Shown one piece after another: positions 1 through 64,000 of a stretch of DNA of 64,000 nucleotides. Each line of letters begins with the position of its first letter. Within the stretch, counting starts at the first letter, position 1. The stretch is from Taiwanofungus camphoratus (lineage: Eukaryota > Basidiomycota > Agaricomycetes > Polyporales > Taiwanofungaceae), in assembly GCA_003999685.1 (NCBI GenBank), contig CP021232.1:558001-622000 (forward strand), in the 5' to 3' direction. The notes below the pieces were generated by a model, which worked only from the letters and a program-made list of their open reading frames with translations, was not told the origin of the DNA and did no database searches. Position numbers and translations under genes: made by a program.

Positions 1-1170
1 CATCGCCGTGCGCGCGCCGCGATAGATTTCGAGCAAAGCTCTTAATATGCATATGCTTCACAAGCTTCACAATTCGTGCCCCTCCGTATCGGACATCTGT
101 TCAACTCGCCAGTTAGAACTACCGAGGTCAGATAATAGCGACACTCAACCTCCCACATTGGACGCACTCTGCACTCTGCCAAGACTTCGTGGAGGCATGT
201 GGCCCGAACCATAGCCTTGAACAAAAAGTAAGCCTGCTATTCTGAGCCATCGAGGTCCATCAATGTGACGAAAGATCGGCGATGTCATGAATCAGGCAGT
301 AAAACGAGGATGTGCTCTAGACTATCGAGATGTAACAGAAATGACACGATCCTTTGACACCTGTCCCTCGATATTGAGAGTGCATGCAGCAATGCTACTT
401 ACGTGACCATGCATGCCGCTGCTGCAACAAACAGAGGATGTTATCTTCTTCTCTCAGCGAGGAGATAGGACATGTATACCCGAATTATTCAATTGTGTTG
501 CCGCGGATCTACAACAGACCAGCAATACCGGGGCAAATTGCGGTCTGTCTAGATCCATCTTTCCACCCACAAGCCCTGCGAGGACCACGATTAGGGTTTG
601 CAGAAAGTGTCTGGACCACTATTCTATGAACGCTCTCAACAACCGTTTCTCGGCAAGGGATTGACATCCATGGGATCAACGCTGCTTCAGTAGCAGGAGA
701 AAATGTAAGCTATCCTCTAATCATTGGGTGGCCAGGACAGATTTTATTGATTTTATACATGACTTTTGAGTAACGTTGATGACTGGTAATCTCATCAAGA
801 TATGACCGGAGGATCGCCATCGACAAACGTCTTTTACATTCTGGTATACGGCGATCTCGGACAGAGCTGCCACTGCTTTGCGTACACCCTTGCGTGTTAT
901 CACAAGTACCCATGCCACTGTGCTTCTCCTGTTCGCAACCGCCTACTTGGCGGTCCTCACCCGCAGGGCATCTTCGAGCTATGGTCCTATATGGATATGT
1001 TGTCACGAGGTAAACACGATGCGACCTTCCGCTCTTCTATAAGCGCGTGCATATTCGAAATAGGTTCTACACGAGTACAAATATCAACCCCTCTGTGGCA
1101 CAGTCCCTACAGCAAGTCCTCTTTTCCCTCCGACATCTCGACATACCCCTCCTGCTAGGTGCTGTGCACA
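1..1170. other. Left-edge stretch with no supported gene
   Basis: Short open frames occur on both strands, the longest being 118 codons on the plus strand. None shows a recognisable domain, and none joins a neighbour through convincing splice sites. It probably holds the intergenic region and promoter of the WASP-like gene that starts at 1171. A gene fragment with very short exons cannot be excluded. Confidence 0.4.
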
Positions 1171-2208
1171 ATGACTGCAATGACCGCTCCAGGATCTCCA
1201 TCCTCATCAAACCTTTCTCAAGACAGTAAACGCCACATCCTTTCCCAGCTCCCAGCGGACGTGAAAGTCATCGCTGCTGCCCCTGCCAGAGTATACCACG
1301 CATCTTTCGGAGCCAGGCAAGACTCTTGGACATACACAGGATTGCAAGGAATGCTTGTGTTTGGTCGCGATCGAGTCAAAGTATACGCCGACCGAAAGTT
1401 GGGCACCGGACCCGGGACGAGCTTTGAGCATAATTACTGGTTCCGCCTTATAGACACCACCGGGAGAGGAGTAATATGGATACACCAGATTCCTGATAAT
1501 TTCCAATACCAGCTGGATAAGCCATTTTTTCACGTCTTCCCAGGAAAGGTCTGTTCATTCTTAATTGTGTTCAACCTACGATTCCTGATTATTTATCTAG
1601 ACTCGGATGTTTGGCTTTCGTTTCGATGAAGACCTGGATGCGGAAAAATTCTATAGGAAGATCACGAGTCGGCTGCAAATCACCGGTGATTGCATTGTTC
1701 CATGATCCTTCTTACCTATTCTGACTATGTTTATCTAGTACCATCTCCTCAGAAGATCAAGAAATCAATGTCACCGACATCATCACGAAAGAAGCAACTA
1801 ACTCCGTCTATGATATCCTCGCCGGCCCCGGGTACTTTTGTTCATGTGACGCATGTGGGCTACAGCCAGGACGGCAACATTGAGGCCTCAGATAACGTCG
1901 AACCGGGCTGGACATTGATATTGGAGGAGCTGCAAGGTCACGGAGTGAATGAGAAGATGGTTACGGAGAATATGGACTTCATCGAGGGCTTCCTTGCTGG
2001 CGCGCAAGCGGCGCAAAATGGAGACACGAAAGCCACCGATTCGCAAGCCAAGATCACTCGAGACCACGGTACGTTGGTGTTCATGAGCTGAATTGGTTAC
2101 CAGCTTTCGAGCCGAGTCGCTTACTGGTCCTCACTCTCACACTGTACAGGTTCCGAGGGGGGTACAAGACGCAAGGCTCCGAAGAGAAAGCCCGCTATCC
2201 CGACGTGA
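1171..2208 (+). CDS. WASP-like protein with WH1 and CRIB domains, no visible VCA tail
   Basis: Four exons are inferred: 1171-1548, 1601-1685, 1739-2068 and 2150-2208, giving about 283 residues. The first part is a WH1/EVH1 domain (about residues 20-155) with the family landmarks WTYTGLQG, FRLID and FPGK-TRMFGFRFDED. Near residue 180 comes KKQLTPSMISSP, then a CRIB/GBD core with FVHVTHVGY and the helical part GHGVNEKMVTEN. In WASP/Las17 proteins WH1 binds verprolin/WIP and CRIB binds Cdc42-type GTPases. Las17 relatives then carry a proline-rich region and a VCA segment that activates Arp2/3. Here the frame ends soon after CRIB in a short basic tail (RRKAPKRKP), and no proline-rich or VCA sequence is seen in the next 500 bp. 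It may be a regulator lacking Arp2/3 activation, or an incomplete gene. The ATG at 1171 is the first in frame; the earlier codon in that frame is GTG. Confidence 0.8.
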
Positions 2209-2736
2209 TGGCTACCATTCCCCCTTTGCCCAACAAACCTGCGGCATGTGGCCATGTGCCATTACTCTTAATATCGTCCAATCTGCATTTCCATTCATGA
2301 AGTCCGATTGTCTGTTTTCTCATATCAAGCTACTGGTGATTATGATCGAATCATGATCGTGGTATATTTCCTTCGAGTTCATGGAATTATGGTTCATTCG
2401 CGATATCTCATCTCACCGATTCGGAGTGCGTCTTGGTCTCGGACATTCTGTTATGATTATATCATCGCCTCACGTGTAGTATCATTTATGTATCCTACTT
2501 ACCTGGCATACGAGGTCGTGCAATGCTTAGTTCTGTGTACATAGGAGACGACGCCCTCCAATATTCTATGGTGAATTTCACTTCAACAGGCGCGTAGATA
2601 CTATCTGTCCGAAGGCATAGATCTCAATAGGTAATCCCGGATCAAGCATTCGACAGCAGCAAAATCCTTCAAGTCAGATTGCGTAGATAATATGTATGTT
2701 AGCAGAAGTCTTGAAAATTAATGGGTCAACCTCCAG
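2209..2736. other. Intergenic, nothing recognised
   Basis: This lies between the WASP-like gene and the convergent hypothetical gene that ends at 2737. Short plus-strand frames are present but lack composition or motifs of a real exon. It was searched for a WASP VCA tail without success. Confidence 0.4.
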
Positions 2737-3826
2737 CTATCTCCAGTCTTGTGCATCGGCACACAAAACACAGCATCCATGCCGTGAATCTCTTTCCCTA
2801 TAGACTGGATCTCCGTGTGCATCTACCTCGATTGAGCTCGCATACTTGGGTTCCCCGCAACTAAGAATAAATCTCATCAGTTCGATCTTATTTTTGCGGA
2901 ATGCTATGCGTCCTTGTTCTTCCTGTGCACGTCGGCGCGCAGCCTCCATGGACGAGGAGGCAGGAGGCGGGCAGGCAAGGAGAGGGTCGATTCCATACCT
3001 AGTGATATGTTTGGGAACATCAACGAAATTACCAGACAGGTGAGTCGTCTGCTTACTCTGCGTAGAGTTGAGCGCGAAGGTCAGCCGCGGAAATGTCAAC
3101 TTGGCGAGCAGCGGCCAGGAGACGCTGACAAATATGAAACAGCGCACTGAGATTTTGCTCCTCTACTACCCTTGTGAGCATCACCTAAACATAGACACGT
3201 GAGATGCAGTCAGTACGACGAAGAATTCGCTAGTGGTGCACGCAGGCTTCCCGAAACGAAGTCTCACCGTGAATAGGATTCCCATGTCGGAATTGGGGGT
3301 AAATCCCCAATCATAACGACCATGTCCGTACAAGCGATACATACGATCCGAGTTTTCTCTGTAGTCGAGTTGATGGAGAAGAGCGTTTGACTGCTGCCCA
3401 CGGCGGTCGGCAAGGTGGTGTATCCTGTAGCCCTTCTTTCCGTCCATCTCGTCCCAGCTAAACGTGCCTAAATGTTGGCCAAGAGTAAAAGGTGGAATGG
3501 GCTTTAGCTTCTCGTGGGATGCCTCTTCACTCAAGCTCCACCCTTTTGGATGTGCCTTGGGAGTCGATTGCATAGGTGGTAGGCCACTGCTCAGCGAATC
3601 CGTTTCACGCGAGGCACTCTGTTCTCCCTGCGTTGGGCCACCATCGAGCCTATTTCCAGAGACTGTCTCCAGCCCACGTAATTTCATGATTTGCTTCGGA
3701 CAAAGACCAGGACGGATTCTGTGCTTTGAGCTGCACATGGACCTTGGCTATACCGAGGTATGGTTGGAACTGACGGATGACCCTGAGGGCTGCAACAACA
3801 GCCTCTTCTGAGGGATTGATGGACAT
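2737..3826 (-). CDS. Conserved-looking hypothetical protein, possibly frameshifted
   Basis: Start at 3826 (MSINPSEEAVVAALRVIRQ), stop at 2737-2739. The N-terminal stretch reads LGIAKVHVQLKAQNPSWSLSE, a style of helical N-terminus I associate with several agaricomycete proteins, but I cannot name the family. Right after SLSE the plausible continuation KQIMKLRGL lies in another frame. No intron fits there, which suggests a small deletion or a sequencing error near 3700. The rest looks coding: KPIPPFTLGQHLGTFSWDE, then RMYRLYGHGRYDWGFTPNSDMG, a likely intron, a helical exon reading LSALFHICQRLLAAARQVD, and a C-terminal exon with RIAFRKNKIELMRFILS. No catalytic motif is visible. It runs in the same direction as the NADH dehydrogenase upstream, about 290 bp away. 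Confidence 0.5.
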
Positions 3827-4114
3827 AGGACTGTTGGAAACGCCCTGGCGATTGGCACTTCGACCTCAAGCCCTAATGCCAGCCGATTATACATTACCTG
3901 ACGCGTACTATATCATGTGACCGCGCTTCCCGCCCCTCGCCCAAACCTGAAAACCGGAGAAAATCTATTGAGTCTAAAGCCGATCGGACGGCATTTATTC
4001 GTAGAGATACAATAGGTAGCGATCTATGCAAAGCAAGGTACTCTGAGAAGTCCATTCGGTGTACTTTTGCAGTCGGGATATCGACACGCGTCATGGCTGT
4101 TGGCGTGAATACCG

Positions 4115-7044
4115 TCAGAACCGGCTGAGATCGCGACCAAAGATCCAGTTCATGAACCTGGCAGAGTGTCCGGTCAGCAGTGCCCCACGGCAGCTCAACA
4201 TTGAACACTATCACTCACCAATACATTGGCACCAGGATCCTGTCATGAGATATGTGAGTACCTCCCGTATATCAACACGAGCTCCAACGGGGTACTCACT
4301 TGTTCCTGATGCTGAGCGTCATGGTGAAGTACGCCGAGCGCCAGAGTAGCCACGCGACACGGCCTGTCTCCTTCGTGCGCGGCTTGCTCGCGGCCTTCGT
4401 GCGGTCGTACACCGCCTCCCAGTTGCCGAGGTACGCGAGGCTGCCTGCGTTCTGGAACTTGAACGGCTCGTTTTGCGGTCTATCCCTGATGAGCTTGTTG
4501 AGCTTCTTGTACATGTACTTGGCTTTTTGGTTCGCGACTTCGGGGGCAGTCCTCGTCTCAGTGGCCGGATGTATACTAGTCAAAAAGCACTGGATGTACC
4601 TTGCGCGGTGGCCGGAAGAGGAGTTCCCCTTATCATTGCCGCATCACCGATGGCCCAAACGTCGGGGTCGGGCTTCCCTGTCTCCTTCAAGACGATGTTG
4701 AGGTTATCGTCAGTGATTAAACTGCAAGACAAACCCAATATCCAAAGCATTCAGAATATGACTACTCATTTACTGTAGACGTCAAGAGACCGACCTGCTA
4801 GTCTTCGGATCCTTCTCTATCTCCGTGATAGATTTCACGAGCGGATTAGGTGCGAGTCCAGTACTCCATACCAACAGACCGAAGGGTACTGCGAGAAACG
4901 TTCATAAAGACTGACAAGTGACGAATGAGGGGATGTTCCTACTTTCGCCTTGCTCCCTGACATACATCTTGTTCTATCCCAAGACAACAATCAGTACGCA
5001 TCCAAACTGTCCAAGAACAAAGACCACTCACAGCCTCGACGCGCTCAACATGGTGCTGCGTGAGGATGTTGATGCCCTCCCGGTTGAACTTCTTGACCGC
5101 GAAGCTACGCAAACGCACACATCAGCACCGGCGCGCGTGTGTCAGGAGGACGAAGCACGCACTCCTGCAGCCCCTTGTCGAAGCTCCCGAGGATGGACGG
5201 CGCGACGTCGTACAACGAGATCCTCGCCATGCGCGTGAGGGAGGGGAAGTGCCGCTTGAGGTCTGTGTCCAGGAAGTCGTGCAGCTCTGCAGAGAACTCC
5301 ACGCCCGTCGGTCCTCCACCGACGATACAGAAGTGTAACAGTTTTCGCCTGTCGTCGTCCGTGACCGTCGGCTGATTCGCCTGCTCGAAGCCTGTCCCGC
5401 TATTAGCGGCGTCCCGCACTCCACTAGCTAGCCAGACTCACACTCGAGTATCCGCGTCCGGATCGCCCGTGCATCGCGGATATCCTTCAGGAAGTGCGCG
5501 TGCTCCTTCACCCCTGGCACGCTGAACGCTGTGCGCAATGAGCTATGTAAACACACCAACGCGGCAGGGAAGTACGCGACCGCACGCACTCTGGTTGTAC
5601 GCCCCGACTGCAATCACCAGCTTGTCGTAGCGCAGTCGGAAGTGGCTCCCCGACCCGGGATACGTCACCGTCGTTGGGTCTGCGTTTGGCGGGGATGACT
5701 TTTCTCCCCGGAACGAGATCGGCGGCGTTGCCGGCATCTGCCGGGATGTGAGTGTCGCAGAAGCTGCGGTAAATGTCAGAGCATACGCACGCATTCGAGC
5801 GTCTTGCGCTTAAAGTCTGGCAAATCCACGTCAATTCCGGTTTAGCACAGGTGCAACGGGCGCCTACCTATGGAATCACACCATGCTTGGTACGCGCCCT
5901 GGGCAAGACCAATGAGACAATGCTCCGGCTATAAGGCTAATCGGCTTACCACTTGAGGCGTGTACCGCCTGACCTAGAAGACCGTGCTCATCAGTACTCG
6001 CAGAGACACGGAGGAGACGCCCAGCTCACTGGCTCGACGGCCGCACGGAACTCGAGCGTCCCCACAGCACAGCCTGCGAGCAGCGGCGTGAAGTTGAAGT
6101 AATTACTTGGAGAGACTACCGTAACATCTGCAATGAAAGCCAAGCATCAGACACCGTCCACAAACCCCTTGTCAATTGACAAATGACGCTAGAAACAGAA
6201 GGCCCAGAAAATGAAACGGGAAGGAAGAAAAAAAAAAGAAAACGTAGGGCAGTCAAAGAGCGCAGCTCTAAGCACTTCAACACTGTCCGGACAGGCACTC
6301 TTGGCCTTCTTTAGAATATTTACTATGTCAACAATCAAATGTCAGGAATTTTTTCACTGTGCTAAACACCCGCATTATGTTGAAGGTATTCCCGTTGACC
6401 AAACTGTAGCACAGGAATTCAGCCCAGGTGGTGTGCCAGCTGTGGATGTCACGTGGCTGTGTTGTGCAGCTCTATGACTATAGTGGAAAAATCCTAAGAC
6501 AATTGCTGCCCAAATTGAGGCGACATCTCAAACTGTGGTAGTACTCTCTGGGGACATGGCAATTGTGGCCCACGCATGTACCCCTTATCATTCTGCAGCG
6601 TACACAAAGGGCACGGAGCGCTCATGCAACAGGGACTGATCTCCACAGCACAACTTGGGTGTATGCGTCACACGAGCACCACCCCGACTCACGTCGAATC
6701 AGATGCTGTCCATCCAACTGCAGGCTTGTATGCGGGCAGAATCTGATGGGAGGGGGACGCATTGGAGAGCATCACGTCGTGATCTGGTCCTGGCATTGTA
6801 TCGAAGCATGGTTCATCGAGCGGTTTCGCACACCTGACGAAAAAGAAGAAAAAAAGGTCAAGTCACACTCACTCCAGCGATTCTTGTCAATCCCTCGAAG
6901 AAGCTCGTATCCTCCCCAGCCGGAGCCGAGGATGACGAGGTGCTGTTGGTTCCGCGCGGCAGACGCACTGAAATTACGCTTGCCAGTCCTAACGTAGATG
7001 TCCGCTGTCCGGGTAGAGACAGGAAGAGGAGTGCGTCGTAACAT
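4115..7044 (-). CDS. Mitochondrial alternative (type II) NADH dehydrogenase
   Basis: Rotenone-insensitive NADH:ubiquinone oxidoreductase of the NDE/NDI type, a flavoprotein that passes electrons from NADH to ubiquinone without pumping protons. Translation starts at 7044 with an Arg/Ser-rich mitochondrial presequence ([12 protein letters not shown]...RNFSASAA). The FAD Rossmann motif [10 protein letters not shown] follows, then [19 protein letters not shown], then the NADH-binding Rossmann motif [19 protein letters not shown]. The C-terminus rebuilds well across introns: [20 protein letters not shown] and [13 protein letters not shown], with the stop at 4115-4117. The near-terminal membrane-anchoring helix typical of the family is therefore present. 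Whether it is external (NDE) or internal (NDI) cannot be decided by eye. Its first intron (6128-6872) is about ten times longer than the others. Confidence 0.92.
6128..6872 (-). other. 745-bp first intron of the NADH dehydrogenase
   Basis: Exon 1 ends at 6873 with a gtgagt donor, and exon 2 begins at 6127 after ttgcag. The join gives [11 protein letters not shown] in frame. Neighbouring introns are about 40-70 nt. The interior has unrelated short frames, a purine-rich run (aagaaaaaaaaaagaaaac, near 6227-6243) and no clear terminal inverted repeat. It may be an old insertion, or it may carry a regulatory element or small RNA. Confidence 0.7.
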
Positions 7045-7541
7045 GGAGAACACAAAAATGAACGGTAGTCCCTAGTTGAGTTTTATACAGAGCAGAGAGT
7101 CAAAAACGTGAAACTATCAGGGAAGCGAGAAGGGTCTAGCACGACGTTGACAGTAACGGCACATGGAGCGGGAATTCTTATGTCGAGTGGATCGGTCAGT
7201 TTAATGTTGAACGTCATCGGGCCATAACGGAGTACCCCAAGATGACGGCGACTGGCGTTGGCTCAGCCAGTGAGAGAGCGCGTAAATGGAGCGAGTCATT
7301 CCGAACCGGAGTGGGTGCAGGCGGCTATCCCTGCGTTTCACCCTCGCCGATCGGGAGTACAAGGCCTTTCTTTGGCTGCTGTGCGCGCGGGGACGACCGT
7401 TTCGGCGATTGGTCGGATACTCGCCATTCCCATTTTCGGCCACAACGCCTAGCGACCATTCGCCAGAAATTGCCTCTGATTGGCCAGGATATTTTGCTCA
7501 CCTACCAGCCAATCATATGTTACACCCAAAAACTCACGTGA

Positions 7542-7684
7542 ATATCACATGACATTCACACGGCAATTTCAGCCCCTTGCTAAAAAGGAGGTATGGAGTT
7601 CCGCTATTTACGGCTATTTGTGCCAGCCGCCCTATGGAATAAGATTGTGGAGTTCGAAATTGTGGCGTAAATGTCATGTGATAT
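7542..7684. repeat. Inverted-repeat (MITE-like) element
   Basis: The left arm begins atatcacatgacattcacac (7542-7570). The right arm (7656-7684) is its imperfect reverse complement and ends gtcatgtgatat, with about 85 bp between them. The arms share roughly 24 of 29 positions. A small internal stem (cggct...agccg) is also visible. No convincing target duplication was found, so it could be a MITE remnant or a chance foldback. Confidence 0.5.
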
Positions 7685-8033
7685 GCACCTCTCGGATAGG
7701 TCTTCACATAATTTGTGACCAGCTATGACTACCGTTACTATGTGAGCTCCTATTGGCTAATTCCATTGCACCTTCCATATCGGGATGCATAGTACTGGGA
7801 GGTCGAAAGTCGAAAAATCTAATGGCACTTTAACGTGGGAGGAAAAAAAAATCCATTTGGACAATTTTGTTTTAGAACACATTTATAACAAAACTTTGCA
7901 GACGTATTTTTAAATATGTCGATTTGCGAAGTGCATGAACTTTTTCGTGCCTTTCCCAAATATCACTCTTTCTGTTACGACGGATCACGTGACGCAATAG
8001 AATCTGGACGAGACCTAAGCTGGTAATGGGCCC

Positions 8034-8052
8034 CCTACCTCCTGGAGGTAGG
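8034..8052. repeat. Perfect 9-bp palindrome with 1-bp spacer
   Basis: cctacctcc, then t, then ggaggtagg. It lies about 570 bp upstream of the MFS transporter start. It could be a binding site for a dimeric regulator or a small hairpin; no family is recognised. Confidence 0.35.
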
Positions 8053-8622
8053 TGAGGGAGGCTCATCAACGTTGATTCTTCACCATATGCTTACTTGTAC
8101 CGATATTGTTATGCATGTTTACTCAAGCGGTCTACACTACGCTATTACCGTGCCGAAGGCGCTTAAGCTGTCATCTGGTATGTCTTCTCGAGCTCATTCG
8201 TAAGTCAGTTGTCTCATACTAGTACTGAAGTGCTAAAGAGATTACTATTGTAGCACTTTCACCTCAGAGTTGTGGAATTGATTTGGTGCAGAACTTGCCA
8301 ATCGCATCGTGCCTCCAAAATATGGAAAGTCTGAGAGCCCGGCTGCAATCACTCGCAAATTCATTATCGACCATCGTATGCTCAGGCGTCGAGTTGTGGT
8401 TCTGCTCGTGTTCGCCGGGCATCAGCCATCCATCCCCATGACCTGCAGAACACGGTAATGCGCTTCTCTCATGCACTTCTCTCATGCAAGTCGTTACGAT
8501 ACGCACACGGGTTCTGCCCGGTGCGACCGCCGGGGTGTGTCTCTAAGCAATGGTTGCGGGGATAAGAACACGAGCAGCAGGCAGCTGCGCCCCGTTTCTC
8601 CGTTAGCCCACTGTCTATTCCC

Positions 8623-11473
8623 ATGGTCGCACAGGACGCACCAGCACCTACTCACATGGTGGGCACGTCCGCCAGCCATGATCCCGCGCCCGGGCCCGGT
8701 CCAGAAAAGGACATCGAGGAGCGCCGCAGCGAGCAGCCCAACGCTGAGGGGACATTCTACCAGGCGCAGGCCGGCGAGGGTCCCAAACGGCTGCGCTTTT
8801 TCTCGCCCTTGGACCGCGCGTATGCAGATGCTGTGCACAAGGACGCCGCAGGCGTGGAGTACACTGAGGCAGAGGAAGTAGGTACTGCCAGCTTTGGTGT
8901 TGATAGCCTGGGCTGCTGACCGCCAGCCTCTGTCGGTTTTGCAGAGAGCTGTGAGGCGCAAGATCGATGCGAGGGTCTTGACATTGGTGATCGGCAGGTA
9001 CGTGCCATCTGTCTCACAAGATTGATTAGTGACATATTGCGAATCTGCAGCTACATATGTGCGTACAATCTCTGACAATCTCTGAGGAACGCTGATCCCA
9101 CGTTGACATTCCATCTTGCTAAAGTCAATCAATTCGGTGCGTTCGTGATCGAGCGTGCCGCCTTCGAACAATACATTCACCGACGTTCTCACAGATCGTA
9201 CGAACATGTATGGGCTATACTTGGCTCGCGGCGCCGCGCTGTATTGACGCCGATCACAGAGGCAATGTTCACGTTATACCGGCCTTCAACGAGAACTTCG
9301 TGAGCTGCTTGCCGGTTGGTTTGCTTGTATTGCTTGTGCTGATGAGCACTGCAGGGTGTCACGGACAACAACAAATGGACACTTGCTTTGAGCATCTTCT
9401 ACGTTGGTTACTGTGCGCAGCTTCCATTATCTCTCTTCCCTCAGACTGAAACACCGCCTCATTCTCCAGGTATTCTGGAGATGCCCACGAATGGTACGCC
9501 AACATCGTTTGAGCCATTCCGTCAGTTCTGTACACTCAAGTTCTCCATGTAGTCCTCCAACGGCACATCGGTGCCAATCGCTTGTATGTGCTATATTTAG
9601 AATGCGACGTCTGCCCTGTTTTGACACTACACGTCAGTTTCTTCATGTCACTCACTTTCTGGGGCCTCTCATCGCTCTCGTTCGTCTATGCGAAGGGCTA
9701 CCCTGCCTTGCTGGCTCTTCGGTGCGGATTTGCAGTGTCGAATCCGAGGCGGACGCTGAATAACTTTATGCACGGTCACAGCGTACTCCTAGGCATAGGA
9801 GAAGCCGGATACTACGCCGGCATGGTCTACTACCTGTCTTTCTGGTGCGTGATGCGTCGTGTTTACCGAGGGTTCTGACCCTCAACATTGCGATGCAGGT
9901 ACAAGAGGTATGTCTTTTTTCTGTTTGTCCCACCGATGAACTGCATCGAAATCTTAACGATGCAGGCATGAACTGGCGATGCGCATCAGGTACGCTTTCG
10001 TGCTCTCTGGTAGCCTGGTCTTTTACGGATCATTTGTATCTGTTGCCCAGCCTTTGCATGACGGGAACGTATCCCGGCGCTATCAGCGTGAGGAACGCGC
10101 CCCTCGTTGGTATGACTTGACCATATCTCGATGTCGTGCAGGGACTTATCGCCTTCGGCCTGACCCGTGCACATACTTCGCTGCTCAAGGGGTGAGTAAT
10201 TGCCTCGGCCAACCATTCTAACTACAAGGTCTGATCTATCTCTGCAGCTGGCAACTCCTCTTCCTCGTATGTTCCTCCACACATCCCTCCTCTAGCTAAT
10301 GGGACTTTGGTCGCAACAGATAGAAGCCATCCCCACCATCATCATGGCGTCTCTGATCTTATTCTTCCTGCCCTCCTTCCCGTTTGCCGCATCATTCCTC
10401 AGCCCGCGCGAGCGTGCCATCGCCCAGGCACGCCTCGATCGCGACCACAAGCCTCAGTCGCACGGCGGCATGACCGGCCTGGAGGGCTTCAAGGCGACTG
10501 TCACTGACCTGAACGCGTGGATCCTGGTCGTCATATACGCGGGGTGTGAGTCGCCTGCATAATTCCAAATGCGAATGTCCTGACGCACGGCTTGCGGGCA
10601 GTCAACGTCGGGACGGCCACCATCACCTACTTCCTGCCCACGGTAAGTGCGTCGGCGTGCCGTCCGCGAGCGCCCCGCTGACGCTGCGCAGCTGATCGAC
10701 GAACTCGGGTTCTCGTCCATCAACGCGCAGGGGCTGACCGTCGCGCCCTACGCCGCCGGCTGGTTCCTCGTCGTCCTCCAGGCGTGGCACAGCGACCGCA
10801 CGCGCGACCGCGGCTGGCACGTCGTCGCGTCCACGCTCACGTCGTTCGTCGGGTACGTCATCCTCGCGACCTCGGTCCAGAAGAGCGTCGGCGCGGGTTA
10901 CTTTGCGCTCTTCCTCGTCGTAGGCGGCAACTTCAGCTTGTTCCCGCTGGTTATGTGGGTGCCTCTGATGTTTTGGGCTCGGAAGAGCTGATTGCCTCGT
11001 TGTGCAGGAGCTGGGCGGCCAACACGTTCTCTCCGACCTCAAAGCGTGGGGTGGGCACGGCGTTCATCGTCTCCATCTCCAACTGCATCTCCATGTGAGT
11101 TCTTGAGGATGTGTCGGTCGAGAGTACGCAAACTCGTTCTCACTTGCACTTTCCATTCTACGTAGCGCGTCTCCGCAGATCTACTTTGACAACTATGACG
11201 ACTACCGCAAGGGACATGGTATCTCAGCGGGGCAAGCTTACGTTTCCCACATGTGCCTTACCCCTATTCACTCGTTTTGATCCCGATTACAGGTGTCTCT
11301 TTGCATCCTGTCTTGGTGCACTGGTACTTCATTTGCGTCTGTCCCGAAGAAACATCAAGAATAGAGACAGGCTGGGGGCCCTCTCGCAAGATGAGAAGGA
11401 TGCTATGTCTGTTGCAATAGGCGATACGGAGGAGATTTGGGACATTGATCCTCGTTACAATTTTATGACTTGA
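8623..11473 (+). CDS. MFS transporter, allantoate-permease (Dal5/Tna1) type
   Basis: Plasma-membrane anion:cation symporter of the major facilitator superfamily. A polar N-terminus (MVAQDAPAPTHMVG...) is followed by about 12 helices split over many exons: RKIDARVLTLVIGSYICAYN (TM1), GVTDNNKWTLALSIFYVGY, VLQRHIGAN, FMSLTFWGLSSLSFVYAKGY, VLLGIGEAGYYAGMVYYLSFWY then KRHELAMRI, WQLLFLIEAIPTIIMASLIL, SPRERAIAQARLDRD, then the second half beginning LNAWILVVIYAG and running through SWAANTFSPTSKRGVGTAF to the C-terminal RYNFMT. The R-E/Y-x-x-M loop after the fourth/fifth helices and the RERAIAQARL loop are typical of the Dal5 group. Substrates of relatives include allantoate, nicotinate, pantothenate, biotin and dipeptides; the substrate here is unknown. 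Start ATG at 8623, stop just after 11470. Confidence 0.88.
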
Positions 11474-12550
11474 TGAAGTTTAGACGATGGCCCCTGAATG
11501 GGATTCAAATACCTATGTGTACAAATGAGTTCTTCTGCAGAATCCTCTGAACTATCGGGGAGGGTTCTCGGCTGCAGACTTTGGATGTGACTAACAAGGG
11601 TGTAACTAAAAAATAGAGACCACCAAGTTGTAGAGAGCTTATTTCTGCATAATTTAATGGTAGTTGAAATTTTATGCTTGAGTTGTATCTTGAGCCTTTG
11701 AATTTTTCGTATTTCTCCCTGCCGTCATCGAGAATGAGATGAACATACTCATCTTATATAACTGTCCTTTGTTACAGAACGTCACACTTGAATCCTCAAG
11801 TTCTCCCATCGAGCATCCGCCTAAAGTAGAGCATATCGGAATGAACAAGAAAATCGGATGTAAGAGGGATCGGAGAGCGGGAACCATATGCTCTCTACAT
11901 CAGTAACGTCAGAAGTCAGCAGCATTACTGACTAAGCATTAAAGGCAGCCTGAGAGAGGAAACCAGCTTCATTGAATTGACAAGCATACTTCTTTTATAT
12001 GCATTATGTACCCGCAAGCTCTACAGTGCAGGGAGCGAAAAGGAGAATGATAACATTTTATGCATTATCACCTGCATATCGATCATTCCTAGTAATCAAA
12101 GTGTAGTTTACAGGTGCGGAGAGAATATGAAAGTATACATTACAAATACGAAACATGGCTTTCTGATCGAAAATGGAGACTGAACCAAGCCGTCAGGAGT
12201 ATACGTCTCACAAGAGAGGATCTCAGATCTGCGATCGCGGGTCGGGAAATCACAGCACGAACTCGCCGCCTTCTCTACAAACCTACAATATCAAAGCGCA
12301 AATGCTCTTGCGCTCCGCTTTTATTGATCTTCTAATCAATCCCTTATCCTCATCACTGCTACACGAAACTTACTGTATAGCACGATATGCGGTGAGTCAT
12401 GTGCTGACGAAGATAATAATCCACCTGAATCGATTCATATCGACGACTTTATCCTAATCCTGCTCGTTCTTCCTGCGATGAAAGAGATAGACTCGCAATT
12501 CAAGCCAGTTCTGAATAACTGTGAAGAAATGGGCAACCGTTGTGCGCTCA

Positions 12551-12610
12551 CACCTGCGATCAGACTTTTTGGAATCTTTCCAAGAAGTCCTCTCGCGGGA
12601 ACGAGTGCGC
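12551..12610. repeat. 60-bp motif, copy 1 of 3
   Basis: Shares with copies 2 and 3 the run cacctgc-atc-gact-ttgga, then ccaagaagtcctctcgcggga (read with one or two mismatches). Copies 1 and 2 differ at only a few positions across 50 bp. On the minus strand the unit reads as a short exon-like piece ending in cgcag followed by gtgtga. Confidence 0.75.
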
Positions 12611-12711
12611 GAGTGAGCCCGGTAACCACTCCCTCATTATAACACGAGTTGAAAAAACCAAGAAGCTGTCGAAGCGCATAAGGAGGACAAGACGTTAGAT
12701 TAGCATGTCTT

Positions 12712-12770
12712 CACCTGCGATCGGACTTTTTGGAATCGTTCCAAGAAGTCCTCTCGCGGGAAAAGGCGCG
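12712..12770. repeat. 60-bp motif, copy 2 of 3
   Basis: About 160 bp after copy 1, in the same orientation, and nearly identical to it over 50 bp. On the minus strand it reads PREDFLERFQKVRSQ and then a gtgaag donor-like site. Confidence 0.75.
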
Positions 12771-12927
12771 CAAACCTAAGTAGCCGAATGTCCTCACTTC
12801 CGCTCTTATGACAGAAGCCGCGAAAGGGACAAAATGATCCCATGGCTCACCGTAATTACTTGTTTCGATCCACTCTTGTGAGGACTGGACGAGACGGAGA
12901 GAGCAGAATACTTGACTCACAAGCTCT

Positions 12928-12986
12928 CACCTGCAGTCGGACTTCTTGGGATTGGTTCAAGAAGTCTTCTCGCAGGAACAGGCTCG
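12928..12986. repeat. 60-bp motif, copy 3 of 3 (most diverged)
   Basis: About 215 bp after copy 2, in the same orientation, with about 80% identity by eye. On the minus strand it reads REDFLNQSQEVRLQ and then gtgaga. Sequence between the copies is not conserved. Confidence 0.7.
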
Positions 12987-13062
12987 TACTCGGAGAGGAT
13001 GGAGGGTCAGTCAGTGAGTGGGCGCAACATATATACTCAAGCACTGACGGTCCAAGCGACGA

Positions 13063-13205
13063 CTCCACCGCAATCTAGCACTAGATGAGCGGTTAGTGCT
13101 TAGGCCCCTCGGGTCTGAGTCTGATAACTTTAATGGATGAAGAAGATGTTATTGTTTCTGGCGATTATGTGTGAGGTTCAATCGTGCCTCAAGTCATTTT
13201 GTCCC
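13063..13205. repeat. Dispersed repeat, copy 1
   Basis: Begins ctccaccgcaatctagcac and continues through gttagtgcttag, ctcgggtctgag, atggatgaagaagat and ctggcgattatgtg. It matches 23568-23707 in the same orientation with roughly 75-80% identity and small indels. No terminal repeats or coding potential are seen. It may be a SINE-like or other degenerate mobile sequence. Confidence 0.7.
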
Positions 13206-15501
13206 GAGATGGAGACATTTGTGTTTCATCTTTTGTCTCTCGATGTCACCAGCTTTTGTTTCCGTGACTTGATTCACTAGGTTGTCAGTGCCGAGGCAAT
13301 TATGCATGCACACAAGAACGCAGAGTTGCGCTACAATAGCATTTCTCCCGTCTCCCGCATGTATGCATATGTACCAATTAAGATATAATCATATTGGACC
13401 AAGCGACGGTGCGACTCGAACAACAATTACATGTCTTTCACAGACAACTTTGAAACGCGGCTGATTTCGACAAACCAAGAGCATATTATTAGTCAGTTGA
13501 CACTAGGCCAGTGCTTAATGTACTGCAGATTTCTAAGCTTCTACTGAAATGAATAGAAAAGCTACTTGGAAGATCAAGCATCATGCCCACCTGTACATGG
13601 CTGAAGAAATAATCAATTATGATATGAGTCCATGCACATACCCACGCTGTCATGAACATTCTGAGTCAAATCGCACACTTGGTCCTCCGTTAACCTGTGT
13701 TGTGAGACCTTACGTAACAGCAAGCAACACGAGAAAGCCGACTCTCGTTGAACCAATAGCATCCGCACCACAGATACATGCCTGCAAACTACCCCATGGT
13801 TGTCAAACAACTAAGTGGTCCACGCAGGTATGAGTCTGCGGTGGGATCAGAGATGTACGCTTGGGTGGTGGATGGATGGCTGAATGCGCTGGAATTTGCA
13901 AGAGAAATATGACAGTGCCACAGCAGAGATGGAAATTGAAGCCAAGCTAGCGGACTTGACGTACATGCGTTCCCAGTTAGTATATGAGGGTTGAGCGCTG
14001 CATAAAGTAAGCGAGCGTTCACCTTACTAACGAAATTTAGACACCTTGTATACACGTCCAAGAAAAGAAGTGTAGTCTGACTGCGAGTTTTGGGGCCTGA
14101 TGTTTGCCTATGTTGTGATGGCAGAGCTACGCATGGGCTGGTGCATTGTCAGCTAGTCAAACAAAGACTCTTGTCTGCCTACATACAATTGAATGGTGCT
14201 CTATCATCTGTCTTCACCAGTGAATTGTCATTATGAGTTGCAGTGTTAGTTTAGTCGATGAGCGTGCTCCTGAATTCTTTGACTGCTCACCATCTGATTG
14301 CGTGCTCCGCTCATGGACCAACCATAAACAGACCGATCCTGGCCGTCGATGAAGTGCACTGTGATGGACTGTCAGGGCTAGTAGTTAGACTCTGCTCGAT
14401 TCCTCGGACATGTATGTCTAAAATACTGATGCGAATTACATTAGCGAACACGTGTGAGAGAACCATGCAAATCGGGTGGTCGTAGAGCCGCAGCTAAGAA
14501 CTTGCTCGTTTCAGTGGCATACTAAGTTGTGAGAGAAATCGGGGATTAGAGTAGGGACGGATGGTGGCTCTTGTGGGCTGCGGCGATTGAGGAGACCGAA
14601 ACAGGGCCATGTTACAGGGGTTAAGGCAAAGAAGACCCGATGGGTGGGCATCCAAGATAACAGGTGTTTATATACTTGCGGATGCAGACATGCGGAAGAC
14701 CAGGATAGCGCAATACGTAGATATCCATGCAGACGATTGAATCATTTCAGAGAATCAAGGCGGTACGTGTGAGGCAAACTTAGTGCTGGCTCATGCCAGG
14801 ATTACATTGGCTTGGGGACTTGCGGACTTGCTGCATAAATGTATCGTCTTGAGGCGCAGCGTGGTTGCTCTTCCAAGCTCCTGCGGCTGTTCTTCGCGAA
14901 ACGCGTTGTGGGAACACAATAGAACGCGAGCTACGCTGGTCCATCCATGATTAGGGAGCTGGATACAATTGCAAAGCCTTGAGAGGTACCAGATTGCGCG
15001 CGTACGGACAGAATAGCGAAGAAAGCGAACTTGGTGCGGACATAAATCCAAGGAATGATAATTGGCCCAACGGCTCGACAGACTGCGATGGCTCAAAACC
15101 CTCACGATGCTCGTTGTTCGTTCCAAGTGTCAAATTCTTGTTAGCGATGTTTCATGCTTTTTCAAATGCAGCCCTTACGAATGTATTGGATTTTTGTGCC
15201 TGTATTGGTTGGAACATAGCACAAGGGCAAGACATCATTTACGTGCGTCTGTCTTGATGACCCATCATTGCACGCGCTCCAGGTCTTGACCCAATCTCGA
15301 AATAGGTTTGAACTGTACTCGTTGGCGTGTCTCAGACAGTCTTCTATACATTGCTGTGGATCATGTCGTCGATGCCTGTCCATGGGCAGCTCTCAAGCTA
15401 CGTCCACATCGTGTTATCAACTCCACCTTCCCCCCGAGCGTGGGGCTATGTTAGCCCCTTATTGCCGCTGAGCTAGATACTCAGTCAAGCGCACACCTAA
15501 A

Positions 15502-15525
15502 AAGGGCTCTTTAAATGGAGCCCTT
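15502..15525. repeat. Strong 8-bp stem hairpin
   Basis: aagggctc pairs perfectly with gagccctt across the 8-base loop tttaaatg. It lies in the gene-poor region, 0.5 kb downstream of the pirin stop. It could be a structured RNA element or chance. Confidence 0.4.
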
Positions 15526-16037
15526 CCCGGGTATATGCCCAGATTTCTTCGAAACTTGCGAAATCATCGGAGGTGGCAATGCATCGCATTGCCGCGTTTG
15601 CAAATTGAAATATGTGTTTGTAATCATCTCTGTCCCCTTGTCCCCATTCAGATCATATTCCAGGTTTGTGGATTGATCTCAAGCAGAAGGTGTGGCGGTG
15701 TATTCCATGTGGACGCGCATGCCCTTACCAAGCATACTCCTGCTTGTTTTGGTGGGAGGCAGCTGCAAGCGTAGGTCTGGCCTTTTGAATGATGTTGATA
15801 TTGTCAGGGGGTGCACTTCCTCGTGCAGACCTTGTTCAAATGCAGACGATGGTTGAAGCCTGCGTGTATTACGGATCACTCATTGTATGTAATTCTGGTT
15901 CTCGTTTCTGCGCGGTGTCGTCTTACCTTTTCAAAAAGCCAGAACTCCTCATGGACATCATGTGAACGGCCTTCGTCTCATCCAATGATCTAGTACGGAG
16001 AGCGTGAAAGTCATATTTCTACTCGCGCTTTCACGAT

Positions 16038-17137
16038 TTACTCCAAGTCGAACAACAAGACTTCTGCCGGCCTATCGCTGACATTCTCCACCTTAATGCC
16101 GTCGTTGGCCTCTCCCATGATGTAGGCACCGTCACCCTCTCCCAGTTCAAGAGTCGTATCCCCTCCCGATATCTTCACCTTTGCGCCACTCGATGCCTGC
16201 GGATTGTAACCAGAGGTCTGCACCACGTGAATGTATGCCTTCCTGGCTGCGTCGGCGGTTCTTATCACTGGGAATGTGTGGGACAGCACAATCGTTGGCG
16301 AGAGCAGCGTAGCATGTAAGGTTAGGGGTGAGTGGACAGGCGCGGGACCAAAGCTGTCGCGCATTTCCGAGGTGCTCCCCTCACCTGCGGGTGCAACGAC
16401 AAGCACCCACTTGTCCTTCTTCTCATCTGCGAAATGTCTGGCATTCGCCGCATGAGTACGAAGCAGACTACCGTGTAGGGGGACGCACCGAGTATAGTAC
16501 GTGGGCGGAAGGGAGGGCGTGGAGGGCGTGCTCCAGATCTGGAGGAGATGCAGCTGCTCAGAGCCATAACATTTCTCGCTATGGCGAATTCCGGTGCCAG
16601 CGGATGTCATCTGCAAGTCGCCACGCTTAAGAATCTCAATGTTACCCATCGAATCGCGACTATTAAGCGAGACATTTTAGAACGGAGGTAAATACAGCTT
16701 CAAAACGATTGAAATCAGGGAGAACGTGCATCATCTGCTTGAGGGATCAGGCAGCTATTTTATCACCACCGAGGTCACTGAAATGTCGTCCTTTTGACAT
16801 GTCTTCTCGTACGTGTTTCCCACATTATGAAGAACCGATACTAGGTCAAGACTCACTGCTCAAGCTGTCCAGATACGACATAAGTGAAGATCTCGAAATC
16901 ACGATGAGCATGCATGTCGAACCCATTGTTCGGCTCTACACGATCTTCATTGAGGATGCGAAGGCAGCCGAACTGCTTGTGCTGAGGGTCATCAGTACTG
17001 CTCAAGAACAAGCGTGTATAGGTGAACTTTTATGTCGGGAGGGAGATGTAGACGTACATGGCAAAGGTGTGAAAGGTCTCGAGCCAGCGATGGTCGGCAT
17101 TGGTGCGTTCTTGGTTGAGTCTTGGAATGACTTTCAT
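16038..17137 (-). CDS. Pirin-family bicupin protein
   Basis: Three exons on the minus strand. Exon 1 starts at 17137 (MKVIPRLNQERTNADHRWLE, then TFHTFA). Exon 2 carries DPQHKQFGCLRILNEDRVEP, NGFDMHAHRDFEIFTYVVSG and QLEQ. Exon 3 begins RDSMGNIEILKRGDLQMTSA and runs to LLFDLE with the stop at 16038-16040. The iron-coordinating set of the N-terminal cupin is visible: HAHRDFEI and TGIRHSE. Pirins are nuclear or cytosolic iron-binding proteins; some relatives act as quercetin 2,3-dioxygenases and others as transcription cofactors. Which activity applies here cannot be told from sequence. The C-terminal cupin shows YNPQASSGAKVKISGGD and GEGDGAYIMGEA. Length is close to the usual 290-300 residues. 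The 190-codon plus-strand frame over exons 1-2 is an antisense shadow. Confidence 0.88.
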
Positions 17138-19039
17138 GACTGGTTTCCCTGTGGCTTAGGGACGGATGTCGATTTGAATTTGTTAGTGGCTAGTCAGTTT
17201 TGTGGACCCTGGAACCTCGTGTCGGTCAACCGTGATGAGAATGACAGCTTCACTTGGCGCCTGAAACCCTGTGACCCTTGAATCCTACATCAGACAAACT
17301 CGGTAGAAACTCAAATGTTCACGTATGGGAAGGTGGTTTGTGTAAATGCAGCGTCTGTGGCTTGCATTGAACACGCTGAACAGTATTACCTTGAATGAGC
17401 CCGTCCATGACACACGGTTTGCGGGCGAGCATTTCCAATGTTGTGCTATGATGATTTGCAATGAGTCCAGCAGCCACCGATGATGTGTTTCCACTAAACC
17501 CGCTTTGTATGATGTGCCCCGGTGCCAGTACTGCGCAGTGGCACGCAAGCTGCTGTAATCAGTCCGGAACCGGCTATTTCCTTGTAGGGATCGCGCCGTA
17601 GATATACCTACCATGGTAGTCGGTGAGGTTGGCGTGTTCTCGATCCATCAAAGAACTGCGTTCAGCCCAGTGAGGACGCTTGTGTCAGTGTACGAACTTC
17701 ATCACGCCGTGCCAGTGCTTATATCAGTAACTAAATCTAACACCTTGGCAGAACCCTGTAACACAAGGAACACAAGAGATTGGAAATTATTATACCAGGT
17801 TCACGGACAAGTATTATTTAAATTCGAGCGATGGTCGTTTGTTATCATGTATCTTCCAGTTACGTGAGGCTTGCTGGCTTGTTATAACTCTTCCTGAGTT
17901 TGACCTTCCCTTTTCTCTGGGGCAGCACAGGCTGCTCAATGATGATCTCGTGCGTGCCTGACTGTCAGTCACCAGGAAAACGACGGCAGGAGAAGGAGAG
18001 ATTTCAGATATATCGATGTCCATATGCTCAGTACACAGCACGCAGTGCGGGAATTTTGCCACTGTCGGATTATCGCTGGAGCTGTGGTTTCTGTTGGTAA
18101 GTCACGTTGTTGTCATATTGAAATTCATGCGAAGGCGTAAGTTCGTAGACTTGGGTGTTCGGTCAAGTCGGTGGTCGCCTGACCGCTAATAGAGATGGCA
18201 CACAGGGACTGTCTGCCGGTGGACTTGTTGCGGGACAACTGTGTTGGGTGTGATGCAGGCAGCCGAAGTTTCCAAGCATTCGGCACGGTGTTTCCAATCC
18301 TGAACAGTCTAACAATGTATGCATTGCATGTTGGTGACCGCCACAGCTCTGATCACTGAATGCCCTTTAGTCTATGCCCTTGATCCGCCACCGGATTAAT
18401 ATCCGCGGCGTTGGGATGCAACATGCACCCAATATCCTGAGAGGATATACCCTACCTATGGAGCTCGATTTGAACATGTTCCGTGAACTGTGCAGAACCA
18501 GAATGCGCTCTAGTTCTATCTAGTCTCGACCGAATTCTCCATGTTTTGCTGGAGAAGTGGCTGCTGAATGTGATCCGGACTTGGTGACGAGGTGAGGAAG
18601 GGTCCGGCTAGTCTGGTTTATTCGGAGAAAGCTTTCCTATCTTACTTAAAATTCTACAAGAATCATGTTTCATTTTGGAAGCGCAACGTGTCAGGTCTGC
18701 GGGTTCACGAGCCCTTCCTGTATCATACTCAATTCTGCTTCCCATACCATCCTCTCCACTTCATCAGCTGTAAAGCTAGAGCGGCAGAGCCTATCGTGAA
18801 GGAAAGTTCCTCTAAAATTTGACCTGGAGACTAGCACTAAAATGTGATAGTGCAGGATGAGAGCGTGGAACTGCGAGTTTTTCCAACGGTGAAGTCGTGC
18901 TATGGATTTCCAATTTGGGGAAAAGGGTGTCTTTATCTGCACAGAAATCATGTCGTGGTTAATTATAAATTTTTAATCGCCATGTCTCTGACTTATAACA
19001 GGCTCGAGATTTTTTGCTTCTCTAATTCTCGCGCTCCTA
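17138..19039. other. 1.9-kb intergenic stretch, nothing recognised
   Basis: Lies between the divergent pirin and UbiA genes, so it should hold both promoters. Short frames on both strands lack domains or convincing splice continuity. No tRNA-like or repeat structure was noticed. Confidence 0.4.
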
Positions 19040-20308
19040 ATGACCAGCATCGCTACTTCTAAAGAGAAAGAGTCCGCTCAAGACTTGAGCACCATGGGTG
19101 AAAGTACCTTCTGGTTGTATTTTAGATTGGGAAGAATGAATGTGTGGCCTGCCGGAACGATCTTGTTCTTCTGGTCAAGCAGTGAGTGGAACGTGATACG
19201 CCTAGATCCCGAGCTGACAATGGTTTCCGTCTCAGTGTGGGGCACAATCTTGAGCGCTTATACACATCGTCTCCAGCCAAAGCAGATAGCCATTCAAGCA
19301 GTGATATACCTCGTCGCTTCTACTTTCCGACATGTTGCTGCGTGTGTCTGGAACGACATCTGTGATCGCGATTTCGATCGTCAAGTTGGTAATGACCGCT
19401 CTCCCGTCGTGTCATTCAAGTTGTTAACAAGTTGTTCTGACAGAACGCACCAAGAATCGACCCATAGCATCCGGAAAAGTCTCTGTACCAAATGCGATAC
19501 TATTCACGCTAATCAATGGCTTCATATACATCTTGATTCTCTCTTTTTGCGGTGATGCAGCGTATGACGGTCTTTCTCTTCCTGCTTGGCAAATTCTGAC
19601 ATCTGTCCCAGGGTCAAGATCGGGCTCCTCGGTCTGTTCACCTTCGAAGCAATTTATCCGCTGGCGAAGCGGTTCTCGAACTGGCCACAGGCAATTCTCG
19701 GTCAGCATTCTGTTATAGTACTAGATGGTGCAGTCTCACTGGGACCATAGGGGTGGATATTGCTTGGGGTCTGCCTATTGCGTGGGCGGTGAACAACAAG
19801 TCCATGAATTGGCATTTAGTCACCGTCCTTGTTCTTGGGAGCACCTGGTATGTTGTTGCCGAGCTCTGGTCGCTGGTAACGTGATGATGTTCAAACATGG
19901 CTCTAGTTGGACCATTCATTATGATACGATCTATGCATGCCAAGACAGAACAGACGATCTGCAAGCTGGTGTTCGTTCCTGCGCTCTCCTTTTTGGAGAT
20001 TACGTTCGCCCCATCTGTGCATGCTTTGCCTCGGTTTTCGTACTCAGTCTTGCCTATGTCGGAATGCTCAATGGTCAGGGACCAGTGTATTTTGTTATTG
20101 TCGTTGGAGGTACTGCTCTACACTTCATTTGGCAGTTCGCCACACTCGATCTCAACAATGGCCGTTGCTGTCAAAAGATATGGAAGGTAAGTCTGAAATA
20201 TTTTAATGAAGACTTTATCTAATGTGTATGCAGGCTAATTGTGATCTTGGTTACTTCATCTGCGGAGGCATGCTCGCCGATTATGCTTATATGTTGACCA
20301 TGACTTGA
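19040..20308 (+). CDS. UbiA-family prenyltransferase
   Basis: Integral-membrane aromatic prenyltransferase. Exons give MTSIATSKEKESAQDLSTMG, then FWLYFRLGRMNVWPAGTILF, and the first Asp-rich Mg-diphosphate motif NDICDRDFDRQV followed by ERTKNRPIASG. VPNAILFTLINGFIYILIL and IGLLGLFTFEAIYPLAKRF follow. The second Asp-rich motif is YDTIYACQDRTDD, followed by LQAGVRSCALLFGDYVRP. The last exon is NCDLGYFICGGMLADYAYML, ending TMT and the stop at 20306-20308. Both catalytic motifs are intact and about eight membrane segments can be counted. Relatives include COQ2 and the prenyltransferases of fungal meroterpenoid clusters. No mitochondrial presequence is evident and a P450 lies next door, so I favour a secondary-metabolism role over COQ2, as inference only. 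Confidence 0.9.
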
Positions 20309-21067
20309 ATCATAGTTACATTCGGTCATGTGAAAGTTGGTGCTACACCTATGTTCATGTTTTATTGGCTTGTTTGACAATTTCTATATACTTTGTATTT
20401 CTCGCTTCTTGTACGGCGAACAACTTGAATATAGCAGTCGACCTTCGTTCACTAGCCTTGAGTGTGGGAACAGTTCTATAAAGGCATCACTAGAGGGCTT
20501 GCCAGTGCATTGTTCAATGGCTAGTCCCGGATTCAAACGCAGGTTCACCGTGAGATTCATGTGATGATGTCAGAGATAAGAGGTGAGTTGCCCAAATTAT
20601 GGCGGGCTCGAAGTGTACGCGTGTCTGCATTCGCAAGCATGTTGCTGTCGGTGCCAAAGTTTTGAAATGGCTGCAATAAGTCTAACTAGTCTTCAGGGAG
20701 GAAATCAGGCATGCTAACCACAGTTGTGCACGAAAATCGGCTTAGTTTCACGACCTGATAATAGACGGGTTGACGTCTCTAACTTCCTCCTTACGCCAGC
20801 GTAGCATTATCTGTCTCAATATGTGTTCACTGCAAGAGTAGGAGACTGGTTCATATGTGATAACTCTTCGGATCCAGCACTTATGGTTGAACGGTACAAA
20901 CATGAGCCATCGCCCAAGTCAATTACTACGCAGCTCGTTTGATCGCCTGAACGTGGACCTCTGAGCGCGCCGTCATTATGACTTTGAAGGTTTCCGGTTC
21001 CCTACAGAAAGCCTCAATTGGAATCCTTATTAAAATGATAGTTAACTCACGCGGTTATGCCTGGGCG
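20309..21067. other. Intergenic region between convergent UbiA and P450 genes
   Basis: Nothing recognisable apart from short frames. It probably contains the two 3' ends. Confidence 0.4.
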
Positions 21068-22660
21068 TCACGCAGGCAGGATGGGGGTGCCGCTAGCGTC
21101 TACCGGTGGAGTGATGTCAAAAGCCCATAGCAAGCGGACTACACCGATCCAGATGGTTTTCGCAGATACTGGCCCGGGCAAACACTACGGCACGGATATA
21201 TAATTGAGCGGATTGATTACCGCCTTCCAAAACCAAAGCCAGAGTGTCCTTCACTAAGCGACTTGAGACTGAGAATGCCTCCATCAGCAGGCATGAACCT
21301 TTCCGGTTCGAATTTGAGGGGACCAGGATACAAGCTCTCGTTGTGGTGAACAGTCCAGATGTTCGGAACGACGGCCGTTCCCGCAGCAATCCTATATCCT
21401 TCATAGGTGTCGTCCTTCAAGCTCTGATGTAGCAATGAGATAGGAGCTGTGGGCATCCATCTAAACAATATTTATTAGCAGGCCTCGGACTTGAACACTT
21501 ACCAATACTCACCCGAAGACTTCTTTGGTAAGTGCGACAGTATGTAAGCTGCCCAAAATGCTGGAATCCTGGCGCTGTGCACCCTTCAGGACCCAACACT
21601 TCGTCCAGTTCAGTCTGTGCCTTCTTCATTATGGCGGGATAATGCATCATAGCAACAAGAGACCAAAGAATAGTACCCGCAGTATTATCAGTGTCCGCTT
21701 CGACTACAGCAGCGACAGCTTATCAACACATATGAGAACTGAGACTCCCTTCTGAATAAAGCACAAGAATCGACTTGCCGTATGCTATCGAGACCTCGTC
21801 AAGGTTGATCTTATCGCTACGGTGCAAGTTCATCCGGCATCCAATCTAGAACAGGTAACATGTCGACGATACGACCACGGGGATGTACATCTTGTATAAA
21901 AGTCTCAATGATGTGCAGTAATTTACGAGGTTACTTCCGACTTTCCCGGGCTTCTTGCTATAGACGAGCGTAAGGAGAGTCTCTGCCGTATACCATTTGA
22001 TACTTATGTAGGTGTCGGTTGGAGTTTTCAAAATATCAGAGAGGAGCTTCATCGTTCCACGCGTTTGTACGTGTTCGCAGCCACCCAGGACTAAGACGAG
22101 CAGATCACCAGAAAGACTTGACAATAGGACCAAAAGCGAAATTTATCTTCTGTGTTCATCATCTGGAATATCGCCGCACGCTGTTTTTTCAGCAATATTC
22201 CGTATGGCATCAAGGCGGGATGCTGATTACAGATAAGTAATATGCCGTGTCAGGACCGGCGAAGATGCGCGCGTACCAATTCGAGCGCTTTGCCAACTGA
22301 AGACGGGGGACTTAGTTAGAGAAGAACAACGAATATACATACACGCACTAATTCGTTGATATCTTCAAGTTCATCAAGAACGAGCACCTCGTCTCTGCCG
22401 AGTGTCAGCCTGACAATGGACCCTGATAAATGTAAGTCAACATAATATGTACGAATGAACAGGTCATGATAAACCATATTTTCTACATAAGCTGCGAAAA
22501 CAGAGCCATGATCCCTCGGTGGGTACTTGCAACATGTTGCCAAAGAGCGGGAGAGGCTTTGACCCTGGTGGTAAATTGGTGGATCAACATAGACATCCAA
22601 GACCTAACTAGTAGGCGACGAAGAAACCGAGCACCAGAATCGTGACCGTGTCGAGGCCAG
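21068..22660 (-). pseudogene. Cytochrome P450 with a frameshift after the heme motif
   Basis: Minus-strand P450 of the fungal microsomal type. Visible in order: GSIVRLTLGRDEVLVLDELE (N-terminal sheet), LAKRSNWYARA, the I-helix region EADTDNTAGTILWSLVAMMH, YPAIMKKAQTELDEVLG, the ExxR motif as EVFRW (split by an intron), DDTYEGYRIAAGTAVVPNIW, FEPERF, and the heme loop GFGFGRRVCPGQYL split by a phase-2 intron. Just after CPGQYL the frame runs to a stop. The expected continuation TIWIGVVRLLWAFDITPPVD, ending TPILPA with a stop at 21068-21070, lies one base away. A single-base deletion near 21155 would explain this, so the gene is a recent pseudogene or carries a sequence error. The 5' end is uncertain. 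It sits beside a UbiA prenyltransferase. Confidence 0.7.
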
Positions 22661-24127
22661 TAATCTGCTCTGACACATATTTTCCAATATCCTTTCTCCA
22701 AACCAAAGCAGCATTGAAAGATGACATCGGATGACATCGTGTGACACAAGGTACCTACACCATGCTCAGGAGGCTCAACATTCACGTTAAATAGTAAACT
22801 TCCTCTGAAATTTAAGTGGTACCCATCAAGCACACCTCGGCAAGTCAGCCCAATACTCAGGCACTCAGTCGTACGGAATTGAAGTCCTGGTGGCTGTGCC
22901 CGAAGAAGTTAGTAGAACTTAGCAGTTGACAGGATGTACATTCTGGGGCACGATCCAGACGGTCGGGAAGGATACACAATTTGAACGCTGTTCTCATTCT
23001 CCTCCATGCATCCCACCTATCCTTTCAAGGGACCAACATTCTCGATGAGCGACGTCATTCAGGGTGTCACCCGAGTGAATTATGCACTTCGTCGGATTGC
23101 CACCTTCGTTTATAGCGCTAGCCTGTTTCAGCTACCAGGGTTCTTCACCATTGAAATGAATCTGAGCATGCCTTCACCCTTCACTTACACACCATGACAA
23201 CTCGAACAGGGCATGCATACACAATCAAATCGGGCCACTTACACACCATGGTCTGAGTTCGTCAGATATACCGGAAAATTTGGGATGCTTCCTGCACTGA
23301 CCTTGCCCACCTGCATTAACGCATCGTCTCATCCTGTATTCCATTCCTCCGGGTCTCTGGTATGTCAGATAGAGCGGAACCATTGTAGGGGAGACAACGA
23401 GAGCTAGACAGGCCTCCCCAGACGGACCCAGAGACTGGTAGATGGTGAACTGCAGTAACGGAAGTAAATGGCCTTCAAGGGGGCTTCGCCTCTGAGTGCT
23501 TAGACCTGTAAACACAGACCTCGGATAGAAGGCTGTCTGTGTCCGGATCTCACAGATTACAATGTCGCTCCACCGCAGTCTAGCGCTGGACGAGCAGTTA
23601 GTGCTTAGTAGGTCTCTCGGGCCTGAGGGCGATTGCTTTGACGGACGAAGATATTATTCTGTTTTTGGCGATTACGTGCGGGGTTTCTGAGGCCTCAGGC
23701 CTCGAGTTCAATCATAGAACGTCCTTCTGGCGTAGTATAGATCAGTGGCGCATTTTAATGCCCACTATTTGCACATACCGGGGGACACCGCGTGTTAGCA
23801 CAAGTTTGCTTGTTGCGGTATAGAAATGCTCGTTTCATAATCAATTCCAATCACGTCTAAAGTCATTTGCAGAATCCTTTAGTTTGAGAAGGTTGTCTTG
23901 GATGTTCTGTGGCAGTGAAGCGGTGGCCAAGACTCTCGGGAGCTGCCGGCAAACTCGATCGTGACACGGCGCTTAGCTCGTCCCAACTTGAACTAACACG
24001 ACTGTCCTGATCCTGCGAAGGTTGAAGGAATTGTCTACATCGCCTTCGGGAGACTACTCAGGCTGTGGTATGTCACAATTCTCGTATATTATTCGTGTGT
24101 ACCTCACAGGCGTCTCTGACAGCTACT
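22661..24127. other. Intergenic region with dispersed repeat copy 2
   Basis: A minus-strand frame near 22661-22833 could contain the P450 N-terminus but shows no clear membrane anchor. A 14-base direct repeat (acttacacaccatg) occurs near 23183 and 23238. The region 23568-23707 matches the repeat at 13063. Nothing else was recognised. Confidence 0.4.
23568..23707. repeat. Dispersed repeat, copy 2
   Basis: Same orientation as copy 1 at 13063-13205, starting ctccaccgcagtctagcgc. Shared blocks include gttagtgcttag, tctcgggcctgag, acggacgaagatattatt and ggcgattacgtg. Many differences are C/T or G/A transitions. Confidence 0.7.
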
Positions 24128-26584
24128 ATGGCGCGTAAGAAAATAAAGACAAGCAATGTCGTCGCAGAGGGCGGGGAGGAAGACGTGTCTCGGCCTGCAG
24201 CCCCACGTCGGACACTCCGGGGAAGGCGGGGCGGCCTCAAGGACATGCCCAATATGCCTCTCGACATCATTGTTGAAGTGCGTGCACAAAGGGTTCCCAA
24301 AGACAGCTTACTGGATGTCTTCGTTTTCTCGTAGATTTGCGGTTACCTTGAGCCTCGAGACTTGCTCGCACTAGCGAGAACAAGCAGACCGTTTCGAGCG
24401 TTGCTCATGACGCGTGAATCTGCCCATTTGTGGAAAGCTGCGCGGAAAAACTTGGAAGGATTTCCGGGTTGTCCACAACACCTAAGCGAACCCGCATATG
24501 CCAACCTCGCCTTCTCACCTCATTGTCATGTGAGTGCCTAGTCTGATACGAATGTCTATATCCTAAGAAGATATCAAAACATCCAGCTCTGCTTGAAGAA
24601 CAATGTTAAGAGCGTGTTGTGGGACTTCAGTGTCCGGTATTGCAGCACTTGCAAGGAGAAACAGTAAGCTGATCCTATTTGCTTATGTTTAAAATTCTAC
24701 AGTTTTACAGGACTACTGTGTATATTGATCATTTACCCCATCCTTTGTATGCCTATATGAACGACTCCCCGGACTTGCTCAACTATATTCTTGGTAAATA
24801 AGAAAACTGCATATTACCTATTTCGGGCCGTTTCACTAAATTCCTTTGCTTAGATTCTCGGAGGAGCCTTTATCATGTCCCTCAGGTCTCAGCTTTACGA
24901 AGGGACTGGAATAAAGTGAAACAAAACAAGCTGAGAGCTGAACGTTTCATTCAAGACCAGAAGGGGCTTGTCAAACGCATTCACGATGTAAGTAGCCAGG
25001 TTCATAGCCCTTGTTCTCCTAGTCATTGAATATAACCAGCATGCAAATTTATGTAAAAGATGGGCTTATTCGCAAGCCGTCTCTCGTGAGACCGAACTTG
25101 ATGATATCAGAGAGAATCGCTTGCAGGCGTAGGCAGTGAGCCAGGTTTCTTCGATGCGTCAGCTCATTCTATAACAGGATCATATCCCGTCTCCGCGAAT
25201 TAGGATGGCATGAAGACCTTGAGTACTTGAAAAGAGATGACTACGGCCCACTGGCCAACCACGAGCAAGTTCGTCAGCCAAAGAAGCTGACCGATAAAGG
25301 TACATTTCCTGTATCACAACTCGAGACAAACATACTGAATCTATTTAGGCTGGGAAAAGATTCGTGAACAAGTTCTCTGTTTAATGCAAAAAATCAGAGA
25401 TCGCCGCTTGACAGAAGAACGCTATCGAATTCTGCGTAAACGGCTCCAACATCTCTCCCGCATGATGATTGGTCTATACGCGGAAACACGAAGGACGGCT
25501 GCCGACGAGTTTAAGCCTTTCTTCATGGACTTCGCCCTCATGCCAGAGTTTCGAGCTATTGCTGATGCTCCAAGCAATACCAACGTCACCGACACTGATT
25601 TTTTCGCACTTCGCGATCAAATACCAACGTTGACTGAACGCTGGCAGGCCGACATCAAGAATAGGTTAACAAACCTTGTCAGAAAAAATATAAAAGTTGA
25701 CGAGAAAATGGATCCGCTTGACCTTGCTGTTGCATTCTTCCGATGTTGCGATTGCAAAACAGTGCTGCCTTATCCCGAAGTTGTCGCCCATAAGTGTTTC
25801 CGTCCGGACTACATAACAAGCTACCGTGTTCCAGACTTGTATACACGGGTGGCGCTCAGCATTGCAGGGGCTTGGAGCTGGTCTTTCGATAATTTGGAAG
25901 TCAGAGGTACCCTGCAGTGGGTTGAGAAGATTGTCCGGGCATGCGGTAAAGATCCTAGTTCAACGACCCGGGGGGAGATGGATGATATGAATGTTCGCCT
26001 CTCTCGGACATCCTATGCAATTGGGATTAAAAGCATTGTGAGTTGGCGCACTGCGGCAAGTAAAATTCCTTGTCTTGGTATTCATGTATGCTGAACGCTG
26101 TTTCAGGCGGAAGATCGATGGATACCTTGTCACAGGATAAACGAACGAGTATGGGAGGTTGTCAGTGAAGACGAAAGGGACAAGGCAAAGGAACTCGAAA
26201 CAAATTATCACAAGAGATATCCCAAAGAGCCGAAGAATGATTATTTCTGGTGTTGTTCACTCTGTACTGCACGTGGTGGCCGATTTTTGAGTATTGTCAG
26301 AGTTAAGGAGCACCTACGAAGAGTGTATGTATCACTGCTGCCTATGTTCTGCTATCATTTGACACAGCCATAGACATTCGATCGAGAACGCAAGTGAAGA
26401 AGACGGAGATATGTATCTTCATCCCCTCGCTGAACGAACATGTCCAACAGAGGTGTTACTTTTTCCCGACACACTTCAAGATGATGACCTCAGGAATTAT
26501 GAGCAAGAGAAGCTGTGGCTGACAGAAGGACGCGCATGTTTCTATAAGTTCCCCCCTAAGGATGTCACCGCCGCCGTTGATTGA
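24128..26584 (+). CDS. F-box protein with Cys-rich C-terminal part
   Basis: Multi-exon gene starting MARKKIKTSNVVAEGGEED with a basic, Arg-rich N-terminus. The F-box spans an intron: MPLDIIVE then ICGYLEPRDLLALARTSRPF, then RALLM. F-box proteins link substrates to SCF ubiquitin ligases through Skp1. Downstream exons are long and charged (for example ALRRDWNKVKQNKLRAERFI), with CxxC-type pairs: YCSTCKEKQ, RCCDCKTVLPYP and CCSLCTARGGRF, which could bind zinc. The C-terminal exon ends PPKDVTAAVD with the stop at 26582-26584. F-box proteins of this build are numerous in agaricomycetes and their substrates are mostly unknown. The earlier in-frame start codon at 24065 is GTG, so ATG at 24128 is taken as the start. 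Confidence 0.82.
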
Positions 26585-27264
26585 ATATTACCTCTTCCTG
26601 TAGTATTTTAGATGTACCCCTACTGTGCTCTGATGCACATACTCTAATCGTCAATAATCCAATAGTTTAGCTTTATGCATTCTTCGCTATTCTGGGTTTT
26701 ACAAGCGAGATCACTAACTTTGCGAAGGGAGTGTTCCATGATCATGAGCTGTTTGTGGCTCTCATGATTTGTGTGAGGCAACCTAAGGTGCGGTCCAGCA
26801 GGGTGATGGTGATAGTGATGGTGATGGATTGATGGATTGAAGTGGATTATTGAGGAAGCTGGTACGACATCGTCTGTCTGTGAACAAATGAGAAAACATA
26901 TATAGTAATCAGAAGATGGTCACCGAAGTTTTAATGTGAAAACTAGTCAGTCTATCAGGCGACTGCATCAGACACCCCGTCCCCATCTTCCAGTTGTGAG
27001 AGATTGATCATTGGCATCCCATAAATGAACAACTGCTGAGCCATGTTGAGCTTGCGTTATGTTTCGGCGTGAGCCTCAGAGCTCAATCTGTCGAATATCT
27101 CAGCGCTTGACTGACTCATGAGCAGAAGTCCGGCTTTCTCTGTCAAGCCCGTCTAGATCTATTCCCCACATGTTTTATCACGGGCTACTTCCGAGGGAAA
27201 CACGATTTAAACTCCCTAAAGTTGTTCTGATACCGGCGTAGTACTAGTAGTGAGTAAAGCTTGC
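26585..27264. other. Intergenic region with a short tandem repeat
   Basis: Contains a degenerate GGTGAT/GATTGATG tandem tract at about 26803-26845. Otherwise nothing recognised. It should hold the promoter of the decarboxylase gene. Confidence 0.4.
26803..26845. repeat. Degenerate GATGGT/GATTGATG microsatellite
   Basis: Units read ggtgatggtgatagtgatgg and then tgatggattgatggattgaa: a hexamer-based run followed by an octamer-like one. Confidence 0.65.
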
Positions 27265-29362
27265 ATGGACATCGAAGAGTAAGCCAGATTAAACTGCATT
27301 GTCGGCGATATCTCGCTCTCGTACTGACTATGCATGGGCTCCTCGCTGAACAGATTTCGCAAGGCAGGCTATCAGGCCATCGACAGGATATGTGATTACT
27401 ACTATTCCTTGAGCCAGCGCCCAGTAATCCCTCCTGTTCAACCGGGGTTTCTTCTCAAGTCCCTCCCAGGTATATCTACCAGTGTTCTATACGCTTCACG
27501 AAGTTGTTAATACGAATATACCGACAGACAGTCCACCCGAAGTAGGAGAGGACTTTGGTGCAATCGCAGATGACTACCAGAAACTCATTCTACCGGGTAC
27601 TCTTCTTTTAATTGCATATTGGCCTATCAAGTCTAACACGCTGAAGGTCTCACTCACTGGCAACATCCTTCCTTCTTCGCATACTTTCCTACGGCGGCCA
27701 CCTTCGAGGGAATGCTTGCTGACCTCTATGCAAGCAGCACGTCCAATCCTGGATTCAATGTAAGGGTGTTCCCGCGCTTTGCAGAAAATTGGGGATGTAC
27801 TTGATTCTGAATCGCGCTATAGTGGTTGAGCAGCCCATCTTGCACGGAACTAGAAATGGTCGTGATGGATTGGTCTGCGAAGCTTCTTGGTCTGGGAGAG
27901 CATTTCCTCAACAGCTCAGTAAAGGGAGGCGGGGTTATGCAGGTTGGTGGATCACCTCAATTTTCTTCACATAGAGTGCTCCATTTTCCCGCTTCCGTGG
28001 TTTTCCTGTACTAGACGACGTCCTCCGACTCGGCTCTCGTCGTCACCGTTGCCGCCCGCTCGCTCTACACGCGCATGCACCCCAAAACGAAGTTGGAGGA
28101 CCTTGTTGTGTACGTGACCAGCCAGACGCACTCCCTTGGAGTGAAGGCTAGCCTTGTGCTCGGGCTCGAGTGTCGTATCCTGGAAGTGCGCGCGGAGGAC
28201 GGGTTTGCGCTGCGAGGGGAGACTCTCAAGGCAGCACTGGTGGAGGACGAGACGAAGGGAAGGCAGCCGTTCATATTGAGTGAGTGTTCTTTGGTCGCCC
28301 TTTATTCGATCTTATATACGTTTCCAGTTGCGACTGTTGGCACAACTTCTTCGGGTGCAATCGATCGGTTGGATGAGGTGGGCGAAGTTTGTACGTGGGA
28401 CCATATATCAGCCCAACTCAGTAAACCTGATGGAGTGTGATAGTGAGGGATTATCCGTCTCTGTGGGTGCACGTAGACGCTGCATGGGCGGGTGTCACAC
28501 TATCGTGCCCAGAATATCGTGAAATCGCACAGCTTGACAATGTTAACAAGTATGCCTCTTCCTTTGGCACTAATTTTCATAAGGTATGGTAGGCCTCGTG
28601 CTATTTCTTGTCGTGACTGATACTAGCGCCTGTCGATAGTGGGGTTTAGTGAATTTCGACGCTGCTTTGCTGTGGGTAAGGAGCCGCAAGGACCTTACGG
28701 ATGCGCTGGATGTGACTCCTGAGTTTCTGAGAACGAAGCATAGCGATGCTGGTACGTGTGATATTCAGACTTCTCAAGTGGTTCGGCATTATACATTTTC
28801 TATCCACCCTCTTCATGACAAAGGCACTGTCTTCGACTATCGCAATTGGCAACTTGGCCTTGGGCGGCGGTTCCGCTCGTTGAAGGTCTGGTTTGTATTA
28901 CGGAGCTATGGCATCAGCGGTTTCCAGAAATACATTCGTCAGGTAGGCCAGAGAGGGTCAGATGCTAATATGCACACGCTGAAGCGTATCTGTCATCCAC
29001 AGTGTATTGAACTCAATCAATACTTCGCGTCTCTCGTTCGGTCTTCGCCTGTCTTTTCGCTCGTGACCCGGCCTTCCTTCGCATTGACAGTCTTCCGTAT
29101 AACGCTTGAGAGCGCCATCCCGGATACGCACGCACTTGACGAGCAGGCGCTGAATGATCTCAACCGCACCTTCTACGCGCGCCTCAGCGCACGGCGGGAT
29201 ATTATGTTGACACAGACGATGTTAAATGGCACCTTTTGTGTGCGATTCGCGGTGGGTGCCGCGCGGACGCGGAAAGAAGATGTAGACAAAGCGTGGGGCC
29301 TGTTACAGGAGGAGGCGGGGGTTGTCATAGAAGATTGGAAACGAGCGCTGAAGAGTGACTAA
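27265..29362 (+). CDS. Group II PLP decarboxylase, aromatic-L-amino-acid decarboxylase type
   Basis: Likely decarboxylates tyrosine, tryptophan or DOPA to the amine in the cytosol. I place the start in a 14-nt exon (27265-27278, MDIE + GA). Joining it to 27355 gives [20 protein letters not shown], the canonical family N-terminus. Then [52 protein letters not shown] (the residue stacking on PLP), [20 protein letters not shown] and [10 protein letters not shown] (Asp contacting the PLP pyridine N). The Schiff-base lysine is in FGTNFHK, and the next codon, W, lies beyond an intron (28584-28639). The C-terminal domain has [17 protein letters not shown] and [18 protein letters not shown], with the stop at 29360-29362. 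All key residues are present. Substrate choice cannot be read by eye. Confidence 0.9.
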
Positions 29363-29497
29363 CATTTGTATTTCCTTGAATGTTTCGAGGGTGAGCGTAT
29401 ACTATGTGGTTTAAATATAGCCCTAAAATAGGGTTGGGAGCACTGCCCACTTGCCCACTCTGGGCTATGCTCATAACGAATTGATACTCTGTCCGTC

Positions 29498-31132
29498 ATG
29501 TCTCCTAGTGATCTTGTCTCTAGCCCCAATGCAAAGACTAAGAATAAGGAAAAAGAGAAGAAAGCGAAGGCTGTAAACAAGTCGCAAGCTGAACGGTTGA
29601 AGACAGTCGTACGCAGATTGCCTCCAAACTTGCCGGAAGATGTCTTCTGGCAGAGTGTGCAGAAATGGGTCACAGAAGAGACAATTCAGTGGAAGGCGTA
29701 CTATCAAGGCAAGTTCAGGAAGCGGTGAGTCCCGTTGCTCGTGCCAACGAACTACAATATCGAGACAGAAAGCTAGATTGAACAAGGAGAATATACCTTC
29801 GCGTGCGTACATTGCGTTCAAAGACGAGGAGCTTCTTGCAGTCTTTAGCCGAGAATATGACGGCCATCTGTTCAGAGATAAAGCAGGTACGTCCTGCTCG
29901 ACGATGTGTCCTATGGCTAACTTATCGGCCCGGCATGTTCCAGGAAATGAATCTATCGCTGTCGTGGAGTTCGCCCCTTTTCAGAAGATCCCGTCCGACA
30001 AGAAGAAAGTGGACAGCAGGATGGGTACAATCGAGAAAGGTGTGTAAGCATTCCGTTCATGACAGTCCGAAGGCTGAACATTACAAGATGAGGACTATAT
30101 ATCCTTCTTACAGTCACTCAAGGATGCGTCAACCAAGCCTGGGGATGCAGACAATTTGGAATCACTCAGTGTGTCTCGTCGTTTTATTGCCTTAGCACAT
30201 TCTCATGAGATATCTCAGTTGCTGCAGCACAGCCACCCCCGCAGCCTACAACGACGCCCTTGCTTGAAGCTCTGAAAGCTGAGAAGTCTGCGCAGAAAGA
30301 TAAAGAAGCTATCCTGCGCAATCATGCACACTATAAGGATCAATCGAACGCTCCCGGCGCGAGTTCGAGCAAGAAAGATGACGGGAAGAAGAAAGGCGGC
30401 GCTGCAGTAGCGGCCGCTCAGAAGCCTACAGAACCCCAAGTGAGCAAGAAGGCGGCTAAAAAGGCGGCTGCAGCAGCCAAAGCGGCCCAGCAACAGCAAA
30501 CGCAACAAGCCCCTCCTGCTAACCTGCCTGCCAAGCCTGCAGCAGGAGCTCCGGCACCAAAGCAAGCACAGTCTACGGCTGTTCCCAAGACACCCCGTCC
30601 TCCACGCGAGAGACAACAGCCCAAGCCTGCTGCAGGGCCACCTGTACCTGCTAATCTCGCCGCTCCTGCCCTAATGCCGAGTGGAGATCAGCTTGTCTCT
30701 GGCCCAGCTGAAGTCGCACAGCCCGCTCGACGCAATCGTCCCATGCTCGGGCTTGCATCGCGGCAGTTCGAGGCGGCGCTGAGCGAAGCAGGCGTGGAGC
30801 GTAGGGCGAGGAGGGAGAAGGAGAGGGAGAAAGAGCGCGCGGCGCCCGGTGATAACCATTCAAATGGAGGCGACTCCCCTGCGAAGGGGAAGGCGAAAGA
30901 CGAGAAACGATCTGGAGCAGCAAGTGCACCTCGTCCCCCGCCCCCGCCGATGATTCTGCAACGGGATGGCCAGCAGCAGGCACCCAAGGTACTCGCACGC
31001 CAGGGTGATGGGGGACCGACGACGGCGCAACCAGACCTTCTGGCATTAGAGGACAATACCAGTGGAGGCAGAGGGGGCGGGAGGATAAGGGGCAGGGGTA
31101 GAGGACGTGGAGGGATGAGAGGCGGAGGTTGA
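29498..31132 (+). CDS. UPF3: UPF3 (Smg4/UPF3 domain) nonsense-mediated decay factor
   Basis: The Smg4/UPF3 RRM-like domain is split over several exons: KTVVRRLPPNLPEDVFWQSV, then YYQGKFRKR, LNKENIPSRAYIAFKDEELL, FSREYDGHLFRDKAGNES and VVEFAPFQKIPSDKKKVD. This fold binds UPF2 and the exon-junction complex to mark transcripts with premature stops. A long low-complexity tail follows, rich in Lys/Ala/Gln/Pro (SKKAAKKAAAAAKAAQQQQ) and with a charged helical patch (RRARREKEREKERAA). It ends in an RGG-type RNA-binding tail (GGRGGGRIRGRGRGRGG). Start ATG at 29498, stop at 31130-31132. The gene is 136 bp after the decarboxylase stop, on the same strand. Confidence 0.88.
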
Positions 31133-31825
31133 TTGCTTAGCTCTTTTGCATATCGGTAAAAGTTCCACGCTCTAGCAATATCTCATCGTTCACAATGACT
31201 TACCGTATTTTTTCCAGTTGCACCAGCAAGCCGATATTCGTCAGCGGGCTAGTGTCCTTGACAGAATTTTTCTGAAGCAGAATTAGTCATATGTGACCTG
31301 GCACGATCTGCATGGCACGTTCTTCGACCCTTTGTCTCGGTTGACCGAAGTTTCCTATGAAGCAGAGATACTACTTCCCTCATACCTTTTCTGGGTCACA
31401 ATCTAGACAGAACACAACTGCCGACGTCTTCCCGATTGTCTACAGACGGTGATGGTTCGTAGAGTCATCCTTTGTCATAAATTGTATTCTTTGTCGACGT
31501 TATTTTCCCACTTTCCTGCACGTTATCTCTGTACTGTTGATCGACGAAACCAAAGTCATGGACCATGACGAGAGCGTTGCCTTTGCATACCCATTGCTGA
31601 GGTGATTCGAGCGTATACTAGGGAACTACAAACGCGTCTTGCAGTTATTTCAGCAAAGTCAAATACCCCACTGATGAACATGTCCTATTTTCGAAGACAT
31701 GAATCTCATCTAGCAAAATTAAGAGGAACATTCCTCGATGGTCATATAGATAGTACACCTGTCCACTACGGATCACATATAAATAGAGTACAGACTTCTC
31801 GCAAGAGGCAGGGAACCGCAAGACG
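31133..31825. other. Intergenic region between convergent UPF3 and SYF2
   Basis: About 0.7 kb of A/T-rich sequence with no supported gene, likely two 3' UTRs. Confidence 0.45.
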
Positions 31826-33057
31826 TTATAGTGCCGTCCCCCGCTCGAAGCTGGCGCGGATCTCTGCAGTGTACTTATCATAGTACCGCGCAATCTGAGC
31901 ATTGACGACAAATTGAGTGAATAGAACAACTGATCCAAATAAACTCTCACTGACCTTCTTATTGAATACCCGGTTCCGCTCGTTGATATAGGTGATATCG
32001 CCCTCATCTTCGTTGTTCCTCTTTCTTGAGAACTTGCTCTTCTTATCAATGCTATCCGAAAGTTCAGCTTCGGACAACGGATAGAAACAGATGAATGACA
32101 TACTCTCGGTTGATTTTACTGACGACTCGGTCAATAGCTTCTTCGCTTGGCTTGTTGTCCGCGTAAAGCAAGCTGTTAGCGTCGCGATACAAATTCTCTG
32201 CCGCAAGCCGTCGCTGTTCACTCGTGGGCATGATCTATGTATCAATGTCGAGTATGTCATTGAGAAGCTTCACTCCGACATATCAGGTACTACATACCTG
32301 CAAGGACGAGCCGGCTTTGGGGTCGAAGTTGTTGAGGGCAGAGGAGCTCTTACCTGGTTTTACCAATGTGCCAGGTGCAAGCCCCATTGCGATCTCCTTC
32401 TGTTTGTTGTACGCAACCAAATCAGGTTGGATCAAGTCGAGGTCTTTTTTGTATCTTCTTCGCGCAGCATCGGCATCGTCTGTCACATACACAGGGCGTC
32501 AGAATGCATCCGTCTGCGACGGTGAGTACACGAGCCACTGTCGCATTTCGCAACAACAGACGTACTGTGGAACTCGAAATCTGCTCTCCGCGCCTTCCGC
32601 GCTTTCTTCTTCTCCCACTCATCGTTCTCCTCTATTGTCCACTCCCAGTTCTTCTGCCGCTCAACGTCCTCTCCCCGCTCTTCTGCGTCGGCTTTCTGCC
32701 GGAGGACCTCTGCAAGCTTGCGATGTCGCTCTAAGCGAGCAGCGTCCCGTGCAGTGATCTTCGCCTTTGCGCTCTCTTCAATGACGGAAGCACGATTGGC
32801 CAGATGGGAAGAACGCTATAACACAGTCGAATGTGAACGCGGGGAGAGCGGATGGAAAAGCGGACACGCACCATCTTCATCCTTAGCTTCTCCATCTTTG
32901 CCTTCCGCTCTTCCAGAGTCATCTTGCTGTCGCCTGCATTACTGTCCTCCGCCTGAAGTTCATCCTCTGTGCCAGACATCTTCTCGACGAACTCCTCCGC
33001 GGCTTCAGAAAGGTTGTGGAGAGTACTGCTTTCCGCTTCTGATGGTCTTTCGGACAT
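31826..33057 (-). CDS. SYF2: Pre-mRNA-splicing factor SYF2
   Basis: Member of the Prp19/NTC complex in the spliceosome. N-terminal MSERPSEAESSTLHNLSEAA, with EERKAKMEKLRMKM, then the helical segment ASVIEESAKAKITARDAARL, RHRKLAEVLRQKADAEER and EWTIEENDEWEKKKARKARR. The SYF2 domain continues with YKKDLDLIQPDLVAYNKQKE, the hallmark DKKSKFSRKRNNEDEGDITY, INERNRVFNKK and, after one more intron, YYDKYTAEIRASFERGTAL. The stop is at 31826-31828. The FSRRR-x-(N/E)DxDxxYINERN and (K/R)YT-x-EI-(K/R) blocks are diagnostic of the family. Length is normal for fungi. Confidence 0.92.
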
Positions 33058-34678
33058 ATTGACAGCGAGGAGTTTGATAATTGTAGGCGACAGTTCTGAA
33101 GCATGTACTAGTAATAAGCCTTCAATAGTGAATCCAATTCAAGTTGGCTTGCAGTGTTTACATAATGGCGCCACCACCCAATTGGGAAATTGTGAGATCG
33201 GGTAGCCGCCATGATAATGACCTTCTGTCCTGGCCATTCCAACTGTAAGTTGGTCTTGCGTGGGATGTCAATTTTAGGTTTATTCCTGTGTTCCTGGACC
33301 TCCTTATGCGTGTCGGCCTTGAAATTCTTGTAAGCATCTACTGGGGCCTGAATCATTGTTCGAGGTGGCATCAAATTCGAGTTACGTCCAGGGAAGTAAT
33401 TAAAATATACAATATATACACTTTCTTATTGAGGATGAGGGCATTGTTCCTACTGCTCATATATGTCAAAGTCTAAAGCTCAAATAACACATCACTGCAC
33501 CCCTCTGGAACGGCTAGTCTGCAACATGATTTGTACTAGAAAGCAAGGATGACTTTGACTGTTGTACATGTTCAGAAGCATCTCAACAACTTCTATCCCT
33601 GCTTTACTCGCCTGGTACCTTCTTTCTGGGTAGCGTACATGTCACCTTCAATTACAAAGGACCAGTGAAGTGCATTACCCTTTTCCATTGATGGACAATG
33701 AGGGACTCTCAGATCTCAATTCTCAACAGGGATTCTAATCGTTAACAAAAGCTATAGCTATTAGGAAGTGCACCACAAACAGGTCAACCAACAAGTTGAA
33801 CTGTGATCTTCAGGGTACAATTCGGAGTGGTATCTCATCTGCTTATGGGTATGTGCTCCTCTCGGCCGTTCAGACATGAGTCGTAGCGTGCGGTCCCTCG
33901 TCACTCTCTGTAAAAAACGATAGTCAACCTAGTCACAAACCTAGTCCCCAAATTGCGCCAATGGACTAACTAGTCATTTTTCTTGAATGCCGCTGTCCAA
34001 ATTTGGAGAAAATAGTCACGCATCAGTCAAGGTGTAGTCGATTCAAGCGACTAATACGTGACTATGCTCCCTGATATAGTCACCATAATAGTCACCTGGC
34101 GCAATTTGGGGACTACGGTTGACTGTCCTTTTCTACAGAGCGTCACTTGGCGATTTACATTTCTGCTGATGCGACACCTACCCAGAATCCCGATTCGTCA
34201 GGCGTTGCGGCTCTGAGAAGACCTGGAGGACGAAGCGAGCGGGTGTCAGATTGTCGACGCTAAAAAAATACTTTTTGTCGTAACACATGTTTCCTCTACT
34301 TACGCAATGCGCAACAGATTCAGAGCTGAGCGCTGAAAGTCAGTATATCCGCCGTGGCCAAGGTATTTCTGGCAGAGATCTTCAAGTCTGGATAGAGCAG
34401 AATTTCCGGCAAAATAGAGTGATGCTTCCCGTATTTCGTATTTTCCCGGAGCTGGCGACTGACGAAATAGCCAAAGGAGGCAGGAGGTCAGACAATCTGA
34501 TCGAGAGACGTTCAAGCTCCGATTACCCGGACCAGGGACATATTATTTCTACCTCTTGTTCTGCGACAACAACAACACTCCCGTTGCCAGCTCTGTGTTC
34601 GCACTTTCGTCGCTCACCAGCGCATCCTTCCACTCTCTCAACTCTACTCTCTTTTTCTTCTGAAACAAGATATTGAAA
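33058..34678. other. Intergenic region with a MITE-like element
   Basis: Contains an 88-codon minus-strand frame (33108-33374: MMPPRTMIQAPVDAYKNFKA...) that could be an exon of a small gene but matches nothing I know. The MITE-like element is at 33906-34140. The last part should be the promoter of the GPI-anchored protein gene, with CT-rich tracts just before its start. Confidence 0.4.
33906..34140. mobile_element. 235-bp MITE-like element with 7-bp target duplication
   Basis: Left end ctctgtaaaaaacgatagtc, right end gactgtccttttctacagag. The arms pair over about 45 bp, including the perfect inner block agtccccaaattgcgcca against its reverse complement. The left arm has an extra 12 bp (tagtcacaaacc) that looks like a local duplication. 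Flanks are cgtcact on both sides (33899-33905 and 34141-34147). The interior is packed with tagtca/tgacta units in both orientations. A 7-8 bp duplication fits the hAT superfamily best. No coding capacity, so non-autonomous. Confidence 0.85.
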
Positions 34679-35696
34679 ATGTTTGCCCCTGCTCTCCTCG
34701 CCCTCGCCGCTTTCGTTCCGACCGCGTTCGGTACTGTCTACGTGGGCCCATTCAATTGTCGTTTTCTATCTCAAAATTAACAGCATCGCACTACAGGTCA
34801 CCGCCCCCGTGTCGGAGACCAGCTGGGCTGCTGGTCAGAACCAGTCCATCTCTTGGCAGGACGATGGCAGCACTCCTTCGCTTGCGGATTTTGGCAACGC
34901 CAAAGTTTCCATCTACGTTGGAAACGCAAACGTGCAGGTCAGTGACTGTTGTATACTCTCACGCGAGTCATACTTGTATCATTATCGGATCCGATGCCAA
35001 CTGGACCGCCCGAGAGCTGACACAGATGATATTGTTGGTGCCTGATTTTGGGCGTCTTTGCAGCCTTAGTGAAAATATTTGTTTTAAAATATACGACTTT
35101 CTTTAACTGGTTCTAAACGCGGTTTGTCCAGACTGAAGTCCAACAAATTGTTCCGAGCGTCAATGTCAGCACCACACAGTCGATAGTCTTTACGCCTAAC
35201 CCTGCTGCTGGTGCAAACGGCGACTACTAGTAAGTTTTTTTTTCTTTGACTTTCTGCATGGTCTCATCGAAGTCACCCAGCTTCATTCGCTTTGAGTCGC
35301 TCGCCCTCAAGGATGCTAAGAATCCTCAATACCCCGCAGAGGCGTTCTCTGCCAAGTTCTCGCAAGTTGCACTCCTCTTCCAGTGTGCGCATCTTGACTA
35401 ATTCATCGCTTGACAGTCTGTCCGGCATGTCCGGCTCCTTCAATGCCTCTGTGCAGTCCGAGATCGATGGCCAGTCCACCGCGCCCATCGGCGGATCCAC
35501 CAGTGTTGCCGCAACTTCTGTCAGCACTCACGCCGCTGTCGCAAGTTTGACCAGCACGCCTGCGTCTAGCACCCACGCGCCGTCGTCCACTGCGAGCGCC
35601 GCCGGTGCTGCGAACGGTGCTGCCTCACTCGCTGTCGGCGGGTTCACTGGTGTGGCGGCTGTTGCTGTCGCTCTCGTCGGTGCCATGCTCCTTTAA
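34679..35696 (+). CDS. Kre9/KNH-like GPI-anchored Ser/Thr-rich wall protein
   Basis: Signal peptide MFAPALLALAAFVPTAFG, then after the first intron a Kre9/KNH1-type domain: VTAPVSETSWAAGQNQSISW, FGNAKVSIYVGNANVQ, VNVSTTQSIVFTPNPAAGAN, GDYYFIRFESLALKD. A Ser/Thr/Ala-rich stalk (residues about 140-200) is rich in O-glycosylation sites. The C-terminus GGFTGVAAVAVALVGAMLL is a GPI-attachment-like hydrophobic tail preceded by small residues (GAANGAAS). Ser-Thr-rich glycosyl-phosphatidylinositol-anchored proteins of this kind are common at basidiomycete surfaces; yeast Kre9 acts in beta-1,6-glucan assembly. Whether this one does is unknown. Start ATG 34679, stop 35694-35696. Confidence 0.85.
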
Positions 35697-36084
35697 CCGG
35701 CGGCGTGTACCGTAGACGAACGTCTCCCAACCTCCTATTCTCCAATCTTCTATAGGTGTTGTTGCGCACATTTCGATCTATGATTATTGTGTCATCTGGG
35801 TTCGATAGCTTCGATCTAATATTCGCTTTGGTTTTCTGCTTGGTGTCGGTCGTCAATGGATGGTTTACTCCGAAACGTTATAAATTATCGAAAAATGGTG
35901 TTCCTTTCCGGCCCGGGACCTTCTGCTCCAGATCGGCATTTCACGACTCTTGTATGCTGTCATGATCGCGATGTACAATGCACAGGCTATAGGTCTTAGC
36001 TTACACTCGTTACCACACAAAGTCCTGATTCTCAGTCGCATCTACTCTATTCATCGCGATAAGAATGTTCTCTGCTAGTCAGTG

Positions 36085-39000
36085 CTAGTCGGCCACGTCA
36101 TAAATCGTTCGAACAACGTGGTCCGCTTTTCTCCCCGTATGCTTTATGAAGCCCATATAATCGAGCTCATGCAGCGCCCGAATGAATCGCGCCTGCACCT
36201 GCACCTTCCAGTCTTCACCGTCATCATCAGTCTCGTCCCCGTCTTCTACATCCATCACGTCCTCTTCACCCTCGTCTACTTCCGTCATGCGCTCCTTCCC
36301 CTGCCCTATCTCACTCACAAGAGGCGCATCACCACGCGTGGCCTGCGCATCCTTCAACCGCCGTTGATGCCGCCGCTGGCTCTCGAGCACAACAGCAAAG
36401 GACTGGAACCAATCGTACACATTGATCATCCGCCCCGCCTCCATGTACCTTCGGAAGAGAATGCTCGTGTCTGGCAGCTCTCGCAGAGCAGGTGGCGCTC
36501 GTGCCAAATCCTTGCCATCTGTCTCCCTTATGTCATCAGTACCACCTTGATCCGCCGTATGTTCACGGGCCCCAAGTAGAAGCGCACGATAGGCATGAGC
36601 ATACTCGTACGGATGCAAAAGGGCAGAAACTATTGTTGCTCGGGGGGCGGGATTGATGAGCTAAGAAAGGGAAAGTCACATCAAAGGTGACCTGTAGGTT
36701 TCAAATGGTGGGTGCACGCACCTCGGACGGATACGGAGTCGAGCCAGTGTACCAGATATCCCAAAGAGGTCCTTCATCCAACCTGACGAAGCGCTCTCTG
36801 TAGATTTATGCATATGCCATGTCAGAGCCTTGTCCACAATACAAGTGAGACGCCCGAGCAGCACGTACTCTAGATACTGTACGAACCACTCGCTTACGCC
36901 TGCCGCCAACGATGCCACGGCAGACGTCTTCGCTCCTGCAACGTCCTCACTTCCTTCTTCTGGCTCAGAGGACACATCAACTATGGCATCGCCTGAATCA
37001 GGCATTTGTGCCATTACACCCATGGCCCATATCCGGGTGTCCTCTTCCTCCCTCCTTGCGGGGTCCCCTAAGCTGTCAAAGACCTCGACCAGCTGCCGAA
37101 GCAAAGCATGCAATTTGAGCGCGGGAAGTTTTCTGCGACGGGTACACGTAGGAGATCAGAAACACCGCATGCGACACTAGCGGTGACGGTACCTACTTGA
37201 CGATCATTCCGAGATACCTAACTTCTCGGCTGGCACGTCCACGGAGTGCCGCACTCAAAAATTGTAGTTCATCCACCCCCCCTTCTGGTCTTCTTCTCTT
37301 TGTGGCATGGCCTGGGTGCCCGAACGCTACTCGGCGCACGATCCGCGCCACGCACAAGGCCATGCACATCCGGCAAGCTTTCTGACGGAATCTTAGGCGC
37401 GCCGTCCGAATGGCCTCTGAGATTCCGGGAATACCGCATTCTGGGAGGCTGCGCGGGTTCGATCCAGAGTAGAGACGCGCATGAAGGACATCGAAGAATT
37501 GGCGAGGGGCAGACGGTGGTAGATTTGTGTCGGCGGCGAAGTGAACGAGGACGGTAAGCGGCTCCTCAAAGTGTTTTAGGTGCGCTATCTGGCGGAGGAG
37601 AGTTGGTCCGCATCATTTGAGCGTGCAATAAGGAGAGTAATTTTGGCAAAAGGAACAAGTCTGGTGAGTGCTGTGTAGAAGGTCATACGCTAGGCGGACG
37701 TACTTGCAGAAGGGTGAAGATTGCGTCTAGAGATGGACTGTGGCGGGAGGAAAAATCTGCGATGAAGTCCAGAGTAGCTGGGCCAAGCATAACATCTGGC
37801 TCAAAGTTGGGATCAAAGAAGGTCTTCATGCGTTTTGCTTTGAGCTTATATACAATAACCAAAAGTTATACTACTCACTTCAGTGATAATTTGCTCGACT
37901 ATGGCTGGCCCGGAAGGCGCAGTGAATATGCGAACCCGAAGCAGAGCGAGAGTAGAGCGGGAATAAGCTGCATGGAGATAAGATGGTGTCAATGGGGACG
38001 AAAGTGCAAGGAGGAAGACGAGAGGAAGACGTCGAATATGCATACTATGCAGCAAATGTCAATGTCTCTGAGAGAAAGATGAATTCATGTGGTGAATACC
38101 TGCATATGTAGAATACGTCTTGGACGATTCCAGGGTCGAATTGTTCGAAATCATGCAAGAAGACGACAAGCTTTGGCCTGTGCCCTGAGATTAAGACAAA
38201 AAGTAAGACACGGTGGTGTGATGAGCAATACAGCACAGACCAAGAACATCGTACCATGCTTCGAGAAGATTCAGATCATAATTTGCAAGGGATGCCGTTG
38301 GCTTGCGCTTCAAGCTATCTAATAGACCATGAAAGCGGATTAATTTGGATAAAGACATATAGACACAGTACGTACCATCAGATTGTTCGACAAAGCCCAT
38401 CACTATAGCCTTCATCACGGACAAAACATTTGAGCAATCAGCGGGATGCAAGTGAATTTGCCTGGCTAGACCACCAGATAACGAGTTCTCCGATGCGGCT
38501 TCCTCGGATGTAGGCTCATCAAGTTGTCTGATAATCTCCATGTACATAGAAGAGCTCCCTGGTTCCGCTGAAAAGGTTGCTAAATTCATATTGAAAATCT
38601 GTAATCACTTCAGACTACGCACCAGATACAGCGATGACGGGAATTTCGGAATGAGGTAAGCCAGGAAAGGCATCAGTATATGCATGCTTGACTTGATCCA
38701 CGACTTCTGCAGTGACTGAGGCATACAGGGATCGTACAATTGACTGGGCAGATATACGTGAGTAAATGTCAGCTTGCCCTCACGCGTTAGCAATGAAACA
38801 GATCAGGCAACCTGTAATGTAAAATGCCTTATGGCCACCTCAACGGCGCAATCATAGTCCCATAGCTTGGGCACTGAATAAGAACAAGCCTCTTAGAACC
38901 GCTCCCAATCAGCGAACTGACACCAGTCGTTCCGAGACACCTTTTGAGATCCCTACATGTTGTGTAGCTCGATCACCCGAGCCTCCAACCAGAATGTCGC

Positions 39001-39324
39001 AGAGAGGAGATTTATAGAGGTGATTCTAAGTGCGCATACCTGAACACGATTCAGACATTTGGTCCAAGCTGCTTTATATACCCGTAGACGCAGCTCATAC
39101 CCATCAGGTATGTCTCGCCACTGCACCGGTGAAGATGGCGCAACACTTGAATCTTCATCTATTCATTACCGTAGAATAAGTCAACATTGCCCAAGTAGAC
39201 TCAGAACAAGGTACCTGATTCATCTGGTGGAAGATAGGTGCAAGTCTGTGGGGGTTTAGCATCCAGTTGTATAGCGAACTGGCCTGTGACATACTTTTGT
39301 AGGATCATCAATGTCTCGCGCCAT
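36085..39324 (-). CDS. ORC3: Origin recognition complex subunit 3
   Basis: Part of the ORC that marks replication origins and loads Cdc6/MCM. The start is inferred at 39324: MARDIDDPTK joins across an intron to TCTYLPPDES, then SSVAPSSPVQWRDIPDGYEL and RVYKAAWTKCLNRVQ. Middle exons include the segment with RQLDEPTSEEAAS, HLHPADCSNVLSVMKAIVMG and LANYDLNLLEAWYD. The C-terminal insert and winged helix are clear: LRQLVEVFDSLGDPARREEE, RKACRMCMALCVARIVRR, DTSILFRRYMEAGRMINVYD, WFQSFAVVLESQRRH, then an acidic stretch and RFIRALHELDYMGFIKHTGR, KADHVVRTIYDVAD. The stop is at 36085-36087. The MINVYDWF and LDYxGFIKxTxRKxDHV blocks are diagnostic. Internal exon edges are not fully resolved. Confidence 0.88.
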
Positions 39325-39630
39325 TAAAGCTGGCGTGCCGCGTGTGTATAACAGCCTTCTAGTAGAAGCCAGAGAGAAGGCGGTATTTACCTTGCTTGTC
39401 AAAGTTGTCCACAATTGAACGTTGGCCTTGGAAATGCGTGCTTTATTTGTCTCGCGTGGCACACAGTAGGGGAACCCAACTATGTATGCAAGTCTGTCCT
39501 ACTTACCGTATTTCACCTAGACGTCGTGAAATGGTAGAAGTGTGCAGATGGAATGAATTTCAGTCCGCTTCTGCGATACGTCCTGCCAGTCCCAAGGGGC
39601 AGGCAAAAATCAGATTTTCGACACGAGGTC

Positions 39631-39674
39631 AGAAATCCCGGTTAAGCAGACCCCGTGGGAGCTTCCCACGCACC
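39631..39674. repeat. GC-rich palindromic repeat, unit 1
   Basis: Starts agaaatcccggttaag, followed by ccccgtgggagcttcccacg, which folds on itself. Another small foldback (ggaaggcaccttcc) follows at about 39680. Confidence 0.5.
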
Positions 39675-39956
39675 ATATTTGGAAGGCACCTTCCATAACA
39701 GGATGTGTCCCGTGGGCGCGTGTCAATCTGCACGTGATGTCACTTACATGTCACAGTCATGACTATGAATTACCTTACCATATATGGCAGCATACCGACA
39801 TCTCAGTACGGTCGTCGACACCGATGACTTGGGAGGGCTCCAAAATCAGGAAAGAGGCTTAGTTACAGTATGTATTGCTTATTTTGAGTGTCTATATCAT
39901 AGTTGTACCACATTTTATCCCATTTAATACCTGGGAGAAAATACAGCTAACTGGCA

Positions 39957-39999
39957 AGAAATCCCGGTTAAGGGCCCCTGGGGGTACCCCCCCCCTACC
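39957..39999. repeat. GC-rich palindromic repeat, unit 2
   Basis: Starts with the same 16 bases (agaaatcccggttaag), then cccctgggggtacccccc, a palindrome around ggtacc. Similar layout to unit 1, 326 bp away, same orientation. Confidence 0.5.
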
Positions 40000-40526
40000 C
40001 TGTGTCTCGGCATCTGCCGGTGCGCGCCCCTTGGCCAGTCCGCCACTTCCCATAGTCACCATATCAGGTGACCACTATGCGATTCAACCCAAAGCAACAC
40101 AATCTGAACATGCCTTGTGCTACGATTGCAGACCATTGTGCTTTGTCTGCAAAATGCATACAGTTGATAGCTATGTAGTTTCCATATTACAAATGAAATA
40201 ATGCCAACGGGTCCATTACATTCTCCAAGCAAGGTTTCTGCCGATAACACCTCCCGAGTAAGATTATAATTAAACATAACGGTAACCGTAGAAGTGGTAA
40301 GGGCGTTGGAAGCACAGGGGTACATAGATCTCTAATAGTTCCCAGTCGGCGCAGACTATGCTATGCAATCATCTATTCTCTTGTGGGGAGGTATGTAATA
40401 TTACCCATGAGATCGAAACACGTCAAAGTTTTCGAATACCTTCACTCCTCGAGATTGCGTCCCCCTTACATACACAGTTTTCGTTCCAAGTATGGGATCA
40501 TGCGCTGCTGTCTTACATGCAGAAGT

Positions 40527-43167
40527 TTACTTCTGACGCCGCTTCTTCTTGCTCTTTGAAGTAGGCCGACCTCGCCGGGGAGGTGCTGCGCTAGGATTCC
40601 CATCTCTTGATCCCGAACCCTGCGGCGCCAACTCTTCTGTGTCATCCCTGTCTTCCTCTACCTGCTCCCGCTGGCGCTTTCGCGAATCCTGTTTCGAGGA
40701 TCCCTCCTCAAATTTATCTTTCGTCTGAGCTTGGTGATTCTGTCGTAGCTCCAGACTGAGAGGACCCATTTCGATGCACAGACCTTTGCTCATGTCACGA
40801 AATGCTTTGGAAAAACGTTTGTGAAGTCCATCGGCAACCTTATGGTCAATTGTAGCAACCTGTCGTTCGGCCTGGCAGTAGCGATCTGTGAGTTCTTGCC
40901 TCAATTCCTCCAAAATCTGACCCAGTGCCTGAACGACTGAATCGAGACAGCATAGCTTCTCGAAGAAAACGTCACCAGGTCGCATGACGTTACCTCTTAC
41001 TGCCTTGTCATAAAACAGCCCCCTCGCGTATACCATCTGAGTCTTGAGTCGTTTTTTAAATGCCGGGTCTTCACCACTGTCGCGGACCACTTTCTTCTTG
41101 AAGAGGAAATAGACTGCGACCCACCAGACGGATTCTAGATCATGAAGCGGGTTATATCGAAATCTAGAATCCGTCCTCTTGTTGGCGTCTAGTTTTCTGA
41201 CAGGTAAACCGTCGGATTCGATGTCGTTTGTATCATCATCATTGTTTCCGGAGGAACTGTTGTTAACAGGGTTCGATTTGAACAAGTACATTTGATTATC
41301 GATCTCTACCGCGATGAAATCAGCCGTTCCCTAGCAAAGTTTACAATACTCATATTATAAAGAATTTGACGCATTCGAATAATGGTTTAGCACGCACCGT
41401 ACGAACTTCATGCGAACTCGGCTGGCCCATTCTCTTCGCGTACTCCAGATCCCCCAGTCTTCCATTTCCATCTTTGTCTACGAGAATGTTTCCCGTACTT
41501 ATGTCACGATGGACCCACCCACTGCGGTGCATAAGCTGCAGCGCTGATCGGGGCGAAAAAGTTAGAAACGAGAAAGAACGTCAAAGCCAAGCGCCGCTTA
41601 CCATCGGTTATGTGGCTGAGAACCTTCAAGATAAGGGCTAAGGAGGTTATTTTGTAAAATGGTTTGCAAACTTCCTTGAAAACGATACGATAATGAGCCT
41701 TGGGATGATGCATTGGGGGCGGTTCGATCATCTCCTGATTATATTCTTGCGGTGTGCGATAATGTCCGGTACCGGTGTTCGAACCACTCCAAATACCTTC
41801 CGGGGGAATTTGGACGTTGTATCTTGAACATTCGCTCGGAATTTCCATACTACGAGTCATGAGGGTACGAGTATCATCAGCATTACCATCGATATAGACA
41901 TCTCCATGATGGAGCACTGTCAGGAAACGAGCGTCGATATCCTCCCGGTCCTCTTCCGATGCAGCAGAATCACGCAGGCTTGCAGAAAGGTCGCCTTCCC
42001 GATCACGGTCACTATCGATCCAGGAGTCCTTCAGTGCGACAGAGTCACCGTATTCTTTATTACCCACAACCTTCCTGGCCTCCCAAACACGAGTACCTCT
42101 TCCTAACGGAGCATTGGCACCCACATCGGAGAGGACACCAATCGTGCGATATACGACTTCTTCAGCTTCCGGCGTACGTACGGTAATGTCATATCGGGGA
42201 GTACCATCACTGTGATATTGAATCTTGCCCTTCCCGTCCTTGGCAAATTTCATTGTAGGATCCCAGCCTATCTCATGTTCTTTGGCATACATGAGTGATA
42301 TGAAGAAGGAAGTGACAATTCTATGCTCCTGTCGTCCATAAGGTGAGAAACAGCCTTCCAGGAAAAAATATAGCAGCTCACATGCATGAAGTCAAATGAG
42401 TCGGAGACAAGCAGCTCAGCACGACTGCAGAACCACAATTTCATTCGTGTATCTTCAATCGTCAGTCCGAACGTGAATCGCCGACGTGGATCGTCACGCA
42501 TGCAGTGATGCATACTCCAAATCACCTTGCTGACGTTCTGCCACGAAAATAAAGACATGTCTGCATTGACTATGAACTGAACGCTTACGTCGTACTCTTC
42601 TTTCTTGCTAGTCAACTTTTTGTACTCGCAGGAAAGTCCAATATCAGCCCAGCGGATAGCATCGCCTCTGCGTCGCAATATCAAGCATCCGTCAGGACGC
42701 GTCTTCGAGGATCGTGTGTACGAGCTCGGAATGACGTTTGGATTGTTTTGAAGTTCCAAGGCATTGTCAGCCCTGGTTAGCTTGGCTGTTGCCTTTGCAA
42801 TCGCATTCGATATTTCCTTGAGTGGATCAAAGGCCTTGTCTTCCGTTAGACGAGAGCGTCGAGGGTCGACCTTAAAGGCTCTCCATCGATTCGATCGTGT
42901 AATGTGGCCTTGTTTCTTGAGTTTGGCGATGACCTCGTCTACATCGACCCCCTCAGGTAGCGGAGGAAGGATATTGTTAAGGAAGGATTCAATCGAAATC
43001 TGGGGAACAGATTCTCCTATATCTGTCAACAAGGCCGTACGGCCTTGGTTAAGGTTTCCAGTAACATATGAAGCGGTGCTGGTATGCTTCGCAATAGCGG
43101 GTGTTTCAAAATTAGTGGTTAAGGTGTCTGCCTTTCCTCGGACAGGGGTAGTGGGTCGCTCACCCAT
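40527..43167 (-). CDS. FunK1-type protein kinase, copy A
   Basis: Fungal-type protein kinase (FunK1). Start at 43167 (MGERPTTPVRGKAD). The N-terminal extension has SFLNNILPPLPEGVDVDEVI and SRWADIGLSCEYK-type blocks (here RWADIGLSCEYKKLTSKKEE), QNVSKVIWSMHHCMRDDPRR, then HEHRI joined to MYAKEHEIGWDPTMKF. The catalytic loop is MHRSGWVHRDISTGNILVDK, the activation segment RLGDLEYAKRMGQPSSHEVR joins across an intron to GTADFIAVEI, and the C-lobe has FRYNPLHDLESVWWVAVYFL. The tail is basic (KSKKKRRQK). Four introns are placed by comparison with copy B, and all give an open frame; the stop is at 40527-40529. The HRDIS-x-GN signature defines the family, which is greatly expanded in agaricomycetes and of largely unknown function. 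Confidence 0.92.
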
Positions 43168-43203
43168 ATTGGCTCGTCTGAGGAGAAATGCATTGTTTCT
43201 GTG

Positions 43204-43210
43204 TTATATA
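43204..43210 (-). promoter_or_regulatory. Candidate TATA box of FunK1 copy A
   Basis: On the minus strand gagtatataacac lies about 40 bp before the predicted ATG and is conserved in copy B. Because of this closeness, the mRNA leader should be very short, or the true start codon differs. Confidence 0.45.
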
Positions 43211-44452
43211 CTCCTGTGTGGCCTGCGGTGGCCTGAGAAGTTGCTTTGAGATGATAATCGTCGTGAGCAGGATGGTGGCTCACCGTGGCTGTCTTTCCGA
43301 ACAATGGGGCAACGTGCGACTGTGCAACTGTAACTCTACACGCACCAAAGCGGCTGATATACCAACGTTGTGGTGTACAAGGCTGTATTGGATCTCAATC
43401 TCGTTTGAGACTTGGTTCAAGTTGCAAAGCTAATGTAGTGCGATCAAAGACTGAGGACGCGTTAGCCACGTGATCGTGGATTTATGGCCGCTACAGTCTG
43501 ACTCTCGTGACTCTCGTCCGTCCATTGTGTTCGTTCAAAACGCCGTGGACTAGCGAACACGCTATATCCTTGGACAGTTCTCCTACAAGTACAACTACGT
43601 TGTCTTCTGGGCTTCCCACTTAGCGCCCTCAATCTGTAGCGTCACGCGCAATGACGTTTGTCTCTTTCTTGCACATCTGCTCGGGAAGCCCAAACTACGC
43701 AGTACTACCGTGGCATTTTGTGACTCTCGATTCTGCGTCTTTCGCGGAGTCAGAGTTTGTGAATGTCAGGGTCACATTCTCAGTCAAAGCGGCTATAGCA
43801 CTGTGTCTAGGCCAATCACGACTCACTAGCGCACGCTGATATCTTGTATGAACCCGCTTCTGGCGACCAGATCGAAACGAGTTACGGGTGTGCACGCGCT
43901 TTGGCTATGGCCCGTGGGACTGGGCTTTGGACACTGCAACTATCCACACACTAAGGTGTATGCTTATTCACTGACTCTATCGCCTGTCACAAACAGCACT
44001 ATATCGCACTACGTGCCGTGAATCCCTTTCGCTTGTCCCGCCGCGTTACTTTTCTTTGTGCTTGATTTGAAACCCTGATTTATGATAGTTCGTAATTGCC
44101 AGACACGGTAGAGGATCACGAGGTACACGCACAAGCGCTCTCATTCTGTTCTTGTGGCGATTCGGAACGCAAGAGCCACGCATGGTCCTCATTCCTCCTG
44201 CATTCCTCCTGCGTAAATTATACACCGAGGCTCTGTTTGCCACCGGCTTCAGGTCGATGCCACACATTATACTTATGTCGGTGCGTAATGTAAAGTAAGC
44301 TCTGAAATGATATGTGGCTGTTTTGCAAAAGAACATGTATATTTGGAACGAGGATTTCGGATCCTGAACTATCGGTACCGTGAGTCATGTAGCTACTGAA
44401 GCGGTGGCGTGTGTGCGATGCGTAAGCTTTTGAGTTGACCTCAACTCTTCGT

Positions 44453-45292
44453 TCAAGCGCCATCCTTGACAGCTTGCCAGGACGGTCGAGATGTGATATC
44501 TCTCCACCACCTGAGGACCAAAATGTGTTTCAAAACAAAACAAATCTTCAGGTAAGCAGTGTAATATAAACGGGGAGCGAACTGGCCTTGCGACATTGGG
44601 CCTCTTTTCTGATAGAAGCACATCTATGCCCATCACACCCAGCATAGAGCCATATGGGAGGTGAAATAAGTCAGCCAAAGTGATCTCCTGTGCAACAGCG
44701 CAGCAGTCAGTAAGGTATAACTACTAGCGTGTTCAGGAACTGACGTTGCCGGCGAGGTACTTCGTCTTAGAAAGAATGATCTCATAGGCGTCCAGCTTTG
44801 CATTTAGTACCTGGAGAAGATTAGCCACGACCTTTGAATCGCCAAGGCCCTTGCGTCTGCAGTCAAAAGTGGATTCAGCAAGCTTGCCCGCTTGACGTTA
44901 AATCACTGGTAGACTCACGGCTTGATGACCTTCTCAAATGCTATCCCAGACGCGAAAGGGTCGAAGTTGGTGAGCTCTATACTCGCAGCCTGCTCAAACA
45001 AAGCTGTTTTCTTCAGGTCTGCGGTGTCAGGCACGATCTTGTTGCCACGGCCCGCATACTTGAGTGCTATGTAGCGCCCTATAGCGCGACTTTCGAACAG
45101 CTGGAAGCCATCTTCTTCGACGATGAACGGTACCTGTCCGAACGGTTGGTTGGCCAAGAAGGCGCCATCCTTGTGCTCATTCTTGGTCAAGTCGACCGCG
45201 ACGAGCTCGTAGGGAACGTCCTTCTCCTTCAGAACGAGGGCAACTCGCCGGGTGCAGGTTGACAGGGGGGAACCGTAGAGCTTGATGACCAT
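44453..45292 (-). CDS. Glutathione S-transferase, phi/GSTF-like
   Basis: Conjugates glutathione to electrophiles or reduces peroxides in the cytosol. The N-terminal thioredoxin-fold domain is in the first exon: MVIKLYGSPLSTCTRRVALV, LKEKDVPYELVAVDL, the cis-Pro segment QPFGQVPFI, and the glutathione-binding ESRAIGRYIALKY. The Ser in SPLSTC is the likely catalytic residue. The helical C-terminal domain comes in later exons: FEQAASIELTNFDPFASGIA, VANLLQVLNAKLDAYEIILS, KTKYLAGN, ITLADLFHLPYGSMLGV and WWRDITSRPSWQAVKDGA, with the stop at 44453-44455. ITLADLFHLPYG is the typical N-capping box. It is the only GST in the window. Confidence 0.9.
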
Positions 45293-45987
45293 CTTCGTGT
45301 ATTTGCTTGGGATGTGGAAATACGAGGTTCAATTTATATCCTGTTAAGGCGCTGATGTATCTTCCTCTTATCGATCATCAAACTCAGAGGTTGTTGACGG
45401 TAGTACGTGTACCCAATAATTCGTGAATAGTGGCCGCCGTCCAATGTTCTACTTCGTGACGGCCACGGTTACCATTTGTATGTATGCACTTCTCAGTGGA
45501 GCTTCTTCGAATAGACGACTTGTCAGCTGTATATCAGGCACAACCTTGTTGAAACATATGTGGGAATTGAGACCTCTTATGGAGAAGTGCGGGGAGGCGC
45601 AAGTTTGGCTTCATGTTCTTTATGGTGTTCAAACCCTCACGATGAGTGCGAAGATTGCTTCGGGACTGCCTTGTCGATGGTCACTCGATAGTGCACCGCC
45701 AAAAGGTGGTCCAGTGGCTGTCACGAGCCCAAACACGGAAGCGCCTCTGCCAAATCCGCTATCATCGAGTGGAAAGCAGCCGTTCAAGTGCCGTATCTAT
45801 GACGCGCCGCCGAACGGCTGCTCCAGACGCCTTGCAATGGTAGTTCAATTGGGTGATGATGAGCCCTTTACATGTGATCAGACGTGTCTGAGGAGGGCCC
45901 CCGAATGGAATAGTATAAAGGATATGCTCTCGTTAGGACGTGTCTTCTGCGAAAGCTAGTGCAATCATAAACCCAGCTGTACGGGCG

Positions 45988-47194
45988 ATGGCGAAGCTTA
46001 TTGCAGTCTGTGGTGCAACAGGAAATCAAGGCATGCTCTTCCTCCTGGCATGGTGCACATACCATGCTGACACTGAGGCTACAGGAGGCTCGGTTGCCAA
46101 GCACCTCTTACAGTATCCAGATCAATACAAAGTCCGTGCATTGACTCGCAATCCCCAGTCTCAGGCGGCACAAGAATTGGCCAAGCTGGGAGCCGAAGTG
46201 GTAAAGACTGACCTGACGGTTCCTTCAGAGGTCACCGAAGCGCTAAAGGGCTGTTGGGGCGTTTTTGGTGTCACTGACTTCTACGACGTGGTGAGGTCGC
46301 TGCGTCAAGAATTTGAAACTGTGCAGAAGCGCTGATACATGAGATTGCTAGAAAATCAAGGATGATCCCGGCAGCGAGGAACGACAGGGCAAAAATCTGG
46401 TGGATGCGGCGCTGGCAGCAAATACCCAATGCTTTGTTTGGAGCACCCTGCCTAGCTCCAGGAGAATTTCTGGCGGACGACTAGTCTCCCGGATCTACGA
46501 AGGTGAATTTTCACTGATATCTTTTGAGAGTATCCTCTGATATAAGTCTGTCTTAAAAGGTAAATATCAAGTCGACGACTACATCAGAGAGAAGGGGCTG
46601 CCGGCATCCTTCTTGTACACCGGTAATTTCTATGAGAACATGGTGTTCCGGTCGCACATGCGATATGATGCTGAGAAGGATGTTGTGGAGTTCAGGCAGC
46701 CGATCATCAAAGAGACCACAAAATGTGAGCGTCATATGCCCCGATGATTGTGAAGATACTAACCTAGAGGAAGTGGCAATGTTGTATGTCGAGAAGGACC
46801 TGTCTGGCGTCGTAAAGGCGATATTTGATCAGTGGGAGACGAAGAAAGACGATCTCAATCACCAATACCTCTACGTGACGAACACCCGGATTACGCCACT
46901 CGACATCCTCGCGAGCGTGAAGAAAGGTGGCTTATGGCTTCGCAACTGTCGTGCTGTACTCATACTCTCGCTATCATCCCAGTGACAGGAAAAGAGGCCA
47001 TTTACACAGTCCTTCCCACTACCGGCGTCCCCGATCGCGATATCATGTTTCAGCTGTACAACGAGATGGGAATGTACGGAGCGAAGGAGATCCCGGACGA
47101 AAAAATAATGAAGCTTGGTGTCCAGCTCCACGATGTCGACGATTTTGTCAGGTCAAGGTTAGCACCGCACTTGGGTCTACCGGTCATAGGTTGA
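45988..47194 (+). CDS. NmrA-like NAD(P)-binding protein
   Basis: Atypical short-chain-dehydrogenase fold. The first exon gives MAKLIAVCGATGNQG (dinucleotide motif GATGxQG), and after an intron GGSVAKHLLQ, then VRALTRNPQSQAAQELAKLG, EVVKTDLTVPSEVTEALKGC and WGVFGVTDFYD. Later exons carry DDPGSEERQGKNLVDAALAA, VWSTLPSS, GLPASFLYTGNFYENMVFRS and AMLYVEKDLSGVVKAIFDQW. The C-terminal exon is ITGKEAIYTVLPTTG-like (VTGKEAIYTVLPTT...) and ends LAPHLGLPVIG, stop 47192-47194. The usual SDR Tyr-x-x-x-Lys pair is not evident, as in NmrA/HSCARG proteins, which sense NADP rather than catalyse. Role here unknown: redox sensing or nitrogen-control type regulation. Confidence 0.88.
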
Positions 47195-47697
47195 GCTGTA
47201 CGAGACGAATGGTAATTTTGTACATGACATTGTACCCATATACGACGGCGGCATGTAGTGCGATATAATGCTGTTTGTGACAGGCGATAGAGTCAGTGAA
47301 TAAGCATACACCTTAGTGTGTGGATAGTTGCAGCGTCCAAAGCCCAGCCCACGGGCCATAGCCAAAGCGCGTGCACACCCGTAACTCGTTTCGATCTGGT
47401 CGTCAGAAGCGAGGTCATACAAGGATATCAGCGTGCGATAGTAAGTGGTGATTGGCCTAGACCCAGTACTATAGCCGCTTTGACTGGGAATGTGACCCTG
47501 ACATTCATAAACTTCGACTTCGCGAAAGGCGCAGAATCGAGGGTCACAGAACGCCACGGTAGTACTGCGTAGTTTGGGCTTCCCGAGTAGATGTACGAGA
47601 AAGAGACAAAATTCATAAGCGTGGCGCTACAAATTGGGAGCGCCGAGTAGGAAACCCAGAAGACAACTAGGAGAGCTGTTCAAGGTTGTAGCAGTTT

Positions 47698-47726
47698 GTG
47701 TTCGCTAGGCGTTTTGAGCGAACACA
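47698..47726. repeat. Foldback in the FunK1 upstream region
   Basis: gtgttcgct and agcgaacac flank aggcgttttg. The left arm has a related foldback at 43527-43560 (gtgttcg...cgaacac). Its presence in both arms argues against pure chance. Confidence 0.45.
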
Positions 47727-47999
47727 ACGAGAGTCACGATTAATCCGCGATCACGTGGCCAACGCGTCCTCAGTCTTCGATCGCACTGCATTAGCTTTAC
47801 AACCAAGTCCCAAACGAGATTGAGATCCAATACAGCCTTGTACACCACAACATTGGGATATCAGCCGCTTCGGTGCGTGTAGAGTCACAGTTGCACGTTG
47901 CCTCATTGTTCGGAAAGGCAGCCACCGTGAGCCACTATCCTGCTCACGACGATTATCATCTCAAGGCAACTTCTCAGGCCACCGCAGGCCACACAGGAG

Positions 48000-48006
48000 T
48001 ATATAA
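48000..48006 (+). promoter_or_regulatory. Candidate TATA box of FunK1 copy B
   Basis: tatataa inside gagtatataacac, about 40 bp before the ATG at 48043, and identical in copy A. Two ATGs follow: 48019 (short frame MHSSSDEPIW..., overlapping upstream ORF) and 48043 (kinase). Confidence 0.45.
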
Positions 48007-48042
48007 CACAGAAACAATGCATTCCTCCTCAGATGAGCCAAT

Positions 48043-50695
48043 ATGGGTGAGCGACCCACTACTCCTGTCCGAGGAAAGGCAAACACCTTAACCACTAATT
48101 TTGAAACACCCGCTATTGCGAAGCATACCAGCACCGCTTCATATGTTACTGGAAACCTTAACCAAGGCCGTACGGCCTTGTTGATAGATATAGGAGAATC
48201 TGTTCCCCAGATTTCGATTGAATCCTTCCTTAACAACATCCTTCCTCCGCTACCTGAGGGGGTCGATGTAGACGAGGTCATCACCAAACTCAAGAAACAA
48301 GGCCACATTACACGATCGAATCGATGGAGAGCCTTTAAGGTCGACCCTCGACACTCTCGTCTAATGGAAGACAAGGCCTTTGATCCACTCAAGGAAATAT
48401 CGAATGCGATTGTAAAGGCAACAGCCAAGCTAACCGGGGCTGACAATGTCTTGGACCTTCAAAACAATCCAAACGTCATTCCGAGCTCGTACACACGATC
48501 CTCGAAGACGCGTCCTGACGGATGCTTGATATTGCGACGCAGAGGCGATGTTATCCGCTGGGCTGATATTGGACTTTCCTGCGAGTACAAAAAGTTGACT
48601 AGCAAGAAAGAAGAGTACGACGTAAGTGTTCAGTTCATAGACAATGCAGACATGTCTTTATTTTCGTGGCAGAACGTCAGCAAGGTGATTTGGAGTATGC
48701 ATCACTGCATGCGTGACGATCCACGTCGGCGATTCACGTTCGGCCTGACGATTGAAGATACACGAATGAAATTGTGGTCTTGCAGTCGTGCTGAGCTGCT
48801 TGTGTCCGACTCATTTGACTTCATGCATGTGAGCTGCTATTTTTTTTCCTGGAAGGCTGTTTCTCACCTTATGGACGACAGGAGCATAGAATTGTCACTT
48901 CCTTCTTCATATCACTCATGTATGCCAAAGAACATGAGATAGGTTGGGATCCTACGATGAAATTTGCCAAGGACGGGAAGGGCAAGATTCAATATCACAG
49001 TGATGGTACTCCCCGATATGACATTACCGTACGTACCCCGGAAGCTGAAGAAGTCGTATATCACACGATCGGTGTCCTTTCCGATGTGGGTGCCAATGCT
49101 CCATTAGGAAGAGGTACTCGTGTTTGGGAGGCCAGGAAGGTTGTGGGTAATAAAGAATACAGTGACCCTGTCGCACTGAAGGATTCATGGATCGATAGCG
49201 ATCGTGATCGGGAAGGCGACCTTTCTGCAAGCCTGCGTGATTCTGCTTCATCGGAAGAGGACCGGGAGGATATCGACGCTCGTTTCCTGACAGTGCTCCA
49301 TCATGGAGATGTCTATATCGATGGTAATGCTGATGATACTCGTACCCTCATGACTCGTAGTATGGAAATTCCGAGCGAATGTTCAAGATACAACGTCCAA
49401 ATTTCCCCGGAAGATATTTTGAGTGGTTCGAACACCGGTACCGGACATTATCGCACACCGCAAGAATATAATCAGGAGATGATCGAACCAATGCATCATC
49501 CCAAGGCTCATTATCGTATTGTTTTCAAGGAAGTTTGCAAACCGCTTTACAAAATAACCTCATTGGCCCTGATCTTAAAGGTTCTCAGCCACATACTCCA
49601 TGGTAAGAGGCCCTTATCTTTGACGTTCTTTCTCGCTTCTAACTTTTTCGCCTCGATCAGCGCTGCAGCTTATGCACCGCAGTGGGTGGGTCCATCGTGA
49701 CATAAGTACGGGAAACATTCTCGTGGACAAAGATGGAAATGGAAGATTGGGGGATCTGGAGTATGCGAAGAGAATGGGCCAGCCGAGTTCGCATGAAGTT
49801 CGTACGGTGCGTGCTGAATTATTATCCCAATGCGTCAAATTCTTTATAATATGAGTATTGTAAACTTTGCTAGGGAACGGCTGATTTCATCGCGGTAGAG
49901 ATCGATAGTCAAAAGTACTTGTTCCAATCGCAACCTGATGAAGACAGTTCCTCCGGAAGCGATGATGACTCTGGGACGAGCCAAGTGTCAGAGAACCAGT
50001 CTTCGTCTAGTGCCTTGAGTACAGACTCCTCTAAGGGTGAGGATATTCGATTTCGATATAACCCGCTTCATGACCTTGAATCCGTCTGGTGGGTCGCGGT
50101 CTATTTCCTCATCAAGAAGAAAGTGGTCCGCGACAGTGGTGAAGACCCGGCATACAAGGAAGACCTCGCAACTCAGATGGCATACGCGAGCCAGCTTTTT
50201 TATGGCAAGGAAAGACTTGCTGCCTTGGGACATGATAAAGTTTTCTCCAAGATGCTATACTGTCTTCATCATCCAATCGTTCGGAAATTCGGCCAAGTTT
50301 TAGAGAAAATAAGGCAGAAGCTCACTCGGCGCTACCGCAAGGCCGAACGACTCGGACACATTGCTGCAATCGACCATAGGATTGCCAATCGACTTCACAA
50401 ACGTTTTTCCCGAAAATTTCTTCGCATTAGCAAAGGCCTGTGCATCGAAGTGGGTCCTCTCAGCACGCAGCTACGACAGAATCACCAAGCCCAGACGAAA
50501 GATGAACCTGAGGACGGATCCTCGAAACAGAATGTGCGAAAGCGCCAGCGGGAGCAGGTAGAGGAAGACCGGGACAACATAGAAGAATCGGCGCCGCAGG
50601 GTTCGGGATCAAGAGATGGAAATCCTAGCTCAGTACCTCTCCCACCAGTCCAGCCCACTTCAAGGAGCAAGAAGAGGCGGTCCCGTCGAAAGTAA
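48043..50695 (+). CDS. FunK1-type protein kinase, copy B
   Basis: Inverted paralogue of copy A. Start at 48043 (MGERPTTPVRGKAN). Introns: after KKEEYD (gtaagt...ggcag) joining to NVSKVIW; after DSFDFMH (gtgagc...gacag) joining to EHRIVTSFFISLMYAKE; after VLSHILH (gtaaga...atcag) joining to ALQLMHRSGW; and after SSHEVRT (gtgcgt...gctag) joining to GTADFIAVEIDSQKYLF. The catalytic loop HRDISTGNILVDKDGNGRLG and the C-lobe block FRYNPLHDLESVWWVAVYFL are intact. The C-terminal third differs strongly from copy A (Ser/Asp-rich insert SSSGSDDDSGTSQ, and other substitutions), while the first two-thirds are nearly identical. Stop at 50693-50695 after a basic tail (RSKKRRSRRK). Confidence 0.92.
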
Positions 50696-51073
50696 ACCTC
50701 TGGATGTAGGATAGTTATGCATGATCCCGTTCTTGGAACGAACATATGTATGTAAGAGGGACGCGATCTCGACGAGTGAATGTACTCGAAAACTTTGGCC
50801 TGTTTTGCTCTCATGGGTAGGTGATATTACACTGCGTCCCCACAAGAGCATAGCGATGATCTGCGCCAACTGAGTGGGAACTTTTGCAGATCTATGTACT
50901 CCTGTGCGTCCAAAGCCCTGACCACTTCTACCAACGTTGTGTCTACTTATTACGCATTGTGCCTTGAAGATTTCAATTCAATGACATCACTAACCACGAC
51001 CTGGGAATTGATGACTGCTCGCCGCACATAGAACGAGATAGGCCCTTACAGGATGGCGAGTAAAGACAGCTGT

Positions 51074-51972
51074 TTATTCATCTGGGGTATTAGTAGGCAC
51101 AAAGGCGCCCAACGACATTGCCCAGTGGGTTTTGTGGAAGGTTTGCTCTTGTGTGTCATACCAACCCGCTGCAAAGCGCCGAGTCCACGTCCACATCCAA
51201 GGCTCATTGTAAACCACATGCATACTGCAGCATTCGAACCATGGTAGATATACCCCAGAGCACCCCCAATCGATCAACCAGACCTTCTCTTCATCATCCA
51301 GGACGATGTTGCGCATACTGATGTCCCATCAACGAGCACTAGTGGCTCCGATGCATCGAATGGGAGACAGTCAATACCATATTCCATCACATGCTGAGAC
51401 GTCCGAAGTCTCCCATTGAGCCAATTGGCCAATCCAGTCTTTGTTGAGAAAGGCCCGACTTCATATTCTCCGGTCATGGGTCCGTAGCACTTGAAGGGTT
51501 GACTAGGCACGTCGGTGACTGGTCCGGGGACCTCAAGAATGATCTGTTCGGTGCTGATTCGGCGAAGCTGCCGAATATAACTTCGAAGTGCCCATGCCAC
51601 CCTTATCTTTCCCCAAATCCCGAGCACATCTCAACACTTCTCAAGGGTATGACTCTTCACATACTCCATGACCAGATAGGAATCGTCATCTGTCGCGAAG
51701 AAGCGTAGTACTCTTGGTACGAGGATCGATCGCACTAGTTCCATAGTACGAGCCTCCCATGATTTTATGTCACAACCGGTCTTCACAATGACATCTGGAG
51801 TCAAGATATAGAAAGGTGGAGGTCCTAAACTGGGTATATCTGACGGAACTTGCAATTGTGGCGCATTTTTGCACAACTCAATTATTTCATCATTTGTGAG
51901 CGCATCAGATGAGGAGGTCTGAGGACAGCGCGAGAAGAAATTTTTGATTTCGCAATGAGTCTGCAGAAGCAT
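51074..51972 (-). pseudogene. APH-like kinase relic 1
   Basis: Aminoglycoside-phosphotransferase-fold (fungal APH/choline-kinase-like) gene. Recognisable parts: LTNDEIIELCKNAPQLQVPS, PSLGPPPFYILTPDVIVKTG (ATP-lobe strand and Lys), EARTMELVRS, RFFATDDDSYLVMEYVKSHT, LGIWGKIRVAWALRSYIRQL, FSTKTGLANWLNGRL, ISMRNIVLDDEEKVWLIDWG (metal-binding Asp in IDWG), then CSGVYLPWFE. Breaks seen: an in-frame TGA after HTLEKC near 51631, where relatives have Trp, and a frame change at the catalytic HGD. The DNA ctcgttgatgggacatcagt should read as LVHGDIS but has lost one base and changed His. Function is therefore unlikely. Confidence 0.72.
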
Positions 51973-52334
51973 TGGTCCTCACCGTCTCAATGAATGCAGG
52001 CCCTTCAGCGACCTTTCCTCGATACAAGATAAGAGACCTCAGACATAGTGCTTGCCAATTGGACGGAATGGCTGCCACCGTGCGGCTGCAACTAGTACTA
52101 GTAGGGAAGTGAGCGAGGTAACAAAAACACCTTGGGGGATAAACACCTACCACAGAAGTTATGTCGAGATAGGAAGGCTGACACAGGGATCCGTCAGAAT
52201 CCAGATAGCTTCAATTCATGGCACAATCTATACATGACCGCTACAATATGCCCGGTGATCTCTGTGTATCAGTCATCAGTTAGAGGAGGACAGGAGGATC
52301 CAGCCGATGTAGCCCAATGCGCTCCCCAGATGAA

Positions 52335-53145
52335 CTACTGTTGCAATTCATACCATCCCGCTGCAAGGCGACGAGCCCATGTCCAAGAACTAGGCTCGTC
52401 AACCTGATGCATACTACAGTAATCGAACCAGGGAGGTTACACTCCCGCGCACCCGACCTTGTTATTATCGCCAAGGATGATGTTCCGCATGCAAAGACCC
52501 CCATGAACAAGTACGAGAGGTTCAGAGGCGTCAAAAGGGAAACAAAGGAGGCCATGGCTCATCACATATTGAGAGGCCCGAAGCCTTCCGTTGAACCAAC
52601 TTGCTAGTTCGGCCTTCGACATGAAGGGAACTACTTCGTTCTCGCCCAAACGGGCCCACAGCACACCAACGGTTCTGACATATTTTTCGTGACTGGACCA
52701 GGAACCTCGGCCGTTATTTGAGCCGTCTGGACACGACGCATCTGGTGCACGTATCTTCGAGGTGACCACGCCACTTTGATCTTTCGCCAGATACTGAGCT
52801 TACCCCGACACCGTTCTAGGGTATGACCCTTGATGAAGTACGATCGATCGCCCTTTGTGAAGAATCGAAGGACTCTAGGTGTAGGAACAGAGGTTTGAGT
52901 TCGCACCAGCTCCATCATACGCGCCTCCCACGGTTGAATATCCCTGCCGGTCTTGACTACGATATCCGGGTCAAAATGTAGAACGGGAGCGGTCCTAGCC
53001 CTGGAACTGCCGAATGAACATCCAATTTCGGTGCCTTCTGACATAGTTCGATAATCTCATCATCTGTGAGTGCATCAATGTTCAAATGTGTCAACAACGG
53101 CGTCTGGGTCGATGACCAAGTATCATCAATCGTAACATGCATCAT
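52335..53145 (-). pseudogene. APH-like kinase relic 2, tandem paralogue of relic 1
   Basis: Same layout as relic 1: ALTDDEIIELCQKAPKLDVH, LGPLPFYIL, PDIVVKTGRDIQPWEARMME, LVRTQTSVPTPRVLRFFTKG, GHTLERCRGKLSIWRKIKVA, then SKAELASWFNGRLRASQYVM, LVLVHGGLCMRNIILGDNNK. The catalytic HGD is HGG. The WLIDW block with the metal-binding Asp is missing: KV runs straight into GCAGV, and this is followed by a stop where relatives have Tyr. After it the frame resumes as PPWFDYCSMHQVDEPSSWTW, ending GWYELQQ at 52335-52337. It also needs a frame change near 52975 and another near 52660. A decayed duplicate. Confidence 0.72.
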
Positions 53146-54266
53146 GGAGGAATTCAGTCTCACCCTCTCTGTGATGATGTGTCCCCAACAACAGTGCCTC
53201 TGAACAATCGGGTAAAACCAATAGAACACGGTCAGGTCTGATTTCGCATCTGACGTTATTCACGTTGCTGTTTCGTAATATGATAAGGGTAGGCCTGGTG
53301 TGTAATGTCGAATCTGTTCCTCCTGTAAGATACAATGTCAGAGCAAATCAAGGGAAACAGGCAGATCCAGAACATGGCCTAAGCTGCGGAAACAACTGAG
53401 TACATGTACTAGCATATAACTTACGGACGCAAACACATAGCAAGCTAAAAGCATCATCTGGCTGGTGCAGCCCGTCCAATAGCTCATCAGTACGTGTTTA
53501 CAGTCAAACTGATTCACACATTTTCTATCTCTGTCAACCCTCTTATACATGGCCATACAAGGCATTTAGTTCACACCGGAGTCAACACGTCTCAGATCCT
53601 TGTCCTCTTCTACTCAACGTAGTGCAGAGATAGCAACCAAAATCGGCTACATTCTGATGGACTTATAGTCTCGTCATCACAGTAGTGATGCTTATCCCAT
53701 GTTTTGTGGTATCTTTTTTCAGACCTTATGGTTTGTGAGCCATCGCAACAGAAAGAGTGAAATCTACTGAATGAATGCGAGTCTTGAGGTATGAATACGC
53801 CCGTCCTTCCTACACAGCAGTCTGTCATAACACATGCTGCCTAGCCAGGATTGAGATCTGGCATCATGACCATATGAATTCAAAGACATACCCCGTTCTC
53901 CCCATCTCTCCTGCGTTTACAATAATGGGGGCTTCAGTGCGAAACAGTATCATTTCCGTTCTTGGCCAGATGTCGCGCATTCACCGCTACGAGGTGATAA
54001 GCAACAACAGTGATCATAGCAAGTGCGCCAAGCGAGTTCGCAAGGTTGTAAAGCTCGTTGTGCGTGATCATACTATGCTAATTGACTGTGAATATCAAGT
54101 ATGGTAGAGGCATGAAGACGTACCAGTTGTAACTTATGGTCGTTACGACGAGGGTGTTTGTTTGTGTTTGCCCAATAATCGTCATTCCTGTTGCACCCGA
54201 CAACCTTTTCTGTATTTCCACAACGCGAGGTGTTTTCAACTTGTTCACTTTGGACAGCTTGACAAG
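53146..54266. other. Intergenic region, nothing recognised
   Basis: About 1.1 kb with short frames only. The last few hundred bases should hold the QCR8 promoter. Confidence 0.4.
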
Positions 54267-55065
54267 ATGAGGCCGACGGAGATTCGACGTAGTGATATGC
54301 CCGGCCGTACGTGACCTTTCTGCTTATTGCGACATTCGCACTGACGGGGTTCCGTAGCCAAGGTCTACGTGAGTATCGTTTACATTTCCTAAATTTTTGT
54401 GAACACAACGAAGTTTCCTCTCGCTTTCACTAATGCTGGGATACGGATTTTACCGGTCAAGTAAGATACTGACATAGCGTATCCTTCAAACGTAGAACCT
54501 ATGGTGGGGCGACCGGGAGCTTCCCAAACAGAAAGGCATCATTCAGTACAGTATGTTCACCACTGTAACATATGGAGGGCTCGTCTAACGTTAGGTTGTC
54601 TTCCAAATCACGCTGCGTTTTATATCATGTGCTGCTACTGTTCCCTATCCCTTGCGTATCATTGTACGTGAACTCGTCTGCCGTTTCACAGGCATGTCTC
54701 CCATGAGACAGCGTCCTCTCCACCATATCTTCCGGAATTACCTTTTCAACGGTTACCGGCGTCTTTCTGGCCAAGTTCCGTACTGGATTGTCCCATTTGC
54801 CATCGGTGTGTGTCATGACTTTGTCTTCTTTGTCGGTCCCTTTTTTTCTGCCGCTCGCACCATGTTCCATTGTTAATATAGCACTGCCATTTGCTGTCCC
54901 TGTGCCCACTGTGCATTTCTCGCTGTATTCATTTTATTTCATTATCGATGGAGCAGTCTTCTCATACCGATTTTTGTAGGTTATGGTACTTACGCCTGGG
55001 CCAAGCGTTATGATGCCTACCTGAACAGCAAGGCAGGACACATTGCGGCGCATGGAGAGCACTAG
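54267..55065 (+). CDS. QCR8: Cytochrome b-c1 complex subunit 8
   Basis: Small inner-membrane subunit of respiratory complex III. Five exons: 54267-54306, 54358-54368 (an 11-nt microexon), 54496-54550, 54692-54805 and 54980-55065. All joins keep frame. The protein starts MRPTEIRRSDMPG, then the microexon gives PKVY, then NLWWGDRELPKQKGIIQY, SMSPMRQRPLHHIFRNYLFN, GYRRLSGQVPYWIVPFAIG (membrane helix) and YGTYAWAKRYDAYLNSKAGH, ending IAAHGEH: about 101 residues, the family's usual size. WWGD-x-x-x-PKQKG-I and the P-F-x-QR-x-L pattern are the family landmarks (here SPMRQRPL). No single open frame reveals it, and the longest exon is only 114 nt. Confidence 0.9.
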
Positions 55066-55554
55066 GTTTCAATCATGTCAATAGAGCTGGCACCCAGGCT
55101 AGTCCGTATGGGTGTCGACGTTCAATGAATAGACTATAGAGCGTGCTCTTAATCGCTAATGTTGAACTGCTGCTTGCTTCTTCCGTTGATATTTGACGTC
55201 ATTTAGGATGTCTTTTATCATGTTTCTCTCGAAAGCGGGCTTACCTCGGAAGAATCTCAGTGAATTCCACCGTGTGTCCGCTGGGTGCGCGTGCTAAGCC
55301 TCGATGATGGTCATACGGACTGTCACGCGAAAGCCTTCATTGCAGACGACTTCTTCGTACCGAGCGGGTTTGACTTTTGAGCGGACCGGGTCTGTATCTT
55401 CGCTGTACAGCTCCGGCGCTGCCCGTCGTTGAGTCCAGTGACTGACACTTCTGGCCGGAGACTGTCCATTATGGTATAAATATGCTGTGATCAACACCTA
55501 CACCTGTGGCAGCACCACATTCTGTTGGTGCAAAGGTAAATTTCACGCTTGATC
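55066..55554. other. Intergenic, nothing recognised
   Basis: Between QCR8 and the alpha-galactosidase, on the same strand. A TATA-like tataaatat lies at about 55476. Confidence 0.4.
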
Positions 55555-57970
55555 ATGGCAAAGACAGCCTACACAGTGCCTGGGGCGGTCAGCATAGCCA
55601 TTTGCCTGATCGTGGTCCCAGTGGTATATGCCTTGGATAATGGTGTAGCTCGCTTGCCAGGTATGCTCATTTCTACTGAGTATGAAAGAAATATCCATGC
55701 TCAACGCACGGTGACGACTCGCAGTACTGGGGTACAATAGTAAACCCGTCATTGATATCGTAGTACTTTTACTGACCGTCTCGAACAGCTTGGAATGCAT
55801 ATGCTGTACGTTGGCGTCCCTCTTATTCTTGTCGTCCATCTGCTGACCGGTTGCAGTGCAATATTGATGAGGGACTGATCATTAGCACGGCTTCGCTCAT
55901 GAAGTCTCTCGGTCTTCAGGTACTGTGGTGAGATAATGATTACAGCGATTTTTCATGATATTTTGCCTAGGACGCGGGCTACACGCATGTCAATTTGGAT
56001 GACTGTTGGGCGGAAAGAAACCGAAGCGCACAGGGGCGACTTGTCCCCAGTTAGCAAGGTCCATGCTTGCGCTCTTTCGCCGAACTCATCGAATTTGATC
56101 AGATCAGGAGAGATTCTCCAGCGGGTTCAATAACTTGACAGATCAGCTCCACTCCATGGGCTTGTGTGTCCTATCCATATTGCTCATGACTGCATGCTGA
56201 TTCCTCGACTACCATAGCAAAGCTGGCATTGTATGAATCATGTCTGGATCCTTGTTCGTCGAAAGGGTGTCCTAATACTTTTATGCAGTATGGCGACTCA
56301 GGTTGGTACACTTGTGCTGGCTACCCGGGTGGCTTCGAGCATGAGCTTGTGGATGCGACAACTTACCAAAATTGGGGCTTCGACTATCTCAAGTATGTTT
56401 TCTGCTAGACGTTGACTTCTAGATCAACCTCATGCTCGCACAGATATGACAATTGCGCGAGTGAGTGCAGACGGAGATTGATATCACGCTGCGGTGATGC
56501 CAACAGTGCGTACTTTTTCAGTCCCTTACGATGACATCATCCGGGAGGGAACATTCGGCAGTGAGTGGTCTATACCTATCAGGAGAATCGGAAAGTAGCA
56601 TCCTGAATCTCTCATTTAGAATTCCAGCGAATGGGGGATGCCATAGCCCAGCTATCGCAATCATCTGGTAAAGCTCCAATCATATACTCTCTTTGTGAAT
56701 GGGGTTGGGTAAGTTCAATTGCAGCTCAATAATTTACTTGATTTGATTGTCGCTTTTGTGTCCGGTCTAGAGCCAAGTTTGGATGTAAGTGTCCCAGATT
56801 ATCCCCAAACGATCTGGACTTAGGTGCTCCGGACAAAAAGCTGGGGAGCGCAAGTTGGCCATAGTTGGCGGGTAGGACGATTACACACCCGAAACCGGTT
56901 TATTTTAACATTTTGCAGGTTGATGGTGACATTGCAGCGAACTGGGACTCAATTGCCAGTATCATCAACTTGTGTGTATTCAGACTGCGGCTACGCATCA
57001 TATGGTTGACAGCTCTATGGATAGTAATTCGTTTATCACACAAGCTACCAATTTTTATGGCAGAAATGATATGGATATTGTACGTGCCCTTATTGCATTT
57101 TATGCTTTGACGTTCTATGCTTATGCAATGCTAGCTCGAAGTGTATGCTTATGTATATAAACAAAATGCTGTTGACTTTTCTGATGAATCATTGCAGCGG
57201 GAATGGGAATCTCGATTATGAAGAAAACAAGTCACACTTTACAGCTTGGGCACTCATGAAGTCACCGCTTTTGATCGGCACAAACGTGAATTTCAGTGCT
57301 TCCACCCATTGACACTGATAGGATACCATTGCACAGTTATCCGCTATCTCAAACGAGGTAGTCGAAATTCTCTCAAACGGAGAAATAATCGCAATCAACC
57401 AAGATACTGCGATCGGAACGAGTATTTCGCCATTCAGATGGGGTATTAATGTTTGTAGCTTTCCCAATTTTTATTGGACGAAACCACCTGATGTACCCAT
57501 CATCCAGCCCGATTGGACAAGCAATAGTTCGTACCCTGCTCAGTACTGGAGTGGTCCAAGTGAGAACGGGACAGTCTTCATGTTGGTAAGCTGAACAACC
57601 ATAAGCAAAGAGTTGCCGGTGGTCTTATACTTTATGATAGCTCAATACGCTTGACGAGCCTGCGGACATGTTTTTCAATCTGACCGAATCACCCTGGATC
57701 CGCGCTGGTAGACAATACTCCGTCCGTGTACGCTATTTTCAGCCCTACAAAGCATGGCACCATATTGATCGCGACTCCTGACAGGACCTCTGGACACACA
57801 CGGATAACGGCACGGCAGTCCGAAACTTCACAGCAACAAGTGTCCCTGCGCATGGTGTTGTTGCTCTCCTCCTTCAGGACGCTGGGAATGAGCCTGCAGG
57901 CATATATCCGCTGTGCGCTGTGTGGTACCAGTGCGCGGATCAGAATGGTACATACGTGGACGGAGGATGA
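55555..57970 (+). CDS. GH27 alpha-galactosidase, secreted
   Basis: Releases terminal alpha-1,6-galactose from galactomannans and raffinose sugars. Signal peptide MAKTAYTVPGAVSIAICLIV, cleaved before ALDNGVARLP. Then AWNAYNQY-type start (assembled over an intron as WNAY), CNIDEGLIISTASLMKSLGL, AGYTHVNLDDCWAERNRSAQ, KAGIYGDSGWYTCAGYPGG, TYQNWGFDYLKYDNCA with the nucleophile Asp (KYD), IIYSLCEWGW, and NFYGRNDMDI with the acid/base Asp region. Next come HFTAWALMKSPLLIGTNL and IAINQDTAIGTS. A C-terminal beta domain follows (QYWSGPSENGTVFMLLNTLD), ending QNGTYVDGG with the stop at 57968-57970. Ten or more short introns are needed. Catalytic residues are intact. It should be secreted for plant-cell-wall breakdown. 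Confidence 0.9.
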
Positions 57971-58452
57971 GTGGAATCCTCTATCGAATGTGTAGCACCG
58001 GAATCGTTTCCTCTGTATAATGGAGTCATTATCACTCATTATCAGACATCCATTTTACCCTACTTTGGTATTTCCATGACTATGACATAGCGCGACGCGC
58101 CGGTCACCTGATCGTATCTCCTTTGTTGTGTCCCATCACAATCGAAGCCTTTATGCGGCTTCAAGCTTAAAGAGCTGGGTAAGTGCCCCCCCACATCCTT
58201 CATCTGTTACCCTAGGGTCACTACCATTCGGCTCTGATTGGACCTCAGGACTGCTTTCAGCTCTACGTTGCTTGGACTCAAGGGTCACTCGTTAGCCTAG
58301 CGGGTCATTCGTTAATATTCAATTGGGGACTGTGGAGCATGTTCCTGGCTCCCGTACTTGTATTCCTCTCAATCTGTACTGGCATCCATCAATTGAACAC
58401 ACAGCTTTGACTTTCATCGAGGAACAGCGTCACCGTTCTCAACCCACCGATC
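57971..58452. other. Intergenic, nothing recognised
   Basis: Between the alpha-galactosidase and the CtIP homologue; it should contain the latter's promoter. Confidence 0.4.
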
Positions 58453-60917
58453 ATGCCAAGTGAACCCTTTGGTCCTGAAGAGGAACCTACGGAGCAAAGC
58501 AAGAAGATCGAGTGGCTCGAAGCAAAGGTCCTGTCAATTGTTCAACCATTTCCCCCATCCTCACATACTTAGTGCGCTGTAGGTCAGGGAGATGGGGCAC
58601 ATGCACGACAAGCTCAGGAGGGAGATTTTTGACGCCGCTCAGCGGGGACATCGGTTAGCTCATAGCATGGGCTTTGAAAGCATTGAAGAAGCAGAATCAG
58701 CAATCTCTTCTCGCCCGCATATCTTTCATCGCACCTCCATAGAGCATACAGAGTCCCGTGTGGGGATTCTAGAGGGCCAGCTTGCAGATCACATCCGGTT
58801 GAACACGTCAGCCCAAAATACACTCGGACACACGCTTCAACTCACGATTGATCTAAGAAAGGAGAACACATCTCTTACTGAAGAGCTAACTGAAGCAAAG
58901 CGTGAAGCATCGGAACTGAAGAAGAGATTAAGCGAGTTCGAGAACGTTTCGGAAGGGTCGAAGCCTTTTCAAGTTGGTCTTCAGACACCTGTCTCATCTA
59001 TCGAGAAGAAGCAGTGCGTACATTCCTGGTCTCTTTAACTTGTGTTAGACCGTCGTCGTCGCAGACCGCTCCAGGATGGCACGACTGACAATCCTTCTCC
59101 GAAAATCCACGCCCGTCAAAGCCATCAGCAGAGCTCTGACGGGCCGTTGCTTACCTCGTCTTCTGCTCAAAAATCATCAACGGAGCCTTCTGAAGACGAC
59201 CCAGCCCAAGTAGCTCTCGAATTGCGCGAGTTGCGCCGAAAATATGATGCACTCCGCCAGGCGAAGGAGCGCAACGACGCAAAGTATAAGTCGGATTACC
59301 TCAAATGGAAGAAATTTAAGCAGTGGATATACGATGAGGAGGGCGACTCTATGGCGAATGGTATAACAGACGGAAAGACTCCGAAGTGGTCGCGTGTGCT
59401 CAGGATGCGGGAAGAATTCGCCAAGGTAGGGCCCCGCGTGAGTTCACCTACGAATTCGAAAGAGGGAGGATCTGCCAAAATCGAGTGCGTGACGCCGCCA
59501 ACCAGTTAGTCTTCCTTTCGTTGTACAGGTACTAGTACTGATAGCTCTGCTTCAAGCAGATGATCGTGACGCTCCTGCAGACTCATTGAGCGATCCGAAG
59601 AGCGTCGTGGTCAATCCGCCTTTGAGCTCTCTTGCTGCCAGGCTATTTGGAAGTGAGAACGTCGAGAAGGAGACTGTCAAGTCACCTAGGTTGCCGAGTG
59701 TGTCCCTACTATCGAATGCTGATAGTCAGCCGACGCTCGATAGCGTTGCCTCCGGGCCGCCATCCTCGCCTATTCACAGATCGAAGAAGCGTAAATTCGA
59801 AGAAGCAATGTCTTCTGAAACGGAGGACGACTCGCAAGGCAAGTCCTCCCTGTGACTGTTATCCCTATCCAAGTTGGATCTAGATTCTTGTTTACATAGC
59901 ACCTGAGCCTATATATTCGACTCAACCAGGACTTCGTCGCCGAGCGCCGAGCATATCTAACCGCGTACAGCAGGTCCCGCTGAAGGATTCTGGTGCACCG
60001 GGGGACCGCTCCAAGCTACCTCAAAGCACTCGCATGGCCGCATCGTCCCATGTGCCCAGCAGTCAGAATACTCCCACTCCGCGTTCCTCCGAGGAGCATG
60101 TTCCAAGACCATCGTCAGTGCGCAACTCAGCAACTCGCCGGCGTAATTCCAAGAAGTTAGGCGCAAGTTCGCCTTCAACTCCTGCCACAAAGACGAATGG
60201 CGGAAAAGAGAACATGGGAAGTGCTAGCGCTGGGAAACGATATCCGCAAGACTACTCAATATACAAGGGCAGGGGTCGGTATGCTGCAGAGGCGAGGTAA
60301 ACGTTCGAGTATGAATATAAGCTTTTTCTCATGTTTCATATCATAGTGCCAGCAAGAATACTATAAATGCAGTTTATCGAATCGACAGCGAGAAGAATGG
60401 TGGCGTTGATTTTCAATTCGATAACGTCGTGCGGAATGCAGAGGACAGGAAACAGTTGCATGCAGTGGATTGCAAGTGCTGTCATAGTGTAGGTGTTCCG
60501 TATCAGGCAGGTGTAGTGTGCGTCCGACTCATGCATGTTGTCAAGTATTATAAGGCTATTGGGCCTCTGCCCCCTCGCTTACAACGTCCTCTTTGGCGGT
60601 CACCCGAGTCTACACCCTCCAAACACCACAAGGATCGATCCGACTCTCCTGATGTCATCACTGACCAAATCAGTCACCCAACGGATCTTCCAGCTGGTGG
60701 AGAAGATGAGGTTGAAGCAGCCAAGTGTCAAGAACAAGCCATTGTAGAGCACATGCATGAGATCTCTCGGCACCGCCATCAATGGGAGCCTGCCTCGACA
60801 CCACCGAGCTACTGGAACATTGGATTCCCTGACACTCAGGAGGCCGCTGCGATCAATAAGCGTGCTCAGGAGATGCATGAGCAGAAGCGTGCAAAAGTTG
60901 ACATGGAAGCGCGGTAA
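58453..60917 (+). CDS. CtIP/Sae2/Ctp1-type DNA-end resection factor
   Basis: Cofactor of the MRN nuclease that starts double-strand-break resection. Start MPSEPFGPEEEPTEQSKKIE, then a coiled coil (about residues 20-170): MHDKLRREIFDAAQRGHRLA, RVGILEGQLADHIRLN, LRKENTSLTEELTEAKREA. A long disordered, Ser/Pro-rich middle follows. The conserved Ctp1/Sae2 C-terminal domain is in the last exons: RKQLHAVDCKCCHS joins across an intron (gtaggt...caag) to YYKAIGPLPPRLQRPLWRSP. Then come the RHR motif and its partner, ISRHRHQWEPASTPPSYWNI, GFPDTQEAAAINKRAQEMHE, and the basic end QKRAKVDMEAR. The stop is at 60915-60917. The CxxC pair and the RHRxxW...TPPxYW block are diagnostic. Middle exons are less certain. 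Confidence 0.87.
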
Positions 60918-61156
60918 GGCAACCGAATCTAAATTCATCTACCGCTTGACTTATCACAGCCAATCATTCACAGGCAGGGCGGGAGATACAAGAAACGATA
61001 GTCTGGTGTACTACAGTAATGACCCATTTATTGAGTATAAAATGAAAAATAGAAATCTTATACCCCAAATACAGGAACCTGTTATAATACATGTTGCTAT
61101 AATATGTAGCTAGCAGCAAGTACATAAGTTATACTCATTCAATTATATATGACCTG

Positions 61157-63654
61157 TCAACGGCTGATAACTGGCTCCTTATCAAGTTGTGTCGGGATCA
61201 TGCTTAAACGGATCGAGGAACGTGCAATAGGCGTGAGTTGTCGTCCAGATATCAACTGTCGGATGAGATGCAGTGGATGATAGTGCGAGGAGAGACGAGA
61301 CCATAAATATGCTGTGGTGTGTTAACGAAGCGCTATCTTAATTACGGTAAGTTGGTCATGAAAGACTCACTGTAGTGCATGAAGATAGAAGATAACGGTA
61401 TGGCCTCATTCTGTGGAACGTCCACAATATTGGTCAGTCAAGGGATCAGAAACTAGTGGTGACTTTGACCTTGAGAATGAGGGATCCGTCTGCCGATCGT
61501 ACGAAGTGAATCCGTCCTGAACCATCACCAATATTTTGCTCGGTTTTTCCTCGATATGGAAAAGAAAGTAGCCTTACCTGGTAGGCGCATTGGATCTTTG
61601 ATTCTCAGCATGAATGCAAACAGGGGGAAATGGTTCAGCAATGCAGAGACTGTGTCAAGGGCTGCGTGCAACAGAATAGTTAAGACGCGCGTCTGAGAGT
61701 TGCAAATACGGACAGTCCGGACATCCACACATATTGTTCAGTGTGATAGCTCAAGCTAAAAAAGAATGCGCATACCGTCGCGAAGAAGGCGTAGTAAGTG
61801 AGGACGGTTGGATAGAGGAAGGCAACAAGGGTGAAGAGCATCGTTCCGAGTAAGAGTTGATCGATGTCGTAGTCCCACGAGTCCAATCGGTTGCGTAAAA
61901 CATTGTAACGTTTGCCTGTATAGCACATATCTTTCAACGACGAAGGGGGGAAAGCGGAAGTCGCCAAGCGCACCACGGAAGAGATTCCATAAGGAACCGA
62001 TGAGGCTAATTAAATATCTGAAAACCGTTGTCGACATGAGGTAACAGACATAAAGATGCGCAGTAAGGATGCTTAGAGTGTCCGAAAGGAGTGACACGAC
62101 CATTGTCATGCCACAGCAGCCCATAGCCCCAACAATCAAGGTGAGGGTTGGAAGATATGGCAATACACCATCCAGAACTCCTATACATGGTAAAACCGGC
62201 GAGTCAAGGGAACGAACAACGGAGATTTTCGGCTTGACGACGCACTGCCCCATGCGGAAATTATGCCCAGGAGGGTATAACAAAAGAACCGGCTCAGTTC
62301 CGTATTGAGCTTCAAGCCTGCAGGCCAGTTGTTAAGCCACAATAGAGCGTCCTGCATTGACTTGACGAGATAACGCTGTGATGAAGTACAATGAACTGAG
62401 TGCATGTCCCATTAAATAGCCGAGCGCAAATTACCTGGAGGAAATATCCAAGCATACGAGACAGCACAAGCTTGTTCTCAATAAGAAACGAGCCGAACGC
62501 TACGCCGACTATGATGTCGTTAAGAATTAACCATATGCAATTGTAAAATCTAGCGGTATATCTATTGAGAATTGTTACAATGATGAATTGGCCCCACTTA
62601 CTTGATATATCGGGATATGGACTTCACCGATGCGGCATTCTGACCAAGATATAAAATGGGGACCTGCTTGAACACGAAGCACGCCTGCTCAAATCTGATG
62701 TCTAATTGTTCAACTTGCGGAAGGTCAATTCACATCACTTCGTTATTCGGATAGCGCACTTACTCGTTACCGACCTATCCTTGACAAAATCCCATGTCGA
62801 ATGAAAGACCATAACAAACACCCTCATCGGTTGATGAGATAAGACATGGTCGATAAAAGTTTGAGGCCACGCCAGGCAGGAAGAGGCTATGCAGCTGCGG
62901 GCAAGGTCTCTTAGTTCTGCAGAACGTTTATGTGCTTGGTGAGTGACCCTGCTTTGTTCAACGACATCCACAAGCACTTGGGCCAGATTGAGCTACTGAA
63001 CATGAGAAAACATCATTTGCGCCGAGAGCAACATCGTGTACCTGATTCAGCACCCCAGAGTCAAAACTCGATGAGAAAGAGGGGCGAGTGAAATCATGTT
63101 TAAAATCCAAGTCGCCCTCGTCGAGTGTATAACGCCGGACCGCATCGTGTGAATGTTGAGCTGGGAGAATGTCAAGCTCGCGGAAATCAAATGAGTAGAA
63201 CTGCATCAAGTCCCGCCTAGGGCGTTTGTAGTACACAATCTGATATGTGCCTTTTAATGTCATGAGCTTGAATGTCGGCCACGTTATGAAAAGACAAGTC
63301 ATACGTGAGAGAATACCGGAGCCGCTCTCAAGTTGTAATGAAGGATTCGGGAGACCACCATTAACGTTTTTGTTTTCTGCGAACTCGCAGAGGCCAAGGA
63401 TCCTTGGACGATTACGCAAGACGTCCCAGTCTCCTGACGAGCTTATACTTGTCAAAAGCACCTCGGCATCACCTCTCTTCAACAATTTGGTGAAAGCAAT
63501 CAATTATTCAAGCGACTCGAGTAATGAACCGGGGTGTTCCTACCGAATATCCTTGCAGGACACCAGCCACGCATATAATAGGAGAAGTCCAACCATAACA
63601 AAATCCGCTGCAGGCAATGTCGATTGGCCAAAACACGACCAGAGAAGTGCTCAT
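61157..63654 (-). CDS. GPI1: GPI-GlcNAc transferase subunit Gpi1 / PIG-Q
   Basis: Part of the ER-membrane complex that transfers GlcNAc to phosphatidylinositol, the first step of GPI-anchor synthesis. Start at 63654: MSTSLVVFWPIDIACSGFCY, then GWTSPIICVAGVLQGYS. The N-terminal domain has RGDAEVLLTSISSSGDWDVL, YQIVYYKRPRRDLMQFYSFD and RYTLDEGDLDF. Membrane segments follow through LYVCYLMSTTVFRYLISLIG. The hallmark is LFRGKRYNVLRNRLDSWDYD, spread over an intron, then IDQLLLGTMLFTLVAFLYPT and ILLHAALDTVSALLNHFPLF, FMLRIKDPMRLPG. The C-terminus reads GSLILK, NEAIPLSSIFMHY, then SSHYHPLHLIRQLISGRQLT and DKEPVISR, with the stop at 61157-61159. It converges on the CtIP homologue, with 240 bp between stops. 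Confidence 0.87.
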
Positions 63655-63894
63655 AATTCAGTACATCTGACTCTATGCTGTCGCAGGAGTCCTCCAGTAA
63701 ATGGGAACGGATTTAAACAATGAAAGGGCACATACCGATGCACAACATACGAACGCTGTCGCGGCGACTTGATCAAGTGAAACTGCTAACAGACTAGGAA
63801 GCTCGTGTGACGTCACAGTATTTCACTGATGAGACATCTGTCACACCAAATACTTGGTGCCGCTATTTCATTTCCACCACTCAGTACCTTCCAA

Positions 63895-64000
63895 ATGGCC
63901 GGGGATCAAGAGGATGCGATAAATCTAGTTGTTCACAATTTGACTCATGGAGATTCAGCATCAGCTTCCTCACAAAGCCTCCTTCAATCGGGTCGACGAC
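63895..64000 (+). CDS. Start of an unidentified gene, cut by the window edge
   Basis: An ATG at 63895 opens MAGDQEDAINLVVHNLTHGD, then SASASSQSLLQSGRR, still open at the right edge. It diverges from Gpi1 with 240 bp between starts. The segment is too short and polar to name. Confidence 0.45.
   Translation, partial: MAGDQEDAINLVVHNLTHGDSASASSQSLLQSGRR

Follow-up and report, generated by a model that had tools for sequence, protein, structure and literature searches.

Organization of the Inverted FunK1 Locus

The window analyzed here is a stretch of 64,000 nucleotides (C13:558001–622000) from a genome of 33.2 Mb in 15 contigs. Its largest internal repeat is an inverted duplication. Comparison of the window with itself by blastn yields one long inverted match, of 40266–44018 with 50950–47249 (88.4% identity over 3792 columns, E = 0), and just two further self-matches at E ≤ 1e-5, of 51 and 121 columns. 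An inverted-repeat search of the window returns nine ungapped pairs that are collinear and agree with these arms. Arm A (40266–44018) carries its gene on the minus strand and arm B (47249–50950) on the plus strand, and the two are inverted paralogs that include non-coding sequence. The first-pass annotation had recognized this large inverted duplication of FunK1 genes, and its figures of ∼0.85 kb upstream and 0.24 kb downstream in each arm come close to the 851 bp and 261 bp found in arm A. An assembly artifact was considered, but the arms differ throughout, indels included, their flanks differ, the sequence between them is single copy, and the window is without any N; we regard an artifact as barely credible.

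Each arm contains an intact five-exon FunK1 kinase, as first annotated. In our splice-site models, kinase A (40527–43167, minus strand; exons 43167–42589, 42537–42382, 42328–41602, 41543–41398, and 41330–40527) has 803 amino acids, and kinase B (48043–50695, plus strand; exons 48043–48621, 48673–48828, 48882–49602, 49661–49806, and 49874–50695) has 807. Both frames are open from ATG to stop, and introns of 51, 53, 58, and 67 nt are present in both. The PF17667 (Pkinase_fungal) profile matches residues 169–610 of A (182.3 bits, E 1.6e-53) and 170–611 of B (186.3 bits, E 9.6e-55), against a cut-off of 24.1 bits. Both translations have the catalytic loop HRDISTGN, in which, with numbering aligned by hand, serine replaces the lysine of subdomain VIB, a substitution that marks FunK1 kinases (PMC3203195). 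As described there, FunK1 kinases of mushrooms and Onygenales share the Pfam family, the HRDIS serine, and expansion by lineage-specific duplication, whereas those of Pezizomycotina have a glutamate after the serine where the copies here, aligned by eye, have T.

The C-terminal thirds of the two kinases are 62% identical. Between GTADF..E, which we read by eye as subdomain VIII, and HDLES lies a linker that varies in both length and sequence among seven aligned exon-5 proteins. Judged from sequence, both kinases are probably translatable and usable, with predicted proteins nearly the same over the N-terminal two-thirds and different over the C-terminal third. That both copies are intact fits selection for keeping both. 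The locus also offers a natural setting in which to ask whether a functional difference between two kinases of nearly the same core resides in their tails.

The arms are separated by a 3.2 kb spacer (44019–47248) that occurs once in the genome, one 67-base match on C12 aside. It contains two predicted genes, each with a partial model. On the minus strand, 44915–45292 is the N-terminal exon of a putative glutathione S-transferase (GST) gene (GST_N, E 3.1e-17), the remainder of which would lie below 44915. On the plus strand, 45988–47194 is a putative NmrA-type oxidoreductase gene, of which 45988–46332 is matched (NmrA, E 5.4e-16) and the remainder assigned by eye. A unique spacer with two redox-type genes, as originally described, is therefore upheld apart from the 67 repeated bases. 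The two kinases are transcribed outward, with the GST gene running toward A and the NmrA-type gene toward B, so that each spacer gene has the same sense as the adjacent kinase. Because of this co-orientation, ordinary read-through would give sense RNA, and the antisense or double-stranded RNA that had been suggested as a product of read-through does not follow from the layout.

Three other features of the window lie outside the arms. An ORF at 36088–36660 (minus strand) matches the ORC winged-helix C-terminal domain (E 2.8e-41). Another, at 60321–60914 (plus strand), matches the C terminus of SAE2/CtIP, a DNA-end resection factor (E 1.2e-18); its position 10 kb from the inverted repeat is probably coincidence. 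At 51074–53056 (minus strand), two adjoining stretches have similar ORF motifs that look kinase- or phosphotransferase-like by eye and are possibly a decayed tandem duplicate; neither matches a Pfam profile at the applied thresholds.

Arm-to-Arm Identity Is a Mosaic

The average identity of 88% hides a mosaic of blocks. Aligned in windows, as the first-pass annotation had proposed and as done here in hundred-column bins, the arms are homologous along their length and their identity is block structured. Among the 21 bins starting between A 41300 and 43300, 20 show 94%–99% A-B identity and the remaining one 90%. The bin just past this core falls to 64%, and identity stays at 64%–87% through the 11 bins spanning A 40248 to 41201. 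Upstream bins show 79%–93%, and the innermost bin 99%. The core of arm A (41301–43420, minus strand) comprises the proximal 5′ flank, exons 1–4, all introns, and the start of exon 5, and corresponds in bin alignment to 47798–49904 of arm B (plus strand; ends approximate). The innermost block of arm A (43850–44018, minus strand) is 3.6% from B, with 6/168 sites differing versus 50/384 in 43421–43849 (Fisher p 3.7e-4), and is a second possible conversion tract; inverted pairs and site counts place its counterpart in arm B at 47249–47417 (plus strand; end approximate).

Silent and Non-Coding Sites Date the Duplication and the Core Differently

The same contrast is found at sites that are silent or non-coding. 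Within the core, A and B differ at 13 of 239 4-fold sites, 14 of 229 intron sites, and 12 of 241 sites of the 5′ flank. Outside it, they differ at 43 of 246 sites of the 3′ UTR (17.5%), 11 of 71 4-fold sites of the tail, and 50 of 384 upstream sites (43421–43849). Pooled, this is 39/709 (5.5%) in the core versus 104/701 (14.8%) outside (Fisher p 5.7e-9), a p value that does not come from a planned test, as the compartments were set after the profile had been seen and the low innermost block (6/168) was left out. Silent and non-coding sites of the core are therefore closer between the arms than the age of the duplication predicts.

An external reference is provided by the closest paralog of the arms, on another contig (C14:191885–194949, 81%; hereafter C14). 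Distances of A and B from C14 are 0.173 in the introns, 0.196 and 0.208 in the 5′ flank, and 0.195 and 0.176 in the 3′ UTR, and core 4-fold sites are 23%–25% different from C14 in both arms. Since core introns and 5′ flank are 17%–21% from C14 in each arm, those regions are not unusually constrained. This bears on the idea that the likeness of the core reflects purifying selection rather than conversion. The low A-B dN/dS of the core (0.26) would be expected of such selection, but core introns, 4-fold sites, and 5′ flank match between A and B as well as the exons do, despite their distance from C14. The introns and flanks rule out this explanation, to which we attach next to no probability.

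The 3′ UTRs of A and B, at 17.5%, are no closer to each other than those of A and C14 (19.5%) or B and C14 (17.6%). The separation of A from B is about as old as the separation of each arm from C14, so the recent event offered earlier as one explanation for two intact kinases is not what the sequence records. The cores of A and B were made alike later, by our estimate at roughly a third of that age if rates are even.

Substitution rates within the coding region follow the same boundary. A-B dS is 0.068 over residues 1–546 versus 0.309 over residues 547–803. In the latter, A-B dN/dS is 0.70–0.88 by section, and comparisons of either arm with a further paralog on C9 (copy E) give 0.48–0.77. If the inverted duplication were recent and its C-terminal tail evolved fast, such a profile might arise without conversion, in keeping with these ratios and with the strong variation of the linker across the subfamily. 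However, tail evolution alone cannot alter a non-coding 3′ UTR that is 17.5% apart or raise tail dS to 0.31, and A groups with C14 immediately past the boundary (see below). The 3′ UTR and silent sites rule this account out, and we consider it very improbable. Positive selection on the tail is not indicated either: dN/dS never exceeds 1 in any section of the A-B, A-E, or B-E comparisons, so that drift or relaxed constraint suffices.

The Nearest Relative of Arm A Switches within Exon 5

Across the core, A and B are about equidistant from C14. In the first 430 bp past it, A is mostly 84%–91% like C14 and 65%–83% like B. We scored informative sites, defined by agreement between two of the three copies A, B, and C14, after removing 24 at which all three bases differed. 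These sites are best divided by a single split at A 41301/41296: before it, 315 sites join A and B, 36 join A and C14, and 30 join B and C14, and after it the corresponding counts are 54, 119, and 72. None of 10,000 shuffles reached this split score in a test that allows a free breakpoint.

Per-segment trees that add copies D and E on C9 to A, B, and C14, five copies in all, agree with this switch. The core tree groups A with B (100/100), and clades of A or B with C14 are rejected (AU p 0.0071 and 1.4e-6, respectively). For 41290–40860, by contrast, A groups with C14 (100/98), and the A-B clade is rejected modestly (AU p 0.0139). The tree of the final 330 bp of coding sequence (40859–40527) favors no grouping, with support of 58/37. 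The segment of A that groups with C14 and not with B (40860–41290, minus strand) consists of the exon 5 linker after kinase subdomain VIII and the region that follows; 83 of its informative sites join A and C14, 20 join B and C14, and 18 join A and B. Its counterpart in B is at 49914–50358 (plus strand), with approximate ends taken from inverted pairs and bin alignment. An acceleration of B past the switch is apparent with C14 as reference (20 versus 83) and is gone with E as outgroup, A having 42 changes of its own in the ∼430-bp segment and B 40. Replacement of the B tail by another surviving paralog was likewise rejected: a genome search with B exon 5 gives, after itself, A as best match (63%), followed by E (57%).

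The affinity of A with C14 is confined to the ∼430 bp and is absent from the 3′ UTR. A-C14 homology reaches 40178, beyond the outer end of A-B homology. About 0.6 kb of upstream sequence common to A and B is missing from C14. We note that C14 looks decayed, with an exon 2 that is 17 nt shorter in alignment, introns 2 and 3 lacking GT donors at the aligned places, and a tail in three separate pieces. Copy D contains stops and is likewise split, whereas E reads through; decay of C14 and D can distort distances. The link between A and C14 may reflect an old exchange, or transfer of a copy of A to C14 at a time when the core had yet to be converted. Of these two possibilities, exchange is favored over descent of C14 from A because the 3′ UTR shows no A-C14 affinity.

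Probable Gene Conversion between the Arms

Considered together, these data make it highly probable that an old inverted duplication was later homogenized blockwise by gene conversion, in addition to an older exchange or descent linking A and C14. One FunK1 kinase gene would have been duplicated in inverted, head-to-head orientation, and the copies would then have diverged for a long time. Some 2.1 kb, from the proximal promoter through exons 1–4 and the start of exon 5, would subsequently have been copied from arm to arm by non-allelic conversion, whether once or repeatedly; a further short tract at the innermost ends of the arms was probably copied too. Exon 5 past the subdomain VIII motif (the linker, the rest of the C-lobe, and the basic tail), the 3′ UTR, and the greater part of the distal upstream sequence would have been left out and would retain their original divergence. 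The grouping of arm A with C14 over the following 430 bp would go back to an earlier exchange between them, or else to C14 having descended from A.

The mosaic, the topology switch, and the excess of A-B silent and non-coding identity in the core, with none such relative to C14, are direct observations, made in one genome with dispersed paralogs as outgroups. From them we infer the mechanism, which would be homologous recombination repair without crossover, and any statement on the direction of copying or the number of events would be of the same inferred kind. Gene conversion had been one of three consequences envisaged in the first-pass annotation, and the block profile, the topology switch, and the silent-site contrast support it well. 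GC bias is common in conversion and not required by it; on the A-B stem in the core it is absent (63 W>S versus 63 S>W changes).

The case is a clear new instance of a known genome behavior. Conversion between inverted paralogs is described in a Caenorhabditis study (PMC1803023), in which long inverted repeats likewise hold divergent or convergent paralog pairs, alike within species in coding and non-coding sequence, a likeness credited to a mechanism that maintains it, for instance gene conversion. The evidence there spans three species; here it comes from one genome, and the homogenized block ends inside an exon. Arm-to-arm conversion in kilobase tracts is also reported for the human Y palindrome P6 (PMC3723533), with a mean tract of 2068 bp, compared with the ∼2.1 kb block here, but the P6 arms are >99.9% alike and show GC bias, whereas ours are 88% alike overall with a core free of GC bias. 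The passages of PMC3203195 considered here do not treat conversion, and we found no report combining FunK1 and gene conversion in the literature searched, within which the present case may be new to print.

Recombination between the arms might instead, or also, act as an invertible switch, crossover flipping the spacer and changing which kinase arm adjoins the GST or the NmrA-type gene. The geometry permits this, with inverted arms, a 3.2 kb spacer, and a 2.1 kb near-identical core, and conversion itself implies recombination between the arms. A fungal precedent is the MAT locus of Sclerotinia sclerotiorum, where a 3.6 kb region, a spacer of similar size, flips between 250-bp inverted repeats (PMC3574095). 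There, however, inversion is demonstrated and alters gene structure, whereas here a single assembly provides a single orientation, and a flip would truncate or re-promote no gene, each arm holding a full gene with its own 5′ flank. The human palindrome P6 moreover converts often and inverts rarely (PMC3723533). We consider such a switch improbable at this locus.

Blockwise conversion between the arms has a practical consequence: trees of whole FunK1 genes will put copies in the wrong place and give old duplications too young an age, so trees need to be built segment by segment. A broader reading, which we consider unlikely, is that close FunK1 paralogs in this fungus form a recombination-driven modular system, in which repeated conversion would keep a common catalytic core while the C-terminal tail and the linker that follows the substrate-recognition motif are spared or swapped, also across chromosomes as for A and C14, giving one engine with different tails. 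If true, this would be one route by which expanded families such as FunK1 diversify.

Other FunK1 Pairs in the Genome

FunK1 is a large fungus-specific kinase family, and this genome has at least 169 PF17667 profile matches. The close pairs that we profiled are A/B, D/E on C9, and a tandem pair on C5, with C5:2468189/2474661 and pairs on C8 left out. D and E form a convergent inverted pair (86.9%) with low-divergence blocks in the tail (13/312), the 3′ UTR (4/126), and parts of exon 1; their introns differ at 34/227 sites, and introns together with exons 3–4 at 15%. The C5 pair (C5:1751769/1755285) is a direct tandem, 3%–12% apart in the first half and mostly 19%–33% in the second, where one bin is at 11%; within the coding part, each copy is a flat 38%–54% from arm A. 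All three pairs are thus block structured, in three orientations, and the homogenized part differs by pair.

Two rules suggested by the A/B locus fail on these pairs. Because the direct tandem C5 pair is also blocky, inverted orientation is not needed, and the rule that it drives homogenization is not supported. Homogenization of the core with sparing of the tail is not general either, D and E having low divergence at the 3′ end. The simplest common cause is conversion among near neighbors, not palindrome geometry. No genome-wide preference for inverted pairs is seen among 28 neighbor pairs <15 kb apart (13 tandem, 10 divergent, and 5 convergent, in 85 clusters), a count that took in 150 of the 169 listed matches plus the two window genes, and not D of the D/E pair.

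Further FunK1 copies lie in larger duplications. The divergent pair C5:2468189/2474661 (within C5:2464001–2480000) has inverted arms of 72.6% identity over 1.1 kb, and its enclosing block occurs twice in the genome, at 98.9% over 10 kb. In repeat-rich regions at C5:1.48–1.89 Mb, at C9:1.03–1.39 Mb, and on C11, FunK1 genes lie within near-identical duplicated blocks of 3–11 kb (92%–99%). Among these C5/C9/C11 blocks, ORF 446–1546 of locus L027 resembles, by eye, a retroelement integrase with a chromodomain. On C10, where no FunK1 gene is among the matches listed, C10:1717001–1725000 has a tail-only-like fragment with one stop (match at about 3902–4140). The block at C5:1747001–1767000 has two tandem FunK1 copies and that at C9:1220001–1238000 has one, and the way the two blocks match fits copy loss by direct-repeat recombination.
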